Origin: Candidatus Eisenbergiella pullistercoris
Lineage (GTDB): Bacteria > Bacillota > Clostridia > Lachnospirales > Lachnospiraceae
Assembly: GCA_019115665.1 (NCBI GenBank)
Contig: DXDD01000163.1
Span: forward strand, 1-43,319
Reading direction: 5' to 3'
DNA: 43,319 nucleotides
Shown: one piece after another, positions 1-43,319 of the stretch
How positions within the stretch are numbered: position 1 is the stretch's first letter
Layout: every line of letters starts with the position of its first letter
Notes under the pieces: generated by a model
Seen by the model: only the letters and a program-made list of their open reading frames with translations
What the model was told of the DNA's origin: nothing
Database searches by the model: none
Translations under genes and position numbers: made by a program

Positions 1-213
1 GTGAAATGGGGCGGCGCCGGCGCGCTGGTTCCGATCACCGGCTTTGCCAATTCCGTGGCGGCCTGCGCGATTGAATTTAAGAAGGAAGGCCAGGTCTTCG
101 GCGTGGGCTGCAAGATCTTCACCATTGCCGGTCCTGTGATCCTGTACGGGATTTTTATGTCCTGGGTGCTGGGGGTGATTTACTGGGCGGGGAAAGTGAC
201 GGGAATCCTTTAG
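1..213 (+). CDS. spoVAC: Stage V sporulation protein AC (SpoVAC), C-terminal part; 5' end probably outside the window
   Basis: GAGALVPITGFANSVAACAIEFKKEGQVFGVGCKIFTIAGPVILYGI matches the SpoVAC C-terminal signature. Confidence 0.85.
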   Translation: MKWGGAGALVPITGFANSVAACAIEFKKEGQVFGVGCKIFTIAGPVILYGIFMSWVLGVIYWAGKVTGIL

Positions 214-327
214 TACCTGCATGACTGTGGGCCGGATCTTCACAGACAACACAGGCAGAAGGGAAAACAGGCCGGAAGCGATATGGCCCGGCCTGAGCAG
301 AACATAATTGGCGGGAAGATGCGCTCT

Positions 328-352
328 GGGGCAGAAAAGGCCCCTTTTTTCA
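328..352 (+). terminator. Intrinsic terminator after spoVAC
   Basis: GGGGC-AGAAAAG-GCCCC followed by TTTTTT. Confidence 0.7.
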
Positions 353-773
353 TTCCTGAAATCATAGCTCAACAGGGAAATATTAAGATTTTTCTAAGAG
401 TCTGAAAAACCATTGACATCCTCTTCTCCGTGAGATATGCTGAACTTGTCTTTTGGAAGCCGGAAATTCTGTTCGGGCTTCAAACGTGTAATCACACATT
501 CTGGCAGTTTCTGCCGAAAAAACTCAGTACAAAGTATAGACGGCGGGAACCCGGAAAATAGGGAAGGCACTGTGCTTATAACAGATTTTCTGTAGAAGAG
601 GAAACACCCCGTTCCCTGCCGCAGATGGGAGGACAATGACGGGAAACGAAAGAAAAGATTATGGTTTATCATGCAGCAGAGAATGCAGCATGCCGGAAAG
701 GCAGACAGAGAGAAAACGTGGACTCAGCGTCCGAAAAACACCTCTTGCTGAGGAAATTTCCATCGCCGGACTG

Positions 774-1126
774 CGGGCGCAGTATGATACACATGCGAAA
801 CGGCTGTTGAGCGCGAGACCGGTCCTAGCGAGAATTTTGCAGAAGACGGTGGGAGAATGGTCAGGGATGTGGGAAACGTCTCCTGATTTGATCTGGAAGC
901 GCAGAAAGAGTATTATGTGAAATACCGTCTGGTAGGATCCCGGAGAGCGGGGCAGCCTGTACCGCTTTTTGAATAAATTGAGGAAAGAGGCGTGGAATGG
1001 GGTTCTTTTATCGCCTTCAGTTCTCTTGTAAGGGATGGTCTTCTGCGGACGGATGAAGCGGCCAGACGCATGAAAATGTCGGAAGAGGACTTCGTTGCCA
1101 GAATGCGGGAAGAAAGAGAACGGTAA
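774..1126 (+). pseudogene. Decayed Rpn family / PD-(D/E)XK nuclease-type transposase remnant
   Basis: Pieces in different frames: AQYDTHAKRLLSARPVLARILQKTVGEWSGM, then FDLEAQKEYYVKYRLVGSRR, then FSSLVRDGLLRTDEAARRMKMSEEDFVARMREERER*; resembles the Rpn N-terminus, the EAQKEYY motif and the C-terminus with the middle missing. Confidence 0.6.
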
Positions 1127-1127
1127 G

Positions 1128-1694
1128 ATGAGGTATCAGGGGAAGGAATACAACAGGATTATATTGGTTGGAAATTCCGGAAGCGGTAAATCCTGGACGG
1201 CAGAGCGGATGGAAAAGATTACCGGGATGCCGGTTATTTATCTGGATAAGGAGTGCTGGCAGTCCGGATGGAAATATCCGCCCAAAGAAGAATGGGAAGC
1301 AAAAAACAGGGATTTTGTCACAGGAGATTCCTGGATTATAGATGGCAATCACAGGGAAACAATGGAAATGCGTTTTCAGAGAGCAGAGCTGATTCTGTTT
1401 TTTGATATCAATCCGGTTCTATGTATGTGGAGAGTCTGGCGGAGGCATGGCCGGAAACGGACGGACCTGGCGGAAGGAATGGAAAAGGAAGAGAAGCGTG
1501 ACAGAATGTTTTATAAGCTGCTGGCATATATCTGGACATCGCACCGAAAAAGGCGAGAGTACATCTGGAGTTTATATGAAAAGTATCCCTCCAGAATGAT
1601 TTCTTTCAGGAGAACAGGGCAGATCAGAGAATTTCTGGAAGACATTGAAAAAGAAAACAATAGAACAACAAAAAAGGAGAACTACATACCATGA
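1128..1694 (+). CDS. P-loop kinase, adenylate kinase / DNA topology modulation (FlaR)-like
   Basis: Walker A VGNSGSGKS near the N-terminus, SWIIDGNHR, and a small NMP-kinase-like size. Confidence 0.75.
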   Translation: MRYQGKEYNRIILVGNSGSGKSWTAERMEKITGMPVIYLDKECWQSGWKYPPKEEWEAKNRDFVTGDSWIIDGNHRETMEMRFQRAELILFFDINPVLCMWRVWRRHGRKRTDLAEGMEKEEKRDRMFYKLLAYIWTSHRKRREYIWSLYEKYPSRMISFRRTGQIREFLEDIEKENNRTTKKENYIP

Positions 1695-2344
1695 ATTCAA
1701 AGGAAGCGAAAAAAAGAATGATGGAGGGCAGGATCTATCCGCCCGGAGACGAGGAGATCATGGCGGAACAGGTGGTCTGCATGCAGAAACTGTGGGAGTA
1801 TAACCAGATCCAGCCGAAGGATATGGATCAGCGTTTCCCGAAGCTTCAGGACATGTTCGCCGAGATCGGAGAGGGCAGTTACATCGAGCCGCCGCTTCAC
1901 GCCAATTTCGGCGGGAAGCATGTGCATTTCGGGAAATATGTATATGCCAACTACAATCTGACCATGGTGGACGATACTCATATTTATGTGGGAGACTATA
2001 CCATGATCGGCCCCAATGTGACCATCGCGACGGCGGGACATCCCATCGATCCCGCGCTTCGTAGCGTGCAGGCCCAGTATAACATGGAGGTTCATATCGG
2101 AAAAAATGTCTGGATCGGCGGAGGCTGCGTCCTGCTTCCCGGCGTTTCCATCGGGGATAATACCGTCATCGGCGCGGGCAGCATCGTGACGAAGGACATT
2201 CAGGCCAACGTGGTGGCATACGGGAATCCCTGCCGGGTGATCCGGGAGATCGGCGAGCACGACAGGAAGTATTATTACAGGGACAGGAAAGTGGATGTTG
2301 AGGTGAGAGACGGACAGATCGAATCCCTCACCCCGGAGGAGTAG
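1691..2344 (+). CDS. Sugar O-acetyltransferase (maltose/galactoside acetyltransferase family)
   Basis: Left-handed beta-helix hexapeptides; NYNLTMVDDTHIYVGDYTMIGPNVTIATAGHPI, GGGCVLLPGVSIGDNTVIGAGSIVTKDI. Confidence 0.9.
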   Translation: MNSKEAKKRMMEGRIYPPGDEEIMAEQVVCMQKLWEYNQIQPKDMDQRFPKLQDMFAEIGEGSYIEPPLHANFGGKHVHFGKYVYANYNLTMVDDTHIYVGDYTMIGPNVTIATAGHPIDPALRSVQAQYNMEVHIGKNVWIGGGCVLLPGVSIGDNTVIGAGSIVTKDIQANVVAYGNPCRVIREIGEHDRKYYYRDRKVDVEVRDGQIESLTPEE

Positions 2345-2452
2345 AAAGGGGCAGGCAGGCCGGAGCCTCTGCCGGCCGCAGAAAAAGAGGCAGTCTTTCC
2401 GGCAGCTCGTTCCGTGTCCGGCCTGCCCGCCCTTTCGGCTTCCGGGTCCCCC

Positions 2453-3904
2453 TTACCGGACGTCGGGAACCCACACGGAGACGGAGCCTCCGCCCACAGA
2501 AAAAGCGGCGCTTCCGCTCTCATCCAGCACGATCGTCTGCTTCTGGTTTCCCAGCGCGTCCCGGAAGGCGCATCCGGCGAAGCGTGCGCCCATGCACATG
2601 TTTTTGCTGCCGCCGGGGCCGTCCGTCAGGATGACGGCGCAGCCGGAGCCGGGGCGGTCCTCCTCTCCCAGGCGCGTCCAGCCGACGATGTTGTAATCGT
2701 CAAAATAGTCGATCTGCTCCCCGTACGCCGCATCCCGGCGAAGGCGCAGGAGAGCGTCCAGCTGCGCGCCCACAGGGCCGATCTGATCATGGGGAACGCC
2801 GTAATAATCCCCGTAGAAGACGCAGGGAATGCCTTCCCGGCGCAGGAGGATCATGGCATAGGCGAGCGGTTTGAACCAGCCCTGCACCCAGGAGGAGAGC
2901 GCCTGACCCGGCTGGGTATCGTGGTTATCCACAAAGGTGACCGCCCGGTCGGGCCGTTCGGCGGTCAGAGTTCCGTCGAAGATCCGGCTCATGTCAAAGC
3001 AGCCGTTGCTGGAGGAGGCCTGTACGAAGTGAAAATGCAGCGGCACGTCAAACAGCCGCATGACCAGGCCGGATTCATCCAGATAATGGATCAGGGACTT
3101 CACGTTCGGACTCCAGTATTCCCCGACGGCGGGAAGGCGTTTTCCCGTTTTTTTCCTAAGCTCCATGAGCCAGTGGCTGTAAAAGGGAAACCGGATGTGC
3201 TTGACCGCGTCCAGCCGGAAGCCGTCCACCCCGGTCATATTCAGATACCATTCGCCCCAGCGGTCCAGCTCTGATACCACCTCAGGATTGTTCATATCCA
3301 GATCGGCGCCCATCAGATAGTCGTAATTCCCGTTTTCCGGATCCACCTCATCGTCCCATTCCTTGCCCGCAAACTGAAAGATCTCATGCTTCTTTCTGCG
3401 GTCGTCCCAGTCCACGCCGGTGAAGTGGGTATGATTCCACTGAAAACCGGAATATTTTCCTCCCCTGCCGGGAAACCGGAAGCTGGTCCAGGCGGATATC
3501 TCCTGCGCCGGCCCTTCCTCCTCGTTCCGGTTGGTATCGTCGCATTCCTCCGCCAGCACAGTCTCGCAGCCGTCCGCGCCCATTTTATGGTTCAGGACGA
3601 TGTCCGCAAGCACGGAAAGCCCCGCCTCATGCAGCGCCTTTACGGCCGCAAGATATTCGTCTTTGGTGCCGTACTTCGTGGGAACGCTTCCCTTCTGGTC
3701 AAATTCTCCCAGATCGTAAAGATCATAGACGCCGTAGCCCACGTCCGACTTCCCCTGCGCCCCCTTATAGGCGGGAGGCAGCCATACGTCGGTAAAGCCC
3801 GCCTCCTTCAGATGCGCCGCATCCGCCGCGGCCCGTTTCCAGTGCCCGGCGTCTTCCGGCAGATACCATTCAAAGTATTGAATCATGGTTTTATTTTCAT
3901 TCAT
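2453..3904 (-). CDS. Cytoplasmic alpha-amylase (GH13)
   Basis: MNENKTMIQYFEWYLPEDAGHWKR, DIVLNHK, GVDGFRLDAVKHI, FVDNHDTQ; RBS before an internal Met at 3904. Confidence 0.92.
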   Translation of the reverse strand: MNENKTMIQYFEWYLPEDAGHWKRAAADAAHLKEAGFTDVWLPPAYKGAQGKSDVGYGVYDLYDLGEFDQKGSVPTKYGTKDEYLAAVKALHEAGLSVLADIVLNHKMGADGCETVLAEECDDTNRNEEEGPAQEISAWTSFRFPGRGGKYSGFQWNHTHFTGVDWDDRRKKHEIFQFAGKEWDDEVDPENGNYDYLMGADLDMNNPEVVSELDRWGEWYLNMTGVDGFRLDAVKHIRFPFYSHWLMELRKKTGKRLPAVGEYWSPNVKSLIHYLDESGLVMRLFDVPLHFHFVQASSSNGCFDMSRIFDGTLTAERPDRAVTFVDNHDTQPGQALSSWVQGWFKPLAYAMILLRREGIPCVFYGDYYGVPHDQIGPVGAQLDALLRLRRDAAYGEQIDYFDDYNIVGWTRLGEEDRPGSGCAVILTDGPGGSKNMCMGARFAGCAFRDALGNQKQTIVLDESGSAAFSVGGGSVSVWVPDVR

Positions 3905-4049
3905 GAACCTGTTTCCTCCCGAAAAAGCTTTGTTCCATTCTAACACAGTCAGGGAAAATACGCATCTGAAAACGGCAGGATGAGAGTTTGCGCCGCTGAC
4001 GCGGCTGCCGGACCCCGACGGGCGTGCCGGACACGCGGCCGCAGTCTTT

Positions 4050-4079
4050 GCATACTTTCCGGCAAAAATCCGGATACTA
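4050..4079 (+). promoter_or_regulatory. Candidate SigG/SigF-type forespore promoter upstream of spoVAD
   Basis: GCATA-N18-GATACTA about 85 bp upstream of the spoVAD start. Confidence 0.45.
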
Positions 4080-4163
4080 TACTATGAGGAAAGGGAGCCG
4101 ATATCCGGCCCTCAAAAATAAATGCCGCCTTTGGGCGGCAGCATGCAGAGGTTAGGTTGATCT

Positions 4164-5264
4164 ATGAAGAAAGAAGAAAGAAATCCGATTCTGGGAAAAC
4201 AGAGCGTCGTGTTCAATGAGCCGGTCTATCTAATCGACAGCGCGTCTGTGGCAGGAAAAAAGGAAGGGGAAGGCCCGCTGGGGAATCTGTTCGATCTGAC
4301 AGGCGAGGACGACGACGATCTGTTCGGCTGCAAAAGCTGGGAGGATGCGGAGAGCTGCCTGCAGCGGCAGGCCCTGTCCCTGGCGCTGAAAAAAGCCGGG
4401 TGGAAGCAGGAGGAGGTGCGTTTCCTGTTCGCGGGCGATCTCCTGGGGCAGGAGATCGCCACGAGCTTTGGTCTGGAAAATTTTGAGCGGCCGCTGTTCG
4501 GCCTGTACGGGGCCTGCTCTACCTGCGCCCTTTCTCTCACGCTGGCCTCGCTTATCATCGCGGGCGGCTTCGCGGAGAGGGCGGCCTGCGTGACCTCAAG
4601 CCATTTTGGCAGCGCGGAAAAGGAGTTCCGTTATCCGCTGGGGTATGGCAACCAGCGCCCCCTGTCCGCCACCTGGACGGTGACGGGAAGCGGCGCTTTT
4701 CTGCTCGCGAAGCGGGCGGATTCCGCAAAGCCGGCGCGGGCGGCCATTACCGGCATGACGCCGGGAAAAATCGTGGACTTCGGCCTGAAGGACAGCATGA
4801 ACATGGGAGCCTGCATGGCGCCCGCCGCGGCGGATACCATCCGGCAGCATCTGCAGGATTTCGGCAGGAGGCCGGAGGATTATGATAAGATCATCACCGG
4901 GGATCTGGGGAGCGTGGGCCGGACGGTTCTTCTGGATCTGCTGGAAAAGGAAGGGATCGATATCTCCGGAAACCATATGGACTGCGGCATTGAGATCTAT
5001 GACGCGAAGGAGCAGGACACCCATGCGGGCGGCTCCGGCTGCGGCTGCTCGGCCGTGGTGCTTTCCGCCTACATCCTGAAAATGCTGGAGGAGGGCGTAT
5101 GGAAGCGGGTGCTGTTCGCGCCTACGGGGGCGCTGCTTTCCAAAACCAGCTTTAACGAAGGGAGGGCCGTTCCGGGAATCTGCCACTGCATTGTGCTGGA
5201 AAAACCGCCGCTGCACTGCGCTGGAAAAACCACTTGCGAAAGCGGTACGGACAGATTAAAATAG
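4164..5264 (+). CDS. spoVAD: Stage V sporulation protein AD (SpoVAD)
   Basis: Thiolase-like fold protein; GLYGACSTCALSL, AASSHFG-type segment, HAGGSGCGCSA. Confidence 0.92.
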   Translation: MKKEERNPILGKQSVVFNEPVYLIDSASVAGKKEGEGPLGNLFDLTGEDDDDLFGCKSWEDAESCLQRQALSLALKKAGWKQEEVRFLFAGDLLGQEIATSFGLENFERPLFGLYGACSTCALSLTLASLIIAGGFAERAACVTSSHFGSAEKEFRYPLGYGNQRPLSATWTVTGSGAFLLAKRADSAKPARAAITGMTPGKIVDFGLKDSMNMGACMAPAAADTIRQHLQDFGRRPEDYDKIITGDLGSVGRTVLLDLLEKEGIDISGNHMDCGIEIYDAKEQDTHAGGSGCGCSAVVLSAYILKMLEEGVWKRVLFAPTGALLSKTSFNEGRAVPGICHCIVLEKPPLHCAGKTTCESGTDRLK

Positions 5265-5288
5265 AAAACGCGGGAAAGGAGGGATCTC

Positions 5289-5519
5289 ATGCGTACCATG
5301 GAATTCAAGATGGAGCGGCCCGGCCTTCTGAAGGAAGGGGACCATGTAACGGTAACGGAAGGGCTGCTTCCCAGCAATTATTATTATACGATCGATCCTT
5401 CCCTTGCCATGTCGGCAAATTACCCTTTCCGGGAAAGACTGCTTGCCAGAGAGGGCGATGTGACTGCCGTAGTGGAAAATGAACGGGGCTTCTATGTGAC
5501 GGTGACTTTTGCGGAATGA
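5289..5519 (+). CDS. Small hypothetical protein (76 aa)
   Basis: Strong RBS AAAGGAGG upstream of the ATG; lies between spoVAD and the SDR gene on the same strand. Confidence 0.5.
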
Positions 5520-5572
5520 AAACGGAGAGATTCAGCGCCGGGCGTCATGTCGCCGGATCGGAGGGAAAGAGG

Positions 5573-6277
5573 ATGCAGAAAAAGAATGTGCTGATCGCGG
5601 GAGCGTCCCGCGGACTGGGAAGAAATTTTGTCAGAAAATATCTGGAGGACGGCTGGCGGGTATTCGCCGGAGTCCGCAGGACAGACAGCCTGGCGGATCT
5701 GAAGGAGGAATATCCGGACAGTCTGTATGCGGTCGCCATGGATGTCTCGGACACGGCGTCCGTACAGGAAGCGGCGGAACAGGTGAAGAGGGTGACGGAC
5801 CGGATCGATCTGCTGATCAACAACGCCGGAATTCATTCGGCGACCTCCTACGAGGTGCTGGAGAAAGCGGATCTGGATGAGTGCAGGGAGGTTTACGACG
5901 TAAACGCGCTGGGGCCTCTGCGGGTCATAAAGGCGTTCCTTTCCCTGATCCCGACGGACGGAACGGGAATGATCGTCAACATTTCCTCCGACAGCGGCAG
6001 CATCGGAACGGCAGGCAGGATCAAAGAATTTGACTACTGCATGTCAAAGGCGGCGCTGAACATGGCAACGAAGCTTCTGGACAATTATCTGGCGGACCGG
6101 AGCATCCGGCTGCTCGCTGTCCAGCCCGGCTGGATGAGGACGGACATGGGCGGACAGAACGCGGATCTGGATCCTTACGATGCGGCCGCACAGCTGGTAC
6201 GGCTGTTCGGAGAAATGGACAGAACAGACAGAGAACCGCTTTTCGTGGGCAACGACGGGACACAGATCCCCTGGTAA
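5573..6277 (+). CDS. SDR family NAD(P)-dependent oxidoreductase
   Basis: GASRGLGR, NNAGI, YCMSKAALN motifs; start chosen by RBS. Confidence 0.9.
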   Translation: MQKKNVLIAGASRGLGRNFVRKYLEDGWRVFAGVRRTDSLADLKEEYPDSLYAVAMDVSDTASVQEAAEQVKRVTDRIDLLINNAGIHSATSYEVLEKADLDECREVYDVNALGPLRVIKAFLSLIPTDGTGMIVNISSDSGSIGTAGRIKEFDYCMSKAALNMATKLLDNYLADRSIRLLAVQPGWMRTDMGGQNADLDPYDAAAQLVRLFGEMDRTDREPLFVGNDGTQIPW

Positions 6278-6340
6278 CGGACGGCGGCGCGGATAAGCGG
6301 ACATTTGAAAAAACAAAAAATTTTCCAGGAGGAATCAAAG

Positions 6341-6721
6341 ATGTTAAAGAAGATTACGACAGAGAAAGCCCCTGCGGCGATCGGACCCTATTCTCAGGCG
6401 GTTGCCGCCGGGAATTTCCTGTTCGCTTCCGGCCAGATCCCCATCAATCCGGCAAGCGGCCAGGTGGAGGCGGAGGGGATCGAGGCCCAGGCCGAGCAGG
6501 TCATGAAGAACGTGGGAGCCATTCTGGAGGCGGCGGGAACGGATTACGCCCATGTGGTGAAGACCACCTGTTTCCTTGCCGATATGGCGGACTTTGCCGC
6601 GTTCAACGGCGTATATGAGAAATACTTTACGGAAAAACCGGCAAGAAGCTGCGTGGCGGTAAAGGCGCTTCCCAAAGACGTGCTCTGCGAGGTGGAGGTC
6701 ACCGCGCTTCTGGAGGAATGA
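6341..6721 (+). CDS. ridA: RidA family reactive intermediate/imine deaminase
   Basis: APAAIGPYSQAV, FASGQIPI, RSCVAVKALPKDVLCEVEVTA; AGGAGG RBS. Confidence 0.93.
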   Translation: MLKKITTEKAPAAIGPYSQAVAAGNFLFASGQIPINPASGQVEAEGIEAQAEQVMKNVGAILEAAGTDYAHVVKTTCFLADMADFAAFNGVYEKYFTEKPARSCVAVKALPKDVLCEVEVTALLEE

Positions 6722-7296
6722 GCGTGGGAAGCCGCCGGGCTCCGGGCGTGAAAGCCGGCCTGTCCGGAAAGGAAAACGTCGTCCTGATCGGAATGCCGGG
6801 AGCGGGGAAAAGTACCGTCGGAGTGGTCCTTGCGAAGAATCTGGGCCGCCGGTTTCTGGATTCCGATCTGGTCATTCAGGAAAAAACGGGCAGGCTGCTC
6901 CATGAGATCATTTCCGAAGAAGGGCTGGAGGGCTTTCTTGCCATTGAAAATGAGGTCAACGGAAGCCTCCCGCAGAACGGAAGCGTCGTCGCCACAGGCG
7001 GGAGCGTGATCTACGGCGCGGAGGCGATGGAGCATCTGAAAAAGACGGGCGCAGTCGTATATCTGAAGCTTTCCTTTGCGGAGATCGAAAGCAGGCTCGG
7101 CGACCTGAAAAAGCGCGGCGTTGCTCTGAAGGAGGGACAGACGCTGCGGGAGCTGTATGAGGAGCGGGTGCCGCTCTACGAGAAATACGCTGACCTGACT
7201 GTAGAGTGCGGCGGAAAAAGCATCCGCGCGATCGTGGAGGAGCTTTCCGGAAGGCTTTCCTGCGCCGAAGACCGGGAGGCGGAAAATTGTAAATGA
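6718..7296 (+). CDS. aroK: Shikimate kinase
   Basis: GMPGAGKSTVG, FLDSDLVIQEKTG, ATGGSVI; ATGA overlap with ridA. Confidence 0.9.
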   Translation: MSVGSRRAPGVKAGLSGKENVVLIGMPGAGKSTVGVVLAKNLGRRFLDSDLVIQEKTGRLLHEIISEEGLEGFLAIENEVNGSLPQNGSVVATGGSVIYGAEAMEHLKKTGAVVYLKLSFAEIESRLGDLKKRGVALKEGQTLRELYEERVPLYEKYADLTVECGGKSIRAIVEELSGRLSCAEDREAENCK

Positions 7297-7311
7297 GATA
7301 TGAACACTTTA

Positions 7312-7345
7312 AATGCCGTGTAAACATTTCACGGCATTTTTGTGT
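7312..7345 (+). terminator. Intrinsic terminator after aroK
   Basis: AATGCCGTG-taaacattt-CACGGCATT-TTTGTGTTT. Confidence 0.75.
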
Positions 7346-7467
7346 TTCGGTTGTTTTCCCATCTGAGGGAGAGTATAGTTAAAGCAGAAGGAACAGGAGG
7401 TACTTTGGAGACGATCTGCGGCGGCGGGGGAAACCGCTGCAGACAGGATAGGGAATCGGGGGATTAC

Positions 7468-8619
7468 ATGAGGAAAAAAATATGGGCAGCGTTACTTCTT
7501 CTGACGGCGGCGGTGAACGTGCTTGCCTGGAACAGCAGGGCGTTCTGCGACTGGCATGTCAGGCATCTGTTTCCGCTTTCTGTCAACGTCTACGGAAGGC
7601 TGATGTCGGTCTTTCCCTTTTCCGTGGGAGAGGGGATGATCGTTCTGGCCGTCCTGCTTACCGCAGCGGCGGCGGCAGCCTGCGTTCTGCGTATTTTCGT
7701 CCGTAAGGGAAGAGGGAGGCGGCTCATTTCTTTTTTCTGCCGGGTTTATGCCTGGGGTTTTCTTCTGGTATTCATGATCATGACCTGGAACTGCTTCATC
7801 CTCTATCACGCTTCCGAATTTGACGAAACCTATATGCCGGACAGGGCGCAGAGGACCTATACGGACCGGGAGCTCATCCAGGTGAGAAACCATATCGTCG
7901 GGGAGCTGAACGCCCTTGCGGGAGAGCTTCAAAGGGATGAGAACGGCTTTCTCGTCTGCCGGGGAGACATCAGGCAGGAGGCCATAGACGCCATGCAGGG
8001 GCTGGGAGAGGAGTACGGGCTGCTTTCCGGCTACTATCCCAGGGCAAAGGGGATCGCGGCCTCCGATTTTCTGAGCCAGCAGTATATGATGGGGTATTAT
8101 TTTCCCTTCTCCATGGAAGCCAACTACAACACGAGCATGTACGTCGTGAACGTTCCCGCCACGCTCTGCCATGAGCTGGCCCACCTGAAGGGGTTCATTT
8201 ACGAGGACGATGCGAATTTCATCGGATATCTGGCCTGCATCCGCTCCGACGACCCGTTTTTCCGCTACAGCGGCTATCTGAGCGTGCTGGGCTATGTGGA
8301 AAAGGAATATAAAAAGGCTTCCGGAAAGCAGGAATTTGACTGCCCGGCCGTCGCGCAGGCCGTAAAAGCGGACGATATCTTCCTCACCGAAGAGGCCTGG
8401 GAGCAGGTGGAGGAGAAGGCAGTGGTGGAAACGGCGGTGGTGAAGGCGGCTTCCAACCAGTTTACCCAGACCACGCTGGTGGTAAACGGCGTCTCCGACG
8501 GCATGAAAAGCTATGGCCGCGTGGTACAGCTCCTTCTGGAATATTATGACGGGATCCTGTACGATTCGGCTGTCGATTACAATGGCGGAGCCATCCTCGT
8601 GGAAGCTTCCGCAGAGTGA
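7468..8619 (+). CDS. DUF3810-type membrane protein with HExxH metalloprotease motif
   Basis: N-terminal TM segments; VPATLCHELAHLKGFIYEDDANFIGYLAC. Confidence 0.8.
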   Translation: MRKKIWAALLLLTAAVNVLAWNSRAFCDWHVRHLFPLSVNVYGRLMSVFPFSVGEGMIVLAVLLTAAAAAACVLRIFVRKGRGRRLISFFCRVYAWGFLLVFMIMTWNCFILYHASEFDETYMPDRAQRTYTDRELIQVRNHIVGELNALAGELQRDENGFLVCRGDIRQEAIDAMQGLGEEYGLLSGYYPRAKGIAASDFLSQQYMMGYYFPFSMEANYNTSMYVVNVPATLCHELAHLKGFIYEDDANFIGYLACIRSDDPFFRYSGYLSVLGYVEKEYKKASGKQEFDCPAVAQAVKADDIFLTEEAWEQVEEKAVVETAVVKAASNQFTQTTLVVNGVSDGMKSYGRVVQLLLEYYDGILYDSAVDYNGGAILVEASAE

Positions 8620-8648
8620 AACGCAGGGGCGTTTCCTTATTTTATTTC
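8618..8648. terminator. Hairpin between the convergent DUF3810 and spoVAE genes
   Basis: GAAACGC-AGGG-GCGTTTC followed by CTTATTTTATTT. Confidence 0.55.
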
Positions 8649-8998
8649 TTCATCTTCGGGCTGAAGAGGAGGGAGGCCAGATAGCCGAAGACGAGAGCGG
8701 CGGCCGTTCCGGCCGCCCCGGCCCGGAAGCCTCCGGTAAACAGCCCGAGAAAACCGGCCTCGTCCACAGCCTCCTTCACCCCCTGAAAGAGGGTGTTTCC
8801 GAAGCCCAGAAGCGGCACGCTGGCCCCGGCCCCCGCAAATTCCAGAAAGGGCTCGTAAATGCCAAGCGCGCCAAGGACCGCTCCGGTACAGACCAGAAGC
8901 ACCATGATCCGGCCGGGCATCAGCTTTGTCTTTTCCATCAGGATCTGAACCAGGGCGCAGATCAGACCGCCGATCCAGAAAGCATTCAGATAATCCAT
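8642..8998 (-). CDS. spoVAE: Stage V sporulation protein AE (SpoVAE)
   Basis: MDYLNAFWIGGLICALVQILMEKTKLMPGRIMVLLVCTGAVLGALGIYEPFLEFAGAGASVPLLGFGNTL is characteristic of SpoVAE. Confidence 0.92.
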   Translation of the reverse strand: MDYLNAFWIGGLICALVQILMEKTKLMPGRIMVLLVCTGAVLGALGIYEPFLEFAGAGASVPLLGFGNTLFQGVKEAVDEAGFLGLFTGGFRAGAAGTAAALVFGYLASLLFSPKMKK

Positions 8999-9083
8999 CC
9001 TTACCTCTTTTCTTCGCCGCCGACAGGCGGGCTTCTTTTATTCTCCGGCACGAACCGGGTCCGTGCCGGTTTTTTCTAACTGA

Positions 9084-9113
9084 CAGTATGGCTTGACAGA
9101 TGGAAAATTATGC
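9084..9113 (-). promoter_or_regulatory. Candidate SigG/SigF-type forespore promoter for spoVAE
   Basis: Minus strand reads GCATA-N18-CATACTG upstream of spoVAE. Confidence 0.5.
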
Positions 9114-9180
9114 GGGAAAATTTTCCCATAACGGGCAGAGATCCGCATGGATGGGAAAAAGCCCTTACAGCGAGGAGGAA

Positions 9181-9969
9181 ATGAAGGAAATGAAGAAAAT
9201 ACTTGCGATCGGGAACAGCTTTTCGGAGGATGCGACCAAATATCTGCACCAGACGGCAAAGGCCGCCGGAGTGGACACGAAGGTGGTGAATCTTTATATC
9301 GGGGGCTGCCCGCTGGAACGGCACTGGAAAAACATGGAAACGGGAGAGGCCGCTTATCAGTATCAGAAGAACGGCGTCCTGACAGAACGGCATATCTCGA
9401 TCGAAGAGGCCCTTCAGGAGGAGGAGTGGGACTTTATTATCACCCAGCAGGCCAGCCACGACAGCGGCTGGATGGACAGCTATGAGCCGTTTCTCGGCCT
9501 GATCCTGGAGTATCTGAGGGAGAAGACGGGAAAGAAAGCCGGCGGACATCAGCCGGAGATCCTTCTGCACGAGACCTGGGCCTATGAACACGGGAGCGCC
9601 CATTCCAATTTTATGCGGTATCACAGAAGCCAGCAGGAAATGTTCGAGCGGCTCCGGAAATGCTACCATGCCATGGCGGAAAAGTATGGCCTGCGGCTGA
9701 TCCCTTCCGGAGAGGTGATCCAGTATGTGAGAGGCAGAGAACCCTTCGTGGTTCCCGAGGGCGGGCTCTCCCTCTGCAGGGACGGCTTTCACATGAGCTA
9801 TCTGTACGGGAGATACCTGCTTGCCTGCGTCTGGCTGAAGACGCTTTTCGGCATCCGCGCGGAGGCGGCGGACTATATTCCGGAGACCGCCGCCTTCCCG
9901 GAAAAGGCGGATGAGACGCTGGTCAGGACGCTGCGCCGCCTGGCGGATGAATACTGGACTGAGGCGTGA
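9181..9969 (+). CDS. DUF4886 / SGNH-hydrolase-like protein
   Basis: ILAIGNSFSEDATKYLHQ, IITQQASHDSG, DGFHMSYLYGRYLLAC. Confidence 0.82.
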   Translation: MKEMKKILAIGNSFSEDATKYLHQTAKAAGVDTKVVNLYIGGCPLERHWKNMETGEAAYQYQKNGVLTERHISIEEALQEEEWDFIITQQASHDSGWMDSYEPFLGLILEYLREKTGKKAGGHQPEILLHETWAYEHGSAHSNFMRYHRSQQEMFERLRKCYHAMAEKYGLRLIPSGEVIQYVRGREPFVVPEGGLSLCRDGFHMSYLYGRYLLACVWLKTLFGIRAEAADYIPETAAFPEKADETLVRTLRRLADEYWTEA

Positions 9970-10063
9970 AAGGCGTCCGGGGCGTGAAAAGCGCTCCGGA
10001 CAGGAAACGTACACGGGCAGGAAGCGGGCTCCGGACAGGAAACGTATGCGGCAGGAAGCCGGC

Positions 10064-10567
10064 TCACAGTATGTCGTAGTCCACTTCCCGGCGGTCCAGG
10101 AAGGCTTTCACCGCCCGGTCCCAGAGCTGATCCGCGCTTTTGTCCGGAAGGAAGGTGTGAAACGAGGTGCCGGTGATCAGCGTCAGCGCCCCGTTTTCGT
10201 ACCGGCAGGTGAGGACGAGGGCCTTCACCTGCTCCGCCGTCAGCGCTGTCTCGGCGCTCTTCAGGACGCCAGGCACATACTGAGGCATGAGATGGAGGAT
10301 GATGCGGAAGCTGACGGGCGTTTTTTTCCCCCGGATCAGCTCGAACAGGATGGGGCGCATCCTCTCCCAGGGCGAAAAGCCGTAGGGGCGGACGGACGGC
10401 TCCTCCCATTCCTCCCGGGTGAAGAAATCCCGGTTCATATGGCCGTCTATGGTGAAGGTATTGTAGGTGGAAACCACCGCCTCCTCCAGCAGGAAGGAAT
10501 CGAGGAAATCCGTGCCGAGCATCCGGCCCATAAAATGCTTTACATCTTTTATCTGCAGTGCGATCAT
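10064..10567 (-). CDS. DUF5721 family protein
   Basis: MIALQIKDVKHFMGRMLGTDFLDSFLLEEA...TIDGHMNRDFF; resembles a conserved Lachnospiraceae family, recognised by eye only. Confidence 0.7.
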   Translation of the reverse strand: MIALQIKDVKHFMGRMLGTDFLDSFLLEEAVVSTYNTFTIDGHMNRDFFTREEWEEPSVRPYGFSPWERMRPILFELIRGKKTPVSFRIILHLMPQYVPGVLKSAETALTAEQVKALVLTCRYENGALTLITGTSFHTFLPDKSADQLWDRAVKAFLDRREVDYDIL

Positions 10568-10759
10568 AATGTTCTCCTTATTCTTTCGGCGGACGCCCGG
10601 GAATTCCGGCGCCCGCCGGCTTCTATTTTACACGAATCGGACGGGAAAGGCTATGAAATTCTTTCGGAAATCATCTTTACAAGATATAAATATCGGTGTT
10701 ATTATATGTGGTAATGAAAACCACATACTCAAGTGATAAAAATCGGAGGATATCATAAT

Positions 10760-11605
10760 ATGAGCTATAAGATCGTAGTGGACAGCTGCTGTGAACTGCC
10801 GGAGGAATATCAGAACGACAGCCGTTTTGAACGGGTGCCTCTCGGTCTTGAGGTGGGAGACTGGCGGATACAGGACGATGAGAACTTTGACCAGAAGGAA
10901 TTTTTGAGAAAGGTGGCGGAATGTCCCATCTGCCCCAAGTCCTCCTGCCCGTCGCCGGAGCGCTACCGGACAAGCTATGAAGGTGAGGCGGAGCATGTTT
11001 ATGTGGTCACCCTTTCCGCGAATCTGAGCGGCAGCCATAACAGCGCGCTGCTGGGAAAGAGCCTTTTTGAGGAAAAATACGGCAGGGACGCGAAGAAGAT
11101 CCACGTAATCGATTCCCGGTCCGCCTCCTGCGGGGAGACGCAGATCGCGATGAAGGCCATGGAGCTGGAGGAGCAGGGACTTCCCTTTGAGGAGATCGTC
11201 CGGAAGCTGGAAGCCTTCCGGGATGAGATGGATACCTGGTTCGTCCTGAACAATCTGGAAACGCTGAGAAAGAACGGGCGTCTGACCGGGGTGAAGGCCC
11301 TGGTGGCCTCCACGCTGAACATCAAGCCGGTCATGGGAGCTACGCCGGAGGGCACCATCATCCAGCTCGGCCAGGCCGTCGGGCTGAAGAAGGCGCTGAT
11401 CCGCATGGCGGGAATGGTGGCGGAAAAGGTGAAGAATCCGCAGGAAAAGTATCTGATGATCTCCCACTGCAACAATCCGGAAAAGGCGGAATGGGTCAGA
11501 AGCATGATTATGGAGCAGGTTTCCTTTGCCGGCTCCTTCATCCTGAATACCGCAGGAATCAGCAGCATGTACGCCAATGACGGAGGCATCATCATCACGG
11601 CCTGA
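10760..11605 (+). CDS. DegV family protein (fatty acid-binding)
   Basis: YKIVVDSCCELPEE, VVTLSANLSGSHNSA, LNNLETLRKNGRL. Confidence 0.93.
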   Translation: MSYKIVVDSCCELPEEYQNDSRFERVPLGLEVGDWRIQDDENFDQKEFLRKVAECPICPKSSCPSPERYRTSYEGEAEHVYVVTLSANLSGSHNSALLGKSLFEEKYGRDAKKIHVIDSRSASCGETQIAMKAMELEEQGLPFEEIVRKLEAFRDEMDTWFVLNNLETLRKNGRLTGVKALVASTLNIKPVMGATPEGTIIQLGQAVGLKKALIRMAGMVAEKVKNPQEKYLMISHCNNPEKAEWVRSMIMEQVSFAGSFILNTAGISSMYANDGGIIITA

Positions 11606-14078
11606 GCCGTCCCCGGGCTGCCCGGCCGTCTTCCGGCTGCAGGAAGGTTTCCACCGTTACGGTCCCGTTTTGTTCCCGCACGGTGATCGCGCCGCGCTCC
11701 GCCGTCAGGAATACGGGAATGCCGGCGGCATCCAGCCGGGAAAGCACCTCTTCGTGGGGGTGTCCGTAGGAATTGTTCCTCCCGCAGGAAATCAGCGCCG
11801 CCTGCGGACGGGCGGCGTCAAGAAACGCCTGTGAGGTGGAGGTATCCGAGCCGTGATGAGCGGTTTTCAGGATGGTGCAGCCGGATACGAGCTCGGGACA
11901 GCGCTCCAGGATCTGCTTTTCCCCGCCGGCCTCCAGATCTCCGGTAAGGAGCAGGGAAAAAGCCTCCTCCGGACGGCCCTGTTCCGGCGCGTCCGCTTCC
12001 CCGGGGCACGCTTCGGAGCCGCGCAGCCGGGAAAAGCGGAGGACCAGAGAGGAAGCGTTCCTGTCGGCGGACGCTTTGCCGGAGGTGTTTTTTTCAGAAA
12101 AAGGATAGACTGCCTGAAACAGGGCGCTGCCGCGGCGGATCTGATCACCGGCCTCCATCCGGTAGACAGGGACGCCGTTTTTCTGCGCTGTCTCGATCAG
12201 AGAAGCGCGCATCTCATCTTCTGTTCCGGAGGCGGCAAGAACCAGCCCTCCGATCCTCACCTTTCCTTCTCCCGCCCAGTCCAGGATTTCTTTTACGGCG
12301 CTGATATGATCCGTGTCGCAGTGGCTGATAAAGATCAGCTCCAGCCGGCTGACGCCCTGATGCTTCAGGAAGGGGATCACCTGCCAGGTTCCGGTCTGCA
12401 GCTTTGAGGTGCTGCCGCCGTCGCAGAGATAATGGCTGCCGTCCGGCGTACGGATGTAGATGCAGTCGCCCTGGCCCACATCCAGCATGGTGACCTGGAC
12501 CCCGGCGGGCTTTCCAGCAAGGAAGATCAGGCAGAGGAGGGCGCAGGAGACATAACCGGCGATCCGGGGAAGTCTTCCGGCAGAGAGGAAGAGGATGAGC
12601 AGGCAGGCATAGAAAAGAAGGATCTGCCACAGCTGCGGCGCGCCGGGACGAAACAGGCCGATGCCCCCGGTGGAACCCAGACGGCAGAGCGTCTCGTACA
12701 GGAAAAGGATTCCCTTTACGGGAAGCGCGGCGGGAGCGAGAAGCGGCAGCCATTCCCCGCCGGCGGAAAGAAGCAGCCCGCCCAGGGAGGCCAGAAGGAT
12801 ACAGCATCCCAGAAGCGTTCCCATGAGAGGGATCACTATCAGATTGACGGCGACGGAAAGCACGTTCCATTCATAGAAGGAAGAAAGAACCAGCGGAAGC
12901 GTGACCATGCTGACGCAGAAGCTGGAACGAAAGCCCGAAGAAAGGGTTTCCGCAAGACGGATCCCGAACGTCCGCAGCTGCTTTCCGGAACCGCGCGGCC
13001 GGTATCTCTGAACCGCTCCGCCGGAGTCCCGCTTCAGAAGCCAGTCCTTTAGAGGATCCATGCGGGAAAAGGCAGGGACGGCGATGGAGGCGGCCAGCGC
13101 CGCGGTGAAGGAAAGCTGGAAGCCGGTATCGTCGATCCAGGCAGGATTTTCCGTAAGAAGCAGGGCGGCGGCTACGGCCAGCGCGGTGGCGGTATCGTAG
13201 GTACGGCCCAGAAGCCTGGCGGTCAGAGAGAGGGCGAACATGATCCCGGCCCGCATGGAAGAGGCGGAGAAACCGGTCATGAAGAGGAAGGACAGGAGGA
13301 ACAAAGCGGATACCGCGCAGGCGGGAAGCTGGCCGGAGCCGGGGCGTCCAGGCCTTCCGAAAAGGCGGCGGAGCAGATTGTATACGCCCATTCCGAGAAT
13401 GGAGATGTGCAGGCCGCTGATCGCCACCACGTGGGAGATCCCGGCCGCCTGATACAGGGACTTGATCTCCTGATCCATGCCCTTTTTCTCGCCAAGAAGC
13501 ATGGCCTTCATCACGGAAGCGTCTTCGGGAGAAAGCAGAAGCTCCAGGGCGCGTCCCATTCGGCTTTTTATCTGCCAGAGCAGCTGACGGAAGCGGGAAT
13601 AGTCCTGTCCCGTGCCGGTGACTGCGGCGTCACGCAGTTCAAAGGCATAGCCCTGCCTGTTATAATATGCTTTCGCGTCAAATTCGCCCGGATTGGAGGC
13701 TTCCCGGAAATGACTGACCTCTCCGCCGCAGCGGACCAGGCTTCCGATTTTGGGAAGATAAGAATTTTCTGAGAGTCTGCAGATGATCTGGTAAGAGCCC
13801 GCGGGATCGGAAGAAGGGATCCCGCCGTCCCGGGTAGCGGGAACGGCTTCCTGGAAAGAGGAAACAGAACTGGATGCGGCGTTTTCCAGATAGACGAGCC
13901 GGACCGGTTCCCCGGTTTTCGTATCCGTGTAACAGACGATATCGGATACGGTTCCCGTGTATTCGGCCCGCTGCCCGTCCGGCCGGTCGGGCACGGGAAC
14001 AGGCAGCGGCCAGAGAAGCGTGACCAGCCGGACCGCCGTGATGAAGAGGAGGGACGCCGCTGCAAGCGGTCTTCTCAT
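11595..14078 (-). CDS. comEC: ComEC/Rec2 DNA internalization competence protein
   Basis: AAGISHVVAISGLHISILG, many TM segments, C-terminal metallo-beta-lactamase DVGQGDCIYI...SHCDTDHISAV...TAHHGSDTSTS. Confidence 0.95.
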   Translation of the reverse strand: MRRPLAAASLLFITAVRLVTLLWPLPVPVPDRPDGQRAEYTGTVSDIVCYTDTKTGEPVRLVYLENAASSSVSSFQEAVPATRDGGIPSSDPAGSYQIICRLSENSYLPKIGSLVRCGGEVSHFREASNPGEFDAKAYYNRQGYAFELRDAAVTGTGQDYSRFRQLLWQIKSRMGRALELLLSPEDASVMKAMLLGEKKGMDQEIKSLYQAAGISHVVAISGLHISILGMGVYNLLRRLFGRPGRPGSGQLPACAVSALFLLSFLFMTGFSASSMRAGIMFALSLTARLLGRTYDTATALAVAAALLLTENPAWIDDTGFQLSFTAALAASIAVPAFSRMDPLKDWLLKRDSGGAVQRYRPRGSGKQLRTFGIRLAETLSSGFRSSFCVSMVTLPLVLSSFYEWNVLSVAVNLIVIPLMGTLLGCCILLASLGGLLLSAGGEWLPLLAPAALPVKGILFLYETLCRLGSTGGIGLFRPGAPQLWQILLFYACLLILFLSAGRLPRIAGYVSCALLCLIFLAGKPAGVQVTMLDVGQGDCIYIRTPDGSHYLCDGGSTSKLQTGTWQVIPFLKHQGVSRLELIFISHCDTDHISAVKEILDWAGEGKVRIGGLVLAASGTEDEMRASLIETAQKNGVPVYRMEAGDQIRRGSALFQAVYPFSEKNTSGKASADRNASSLVLRFSRLRGSEACPGEADAPEQGRPEEAFSLLLTGDLEAGGEKQILERCPELVSGCTILKTAHHGSDTSTSQAFLDAARPQAALISCGRNNSYGHPHEEVLSRLDAAGIPVFLTAERGAITVREQNGTVTVETFLQPEDGRAARGRLRP

Positions 14079-15067
14079 GTCACCCCCTCCTCTGTCTGCG
14101 TTTCGCCGTCTTCGGAGGAAGGCTCTCCGATCAGATCCAGATTTCTTTCATATACGTTTGCCAGATTGAAGGTTTCCCGGAAGATCAGGTCCGTCTGGCC
14201 GTCGATGGAGATCTGCACCCGGTTCACGCTGGTGAGCTCCACAAGGGAGTTGGTGATGGAATAGATCACAACCTCCGGCGTCACGTTATATACCTGGGTC
14301 AGGAAGGTTTCATCGAAGTTCACATAACAGATCCCGTCCCGCACCGTCACGCCGATCACCCGGGTATTGGGATTGATGGTGGGAAAGGCCTGATCCGTAT
14401 CCGGTCCCTTTACCAGACAGTCCACCACCAGCCGTTCCACGGAGATATTGCTGTTGTATTCCAGCGTTCTGGTGGTTTCCACCAGCCTGTCTCCGGTTTC
14501 GTTGGCAAAGTACAGCTTCAGCGTCACCATTTCATAGGGATTGATGGCGTCCCCCGCGTTATCCAGGAAGGTGTCCGCCGTCATCGGCCCCACCGACGCG
14601 CCTGAGGCGTCCATCAGGGTCTGCCCGCCTGTCGTCATCAGCACATGATTGATGCCCTCGGCCTGGATCAGGGTCTTCACCAGAGAAGCCCGTACCAGGA
14701 CCTCCGTTGTGGCGGGCAGCTTCCGGTAGGCCTCGTCCACATCCAGGTTCAGCTGCCCCTCCTCCACCCGGTAGCCGCTGATCTGAAAGGAGACGCCGGC
14801 GGAGGTCTTCAGGGAAACATCCTCCGGCGCTGCCTGCAGGGCGGAAAGGAGCGCGCTGATCTGTTCATCCTGCGTCAGATCCTCCGCAAGATAAACGGTT
14901 TCAGAGGAAACCGCCGTTTCCTCCCGGTTCAGATAATAAATCTCATAGGGCTTTCCCTCCTCCGGCTCCTTCCCGTCTCCGCAGGCGCAGAGGAAAAAAA
15001 GGAGAAGGAGGAAAAAAACAGAGGGGACGGCCCGCATTCCTTTTTTTCTTAAAAATGACAGAAACAT
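14075..15067 (-). CDS. GerMN domain-containing lipoprotein
   Basis: Lipobox FFLCACGDG; two GerMN-like repeats. Confidence 0.85.
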   Translation of the reverse strand: MFLSFLRKKGMRAVPSVFFLLLLFFLCACGDGKEPEEGKPYEIYYLNREETAVSSETVYLAEDLTQDEQISALLSALQAAPEDVSLKTSAGVSFQISGYRVEEGQLNLDVDEAYRKLPATTEVLVRASLVKTLIQAEGINHVLMTTGGQTLMDASGASVGPMTADTFLDNAGDAINPYEMVTLKLYFANETGDRLVETTRTLEYNSNISVERLVVDCLVKGPDTDQAFPTINPNTRVIGVTVRDGICYVNFDETFLTQVYNVTPEVVIYSITNSLVELTSVNRVQISIDGQTDLIFRETFNLANVYERNLDLIGEPSSEDGETQTEEGVT

Positions 15068-15088
15068 TCCCGTATATCACTCTCCCGT

Positions 15089-16588
15089 TTACTTCGTTGC
15101 GGTTTCCTGCTTTACATAGGTGAGAGGGATCTTTACCGTGAAGCAGGTGCCCTCGCCTTCTACGCTGCTGACCCGGATGGATCCCCTGTGCAGAAGGACG
15201 GCGTTTCTTGCGATCGCAAGGCCCAGCCCCGTCCCGCCGATCTGCCTGGAATGGGATTTGTCCACCCGGTAAAACCGTTCAAAAATATGATCGTAATCGG
15301 CCTCAGGGATACCGATGCCGGAATCGGAGATCTCCACCGTAAAGGACTGATGGTCCGCGTCCAGAAGCACCTTCACCCAGCCGTGTTCCTTGTTGTATTT
15401 GATGGCGTTTTCCACCAGATTGGTGAAAACCTGCGTGATCTTTACCTCGTCCACCTCCGCTGTGACGGGCCGGATGCTCTCGAAGACCACTTCGATGTCC
15501 CTTGTCCTTGCAATGGGACGCAGACGCTTGAGCACCAGCTCGATCAGCTCGTTGATATCCACGGTCTCGATGGAAAGCCGGGCTGCGGTCTTATCCATTT
15601 TCACCAGAGAAAGCAGGTCGTTGATGATCTTGTTTTCCCGGTCGATCTCCGCAGTGATGTCCTGCATGAATTCCTGGTACAGCTCGATGGGCGCGCCCTC
15701 CATCTGCATCAGGGAATCCGCCAGCACCTTCATGGAGGTAAGCGGCGTTTTCAGCTCGTGGGACACGTTGGCCACAAACTCCTGCCTGGAATCGTCGATC
15801 ACCTTCATCCGGGACAGAAGCTGGTTGAAGGCGTCCACGATCTGTTCCGTTTCCCGGTAATCCTTCACGCTGACGGGCTCGTCCGTAAAGCCGTCCCGGA
15901 TCTCGTTGACGGCCTGGGTGACCCGGTTGAAGGGGCGGATCAGGATGTAGGAAATGCCAACGGCAATGCCGAAGATGAAGATGACCATGACGATCTCGAT
16001 GATCAGGGCGTTGCGGTTCATGATCTCCATGGTGGTGCGGATGCTTTCCGTGGAAACGCTTGCAAGGAGCACGCCCTGCACGGCGGTATCCGCCGTCCGG
16101 GCCGTATCCGCGGAAGCGGCCGCGCTGGATACCGAATCCATGATGGGGATCGTCATCTCGATGTAACCGCCCTTACGTTCATAATTGGTCGTATTCTGGC
16201 CCTTGAAGCAGCGGATCACTTCTTCTGAAATGATGGTTTTCCCCTCGCTGATCCCGTAGGTATCCTTTACCACATGGAAGCTGTTGTTGATGATGAGCAC
16301 GCGCCCGTCGTAAAGAGTGGATATCTGCTCCAGCTCCGCGTTGATCGCGGCGTTGGAGGTATCCTGCAGATAATTGTTCGCCAGAAGATGGTTCGCTATG
16401 ATCGAAAACTGCGCCTGCGTGTCGGAAATGCGCAGGGAAACCGCCCGTTCCTCATAGCTCTGAAGAATGCCGATGCGCATCACGAAGCTGGGAATAACGC
16501 CCATCGCCAGCATCAGCAGAAACATGTAGATTTTTACGCTCCTGAGAGCGGGAAATTTGCCAAGAAGCGTCTTCAGCCTTAAAAGCAT
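15089..16588 (-). CDS. Sensor histidine kinase, HAMP-HisKA-HATPase (WalK/PhoR-like)
   Basis: FVANVSHELKTPLTSMK, VENAIKYN, DSGIGIPEADYDHIFERFYRVDKSHSRQIGGTGLGLAI. Confidence 0.93.
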   Translation of the reverse strand: MLLRLKTLLGKFPALRSVKIYMFLLMLAMGVIPSFVMRIGILQSYEERAVSLRISDTQAQFSIIANHLLANNYLQDTSNAAINAELEQISTLYDGRVLIINNSFHVVKDTYGISEGKTIISEEVIRCFKGQNTTNYERKGGYIEMTIPIMDSVSSAAASADTARTADTAVQGVLLASVSTESIRTTMEIMNRNALIIEIVMVIFIFGIAVGISYILIRPFNRVTQAVNEIRDGFTDEPVSVKDYRETEQIVDAFNQLLSRMKVIDDSRQEFVANVSHELKTPLTSMKVLADSLMQMEGAPIELYQEFMQDITAEIDRENKIINDLLSLVKMDKTAARLSIETVDINELIELVLKRLRPIARTRDIEVVFESIRPVTAEVDEVKITQVFTNLVENAIKYNKEHGWVKVLLDADHQSFTVEISDSGIGIPEADYDHIFERFYRVDKSHSRQIGGTGLGLAIARNAVLLHRGSIRVSSVEGEGTCFTVKIPLTYVKQETATK

Positions 16589-16670
16589 GTTTTTTTTCCA
16601 ATCTGAAGCGTTTTCACGCCCTCCGGTTTCCGCGCGGCAGGTCCCGGCGGACGCCGCGCGGAAAAATGAA

Positions 16671-17360
16671 TCAGTTCCTGAAAAAGTAACCGACCCCCCA
16701 TTTGGTATGCACGTATTTCGGTTCGCTCGGATTGCTTTCGATCTTTTCCCGGAGTCTGCGGATGTGCACGTCAACGGTGCGCACGTCGCCCGGATAATCG
16801 GTTCCCCATACCAGCTTCAGGAGATTCTCCCGGCTGTAGACCTTGTTGGGATTCAGCGCGAGAAGCTCAAGCAGATCGAACTCCCTGGCGGTCAGGTTCA
16901 CCTCCCTGCCGGAGATGGAAACCCGCCTGCTGTCGCAGTCCAGCTTCAGCTCCCCGCTCACCACCGTTTTCGGCGCGGCGGCAGCCTTCTCCCTGCCGGA
17001 TGTCCGGCGCATGATCGCCTTGATCCTTGCCTTTACCTCCAGAATGTTGAAGGGCTTCGTAATATAATCATCGGCGCCGTATTCCAGCCCCATGATCTTA
17101 TCCATGTCGTTGTCCTTCGCCGTCAGCATGATGATCGGCACGTTGGAAAATTCCCGGATCTGCTGGCAGACCTCAAGGCCGGTCAGCTTCGGCAGCATGA
17201 TATCCAGAAGAATGATGTCAAAATCCGTTTTTTTCGCCGCCTCCAGAGCTTCCTCCCCGTCGTAGGCGCAGGTGACCTCCATGTCGTCCTGCTCCAGGCT
17301 GAAACGGATGCCCTTTACGATCAGCTTTTCATCGTCCACAACCAGAACCTTTTTCGCCAT
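16671..17360 (-). CDS. OmpR family response regulator (WalR-like)
   Basis: VLVVDDEKLIVKGI, DIILLDIMLPKLTG, C-terminal winged helix VDVHIRRLREKIE...GVGYFF. Confidence 0.94.
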   Translation of the reverse strand: MAKKVLVVDDEKLIVKGIRFSLEQDDMEVTCAYDGEEALEAAKKTDFDIILLDIMLPKLTGLEVCQQIREFSNVPIIMLTAKDNDMDKIMGLEYGADDYITKPFNILEVKARIKAIMRRTSGREKAAAAPKTVVSGELKLDCDSRRVSISGREVNLTAREFDLLELLALNPNKVYSRENLLKLVWGTDYPGDVRTVDVHIRRLREKIESNPSEPKYVHTKWGVGYFFRN

Positions 17361-17395
17361 TTTCCATTCTCTCCCCGCCGCCCCCGGGCGGCCGT

Positions 17396-18190
17396 CTATA
17401 CGGTGATCCTGTCCTTCAGCTTCGCGAAGCTGCCTTCCTTGATCCCGCTCACGTTCATAATATCCTCAATCGACTGAAAACCGCCCTGCTCATCGCGGTA
17501 AGCCACGATGGCCTCCGCCCTGGTCTGCCCGATCCCGGGCAGGGTCATCAGCTCCTCCAGGGTGGCGGTGTTGATATTCACAAGGCCGTTTCCAGCCTCT
17601 TCGCTTCCTGCCGCAGAGCCCGCTCCGGAAATGCCGGAGGAAAAAATACCGGACGAAGCCGTCTGCCGGGAAAGTCCTTCTGCTTCCTCCAGCGTGGGCA
17701 CCACGATCTGCAGCCCGTCGGATAAAAGCGCCGCCTGATTGAGCAGGCTTTCCGCCGCGTCCTCCGAAAGCCCTCCGGCGGCCTCCACCGCGTCGCAGAC
17801 CCGGCTCCCTTCCGGAAAGGTGTAGACGCCGGGACGGTTCACCGCTCCGCAGATATGCACCATCCATACGGCGGGCTCCGTCTCCGATTCCTCCGCTCCG
17901 GACTGTCCGCCCGCCGCAATGCTTCCGGACGCCGCCGCGCTGTCTGCCTGCGCTGCCGGGGCGGTCGTCTGTGCCGTGTCTGACGGTTCTGCGTCTGTCC
18001 GGAGATTTCCTGCCGTCTGCGCGCCGCCCGCTGCCTCCGCTTCGCCGTTTACCGGCGCAGGTTCCGATGTTTCCGCTTCGCCGTTTACCGGCGCAAGCTC
18101 CACGATCTCATCGCGGCCGCAGCCGCCGAATAATAAAAGAAATACCAGTACCAAGACCGGTACCGGAATTTTTCTGCAACCATATGACAT
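17396..18190 (-). CDS. comEA: ComEA family helix-hairpin-helix protein with lipoprotein-like signal
   Basis: SLBB-like VHICGAVNRPGVYTFPEGSRVCDAVEAAGG; HhH VNINTATLEELMTLPGIGQTRAEAIVAYR; LLLFGGCGRD lipobox. Confidence 0.92.
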   Translation of the reverse strand: MSYGCRKIPVPVLVLVFLLLFGGCGRDEIVELAPVNGEAETSEPAPVNGEAEAAGGAQTAGNLRTDAEPSDTAQTTAPAAQADSAAASGSIAAGGQSGAEESETEPAVWMVHICGAVNRPGVYTFPEGSRVCDAVEAAGGLSEDAAESLLNQAALLSDGLQIVVPTLEEAEGLSRQTASSGIFSSGISGAGSAAGSEEAGNGLVNINTATLEELMTLPGIGQTRAEAIVAYRDEQGGFQSIEDIMNVSGIKEGSFAKLKDRITV

Positions 18191-18443
18191 TTTTACTCCT
18201 TTCCGCACGCCGTGCGAAAAGGCCCCCGTATGCCGCTGCATTTTCATTGTAATAGAAAAGGAGGGGTTTGACAAGATGTTTCTTCCGGTGAAAAATAGAG
18301 AAAAAAAGAATGAACCATCCGCGCCCCAGGCGCCTCTTATAGACAGGTGCACCGAAAGAGACGGCCGAAAGAGCCGCCTGTCAGAGAGACGGCAGGTACG
18401 GCCGCATATCATATGCCGCGGATGCGGCGGGAGGAGAAAACCC

Positions 18444-19019
18444 TTGAGCGAAATGGAACTGGTAAGACAGCTGCAGGCGGGAAGCCGGACGGCTTTTGAT
18501 CAGATTTACGAAAGATATCACGTGCAGGCCTTCCGTACGGCGGTCTTTCTGACGGGAAGCCGGGCGGACGCGGAGGACGTGGTGCAGGAGACCTTCGTGC
18601 AGGTCTGGCTGCACGCGGGGAAGCTGAAGGAGCCGGCCGGCTTTAAGAGCTGGTTCTACCGGATCCTGACCCGGCTGGCGTGGAAATGCGGCAGGGAAGG
18701 CAGGCGCGAGATCCCGGACGAAGAGATCGCCGCGCGCGCGGACCGGGAGCAGGAGGGCGACGGCCTCTCATCTTTCCTCGGAAAGGAAGAACGGGAACGG
18801 GTCCGCCGGGCCGTGGAAAGCCTGGACGAAAAGCACCGGACCATCGTGGTCCTCTACTATTTTAACGATTTTACCACCCCGGAGATCGCCAGGATCACGG
18901 GATGCCTGGAGGGAACCGTAAAATCCAGGCTCCACACGGCAAGAAAAAGGCTGGAACGATACCTGGCAAAGGAAGAAGCCGGCGGGAAGCTCCTTTGCGC
19001 GGTATCGCATGCAAAGTGA
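18444..19019 (+). CDS. RNA polymerase sigma factor, ECF subfamily (probable TTG start)
   Basis: Region 2 DAEDVVQETFVQVWLH and region 4 HRTIVVLYYFNDFTTPEIARITGCLEGTVKSRLHTARKRL; GAGGAG RBS before TTG. Confidence 0.9.
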   Translation: MSEMELVRQLQAGSRTAFDQIYERYHVQAFRTAVFLTGSRADAEDVVQETFVQVWLHAGKLKEPAGFKSWFYRILTRLAWKCGREGRREIPDEEIAARADREQEGDGLSSFLGKEERERVRRAVESLDEKHRTIVVLYYFNDFTTPEIARITGCLEGTVKSRLHTARKRLERYLAKEEAGGKLLCAVSHAK

Positions 19020-19084
19020 AGATTGAAAAATGCGCTCGACTGCGCATGAAGCAGGTTGTCGCAGCATCGGCATGGAGGCAGATC

Positions 19085-19873
19085 ATGGAAAGAAGAACGG
19101 ACGAAAGGATCTCGGAATGGTTCCGCGAAGAGGCGGAGAGGATCAGCGTTCCCGCAGACATGAAAACAGAGATTGACAGACGCATCAGGAATGCGGAAAG
19201 GAGAACGGTTATGAAAAAATTCAGCAGAAAAAAGGCGGTTCTGATCGCGGCGGCAGTGGCTCTGATCGGTTCCGTGACCGCGGCGGCAGGAAGGGTGGCT
19301 TCCATGGAAAGCCATTCCAACCGGAACGATCAGGTGACCGATTACGCGGCCATCGCCGGCGTGGAAGAGAAGGTGGGCTTTGCCTTCCCCTCCCTGGAGG
19401 AATTTTCCAACGGCTTTCGCTTCGCTTACGCGCTTCCCGGAGAAAACAGCGATTACGACGAGGATGGAAACGTGCTTTCCTCCTATCAGTCGGTGGATCT
19501 GACCTATACCGACGGCGCTCAGGAGATCACCTTCCTGATCTACCCCACCCGTCCCTATGAGGAGGCGGCTCCGGAGCCTTCCGCCGTAAAGCCCGTCTGG
19601 ACAGGGGAAAAGGAGGGCGTCAGCCTGACAGTCACCCGGACGGTCTACCGGTTCGTGCCCCCCGATTATGAGCTGACGGAGGAGGACCTTCAGGCGCAGG
19701 AGGACGGCAGCGTGATCTTCTCCTACGGAAGCGCGCAGGTGGAGGAGAACGTGGCCTACAACTGCGAGCTGGAGAAGGACGGCTTAACGTATCTGGCTCT
19801 GGGCTTCGACCTGACCATGGAGCCGGAGGAGCTGGCGGAAATGACCGCGCAGCTTGCAGCCGCCGGGGAATGA
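19085..19873 (+). CDS. Probable anti-sigma factor / DUF4179-like membrane protein paired with the ECF sigma
   Basis: Immediately downstream of the ECF gene; cytoplasmic N-terminus then one TM (AVLIAAAVALIGSVTAAAG). Confidence 0.65.
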   Translation: MERRTDERISEWFREEAERISVPADMKTEIDRRIRNAERRTVMKKFSRKKAVLIAAAVALIGSVTAAAGRVASMESHSNRNDQVTDYAAIAGVEEKVGFAFPSLEEFSNGFRFAYALPGENSDYDEDGNVLSSYQSVDLTYTDGAQEITFLIYPTRPYEEAAPEPSAVKPVWTGEKEGVSLTVTRTVYRFVPPDYELTEEDLQAQEDGSVIFSYGSAQVEENVAYNCELEKDGLTYLALGFDLTMEPEELAEMTAQLAAAGE

Positions 19874-19957
19874 CCGGGCAGCCTGCAGCCGCCGGAATAT
19901 GGCCGCGCAGCCTGCGGCCATCGGGATATGACCGGGCAGCCTGCGGCCATCGGGGAG
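19842..19957 (+). repeat. 29-bp tandem repeat, 4 copies, starting in the 3' end of the anti-sigma CDS
   Basis: TGACCGCGCAGCTTGCAGCCGCCGGGGAA-like units at 19842, 19871, 19900, 19929. Confidence 0.9.
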
Positions 19958-20010
19958 TAAGCGGATAAAAACGCAGACGGAAGATAAAAGAGAATAGCAA
20001 AAAACAGGGA

Positions 20011-20060
20011 GCCGCAGCGGAACGGATGTGAAAAGCAGACGTTCTGCTGCGGCTTTATTC
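20011..20060 (+). terminator. Intrinsic terminator after the sigma/anti-sigma pair
   Basis: AGCCGCAGCGGAACG ... CGTTCTGCTGCGGCT followed by TTATT. Confidence 0.6.
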
Positions 20061-20085
20061 GTGGCTGCTCACAGGAACGGAGGTC

Positions 20086-20586
20086 TTATTGAAGGCGTCC
20101 TGAGGACGCTTCCGGAGGCGCAAGGCTGAGGACGCTTCCGGAGGCGCAAGGCTTTTGAGGGAAGTGTTTTGGGGATGCCGGAAGCTTTTCCGCACCTTTT
20201 CGGGCTTTCGGAACCGGGCTGACATAAGAAAGTCCCCTGCTGCGGGCGATATTGCCAGTCACTACGGGCAGTTAACCGGTTTTCCTGATTTTTTCCGTAG
20301 AAAATTGCCTCTCACTACGGTCAGAAATCCGATTTTCTCGATTCTTACCGTAGAAAATCTCTTCTCACTACGGCCAGAAATCCGGTTTTCCCGATTTTTG
20401 CCGTAGAAAAACCACCAAAAACCCCTCTCACTACGGGCAAAAATGACAGAATTATATTTTCTGCCGTACAAAATCACCAAAATCTACGGTACAAAAGCTG
20501 GAATTCCCTGTTTTGGCCGTAGTGAGATCCCGATTTCTACGGGTTAGAATGCCATTTTTCTGATTTCTGCCGTAGAAGCGGTTCTT
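20086..20586 (+). repeat. CTACGG element copy 1 (three 53-bp units plus conserved flanking modules)
   Basis: CTACGG unit starts at 20262, 20315, 20368; left and right modules homologous to the reverse complement of 36970-37546. Confidence 0.9.
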
Positions 20587-20608
20587 TTTCACTGTTCCTT
20601 TCCATAGC

Positions 20609-20741
20609 TACTGTTCAGCCGGGTCTGCGCATTTACTGCGCAGACCGTACGAAAACGTACAGGCAGGAAGCATCCGGCCCATCGCGAAGCGATTGGAATG
20701 GCCGGATGCCGTTACTGTTCTGCCGAAGGCTGAACAGTAAC
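20609..20741. repeat. Nested multi-branch palindromic intergenic element
   Basis: Outer TACTGTTCAGCC/GGCTGAACAGTA enclosing GGTCTGCGCA/TGCGCAGACC, GTACG/CGTAC, CATCCGGCC/GGCCGGATG and ATCGC/GCGAT stems. Confidence 0.85.
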
Positions 20742-20903
20742 TTTCCATATTCCCGTTTCGGCAAATGCATCTCGCCATTTTTTCAAATTGATGGTATAAT
20801 ACTATCGCTGTAAAAAATATGATACAGGCATGCTTCCCTGAAAGAATTGCGCGGGCAATTCTTTTATGGTTTTCATGCGGCCCGTCCGGGCCGCGAAAGA
20901 GAA

Positions 20904-21150
20904 GGAAAAGATGAGAAACGGACAAATCGGTCATGGATGGAAATCTGACCGGAGTCGTGCCTCAGAGGACTATGCGAAGTACCGGGATATCTGTCCGGAA
21001 CGCTTTTTTCAAAAGATCCGGGAACCGGGACGGGGGGCTTTTCAGACATTTATGCTGGTATGGAGCGCATTTTACGGGCGTGGATATTCCTGAAAACCGG
21101 ATCGAACAGGCACGCAGACTGACGGAGGAAGCGGAAGGGAACGGCGCATG
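20904..21150 (+). pseudogene. Decayed class I SAM-dependent methyltransferase N-terminal fragment
   Basis: ASEDYAKYRDICPERFFQKIRE in one frame and CWYGAHFTGVDIPENRIEQARRLTEEA in another; resembles DYAKYRDIYP...YGAxFTGVDISxNQIEQAR with motif I damaged. Confidence 0.6.
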
Positions 21151-22155
21151 AAGCAGCTTTTGGAGGACATCAAAACAGGACAGTTCCGTCAGGCCTATCT
21201 GCTTTACGGGCAGGAGGCCTATCTGCGGAATCAGTACCGCGACAGGCTGAAGGCGGCCATGGCGCAGGAAGGGGATACCATGAATGTTTCCTCCTTCCAG
21301 GGAAAGGATATCAATCCGGCCCAGATCATCGACCTGGCGGAGACCATGCCTTTTTTCGCGGAGCGCAGAGTCATCCTCATTCAGGACAGCGGCTGGTTCA
21401 AAAAGGGCGGGGACGCGCTGGCGGACTATCTGAAGGCCCCGTCGCCCACCGCCTTCTTTCTTTTCAACGAAGCCGAGACGGACAAAAGGAGCCGCCTGTT
21501 CAAAGCGGTGAAGGAAGCCGGCTGCGCGGTAGAATTCGGCGAACAGGATGAAACCACGCTGAAGCGCTGGATCCTGGGAAGGGTGAAGAAGGAAAGCAAG
21601 ATGATCTCGCAGGCCGGGCTGGAGCTTTTTCTGCAGAAGACCGGTTCGGACATGGAAAACATTGACAGGGAGCTGGAGAAGCTGTTCTGTTATACTCTGA
21701 AAAAGGACGTGATCACGGAGGCGGACATTGAGGCGGTCTGCACGCAGCAGCTGAGCGGGAAGATCTTTGACATGATCGAGGCCGTCGCGGGAGGAAGGCA
21801 GAAGGAGGCGCTGGAGCTGTATTACGATCTGCTCGCGCTGAAGGAGCCGCCCATGCGGATCCTCTTCCTGATCGGAAGACAGTTCAGCCTGCTGGTGCAG
21901 GTGAAGGAGCTTCGCGCCAAAGGGTATGACAACCGGCGGATCGGCGAGAAAACGGGGCTGCGCGGTTTTATCGCCGGAAAATATGTGAACCAGGCTTCCC
22001 GGTTTGAGATGAGCAGCCTGAAGGAAGCGCTGGCGGACTGCGTGAAAACGGACGAAGCGGTAAAGAACGGCCGACTGAACGACAGGCTGGGCGTGGAAAT
22101 GCTCATCATCCGCTGCAGTGGCATTTCAGGCAGAGAAACGAACAGAAGACCGTGA
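21148..22155 (+). CDS. holA: DNA polymerase III subunit delta
   Basis: YLLYGQEAYLRNQYRDRLK, SGKIFDMIEAVAGGRQKEALELYYDLL. Confidence 0.93.
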   Translation: MKQLLEDIKTGQFRQAYLLYGQEAYLRNQYRDRLKAAMAQEGDTMNVSSFQGKDINPAQIIDLAETMPFFAERRVILIQDSGWFKKGGDALADYLKAPSPTAFFLFNEAETDKRSRLFKAVKEAGCAVEFGEQDETTLKRWILGRVKKESKMISQAGLELFLQKTGSDMENIDRELEKLFCYTLKKDVITEADIEAVCTQQLSGKIFDMIEAVAGGRQKEALELYYDLLALKEPPMRILFLIGRQFSLLVQVKELRAKGYDNRRIGEKTGLRGFIAGKYVNQASRFEMSSLKEALADCVKTDEAVKNGRLNDRLGVEMLIIRCSGISGRETNRRP

Positions 22156-22212
22156 CAGAAAAACCGACAGAAAACAGAGATAAAGAAAAAATAAGAAAGG
22201 ACGAAAACAGCC

Positions 22213-22659
22213 ATGAGCAAAATTGACGAAGTAAGAGCGCAGATGGTCGCCGCCATGAAGAATAAGGACAAGGAGCGCAAGGATACCCTTTCCATGCTGC
22301 TCGCCGCCCTGAAAAACAGAGCCATCGACAAGCGTGAGGATCTGACCGAGGCGGAAGAAAACGAAGTGATCAAAAAGGAGATCAAACAGACCCAGGAAAC
22401 CATGGATCTGGCTCCCGCGGACAGAGAAGATATCAGGGAAGAATGCGCAAAGCGCCTTGCCGTGCTGAAGGAGTTCGCTCCCGCGGAAATGAGCGAAGAG
22501 GAGATCCGCGCCCAGATCAGCGCGGTCCTTTCCGACCTGGGGATCGGCGAGCCCACGGCAAAGGATAAGGGAAAGATCATGAAGGAGCTGATGCCCCGGG
22601 TGAAGGGCCGCGCGGACGGCGCTCTGGTGAACCGCCTTGTGGGAGAAGCGCTGAAATAA
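22213..22659 (+). CDS. GatB/YqeY domain-containing protein
   Basis: KDKERKDTLSMLLAALKNRAID, GKIMKELMPRVKGRADGALVNRLV. Confidence 0.93.
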   Translation: MSKIDEVRAQMVAAMKNKDKERKDTLSMLLAALKNRAIDKREDLTEAEENEVIKKEIKQTQETMDLAPADREDIREECAKRLAVLKEFAPAEMSEEEIRAQISAVLSDLGIGEPTAKDKGKIMKELMPRVKGRADGALVNRLVGEALK

Positions 22660-22711
22660 GGACCGGGCAAAAAAAACGGCCGGGGCAAAAAGCTCCGGCA
22701 GGGAGGAAAGC

Positions 22712-23362
22712 ATGGAAAAGATCCCGCAGCCAAACGAAATCTATCAGCATTTTAAGGGAAACCTGTACCGGGTGGTCACGCTGGCGAAGCATGCGGATAC
22801 CGGGGAGCGTATGGTGATCTACCAGGCGCTGTACGGGGATTTTGAAATCTGGGCCAGGCCGCTTCGCGAATTTACCGGAAGGGTGGACGAAAGAAAGCAT
22901 CCGGAGGCGGCAGGAAGGCAGCGCTTTACGCTTCTTCCTCAGATCATGGGCCAGGATGGCTTAAAGCCGCCCGCCGGTGAGAAGCCGGAGCAGTCTCCAC
23001 TTGCCGCCGGGAAGCCGGAGCAGTCAGTCCCCGCCGGTGAGAAGCCGGAGCAGGCAGCGCCCGCAGCCGGCAGAGATCTCTCCGCAGCCGGAGCCGAAGA
23101 GGCATCCGGCCCGGCCGCTCCGCCTTCCGAGGAGGAACCCGCGCTGGATCCCATGCTGATGGCTTTTCTGGACGCGGACAGCTACGAGGAAAAGCTCGCC
23201 ATCTTTACGGACATGCGCGGCAGGGTAACGGACGATATGCTCACCACCATGGCGGTGGCTCTGGACATCGATCTGAAGGAGGGCGAGCTCATGGAACGGT
23301 ATGAGGAGCTGAAAAACTGCATCGTCATGCTGGAAAAATATGAGTGCACCCGGCTGAGATAG
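22712..23362 (+). CDS. DUF1653 domain-containing protein with Pro/Ala/Glu repeat linker
   Basis: NEIYQHFKGNLYRVVTLAKHADTGERMVIYQALYGDFEIWARPLREF. Confidence 0.85.
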   Translation: MEKIPQPNEIYQHFKGNLYRVVTLAKHADTGERMVIYQALYGDFEIWARPLREFTGRVDERKHPEAAGRQRFTLLPQIMGQDGLKPPAGEKPEQSPLAAGKPEQSVPAGEKPEQAAPAAGRDLSAAGAEEASGPAAPPSEEEPALDPMLMAFLDADSYEEKLAIFTDMRGRVTDDMLTTMAVALDIDLKEGELMERYEELKNCIVMLEKYECTRLR

Positions 23363-23381
23363 GGCCGGGATGCTGACGGCA

Positions 23382-23411
23382 GAATAGAAATCGCATTCGC
23401 GATTTCTATTC
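23382..23411. repeat. Perfect 13-bp-stem palindrome between DUF1653 and sfsA-mutY
   Basis: GAATAGAAATCGC-ATTC-GCGATTTCTATTC, not followed by a T tract. Confidence 0.85.
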
Positions 23412-23484
23412 GCCCCGTCGCTGCGCTCCGGAACAGGTCCGGAATGGGAATTGAGATGAAAAAGACAGAAAGAACAGAAAACGC

Positions 23485-25308
23485 ATGAAGTATGACAAGA
23501 TCCGCGAAGGGATTTTCCTGGAGCGGCCGAACCGTTTTATCGCTTACGTCCTGCTGGACGGAAAACGGGAAAAGGTACATGTGAAAAATACGGGCAGATG
23601 CCGGGAGCTTCTGAAGGAGGGCGCGGCGGTGTATCTGGCGGAGAGCGGCAATCCCGCCCGCAGCACGGCTTATGACCTGACGGCGGTGAAAAAGGGAGAC
23701 AGGCTCGTCAACATGGACAGCGCCGCTCCCAACCGGGCGGCGGAGGAGTGGCTGAGGGCGGGCGGCCTGTATCCGGACGTGGAAGAGGTCCGTCCGGAAT
23801 GCCGTTTCGGAGCCTCCCGGTTTGACTTCCGGCTGCGCCTGAAAGCTGACGCCTCCGATGGGAAGACCGTTTCGGGTCAGGATACGCGGTCCGGCGGGGA
23901 TTTCCCGCCGGAACAGACCGTGTGGGTGGAGGTGAAAGGGGTCAACCTGGAACGGGATAATACCGCCCTGTTTCCCGACGCCCCCTCCGCCCGGGCGGTA
24001 AAGCACGTGGAAGAGCTGATGGAGGCGAAGAAGGAAGGGTATGGGGCCGTCCTTCTTTTTGTGGTACAGATGGAAGGGATCCGCCGGTTTGCGCCAAACG
24101 AAGAGACCCAGCCGGAATTTGCCGAAGCGCTCCTTCGCGCGAAGCGGGCGGGAGTGCGCATCCTGGCCATGGGCTGTACGGTGGAGAAGGACGGCATGCG
24201 CATCTCGTACGGGATCCCCGTGATCCTGCCGGGAGAGAAGGCAGAAAAAGGCAGCGTGTCCGATATTGCGTCATACCTGCTGCCGTGGTATGATGAGCAC
24301 AAACGGCAGCTTCCCTGGAGACAGGACCCTGCGCCCTACCGGGTCTGGGTTTCGGAGATCATGCTGCAGCAGACCCGGGTGGAAGCCGTGAAGCCCTATT
24401 TTGAACGCTTCATGAAGGAGCTTCCGGATATCGAGGCTCTGGCGGCCGTTCCCCAGGAGCGCCTTTTAAAGCTCTGGGAGGGGCTGGGCTATTACAGCCG
24501 CGCCCGCAACCTGCAGAAGGCGGCCTGCGAGATCATGGAACGTTTTTCCGGCAGGATGCCGGAGGATGTGGAGGAGCTTCTTACCCTTCCCGGCATCGGC
24601 CCCTATACCGCCGGAGCCATTTCCTCCATCGCCTGCGGCCGGCCCGTCCCGGCGGTGGACGGAAACGTGCTCCGCGTACTGGCCAGGCTTCGCATGGACG
24701 GACGGGACATGACGAACCAGACGTTGAAGAAAAGCGTGGAGGAGGAGCTTTCCGCCCTGATCCCGCGCGAGCGGCCCGGAGATTTCAACCAGGCAATGAT
24801 GGACATCGGAGCCACGGTCTGCCTGCCGAACGGCGCGCCCCGCTGCGGTTTTTGCCCCCTCGCCGGGATCTGCATGGCGCACGCGGAGGGAAGGGAACAG
24901 GATTTTCCGAAGAAAGCTCCGAAAAAGAAACGGACAGTGGAGGAAAAAACGGTCTTTGTCCTTCTGGATGAGAAAAAGGCCGCCTTCCGGAAACGTCCCG
25001 CGGCCGGTCTGCTGGCCGGCATGTACGAGCTCCCTTCCGCAGAGGGGAAAAAGAAGCAGGCGGAAGCCCTTTCCTTTCTGAAGGAAAAGGGACTGCATCC
25101 CATCCGCATCCGAAAGCTCCCTGCGGCCAGACATATTTTTACCCATAAGGAATGGCACATGACGGGCTACGCCGTGTGGGTGGACGAGCTGGAGCCCTAT
25201 GAAGGGGGCTGGGACGGGCTGATCTTCGCGGACCGGGACGGGCTGGACCGGATCCCCGTTCCCTCCGCCTTCGCCGCTTATCTGGATTACGTGAAGAGAA
25301 ACTTGTAA
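23485..25308 (+). CDS. SfsA-MutY fusion: DNA/RNA nuclease SfsA domain plus A/G-specific adenine glycosylase
   Basis: SfsA: RPNRFIAYVLLDGKREKVHVKNTGRCRELL, SRFDFRL, EVKGVNLE; MutY: LPWRQDPAPYRVWVSEIMLQQTRVEAV, LPGIGPYTAGAI, C-x6-C-x2-C-x5-C-type cluster, NUDIX-like C-terminus; one uninterrupted 607-aa frame. Confidence 0.93.
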   Translation: MKYDKIREGIFLERPNRFIAYVLLDGKREKVHVKNTGRCRELLKEGAAVYLAESGNPARSTAYDLTAVKKGDRLVNMDSAAPNRAAEEWLRAGGLYPDVEEVRPECRFGASRFDFRLRLKADASDGKTVSGQDTRSGGDFPPEQTVWVEVKGVNLERDNTALFPDAPSARAVKHVEELMEAKKEGYGAVLLFVVQMEGIRRFAPNEETQPEFAEALLRAKRAGVRILAMGCTVEKDGMRISYGIPVILPGEKAEKGSVSDIASYLLPWYDEHKRQLPWRQDPAPYRVWVSEIMLQQTRVEAVKPYFERFMKELPDIEALAAVPQERLLKLWEGLGYYSRARNLQKAACEIMERFSGRMPEDVEELLTLPGIGPYTAGAISSIACGRPVPAVDGNVLRVLARLRMDGRDMTNQTLKKSVEEELSALIPRERPGDFNQAMMDIGATVCLPNGAPRCGFCPLAGICMAHAEGREQDFPKKAPKKKRTVEEKTVFVLLDEKKAAFRKRPAAGLLAGMYELPSAEGKKKQAEALSFLKEKGLHPIRIRKLPAARHIFTHKEWHMTGYAVWVDELEPYEGGWDGLIFADRDGLDRIPVPSAFAAYLDYVKRNL

Positions 25309-25332
25309 ACGCTGCAACAGGAGAGAGTACCA

Positions 25333-26358
25333 ATGAAACTTTTGACCATTACGGTGCCCTGCTACAATTCGGAAAAGTATATGAGAAAATGCATCGACTC
25401 CCTGCTTCCCGGCGGAGAGGATGTGGAGATCATCATCGTGGACGACGGCTCGAAGGACGCGACCGCGCAGATCGCGGACGAGTACGCCGAAAAATATCCT
25501 TCCATCGTGAAGGCGATCCACAAGGAAAACGGCGGCCACGGCTCCGGCGTGAATACGGGGATCGAGAACGCGGAGGGCCTGTTTTTCAAGGTAGTGGACA
25601 GCGACGACTGGGTGCTGGATACGGCGTATCAGACCATCCTTGAAACGCTGAGAGGCTTTGCCGGCGGGGACCAGGTCCTGGATATGCTGATCTCCAATTA
25701 TGTGTATGAAAAGGAAGGCGAGAAGCGCAAGAAAGTGATCCGCTACAAGCATGTGCTTCCGGAAAACGAAGTGTTCACCTGGAAGGACGTGCATCGTTTT
25801 CACAAGGGGCAGTACATCCTCATGCATTCCGTGATCTTCCGCACGAAGCTCCTGCGCGACTGCGGACTGAAGCTGCCGGAGCACACCTTCTATGTGGATA
25901 ACCTGTTCGTTTACGAGCCCCTTCCCTATGTGAAGAACATGTACTACCTGGATGTGAATTTCTACAGATACTACATAGGCAGGTCGGATCAGTCCGTGAA
26001 TGAAAAGGTGATGATCGGCAGGATCGACCAGCAGCTGAAGGTGAACCGGCTGATGGTGGATTACATGGTATCGAAAAAGCCGCTTCTTTCCTCCCAGAAA
26101 AAGCTGCGCAGCTACATGACCAATTATCTGGACATCATCACCACGGTGTCCTCCATCATGCTGATCTGCTCCGAGACGGAGGAAAACCTGGAGAAAAAGA
26201 ACGAGCTGTGGAAATACATCAAACAGAAGGACGCCATGCTTTTCTTCAAGCTGCGCTACGGCCTTCTGGGAAGCTGCACCAACCTGCCGGGAAAGAGCGG
26301 AAGAAAGGTGACGGTGGAGGGCTACAAGCTCTGCCAGAGATTTTTCAAATTCAACTGA
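25333..26358 (+). CDS. Glycosyltransferase family 2
   Basis: LTITVPCYNSEKYMRKCIDSLL, IIIVDDGSKDATAQIADEYA, VDSDDWV. Confidence 0.92.
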   Translation: MKLLTITVPCYNSEKYMRKCIDSLLPGGEDVEIIIVDDGSKDATAQIADEYAEKYPSIVKAIHKENGGHGSGVNTGIENAEGLFFKVVDSDDWVLDTAYQTILETLRGFAGGDQVLDMLISNYVYEKEGEKRKKVIRYKHVLPENEVFTWKDVHRFHKGQYILMHSVIFRTKLLRDCGLKLPEHTFYVDNLFVYEPLPYVKNMYYLDVNFYRYYIGRSDQSVNEKVMIGRIDQQLKVNRLMVDYMVSKKPLLSSQKKLRSYMTNYLDIITTVSSIMLICSETEENLEKKNELWKYIKQKDAMLFFKLRYGLLGSCTNLPGKSGRKVTVEGYKLCQRFFKFN

Positions 26359-26415
26359 GGCAGCCTGGCGGAACTTATTTCACAGAAACGATCCAATGAA
26401 AAACAGGGCGCGGGT

Positions 26416-27507
26416 TCAGGCGTAAAAACGCAGGAGCCCGCGCCTGCAGTTTACGGTGATATCATCGGAAAGCGCGGTCACTTCCCCGTCGGTATGCACC
26501 CAGAGGGGCTGCCTTGTGCGGATCCGGATGCGGCTGCCGCCATGGCGCTCCACGCCCCGGAACCGGAAATGCCCGCCCCAAAAGGCGGTGGGAAGCACCA
26601 GCAGCACCTTCCATTTGGGAACGTCGCCAACCGCGCACACATCCAGCCGGCCGTCGAAAGCGTCCGCTCCCGGACAGAAACGGAAGCCGCCGCCCTCATA
26701 CTGGTGGTTCATCACGGCGGCGAACATGAGCCTGCCGATGGAAACCGGACCGCTCCCCTTCCCGCCTTCTTCCTCCGTTTCCAGAACCGCTCCCGCTTTC
26801 CCGGAAGTGAGCAGCATGTTCAGCGCGATCCCCAGATAGGTGAGCTTGCCCAGTCCCACCCGGTTGAGCAGATCCTTGAGACGGGAGGACATGGCCTTCC
26901 GGCATACGCCCGCGTCAAAGCCGATCCCGCAGCTGACCAGAAACAGCCGGTCCGGCCGTGAAACCTTCCTCAGGCTCCTGCCCTGAAGCTCCCAGGCCGT
27001 ATGATAATGCAGTACGCCCACATCCATGGGACGTTCCCTGCCGTGCTCCAGGATCTGAAGGAGAGCCTTTACGGGATCCCGGCTGATTCCCATATCCCGG
27101 GCAAGATCGTTGCTGGAGCCTGTGGGAATGAAGCTGAACCGGGTCCTTTTAAAATCCTGGATGCCCTGGATCGCTTCATTGACCGTCCCGTCTCCGCCCA
27201 GGACGATGAGATGCACCGTCTCCCCGCCCCCGTCCGGGCCGCCCTGCGCAGAACCGCGCTGCCCTGCGCTGAATGGTGCCGCACTGAACTGCCCTGCACT
27301 GAACTGTGCTGCGCTGAACTGTGCTGCACTGAACTGCGCTGTGCGGCTCTGCGTCAGTTCTGCGGCAAGGCGTTCCATATCGCCCGTTTTTTCGGAAAAA
27401 TGTACCTGATAAGAGATCCCTTTTTCCTCCAGCGTCTTTTTCACAAGCTCCCAGTACTTCCCGCCCCGCCCGGAGCAGGAGGAGGGATTGACCAGAAAAT
27501 GATACAT
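26416..27507 (-). CDS. Diacylglycerol/lipid kinase family protein (YegS/DgkB-like)
   Basis: [48 protein letters not shown]. Confidence 0.9.
27262..27342 (-). repeat. 15-bp in-frame tandem repeat encoding AQFSA units in the lipid kinase
   Basis: [25 protein letters not shown] just before VLGGDGT. Confidence 0.9.
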
Positions 27508-27700
27508 ATGCGCATCCCCCTCTTTGGTGCGGACCGGAGACAGCGCCATGCTTTCCGGCCCTTTTCCTGTATTGTAGCAAATGAAAAAACGCCGGTAAAG
27601 GGGAAATGGAAATCCGCTGTTTTCAAGAGGGGGAAACTGTGCTATAATCTACCTGCGCAGTTTCACACGGTAACGTGTCGAATAAGAGGAGGAACGGCCC

Positions 27701-27778
27701 ATGCCGTTCTTTTCGAGGATGAGATGCCGTCCCTGGCGGCAGGAATGGAGGAAGGAATGTATTCACTGGATGAAGTGA
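27701..27778 (+). CDS. Candidate 25-aa upstream leader ORF overlapping the glyA start
   Basis: AAGAGGAGG SD 8 nt before [28 protein letters not shown]; no ORF call of this size in the supplied track. Confidence 0.35.
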
Positions 27779-28998
27779 GAAAGGCGGATCCGGAGATCGC
27801 ACAGGCGATCGTGGACGAGCAGGAGCGTCAGAACAGCCATATCGAGCTGATCGCGTCTGAGAACTGGGTGAGCAAAGCGGTGATGGCCGCCATGGGAAGC
27901 GTACTCACCAACAAATATGCGGAGGGCTACCCGGGAAAACGCTATTACGGCGGCTGCGATTATGTGGATGAGGTGGAGAACCTTGCCATTGAACGCGCGA
28001 AGAAGCTGTTCGGCTGTGATTATGCCAACGTGCAGCCCCATTCCGGCGCCCAGGCCAACATGGCGGTGCAGTTTGCCGTGCTCACGCCCGGAGACACCAT
28101 CATGGGAATGAACCTGGACCACGGCGGCCACCTGACGCACGGAAGCCCGGTGAACATGTCCGGAAAATATTTTAACGTGGTTCCCTACGGTGTGAACGAC
28201 GAGGGCTTCCTGGATTATGACAAGATGAAGGAAACCGCAAGGCAGTGCCGCCCGAAGATGATCATCGCCGGCGCGTCCGCCTATGCGAGGACCATAGATT
28301 TCAAGCCGTTCCGCGAGATCGCCGACGAGGTGGGCGCCTGCCTGATGGTGGATATGGCCCATATCGCCGGTCTGGTGGCTGCGGGGCTTCATCCCAGCCC
28401 GATCCCTTACGCGGACGTGGTGACCACCACCACCCACAAGACCCTGCGCGGCCCCAGAGGCGGCATGATCCTCTGCAATAAGGAAGCCGCGGAGAAGTGG
28501 AACTTCAACAAGGCGATCTTCCCCGGCACCCAGGGCGGCCCGCTGATGCATGTGATCGCGGCGAAGGCGGTCTGCTTTAAGGAAGCGCTGAGCGACGATT
28601 TCCGCGTTTATCAGCAGCACATCCTGGACAATGCCCAGGCGCTCTGCCGCGGCCTGATGGACAGAGGCATCCGTATCGTTTCCGGCGGGACGGACAACCA
28701 CCTGATGCTGGTGGATCTGACCAATTTCGACCAGACCGGAAAGGCTGTGGAGAAGCTTCTGGATGCGGCGAACATCACCTGCAACAAGAACACCATCCCC
28801 AACGATCCCAAGTCTCCCTTCGTAACCAGCGGCATCCGTCTCGGCACGCCCGCCGTCACGTCCAGAGGCATGAATACGCAGGATATGGACCGGATCGCGG
28901 ACGCCATCGCCATGGTCATCAGGGGCGGCGAGGAAAAGGTGGCCGACGCCCGCGCCATCGTGAAGGAGCTGACGGACAAGTATCCGCTGGAAGCATGA
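27757..28998 (+). CDS. glyA: Serine hydroxymethyltransferase
   Basis: [54 protein letters not shown]; the longer ORF start at 27001 is antisense overlap. Confidence 0.96.
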
Positions 28999-29822
28999 AA
29001 ACGGTGAACCGCAGAAACAGCGGAGGGGTTTCCGCAGATTTTCTGAAGCTTGCGGCCCTTGTGACCATGCTCATTGATCATGTCGGGGCGGGGCTTATGG
29101 AGCGGATCCTGGCGGACGGCTATGCGGAGGATCCCCTGGTTTATCAGCAGATCCTCGGCCTGGATCAGCTCCTGCGCGTCATCGGGCGCGTTTCCTTTCC
29201 GATCTTCTGTTTCCTGCTCGTGGAAGGATATATCCATACGAGGAGCCGGCGCGCTTATGCGCTCCGGCTTTTTGTGTTTGCCCTTTTGTCGGAGCTCCCC
29301 TTTGACCTGCTCTTTTTTGGCGGATGGAATCCGCGCAGCCAGAACGTCTTCTGGACGCTCCTCATCGGGCTTCTGGCCCTCTGGGGAGCGGATGCGCTCC
29401 GGTGCCGCATTCCGGGCGCGCCGGGAAGGGCGCGGGTATTTGAAAAGGCGGCAGCGATCCTGATTCCCGCCGCGGCCATGCTCGCCGCCTGGCTTCTGAA
29501 AACGGATTATTCCTGGCGGGGCGTGCTTCTGATCGTCATAATCTCTTTCCTGCGCCGGGACAGGCTCCTTCTGGTGATCGAAGCCCCTTTTCTGTTCCTG
29601 CTCACGGAGTTTCTGGATCTCATGCTCCGCGGAAGCAGCGTTGCCTACAGCCTGGAAACGACGCTGTCTCATCTGACGGTGTTTCTGCCCTTTTTCCTGA
29701 TCCGGTTTTACGACGGAAGCCGCAGACGGAAGGGACACCGGTATTTTTTCTATCTGTTTTATCCCGCGCATCTTCTGATCCTTTTCTTTTTCCGGCAGAT
29801 TTTGTACATATTGTACGGATAA
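28995..29822 (+). CDS. TraX family membrane protein
   Basis: [45 protein letters not shown] overlap with glyA. Confidence 0.85.
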
Positions 29823-29930
29823 AAAAACAATCATAAGGAAAATTTGGGTTGCGTTCGCAGAAGCCCTATGCTAAAATATCTTCCGTTGGCACACAAATGT
29901 ATGCCTCACAAAGACACAAAAGCGGGATGA

Positions 29931-30380
29931 ATGGAAATGCAGAAGAAAAGCGAATATTACGTGGTAAAACAGAAAGCCATTCCGGAGGTCCTTCTGAAGG
30001 TGGTGGAGGCAAAAAAGCTCCTGGAATCGGGAAAGGCGGCGACCATACAGGACGCCGTGGAAAGGGTGGATATCAGCCGCAGCTCCTTTTACAAATATAA
30101 GGACGATATTTTTCCCTTCCATGACAACGCCCAGGGTACGACGATCACCCTGTCCCTGTCCATCGACGACGAGCCTGGCCTGCTTTCCGACCTGCTGAAG
30201 GTCATAGCGGATTTCGGGGCCAATATCCTGACGATCCATCAGAGTATCCCGATCAACGGTGTGGCGGCATTAAGCATCAGCGTCCAGGTGCTCAGCACGA
30301 CCACGGACGTATCCAGAATGCTGGATGCGATGGAAGAGGAAAAGGGCGTGCGCAACGTGAAGATCCTGGCAAGAGAATAA
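29931..30380 (+). CDS. ACT domain-containing protein (PheB/UPF0735)
   Basis: YYVVKQKAIPEVLLKVVEAKKLLESGKA, ITLSLSIDDEPGLLSDLLKVIADFGANILTIHQSIPINGVA. Confidence 0.9.
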   Translation: MEMQKKSEYYVVKQKAIPEVLLKVVEAKKLLESGKAATIQDAVERVDISRSSFYKYKDDIFPFHDNAQGTTITLSLSIDDEPGLLSDLLKVIADFGANILTIHQSIPINGVAALSISVQVLSTTTDVSRMLDAMEEEKGVRNVKILARE

Positions 30381-30435
30381 TATCTGACGCGGAAGGAGGA
30401 AAGCCGGGGCAAAAGGGTTCCGGCAGGAATGAGAG

Positions 30436-31644
30436 ATGATCAGCATAGCGGTTTTCGGCTACGGCACCGTAGGAAGCGGCGTTGTGGAGGTAATTGAAAA
30501 AAACAGGGAAGTGATCGATAAAAGGGCGGGAGAGGAGATCCGGGTGAAATATATCCTGGACCTGAGAGACTTTCCCGGAGATCCCTACGCGGACAGAGTG
30601 GTGCATGATGTGAACGTCATCCTGCAGGATCCGGAGGTTTCGATCATCTGCGAGACCATGGGCGGAAACGAGCCTGCCTTTACCTATTCCATGCAGGCTC
30701 TGAAGGCAGGAAAGAGCGTCTGCACCTCCAACAAGGAGCTGGTGGCGAACCATGGAGCCGAGCTGATCCGCACGGCCCGGGAGAACCGCTGCAATTATCT
30801 GTTTGAAGCCAGCGTGGGCGGCGGGATCCCCATCATCCGTCCCCTGAACGTGGCGCTCACGGCGGAAAAGATCGAGCTGATCAGCGGCATCCTGAACGGG
30901 ACCACCAATTACATCCTCACCCATATGGCCGAGGACGGAAGCAGCTTTGAGGAAAGCCTGAAGGAGGCCCAGGAAAAGGGCTATGCGGAGCGCAATCCCG
31001 AAGCGGATGTGGAAGGGTACGACGCCTGCCGCAAGATCGCCATCCTGGCTTCCCTCATGACGGGAAAGACCGTCTGCTATGAGGAGATCCATACGGAAGG
31101 CATCACGAAGATCACCCATGAGGACTTCCTGTACGCGGAGAAAATGAACCTGTTCATCAAGCTGCTGGCAAGGATCCGGGAGCAGGACGGAAAATACTAC
31201 GCCATCGTGGCGCCCTTCCTGATCGGGGAGAAAAACCCGCTCCACAGCGTAAACGATGTGTTCAACGCCATTTTCATCCGGGGAAATACGCTGGGAGATT
31301 CCATGTATTACGGCCGCGGGGCCGGCAAGCTTCCCACGGCGAGCGCCGTGGTCTCCGACGTGATCGACTGCGCCAAGCACGGACATACCCACATCGTCTG
31401 TCTGTGGGAGGAAGAGAAGCTCCCCCTCAGCAGCATCGACGGCTTTTCCAGAAGATTTTTCGTCCGGGCCGCTGAGGGAAGCGAGGAAGCGGCAAGAGAA
31501 CTGTTCGGCGAAATCGAGAGGATCGACGCGGGCGCAGCGGGCGAGTTCGGTTTTGTGACTCCTGCGATTTCCGAGAAGGAATTTGCTGAAAAATGCGCGG
31601 CGCTTCCCGGCTTCATCAGCCGTATCCGGCTGGAGGAGGCCTGA
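30436..31644 (+). CDS. hom: Homoserine dehydrogenase
   Basis: IAVFGYGTVGSGVVEVI, FEASVGGGIPIIRPLN, GILNGTTNYILTHM. Confidence 0.95.
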   Translation: MISIAVFGYGTVGSGVVEVIEKNREVIDKRAGEEIRVKYILDLRDFPGDPYADRVVHDVNVILQDPEVSIICETMGGNEPAFTYSMQALKAGKSVCTSNKELVANHGAELIRTARENRCNYLFEASVGGGIPIIRPLNVALTAEKIELISGILNGTTNYILTHMAEDGSSFEESLKEAQEKGYAERNPEADVEGYDACRKIAILASLMTGKTVCYEEIHTEGITKITHEDFLYAEKMNLFIKLLARIREQDGKYYAIVAPFLIGEKNPLHSVNDVFNAIFIRGNTLGDSMYYGRGAGKLPTASAVVSDVIDCAKHGHTHIVCLWEEEKLPLSSIDGFSRRFFVRAAEGSEEAARELFGEIERIDAGAAGEFGFVTPAISEKEFAEKCAALPGFISRIRLEEA

Positions 31645-31679
31645 ATCGGGGCGGAAGAAGCTTTGGCATGGAGGTAGAG

Positions 31680-32906
31680 ATGAAATATGTGGTAGTGCTG
31701 GGAGACGGGATGGCCGACGAGCCGATCGCCAGGCTGAACGGCCGGACGCCCCTGGCGTATGCGGATACGCCGGCGCTGGATGCGCTGAGCCAAAAATCGG
31801 AGATCGGCATGGTCAGCACGATCCCGGAGGGAATGAAGCCCGGATCGGATACGGCGAACCTTTCCGTCATGGGCTATGATCCGAAAAAATATTATTCCGG
31901 CCGTTCCCCCCTGGAGGCGCTGAGCATCGGCGTCCCCATGAAGGATACGGACATCGCCCTGCGGTGCAATATCGTCACCCTTTCCGGGGAGGAGGGGATC
32001 CCCTTTGCAAAGAGACGGATCCTGGACCACAGCTCCGGAGAGATCGCTACAGAGGACTGCGCCGTCCTGCTGCATGCCGTGATGGAGGAGCTGGACCGGC
32101 CGCCCTATCACTTTTATGTGGGAACCAGCTACCGGCACTGCCTGATCTGGGAAAACGGCCGGGCGGAGGAGCTCACGCCGCCCCATGACATCCTGGGCCG
32201 TGAGATCGGAGCCTATCTCCCCGACGATAAAAAGCTGTATGAGATGATGGTGCGAAGCTATGAGATCCTGAAGGATCATCCCATCAACCAAAGACGCCGG
32301 GAAAAGGGACTGAATCCCGCCAACTGCTGCTGGTTCTGGGGAGCGGGGACCCGCCCGTCCCTGCCCTCTTTTTATGAAAAAACCGGAATGCGCGGCATCA
32401 TGATCTCCGCCGTGGATCTTCTCAAGGGGATCGCCGTGGGAGCGGGAATGGATGTGGCGCATGTGGAAGGCGCAAACGGCGGCCTGGATACCAATTACGA
32501 AGGGAAAACGCAGGCAGCCCTTGACGCGCTGGTCCGGGAAGGTTATGATTTTGCCTATATTCATGTCGAAGCGCCGGACGAGATGGGACATCAGGGCAGC
32601 GTGGAAAAGAAGCTGAAGGCCATTGAATATCTGGATCAGAGGGTGATCGCGCCCCTTACGGCAGGGCTGGACGCCAGCGGCCTGGACTACCGGCTGATGG
32701 TGCTTCCGGATCATCCCACGCCGATCCGCCTGCGCACCCATACGGCGGAAAGCGTTCCTTATCTGATCTATGACAGCACGAACGTGCAGAAGAACGACTG
32801 GAGCTACAATGAGGCGGAGGCCATCCTGAGCGGAAACTTCTTTCCGGAGGGCCCGCAGCTGATGGATCACTTTCTCGGCCTGAAGCAGCCCAGCTACCGG
32901 CTCTGA
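31680..32906 (+). CDS. ApgM-like cofactor-independent phosphoglycerate mutase family / proposed homoserine kinase
   Basis: KYVVVLGDGMADEPI, GMKPGSDTANLSVMGYDP, EAPDEMGHQG, LPDHPTP; located between hom and aspartokinase. Confidence 0.9.
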   Translation: MKYVVVLGDGMADEPIARLNGRTPLAYADTPALDALSQKSEIGMVSTIPEGMKPGSDTANLSVMGYDPKKYYSGRSPLEALSIGVPMKDTDIALRCNIVTLSGEEGIPFAKRRILDHSSGEIATEDCAVLLHAVMEELDRPPYHFYVGTSYRHCLIWENGRAEELTPPHDILGREIGAYLPDDKKLYEMMVRSYEILKDHPINQRRREKGLNPANCCWFWGAGTRPSLPSFYEKTGMRGIMISAVDLLKGIAVGAGMDVAHVEGANGGLDTNYEGKTQAALDALVREGYDFAYIHVEAPDEMGHQGSVEKKLKAIEYLDQRVIAPLTAGLDASGLDYRLMVLPDHPTPIRLRTHTAESVPYLIYDSTNVQKNDWSYNEAEAILSGNFFPEGPQLMDHFLGLKQPSYRL

Positions 32907-33014
32907 GAAAATGGCGTACAGCGCCGCGGCAGCAGAAGAAAATACACCGCGCGCGGACAGGCGGAAACGGAAAGAAAGCCGCTGCCCGCATGCGGCGGGA
33001 GGAGAATTTATATT

Positions 33015-34334
33015 ATGAAAAAAGTGGTAAAATTCGGCGGGAGCTCTCTTGCGAGCGCAGAGCAGTTCAGAAAGGTGAGAAGCATCATCAAGGCGGATCC
33101 GGAAAGGCGCTTTGTGGTGCCCAGCGCTCCCGGAAAGCGCAGCAAGGACGATGAAAAGGTGACGGACATGCTCTACGCCTGCTACGCGCTTGCTGAGGAG
33201 GGAAGCGATTTTTCGGAAAAGCTTTCCGCCATCCGCGCCAGATATGAGGAGATCGTCCAGGGGCTGTCTCTGAAGATATCTCTGGAGGATGAGTTCAAAA
33301 CGATCGAAGAGAATTTTAAGAATAAGGCGGGAAAGGACTACGCCGCTTCCCGCGGAGAATATCTGAACGGCATCCTCATGGCCGCCTATCTGAAGTTCCC
33401 CTTCATCGACGCGGCGGAGGTCATTTTCTTCGACGAAGACGGAAATTTTGACGACTATAAGACGAACCGGGTGATGGCGGAGAGGCTGGAGCAGATGGAC
33501 GCGGCCGTGATCCCCGGCTTTTACGGCTCCATGCCGGACGGAAGCATCAAAACCTTCTCCCGCGGCGGCTCCGACATCACCGGTTCCATCGTTTCCAGGG
33601 CCGTGCATGCGGAGGTGTATGAGAACTGGACGGACGTATCCGGGTTCCTGATCACGGACCCGCGCATCATCCCCAATCCCGTCGGCATCGATACCATCAC
33701 CTACAAGGAGCTGCGGGAGCTTTCCTATATGGGCGCGGGCGTATTGCATGAAGACGCCATTTTCCCCGTGAGAAAGGAAGGGATCCCGATCAACATCCGC
33801 AACACCAACGCCCCGGAGGACAAGGGAACCTGGATCGTGGAGAGCACCTGCCAGAAATCCCGCTTCGTCATTACGGGAATCGCCGGAAAGAAGGGCTTCT
33901 GCTCCGTCAATATTGAAAAGGACATGATGAACGCCGAGATCGGCTTCGGCCGTAAGGTCCTGCAGGCCTTTGAGGACAGCGGCATTTCCTTTGAGCATGT
34001 TCCCTCCGGCATCGACACCATGACCGTATTCGTCCATCAGGATGAATTCATGGACAAGGAGCAGAAGGTAGTTTCCGCCATCCACCGCCTTGCCAGGCCG
34101 GATACCATCGAGATCGAATCCGACCTTGCCCTGATCGCGGTCGTGGGACGCGGCATGAAGTCCACAAGAGGAACCGCCGGACGCATCTTCTCCGCCCTCG
34201 CCCATGCCAACGTCAACGTCAAGATGATCGACCAGGGCTCCTCGGAGCTGAACATCATCATCGGCGTGCGCAACGAGGACTTTGAGGCGGCGATCCGGGC
34301 GATCTACAATATTTTTGTCCTGGTTCAGCTCTGA
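33015..34334 (+). CDS. Aspartate kinase
   Basis: VVKFGGSSLASAEQFRKV, RGGSDITGSI, C-terminal ACT region VVGRGMKSTRGTAGRIFSALAHANVNVKMIDQGSSELNIIIGV. Confidence 0.94.
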   Translation: MKKVVKFGGSSLASAEQFRKVRSIIKADPERRFVVPSAPGKRSKDDEKVTDMLYACYALAEEGSDFSEKLSAIRARYEEIVQGLSLKISLEDEFKTIEENFKNKAGKDYAASRGEYLNGILMAAYLKFPFIDAAEVIFFDEDGNFDDYKTNRVMAERLEQMDAAVIPGFYGSMPDGSIKTFSRGGSDITGSIVSRAVHAEVYENWTDVSGFLITDPRIIPNPVGIDTITYKELRELSYMGAGVLHEDAIFPVRKEGIPINIRNTNAPEDKGTWIVESTCQKSRFVITGIAGKKGFCSVNIEKDMMNAEIGFGRKVLQAFEDSGISFEHVPSGIDTMTVFVHQDEFMDKEQKVVSAIHRLARPDTIEIESDLALIAVVGRGMKSTRGTAGRIFSALAHANVNVKMIDQGSSELNIIIGVRNEDFEAAIRAIYNIFVLVQL

Positions 34335-34392
34335 CCGGGACGGCTGCGGCCCGAAAATGCGGCACACCGGACAGGATACATAGTATCCTGAG

Positions 34393-34445
34393 AGGCCGGG
34401 AGAGGGGATCCATCCGGGATCTTTCCGCTCCCGGCTGTTTCTTTT
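34393..34445 (+). terminator. Probable terminator after aspartate kinase
   Basis: GCCGGGAG ... CTCCCGGC followed by TGTTTCTTTT. Confidence 0.55.
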
Positions 34446-34557
34446 GAATAATTGTCAGATAATTCATTATATTTATAACAAATTATACATAAATATTTTG
34501 GATAGATACAAGATATTAGAAAATAATGTAAAATCAGAAAAAAAGTCAAAATATTTA

Positions 34558-34586
34558 TTGACATTCGGAACCTGCCGGGCTATAAT
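34558..34586 (+). promoter_or_regulatory. Consensus sigma-A promoter for a candidate long ncRNA
   Basis: TTGACA (34558-34563), 17-bp spacer, TATAAT (34581-34586). Confidence 0.8.
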
Positions 34587-34592
34587 GAAGTC

Positions 34593-35350
34593 ACAAACAA
34601 AAAAGAAACGGAAAAATAAAAAAGAAGGAGGTACGGACCACCGAAAACGTAAACCTTATTTCTTAAAAGAAGAAAAGCTTTTAGGAAATCAAAAAAATTT
34701 CATAGGAAAAACCTTAAAGACGGATCGGAAAGAGGAAAAGAATCTCTGAAAAGGAAGGCCTTTGGATGAGAGGAAGAGAATCAGAAGAAACCGGGAACTG
34801 TAAATTGAGATTCTTTTAAAAAACGGACGTTTCCTGAAAGCACCGGGAATGATCTTTATCATCGAAAGAAGAAGACGAAGGTTGACATCTGGAAGGAAAA
34901 AGACATAAGATCGGGTAGCAGAAGGAAGAAGTTGAAAGAAAGATGATCCAGACAGGATCGGATTTCAGGAGAATGGATTCCGAAAAAGGAAAGAAGTTTT
35001 TTAAGGAAGCAATTCCTTAAAGCAAAAGACCAAAATTTATAATAGATGGACTTCAGAGGATCAGGCCTTTTGTTTAGAGGAATCCGTAAAGAGAGGAAAA
35101 GAATCTTTCAGATACGTGAAAATAAAATCTTTAAGGAACGATGCTTATCTAAAACCGAAGCGAAACGAGTACACTTACTTTCGTGACGAAGGATCATCAG
35201 AAGATGAACACCGTTGCAGTACATGAGTACAAAGGTAAGAAGGAGTGGAAAGAAGAGCAGAGGAGAAAAAATGGAGGTACAGGCCATTGGATAGCATAGT
35301 TTGAGAGCGGGTATCAGACATGAAAATGATTGATACCCGCTTCTCTTTGT
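34593..35350 (+). ncRNA. Candidate long structured non-coding RNA (about 750 nt), unassigned family
   Basis: Promoter at the 5' end and terminator-like hairpin at the 3' end; no convincing ORF; internal helices including AAAAGAATCTC/GAGATTCTTTT and TTTAAGGAA-GCAA-TTCCTTAAA. Confidence 0.6.
35303..35348 (+). terminator. 3' hairpin/terminator of the candidate long ncRNA
   Basis: GCGGGTATCA (35307-35316) / TGATACCCGC (35331-35340), extended by GAGA/TCTC, followed by TTCTCTTTGT. Confidence 0.65.
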
Positions 35351-35408
35351 GGTACTCTGACTGTAAAGACATTCGGAGAACGGATGCGGAAAGGTGTGGA
35401 CAGGGATT

Positions 35409-36851
35409 ATGGACCGCAGGGAATGGAGAAGACGGAGGAGACGCAGAAATCAGATGATCGCCTACATCGGTACGGGAGCGCTGCTGGTGGTTCTTGTGTT
35501 CGGCTGCGTTTTTGCTGCCCGCTGTATTTCAGGCGCGGCCAGGGAAGGAGCATCCGGGACGGGAGAAAGCGAGGGAGCAATTCCCGGACAGAACCTGACG
35601 GAAACGGCTTCTTCAGGAAACGGCTTTGGGGATCCCGGCGCAGACGACGGCTCCGGAAATCCGGAAACAGGGGAAAACCCCGGCAGCCCGGCTGACGGAA
35701 ACGCTGACGGAGACCCGAACGCAGAGGAAAGCCTGGAGGATAAGGTGGCCGCGCAGGTGGAGGCCCTGAGCCTGGAGGAGCAGATCGCCGCGCAGGTAGA
35801 AGCCATGAGCCTGGAGGATAAGGTGGCCGGACTGTTTATCGTCACGCCGGAACAGCTGACCGGCGTGGGGACTGCCGTACAGGCGGGAGACAGCACCAGA
35901 GAGGCTCTGCAGCGCTATCCGGTGGGAGGGCTGGTGTATTTTGCCAAAAATATCCAGTCGGCTTCCCAGCTGAAGGAGATGCTGGAAAATACGGCTTCCT
36001 ACAGCAGATATCCGCTGTTTCTGGGCGTGGATGAGGAAGGCGGGCAGGTGGCGCGCGTAGCGGACGGACTGGGCCTTGAAAATGTGGGCCCCATGGCGCA
36101 GATCGGAGCGTCCGGGGACGCTTCGCAGGCGTATGCGGCGGGGGCGCGGATCGGGGCTTATCTGAAGGAATACGGATTCAATCTGGACTTTGCTCCCGTA
36201 GCGGACGTGCTTACCAATCCGGACAATACGGCGATCGGAGACCGTTCCTTTGGAAGCGATCCGGGCGTCGTTTCCGAGATGGTCGCCGCAGCGGTGCGCG
36301 GGCTGAAGGAAAACGGAGTGAGCGCCTGCGTGAAGCATTTTCCCGGACACGGAAACACTGCGGGAGATTCCCACGACGGGCAGGTGGAAACGGACAGGAC
36401 GCTCGAACAGATGCAGACGGCGGAATTCCTTCCTTTTTCGGCAGGCATCGACGCGGGCGCGGATATGGTGATGGCAGGACATATTTCAGCGCCCGGACTG
36501 ACGGACGGGGACAGAATTCCCGCGTCCATGAACGAAACGATCATTACGGGGATCCTGAGAGGACAGCTCGGCTATCAGGGGATCGTGATCACGGATGCCA
36601 TGAACATGTCGGCAATTACCCAGTATTACACGGCGGATGAGGCGGCAGTCCGGGCGCTGAAGGCCGGCGCGGACATGATCCTGATGCCGGAGGATTTTGT
36701 TTCGGCATATGAGGGAGTGCTGGAAGCGGTCCGCAGCGGTGTCATTGACGAGGCAAGGATCAACGATTCCCTGAAGCGGGTGTACCGCGTGAAGTACGCC
36801 GGAATGACGGCCCGGACAGACAGCGCGGAAGCCGCGGAGGAAGCCGGATGA
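35409..36851 (+). CDS. Glycoside hydrolase family 3 (beta-N-acetylhexosaminidase, NagZ-like), membrane-anchored
   Basis: N-terminal TM; LFLGVDEEGGQVARV, GFNLDFAPVADV, CVKHFPGHGNTAGDSH, ITDAMNMSAI. Confidence 0.92.
   Translation: MDRREWRRRRRRRNQMIAYIGTGALLVVLVFGCVFAARCISGAAREGASGTGESEGAIPGQNLTETASSGNGFGDPGADDGSGNPETGENPGSPADGNADGDPNAEESLEDKVAAQVEALSLEEQIAAQVEAMSLEDKVAGLFIVTPEQLTGVGTAVQAGDSTREALQRYPVGGLVYFAKNIQSASQLKEMLENTASYSRYPLFLGVDEEGGQVARVADGLGLENVGPMAQIGASGDASQAYAAGARIGAYLKEYGFNLDFAPVADVLTNPDNTAIGDRSFGSDPGVVSEMVAAAVRGLKENGVSACVKHFPGHGNTAGDSHDGQVETDRTLEQMQTAEFLPFSAGIDAGADMVMAGHISAPGLTDGDRIPASMNETIITGILRGQLGYQGIVITDAMNMSAITQYYTADEAAVRALKAGADMILMPEDFVSAYEGVLEAVRSGVIDEARINDSLKRVYRVKYAGMTARTDSAEAAEEAG
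35730..35840 (+). repeat. 39-bp (13-aa) in-frame repeat at the N-terminus of the GH3 domain
   Basis: SLEDKVAAQVEAL / SLEEQIAAQVEAM / SLEDKVAGLF. Confidence 0.85.
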
Positions 36852-36940
36852 AAGACTGTCGGATGAAAAGGCCGCTGGTTGAAAGACTGGCGGTTGAAAG
36901 ACTGCCGGATGAAGGACTGGCGGTGAAAAACTGTCAGATG
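36849..36940 (+). repeat. Degenerate 15-bp tandem repeat starting at the GH3 stop codon
   Basis: TGAAAGACTGTCGGA, TGAAAGACTGGCGGT, TGAAAGACTGCCGGA, TGAAGGACTGGCGGT and related units. Confidence 0.8.
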
Positions 36941-36969
36941 GTACCTGTTCACGGGCCTGCCGGCGAACA

Positions 36970-37546
36970 GATACCGCTTCTGCGGCAGGTTCCTGCGTCG
37001 AAAATCAGAAGAGCAGCATGCTGACCCGCAGAGATTTGGATCTCACTACGGCCAAAACAGGAAATTTCGGCTTCTGTACCGTAGATTTCAGAGGCTTTGT
37101 ACGGCAGAAAATATAACTCCGCCGTTTTTGCCCGTAGTGAAAGAGGCTTTTCTACGGCAGAAATCAGGGGAACTGGGATTTTACCCGTAGTGAGCGGCAA
37201 TTTTCTACGGCAGGAATCAGGGAAACTGGGATTTTACCCGTAGTGAGCGGCAATTTTCTACGGTAGGAATCAGGGAAAAAGGGTTTTTGCCCGTAGTGAG
37301 CGGCGATTTTCTACGGCAGGAATCAGGGAAACTGGGATTTTACCCGTAGTGAGCGGCAATTTTTTACGGTAGAGATCAGGGAAACGGGATTCTTGCCCGC
37401 AGCAGGCGGCTTTCTCATGCCGGCCTCGGTTCCGGAAGCCTGAAAAGGCGCTGAAATACTTCCGGCATTCCCCGAAAGGCTTCCCACAAAGGCTTCCTGC
37501 AAAAGCTTTGCGCCTCAGAAAGCGTCCTCAAGACGCCTTCAAAACC
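36970..37546 (-). repeat. CTACGG element copy 2 (five 53-bp units), inverted relative to copy 1
   Basis: 53-bp units at 37152, 37205, 37258, 37311, 37364; both flanking modules align to copy 1 in reverse complement. Confidence 0.9.
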
Positions 37547-37640
37547 CGCTCATCTTCAAAAAGTCTTTAAAAGGCGATTTAATAAGCTTCAAAAGTCTTC
37601 AAAAAGTCAAAAAGTCGGATGAAAGAGCAGAAAAAAACTG

Positions 37641-37669
37641 TTGACAATCCTGTAAAGTTCATGTATAGT
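37641..37669 (+). promoter_or_regulatory. tRNA-Gly promoter
   Basis: TTGACA-N17-TATAGT. Confidence 0.75.
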
Positions 37670-37709
37670 AATACTTGCCCGTCGGGAAGACGGCGGGCAG
37701 GTTACAGAT

Positions 37710-37782
37710 GCGATAGTGGCGTAGTTGGTAACGCGCGACCTTGCCAAGGTCGAGACCGCGGGTTCGAGCCCCGTCTATCGCT
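37710..37782 (+). tRNA. tRNA-Gly (anticodon GCC)
   Basis: GCGATAG...CTATCGC acceptor stem, GACCTTGCCAAGGTC anticodon arm, GCGGGTTCGAGCCCCGT T arm; 3' CCA not encoded. Confidence 0.92.
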
Positions 37783-37794
37783 CTATGATTTAAG

Positions 37795-37832
37795 GAAGAA
37801 GTCCAGTAAATACGGGGCTTCTTCTTTTTTTC
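37795..37832 (+). terminator. Intrinsic terminator after tRNA-Gly
   Basis: GAAGAAGTCC-agtaaatac-GGGGCTTCTTC-TTTTTTTC. Confidence 0.8.
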
Positions 37833-38046
37833 TTCTGTAGAAAACTGATTACAGACTGATTACAACGGGAATACAAAGGGAATACAGGGGAATACGGCGG
37901 GAATACCGGCGGCTTCTGGGGAAAATCTTAAATATTTCTGAAGCAGTCCCTTTTTCCGGAGGTTTTGTGATATACTGAAATCCTCATGGAAGCAGATGGC
38001 GGGCGGAAGCCTGAAAAGATCAGCTCCCGGAAAGGAGCAGAAACGG

Positions 38047-39315
38047 ATGGGACAGAAGAGAGATCCGGCGGAAAACAGGGAAAAGCCGAAGAATACGGAA
38101 AATGAGATGGAACAGATCCGAAGAGGACTGGAACAGTTTCTGGAGCGTGAAATGGACGATATGGAGGCCATGGAAGCGCGGACAAGGGGCGATATGGAGG
38201 CCATGGAAGGGCAGGAAGAGGATGATATGGAGCCTGCGGAAGGGCAGGAAGAGGACGATATGGAGCCTGCGGAAGGGCAGGAAGAGGATGATATGGAGCC
38301 TGCGGAAGCGCAGGCGGAAGACGGAATGGGGGCCGGAAAGGTGCGGAAAAAGGAAAGAAGCGGCAGAAAGAAGAAGGGGCATTCCGGGCTGAGGAAGCTT
38401 CTTGTCTTTCTCGTCATCGTGCTGGCTCTGTTTTTCGGCGGGCTGTATCTGGCTGTGGGAGTCGTGTATGATAAGATGAATATTGTGCCGGATGAGAGCG
38501 TGAAGGGGCCTGTGAAGAAGGACGGTGTGACGAGCGTTCTGCTGATCGGAAGCGATTCCAGAACGGCGGGGACGGAGGGAAGATCGGATGCGATGATCCT
38601 GATCACCGTCAGCGACTGTACGAAGACGGTGCATATGACGTCGCTGCTGCGGGATATGTATGTGGATATCCCGGGGCATGACGGGAACCGGCTGAACGCG
38701 GCGTATGCCTATGGGGGGCCGGAGCTTCTGATGGAAACGGTCAACCGGAATTTCGGCACGGAGGTTTATCATTATGCCGTGGTGAATTTTGAGGCATTTG
38801 CCGGGCTGGTGGATGCGGTGGGCGGCGTGGAGCTGGAGCTGACGGCCGAAGAGGTGCAGTGGGTGAACGCGTATCTGAACGAATATAACGAGCTGCGCGG
38901 CATGCCGATGGAAACGGATTATCTGGATACCTCGCTTTCCGGGAATATCCATCTGAACGGGGCGCAGGCGCTGGCATACTGCAGGAACCGTTTCATCGGG
39001 ACGGATTTCGCGAGGACGCAGAGACAGCGGAATGTGCTTTCGGCTGTGATGAAAAAGCTTCCGGCAGCTGTCCTGACCAATCCGGGCGGGCTGGCAGACG
39101 GCCTGTTCCCGAATCTGACCACCAATCTGACGCAGAGCGAGTGCGTGCGGCTTGCGCTGATGGCCGGAAAGCTTCTTTCCTATGATATCATACAGGACAG
39201 TCTGCCCCTGGACGGCACCTATTCCAATGCGACGATTCGGGAAATGGCTGTGCTTCAGGTGGATTTTGAACAGAACCGGGCGTATATCAGGAAAGAGATT
39301 TACGGAGAAGAATAG
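38047..39315 (+). CDS. LCP (LytR-CpsA-Psr) family protein
   Basis: TM then SVLLIGSDSRTAGTEGRSDAMILITVSDCTKTVHMTSLLRDMYVDIPGHDGNRLNAAYAYGG. Confidence 0.94.
   Translation: MGQKRDPAENREKPKNTENEMEQIRRGLEQFLEREMDDMEAMEARTRGDMEAMEGQEEDDMEPAEGQEEDDMEPAEGQEEDDMEPAEAQAEDGMGAGKVRKKERSGRKKKGHSGLRKLLVFLVIVLALFFGGLYLAVGVVYDKMNIVPDESVKGPVKKDGVTSVLLIGSDSRTAGTEGRSDAMILITVSDCTKTVHMTSLLRDMYVDIPGHDGNRLNAAYAYGGPELLMETVNRNFGTEVYHYAVVNFEAFAGLVDAVGGVELELTAEEVQWVNAYLNEYNELRGMPMETDYLDTSLSGNIHLNGAQALAYCRNRFIGTDFARTQRQRNVLSAVMKKLPAAVLTNPGGLADGLFPNLTTNLTQSECVRLALMAGKLLSYDIIQDSLPLDGTYSNATIREMAVLQVDFEQNRAYIRKEIYGEE
38209..38310 (+). repeat. 33-bp tandem repeat encoding acidic GQEEDDMEPAE units in the LCP protein
   Basis: Three near-identical copies of GGGCAGGAAGAGGATGATATGGAGCCTGCGGAA. 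Confidence 0.92.
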
Positions 39316-39589
39316 GACGCGTTTGGCGGTTGGCGTCCGGACCAGTGCCGGCCGCCCGCTGACCGGCACGTAAGAAAAGGAAGAAAAGCAAGAAAAGTAA
39401 GAAAAGCGTCCCGGCGGAACCTGGCCCTGTCCACCGCCTGCGCGGAAACGCGGGAAATAAATTTGCCGCTGTCGTCATACCATGTTATACTGGATGTGGA
39501 CAGCGGTATTTTTTTCGGAAGGGGCGGACGAGGGCTGCGAGCCTTTGTGCCGGAATGGAGCGCCGCCTGCGGCGGCGGAAGGAGGGAAA

Positions 39590-41197
39590 ATGAAGCTTGT
39601 TTTTGTCGGAGCGGATCATGAGGTGACGGGAAGCTGTCATTATCTGGAAGCGGCAGGGGTGCATATGCTGGTGGATAAGGGGATGGAGCAGGGGGTGAAT
39701 CCCTTTGAGAGCGTCCCGCTTCCGGTGCCGGAGGCGCAGATCGACTATGTTTTTCTGACGCACGCCCATGTGGATCACTCGGGCATGCTGCCTCAGCTGT
39801 ATGCGAGGGGGTTCCGGGGGCAGATCTTTGCGACGCGGGCGACGGCGCAGCTGTGCGATATCATGCTTCGCGACTGTGCGCATATTCAGCAGCAGGAGGC
39901 GGAGTGGAAGAGCAGGAAGGCGAAGCGGCACGCGGGAGCGGAGGAATATGAGCCTCCCTATACGATGGAGGACGCGGAGGGGGCCATTTCCCTGCTGGTT
40001 CCCTGCGATTATCAGAAGGAGATCCGGGTCTGCGAAGGGGTGAAGATCCGGTTTACGGATATCGGGCATCTGCTCGGTTCCTCCAGCATCGAGGTATGGC
40101 TGAAGGAGAACGGCATCGAAAGAAAGCTGTGCTTTTCCGGAGACGTGGGAAACCGGAGCCAGCCGCTGATCCGCGATCCGCAGAAAACGGCGCGGGCGGA
40201 TTATGTGATCGTGGAGTCCACCTATGGGGACCGGCTGCATGAGACGGAGCGTCCGGATTATGTGAAGGATTTTGCCGGGCTGATCCAGGAGACGCTTGAC
40301 CGGGGCGGAAATGTGGTGATTCCTTCCTTTGCCGTGGGAAGAACGCAGGAGGTTCTGTACATCCTGAGAAAGATCAAGGAAGATGGTCTGGTGACAGGAC
40401 ACGGGATCTTCCCGGTGTATGTGGACAGCCCGCTGGCCGTGGAGGCCACGGAAATCTTTGAGCGAAACGTTTACGAATGCTTTGACAGGGAAGCGCTGGA
40501 TCTGGTAAATCAGGGGATCAATCCCCTTTCCTTCCCGGGGCTGAAGCTTTCCATCACAAGCGACGAGTCGAAGGCCATCAATTTCGACGAGACGCCTAAG
40601 GTGATCGTATCCGCGTCCGGCATGTGCGAGGCGGGCCGGATCCGCCATCATCTGAAGCACAATCTCTGGCGTCCGGAATGCACCGTGCTGTTTGTGGGTT
40701 ATCAGTCTGTGGGCACGCTCGGACGCAAGATCCTGGAGGGCGCGCAGGAGGTGAAGCTGTTCGGGGAAACGGTGGATGTGAGGGCCTCCATCGTGGCCTT
40801 TAAGGGAATGAGCGGCCATGCGGATAAGAACGGTCTGATCGACTGGCTTTCCGGCTTTGAGGAGAAGCCGCGCCGGGTATTCGTGGTGCACGGGGAGGAT
40901 TCGGTCTGCACGTCGTTTGCAGAGGAGCTGGAAAAGGAGCACGGCTACCGGGCATACGCGCCTTACAGCGGCACCCGGTTCGATCTGATCAACAATACCT
41001 TTGAATACGAGGCGGAGCCGGTATGGAAGGAAAAGGCCGTGAAGGCTCCTGCGGTGAAGAACAGCGTATACGCAAGGCTCCTGGCGGCCGGCGAGCGTCT
41101 CATGACGGTGATCCGGGACGCGAAGGGGATGGCGAACAAGGATCTGGCCCGGTTTGCGGATCAGATCAACGCGCTCTGTGACAAATGGAAACTGTGA
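39590..41197 (+). CDS. MBL-fold / beta-CASP RNA metallohydrolase
   Basis: FLTHAHVDHSGMLPQL, CFSGDVGN, VIPSFAVGRTQEVLYIL, SASGMCEAGRIRHHLKHNLW, GHADKNGLIDWL. Confidence 0.94.
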   Translation: MKLVFVGADHEVTGSCHYLEAAGVHMLVDKGMEQGVNPFESVPLPVPEAQIDYVFLTHAHVDHSGMLPQLYARGFRGQIFATRATAQLCDIMLRDCAHIQQQEAEWKSRKAKRHAGAEEYEPPYTMEDAEGAISLLVPCDYQKEIRVCEGVKIRFTDIGHLLGSSSIEVWLKENGIERKLCFSGDVGNRSQPLIRDPQKTARADYVIVESTYGDRLHETERPDYVKDFAGLIQETLDRGGNVVIPSFAVGRTQEVLYILRKIKEDGLVTGHGIFPVYVDSPLAVEATEIFERNVYECFDREALDLVNQGINPLSFPGLKLSITSDESKAINFDETPKVIVSASGMCEAGRIRHHLKHNLWRPECTVLFVGYQSVGTLGRKILEGAQEVKLFGETVDVRASIVAFKGMSGHADKNGLIDWLSGFEEKPRRVFVVHGEDSVCTSFAEELEKEHGYRAYAPYSGTRFDLINNTFEYEAEPVWKEKAVKAPAVKNSVYARLLAAGERLMTVIRDAKGMANKDLARFADQINALCDKWKL

Positions 41198-41210
41198 AGA
41201 GAGGAAAACA

Positions 41211-42059
41211 ATGAGTCTGGCAGACATTACTTTTATCAATATGTGTAAGGATATCCTGGAGAACGGAACGAGCACGGAGGGAGAGAAGGTCCGGCCGAAG
41301 TGGCCGGACGGAACGCCGGCCTATACGGTCAAAAAGTTCGGCGTGGTGAACCGCTATGATCTTTCCAAGGAATTTCCGATCCTGACGCTCAGACGGACGG
41401 CGCTAAAGAGCGCGACGGACGAGATCCTCTGGATCTGGCAGCAGAAGTCCAACAACATCCATGACCTGCACAGCCATATCTGGGATGAGTGGGCGGATCC
41501 GGACGGCTCCATCGGAAAGGCCTACGGCTATCAGCTTGGGGTGAAGCATCAGTATAAGGAAGGGATGATGGATCAGGTGGACCGGGTGCTTTACGATCTG
41601 AAGCACAATCCCTTCAGCCGCAGGATCCTGACGAATATCTACGTGCATCAGGATCTGCATGAGATGAATCTCTATCCCTGCGCCTACAGCATGACCTTTA
41701 ACGTGACGCAGAAAAAAGGGGAGGACAGGCTTACGCTGAACGCGATCCTGAACCAGCGCTCCCAGGACGTGCTGGCCGCGAACAACTGGAACGTGGTCCA
41801 GTACGCGGTGCTGGTGCATATGATCGCTCAGGTGTGCGATATGAACGTGGGCGAGCTGGTGCATGTGATCGCGGACGCGCATATTTATGACAGGCATATC
41901 CCGATCATCCGGGAGCTGATCGCAAGGACGCCCTATCCGGCGCCGAAGTTCTGGCTGAATCCGGAGGTGAAGGATTTTTATCAGTTCACCAGAAATGACG
42001 TGCGGGTGGAGGATTACGTGACCGGGGAGCAGATCCGGGATATTCCGATCGCGATTTAA
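41211..42059 (+). CDS. thyA: Thymidylate synthase
   Basis: LYPCAYSMTFNV, LTLNAILNQRSQDVLAANNWNVVQYAVLVHMIAQ, VIADAHIYDRH. Confidence 0.95.
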   Translation: MSLADITFINMCKDILENGTSTEGEKVRPKWPDGTPAYTVKKFGVVNRYDLSKEFPILTLRRTALKSATDEILWIWQQKSNNIHDLHSHIWDEWADPDGSIGKAYGYQLGVKHQYKEGMMDQVDRVLYDLKHNPFSRRILTNIYVHQDLHEMNLYPCAYSMTFNVTQKKGEDRLTLNAILNQRSQDVLAANNWNVVQYAVLVHMIAQVCDMNVGELVHVIADAHIYDRHIPIIRELIARTPYPAPKFWLNPEVKDFYQFTRNDVRVEDYVTGEQIRDIPIAI

Positions 42060-42076
42060 GATACCTGAAAACTGGA

Positions 42077-42598
42077 ATGGAAAGGATGGCTGCGAAGATG
42101 AATCTGATCGTTGCTGTAGATGAAAACTGGGCGATTGGCTGCCGGGGAGAGCTTCTGGTGCGGATCCCCGCGGACCACAAAATGTTCCGGCAGGAGACGC
42201 TGGGCCGGGTGGTCGTGCTGGGGAGAAAGACCATGGATACCTTTCCGGGGGGACAGCCGCTTGCCGGGAGGACCAATATCGTCCTGAGCGCGAATCCGGA
42301 TTACCGGGTGAAGGGCGCCGTTGTGGTGCATTCCGTGGAGGAGCTTCTTTCGGAGCTGAAAAAATATGCGGATGAGGATATTTACGTGATCGGCGGGGAG
42401 AGCGTATACCGTCAGCTTCTTCCCTTCTGCGATACGGCCCATGTGACGAAAATCGACAGGGCCTACGAGGCGGACGCTTATTTTCCGGATCTGGACGCGG
42501 ACGGGGAGTGGGAGATCGCCGCGCAGAGCGAGGAAAAAACGTATTTTGACACCACCTATCATTTCCTGAAATATGTCAGAAAGAGACGGACGTTATGA
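42077..42598 (+). CDS. folA: Dihydrofolate reductase
   Basis: MNLIVAVDENWAIGCRGELLVRIPADHKMFRQETLGRVVVLGRKTMDTFPGG; YVIGGESVYRQLL. Confidence 0.95.
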   Translation: MERMAAKMNLIVAVDENWAIGCRGELLVRIPADHKMFRQETLGRVVVLGRKTMDTFPGGQPLAGRTNIVLSANPDYRVKGAVVVHSVEELLSELKKYADEDIYVIGGESVYRQLLPFCDTAHVTKIDRAYEADAYFPDLDADGEWEIAAQSEEKTYFDTTYHFLKYVRKRRTL

Positions 42599-43319
42599 TC
42601 AAAAGGTATATTACGGACCGGAATATCATACATGAGGCGGAGGAATTCCAGCCGGGCATCTGGGTGGCTCTGACTTCGCCCACGGCGGAGGAGTGCGCGC
42701 TGGTGGCGGATACCTACGGGATCGACCCGGCGGACGTGAGAGCTGCGCTGGACGATGAGGAAAGCTCCCGTGTGGATGTGAGCAATGATTATTCCCTGAT
42801 CCTGTTCGATATCCCCACCATCGAATACCGTCATAAGAGAGAGGCCTATACCACCATCCCGCTGGGACTGATCCTGGCGGGGGAGACGCTGATCACGGTC
42901 TGCGGGGAGGAGACGCCGGTGCTGAAGGCCTTTACGGATAATCTGGTGAGGGAATTCAGCACGAAGAAGCAGGTCCGTTTTATCTATCAGATCTTCTGGC
43001 GCACCTGCCTTCTGTATCAGTCCTATCTGCGCATCGTGGACCGCAGGAGGAAGGAGATCGAGGAGCATATCGGCAACGATACGGAGGATGTGGATCTGAT
43101 CGAGCTGCACGAGCTGGAGTCCAACCTGGTGTATTTCGATACCTCTCTCAGGGCGAACAAGGTGGTGTTCGAGCGTCTGGTGCGCTATAACCGGATCAAA
43201 AAGTATCCGGAGGATCAGGAGCTTCTGGAGGACGTGGTGGTGGAGAACCAGCAGGCCATCGAGATGACGCAGATCTACCGGGATATCATCAAGGGAACCC
43301 GGGAGCTGTTGAGCTCCGT
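42595..43319 (+). CDS. corA: CorA family magnesium transporter (3' end outside the window)
   Basis: Reading MIKRYITDRNIIHEAEEFQPGIWVALTSPTAEEC...FDIPTIEYRHKREAYTTIPLGLILAGETLITVC from the nucleotides; ATGA overlap with folA; open at the window end. Confidence 0.85.
   Translation, partial: MIKRYITDRNIIHEAEEFQPGIWVALTSPTAEECALVADTYGIDPADVRAALDDEESSRVDVSNDYSLILFDIPTIEYRHKREAYTTIPLGLILAGETLITVCGEETPVLKAFTDNLVREFSTKKQVRFIYQIFWRTCLLYQSYLRIVDRRRKEIEEHIGNDTEDVDLIELHELESNLVYFDTSLRANKVVFERLVRYNRIKKYPEDQELLEDVVVENQQAIEMTQIYRDIIKGTRELLSS

Follow-up and report, generated by a model that had tools for sequence, protein, structure and literature searches.

The window analyzed here is a 43,319-nt stretch of a contig from Candidatus Eisenbergiella pullistercoris (Lachnospiraceae), and positions 34558–35348 of its forward strand, between the aspartate kinase gene (lysC) and a GH3 (nagZ-like) gene, are occupied by an independent RNA gene. 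An initial annotation had proposed a candidate non-coding RNA with its own promoter and 3′ hairpin at 34558–35350, which our analysis confirms, and had described the region as purine-rich and AT-rich; its GC content is indeed 0.30–0.40 as compared with 0.55–0.62 in the surroundings, with a purine bias on the + strand. The gene begins with a sigma-A promoter, TTGACA-N17-TATAAT (34558–34586, + strand; TTGACA at 34558–34563 and TATAAT at 34581–34586), already recognized in that annotation, which matches at 12 of 12 positions and aligns at the same place in 12/12 genus members. Promoter-like sites number 7 in 1.2 kb, compared with 2.1 ± 1.5 in shuffles, and the one at 34558–34586 alone is perfect. 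Transcription is inferred to start at ~34592, and the predicted transcript of ~757 nt (34591–35348, + strand) has the conserved promoter and a conserved terminator at its limits. The minimum free energy computed for 34593–35348 is −185.4 kcal/mol versus −146.0 ± 6.5 kcal/mol for dinucleotide shuffles (z = −6.0), none of the 20 shuffles being as low. Elsewhere in the window, a tRNA gene (37710–37782) lies 2.4 kb downstream of the RNA, and a 1019-aa open frame on the − strand (31308–34367), antisense to the phosphoglycerate-mutase-like and aspartate kinase genes, is probably a spurious high-GC frame.

No long ORF is present in the RNA region, as had been stated; the + strand ORFs inside it span only 46–101 aa and are unconserved, because the indels found throughout the relatives are not multiples of three. 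What had been missed is a conserved five-codon ORF at 35287–35304, which is the only one to keep its frame. A frameshifted protein homologue, named at the outset as a finding that would refute a non-coding RNA, is not indicated, since no conserved protein frame runs through the region in the nucleotide alignment (BLASTX was not run), and the region does not qualify as a protein-coding gene or pseudogene on that basis. One short ORF within the body of the RNA (MNTVAVHEY..., through the module called C below) looked conserved in some species and is broken in others, and the stem that it overlaps accounts for the conservation.

When the region was compared by BLAST with 60 relatives, 11 of the 12 further genomes from the genus contained it, and the matches in the family's other genera were weak and confined to its 5′ and 3′ ends. 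The genus members, with RNAs of 506–759 nt, share the promoter, the start region, a 5′ block, a ~200-nt 3′ block, and the terminator, and the middle varies; their alignment has a mean column identity of 71% with invariant blocks. The order lysC, RNA, GH3 gene is kept throughout the genus and in at least one other genus (G081). Within the genus, the promoter, predicted start, and terminator form one conserved block with the motifs between them, and the same block recurs across the family with a body that shrinks and grows (predicted transcripts of 169–1071 nt); as far as sequence comparison can show, this supports a discrete RNA gene that has a promoter and an intrinsic terminator of its own. 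Both the conservation among relatives and the covariation described below are of the kind whose absence would have counted against the initial annotation.

For the wider distribution, a pattern of the 3′ end was sought among 85,488 species and returned 85 named stretches, most with titles giving Lachnospiraceae or a genus such as Eisenbergiella, Roseburia, Acetatifactor, Agathobacter, Hungatella, or Butyrivibrio, and the remainder only "Clostridia", "Clostridiales", "Eubacteriales", or "bacterium". When 299 Lachnospiraceae genomes, one per genus, were searched with a covariance model built on the 3′ end (R1), it matched 131 of them at E ≤ 0.01 and 78 at E ≤ 1e-5. A refined model (R2) reached E ≤ 1e-5 in only 3 of ~470 order- and class-level genomes outside the family, and 78/299 is therefore the safer figure, the family matches between 1e-5 and 0.01 including chance terminators. 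The RNA is present in at least a quarter of the sampled Lachnospiraceae genera. The three matches outside the family include one clear chance terminator (L274) and one locus with convincing mini-ORFs (L267, family f8, positions 1020–1580), a distant relative with a promoter-like start and three AUG mini-ORFs, each with a Shine–Dalgarno sequence (SD; MYNE, MDVKASC, and MDDR), the last of which precedes the terminator. In 59 family loci with upstream sequence, the best promoter scored at least 11/12 in 57 and 12/12 in 40; these were found by scoring 1.1 kb upstream, and 12/12 in 40/59 is still far beyond chance. Taken at the level of its sequence, this is a new RNA family, chromosomal and largely confined to Lachnospiraceae. 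It appears to be previously undescribed: literature on Lachnospiraceae non-coding RNA, minigenes, and small ORFs yielded nothing on it, most subscription papers lying outside the coverage of that search.

The most conserved parts of the RNA are its two ends, each resembling a ribosome-binding site and one carrying the tiny ORF; neither is described in the initial annotation. At the 3′ end (all on the + strand), an SD (GGAGG, 35273–35277) and a spacer ending in CCA (together 35273–35286) precede the tiny ORF UUG GAU AGC AUA GUU UGA (MDSIV; 35287–35304), which is conserved family-wide and is followed by an intrinsic terminator hairpin, GCGGGUAUCA/UGAUACCCGC, with a pyrimidine tail (35307–35348). 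The layout SD, spacer, CCA, [A/U]UG, GAY, two codons, GUU, stop is near-universal, and the terminator stem begins almost directly at the stop codon, no more than a couple of bases away. Among 53 genomes, the start is AUG in 36 and UUG in 17, codon 2 is GAC in 24 and GAT in 23, and the in-frame stop (UAG in 28, UAA in 21, UGA in 4) falls at codon 6 in 48, at codon 7 in 4, and at codon 9 in 1, so that each of the five length variants adds 3 or 9 nt, whole codons that preserve the stop. The frequency of the layout is partly by construction, as the model was seeded on such ends; the frame-preserving length changes and the exchange of stop codons are not, and a stop at codon 6 is only slightly more frequent than expected from independent columns. 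Codons 3 to 5 vary, with the nucleotides A-GUU-UAR conserved. Since GUG is absent among the 53 starts and codon 4 almost always ends in A (49/53), part of the constraint, as inferred from these columns, is not that of a translated peptide. The predicted duplex of this SD (type B) with the anti-SD has a free energy of −10.7 kcal/mol in the window and −10.1 kcal/mol on average in the family, compared with −3.3 kcal/mol for random 16-mers of the same RNAs. A proposal that the body sequesters the mini-ORF was rejected: ORF regions pair with their own bodies no better than with other bodies (p = 0.99), and an apparent 9-bp pairing between the two in Eisenbergiella is not general.

The 10-bp terminal hairpin of the initial annotation stands, its 10 pairs being kept in 100% of the genus members and its stem covarying family-wide. 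In an 18-pair model of the 3′ end, of which 15 pairs are the terminator stem, 79 relatives gave 237 doubly changed cells, as compared with 51.5 in shuffles and 21–43 when the pairing was slid. One relative (G015) has a clean U-tract after the terminator on the same strand. A similar 3′ module was also observed on a different RNA in genus g231 (L270 and L277, 1250–1590 in each), which has its own promoter (TTGACA..TATATT) and an unrelated-looking body, without an Rfam match in L270, and ends in GAGG..CCC-UUG-GAA-AAG-CAG-..-stop-terminator; R2 also matches L268, L269, and L271. That the module also occurs with a different body may hint at what the module does.

At the other end, the 5′ site, which we call type A (34627–34652, + strand), consists of an SD (GGAGG, 34627–34631), the spacer UACGGACCA, CCG (34641–34643) in the place of a start codon, AAA ACG, and an in-frame stop, UAA (34650–34652). 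In relatives the SD (AAGGAGGUACGGACCA) is likewise followed by CCN, sometimes AAG or ACA, instead of a start codon, usually with an in-frame stop after it. A strict form of the motif, GGAGGUANRGACCRCCGAANRCRUAA, was matched in 15 of 100 genera and its reversed-pattern control in none, and upstream of the 3′ module 63 sites were found in 53 RNAs, as compared with 4.2 in dinucleotide shuffles. With the codon at the initiation position left free, 61 sites have CCN in 48, AUG in 6, and AAG in 3, with no GUG, UUG, or CUG, and an in-frame stop falls at codon 4 in 55 of 78 sites (a few listed more than once), compared with 7 and 1 in the other frames. Types A and B occupy the same place in different relatives (L122, L137, L154, and L174). 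A distant relative (L273, 850–1580) carries in one RNA four AUG mini-ORFs (MND, MNS, MKI, and MGAIH) and one AAG site, with two pairs of neighboring sites 52 nt apart. Because the codon is mostly CCN and an in-frame stop follows, because the two types interchange, and because L273 and L267 have AUG mini-ORFs, the upstream sites look like mini-ORFs, as judged from their sequence, in which the SD is kept and the start codon avoided.

The position of these sites is also constrained. An upstream site was found by pattern in 49 of 53 RNAs (a few of these sites have AUG), and the first site lies a median of 58 nt from the predicted start, within 120 nt in 43/49. This distance does not correlate with RNA length (rho 0.12, p 0.40) and the gap from the first site to the 3′ module does (rho 0.90); therefore, both ends are fixed and the body is elastic. 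Tandem copies lie 46–57 nt apart in 39 pairs, mostly 51–52 nt, a spacing that is wide enough for neighboring ribosomes, for whose binding there are no data, and the minimal members (L141 and L266) contain little but three or four sites and the terminator. The modeled type A duplex with the anti-SD averages −13.2 kcal/mol versus −3.3 kcal/mol for random 16-mers of the same RNAs, partly by construction, as the pattern used to choose the sites contains AGG. About 20 nt around each SD are conserved. Several other explanations of the site were tried and rejected: a GG-A-GGU/ACC-A-CC hairpin has no internal covariation support and its spacer length is variable; mutual information between the type A tail and the 3′ AGUUUA motif, proposed to pair, is not above that of shuffles; and mimicry of one particular mRNA start site finds no support, because a loose pattern shows no enrichment across the genome.

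The body between the two ends is variable and contains one compensatory hairpin. This lies in module C (35167–35252, + strand), consisting of GAGUACA, a stem of GUGACG (35183–35188) with CGUUGC (35212–35217), a GUAC hairpin (35219–35230), and GUGGAAAG. Module C was found in 36 distinct sequences from several genera, in which all 216 stem cells pair and two-sided changes such as U-A to C-G, A-U to G-C, and C-G to U-A occur; because stem complementarity was a criterion in choosing the candidates, the pairing rate is inflated, but the nucleotide changes do not depend on that choice. The three internal pairings that had been proposed for the body all exist as complementary strings and differ in how relatives treat them. 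AAAAGAATCTC/GAGATTCTTTT (34736–34746/34807–34817) is kept in 93.6% of cells with one-sided changes only, which is neutral; CCTTAAAGA/TCTTTAAGG (34712–34720/35128–35136) is contradicted, four of its nine pairs being broken in 4–5 of 12 species; and the TTTAAGGAA-GCAA hairpin (35000–35021) is 78% kept, a weak support. Over these, RNAalifold on 12 genus members prefers a long-range helix between 34753–34773 and 35066–35085 (+ strand), with compensatory changes on both sides of several pairs. The body has no single conserved ornate fold, given the range of RNA lengths and the contradicted helix.

Firmicutes carry large ornate RNAs of comparable size (OLE, GOLLD, and ROOL), and membership in one of these or in raiA had been raised as a possibility; Rfam models do not support it. 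The suggested Rfam search, run with Rfam 15 over the whole window at gathering thresholds, returned no family apart from the tRNA at 37710–37782; at E ≤ 10, 34400–35450 gave two sub-threshold Yersinia sRNA matches and nothing credible, and twelve relatives gave no match. The OLE covariance model matched neither the window, where the region was scanned directly with cmscan, nor its own genome, and raiA motif RNA (RF03072) had no match, so membership is not met; the genome-wide negatives for OLE and raiA are weak, because control genomes likewise gave none. For ROOL and GOLLD, which are phage or prophage RNAs often near tRNA islands, membership is likewise not met: there was no model match, no exact motif match in viral contigs, and no BLAST match in plasmids. 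The RNA shares with ROOL, GOLLD, OLE, and raiA/ModT its size class, inferred independent transcription, and Firmicutes hosts, but lacks an Rfam match and a single ornate fold through the body. GOLLD has a conserved 3′ region and a variable 5′ region, and its binding to ribosomes has been reported in pull-downs (PMC12286853).

A closer functional parallel is the stabilizing SD (STAB-SD), a non-initiating SD that binds 30S subunits and blocks RNase J1 (PMC4113751); in Bacilli, a strong SD, even without a start codon, stabilizes a long untranslated RNA (PMC3997798). Like the cry3A mRNA of Bacillus thuringiensis and B. subtilis mRNAs of the aprE/gsiB type, the RNA described here has near its 5′ end a strong SD, complementary to the 3′ end of 16S rRNA, without a start codon at initiation distance, and so fits the description in its sequence. 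It differs in that the cry3A STAB-SD belongs to the leader of a protein-coding mRNA and no protein follows here, and in its ~20 nt of additional conserved sequence, in-frame stop, and tandem units of ~51–52 nt. In its inferred function it is closest to STAB-SD leaders, and in size and independence to the large ornate RNAs, of which it is by model not a member.

With a strong SD lacking a start codon at its front and a five-codon mini-gene against its terminator, the RNA is probably, by its sequence features, built to hold ribosomes and not to make protein. Our preferred reading, to which we assign a probability of roughly one half (0.48), is that of an abundant, long-lived RNA whose two ends each dock ribosomal subunits, with a 5′ site that acts like a STAB-SD stabilizer. 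The 30S subunits would bind the 5′ site and be unable to start; stalled there, they would form a roadblock against 5′–3′ decay by RNase J, as at the STAB-SD of cry3A mRNA (the use of RNase J by the hosts is unchecked). Loading of ribosomes is also proposed for the 3′ mini-ORF; its 18 nt are roughly what an initiating ribosome covers downstream, ahead of the terminator hairpin. The outcome would be a long-lived, ribosome-carrying RNA. The promoter, terminator, SDs, avoidance of start codons, and anchoring of both ends can be read from the DNA, whereas transcription, ribosome binding, stability, and function are inferred. The anchoring at the 5′ end, the avoidance of starts with the SD kept, the strength of the SD, the tandem spacing, and the preserved 3′ frame support this docking of ribosomal subunits, as do the conservation and discreteness of the gene, the signs of action in trans given below, and the STAB-SD precedent. 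The predicted accessibility of the 5′ SD counts against it, being no higher than that of the rest of the RNA (mean unpaired probability 0.43 versus 0.54), and a STAB-SD alone, whose function needs little beyond the SD, does not explain the ~20 conserved nucleotides, which suggests a further partner. The share of the constraint at the 3′ ORF that is not peptide-like also weighs against it.

The docking sites could instead be the function in themselves, making the RNA a regulator or ribosome decoy whose one to five SDs titrate free 30S subunits or initiation factors and so shift the choice of translated mRNAs, for instance as cells enter slow growth. The perfect promoter predicts the abundance this would need, the arrays keep their ~51–52-nt spacing, the minimal members L141 and L266 dispense with the body, and the distant relatives L273 and L267 carry several AUG mini-ORFs per RNA. 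We nevertheless consider it unlikely, if worth keeping in mind: most RNAs have only one or two sites, which stay near the 5′ end even in RNAs of 700–1000 nt, the body modules have conserved structure of their own, and a very high copy number would be needed to matter against the ribosome pool. Conservation of ~20 nt around each SD, beyond what ribosome binding needs, together with the fixed spacing of the repeats, could also reflect a protein sponge, in which repeated GAGGUAYRNWCCA binds an RNA-binding protein such as a translational repressor that recognizes a particular start site, by titration as in CsrB/CsrA. Sponges of the CsrB/RsmZ type and type III toxin–antitoxin RNAs are likewise short transcripts in which a motif is repeated and an intrinsic terminator follows; as to the latter, no toxin-like gene was noticed here as a constant neighbor. 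The repeated GGA core of CsrA sites, however, is not kept, GGAGG alternating with AGAGG (GGA enrichment was not computed), and the motif is not enriched as a target elsewhere in its own genome (4 matches versus 1 for the reversed pattern), which leaves the sponge a still weaker candidate.

A dual-function RNA, that encodes the pentapeptide M-D-x-x-V, perhaps as a signal or as a drop-off minigene holding peptidyl-tRNA, would account for the conserved frame and Met-Asp start and for the relatives with several AUG-x-x-stop minigenes. The bar minigenes of phage lambda have a similar arrangement, an SD followed by a mini-ORF of AUG, a few codons, and a stop, but occur in single phage transcripts, whereas here the RNA gene is chromosomal, conserved, and equipped with non-initiating copies. 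We regard a peptide product as very improbable, since codons 3 to 5 vary widely, the AGUUUAR nucleotides are better conserved than the residues, the start codon is lost at most upstream sites, and there is no secretion signal. Equally hard to sustain is a cis-acting leader or attenuator in which the terminator would be masked by a ribosome on the mini-ORF, so that transcription continues into the GH3 gene: the mini-ORF stop abuts the terminator stem, and 14 of 58 loci, that of the window among them, have a GH3 gene next on the same strand (44 nt downstream in the window), yet the next gene is on the opposite strand in 24/58, other neighbors are diverse, and the 3′ module is equally conserved there. 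The mixture of strands (34 same, 24 opposite) and the diversity of neighbors argue for action in trans rather than in cis. Among these loci (L119–L178), 7 have an opposite-strand radical-SAM gene downstream, and the GH3 and radical-SAM settings each tend toward their own body module (the GUAC stem or UGACGAGAAAG).

For the docking of ribosomal subunits at both ends, the main question left is whether ribosomes protect the RNA or the RNA holds ribosomes; the role of the body is unsettled. A more far-reaching possibility, which we consider unlikely, is a new functional class of chromosomal "ribosome-docking RNA", with SD arrays selected not to initiate and a footprint-sized mini-ORF at the terminator, that would store or ration the translation capacity of Lachnospiraceae. 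Provided that it is transcribed, the RNA is both widespread and probably abundant in a dominant family of gut bacteria, and no Rfam family covers it. Its ends point to selection for ribosome binding without a start of translation, which is unusual and directly testable. If true, this would carry the STAB-SD principle beyond the leaders of mRNAs and into a dedicated RNA gene, or bring to light an RNA with the task of rationing ribosomes.
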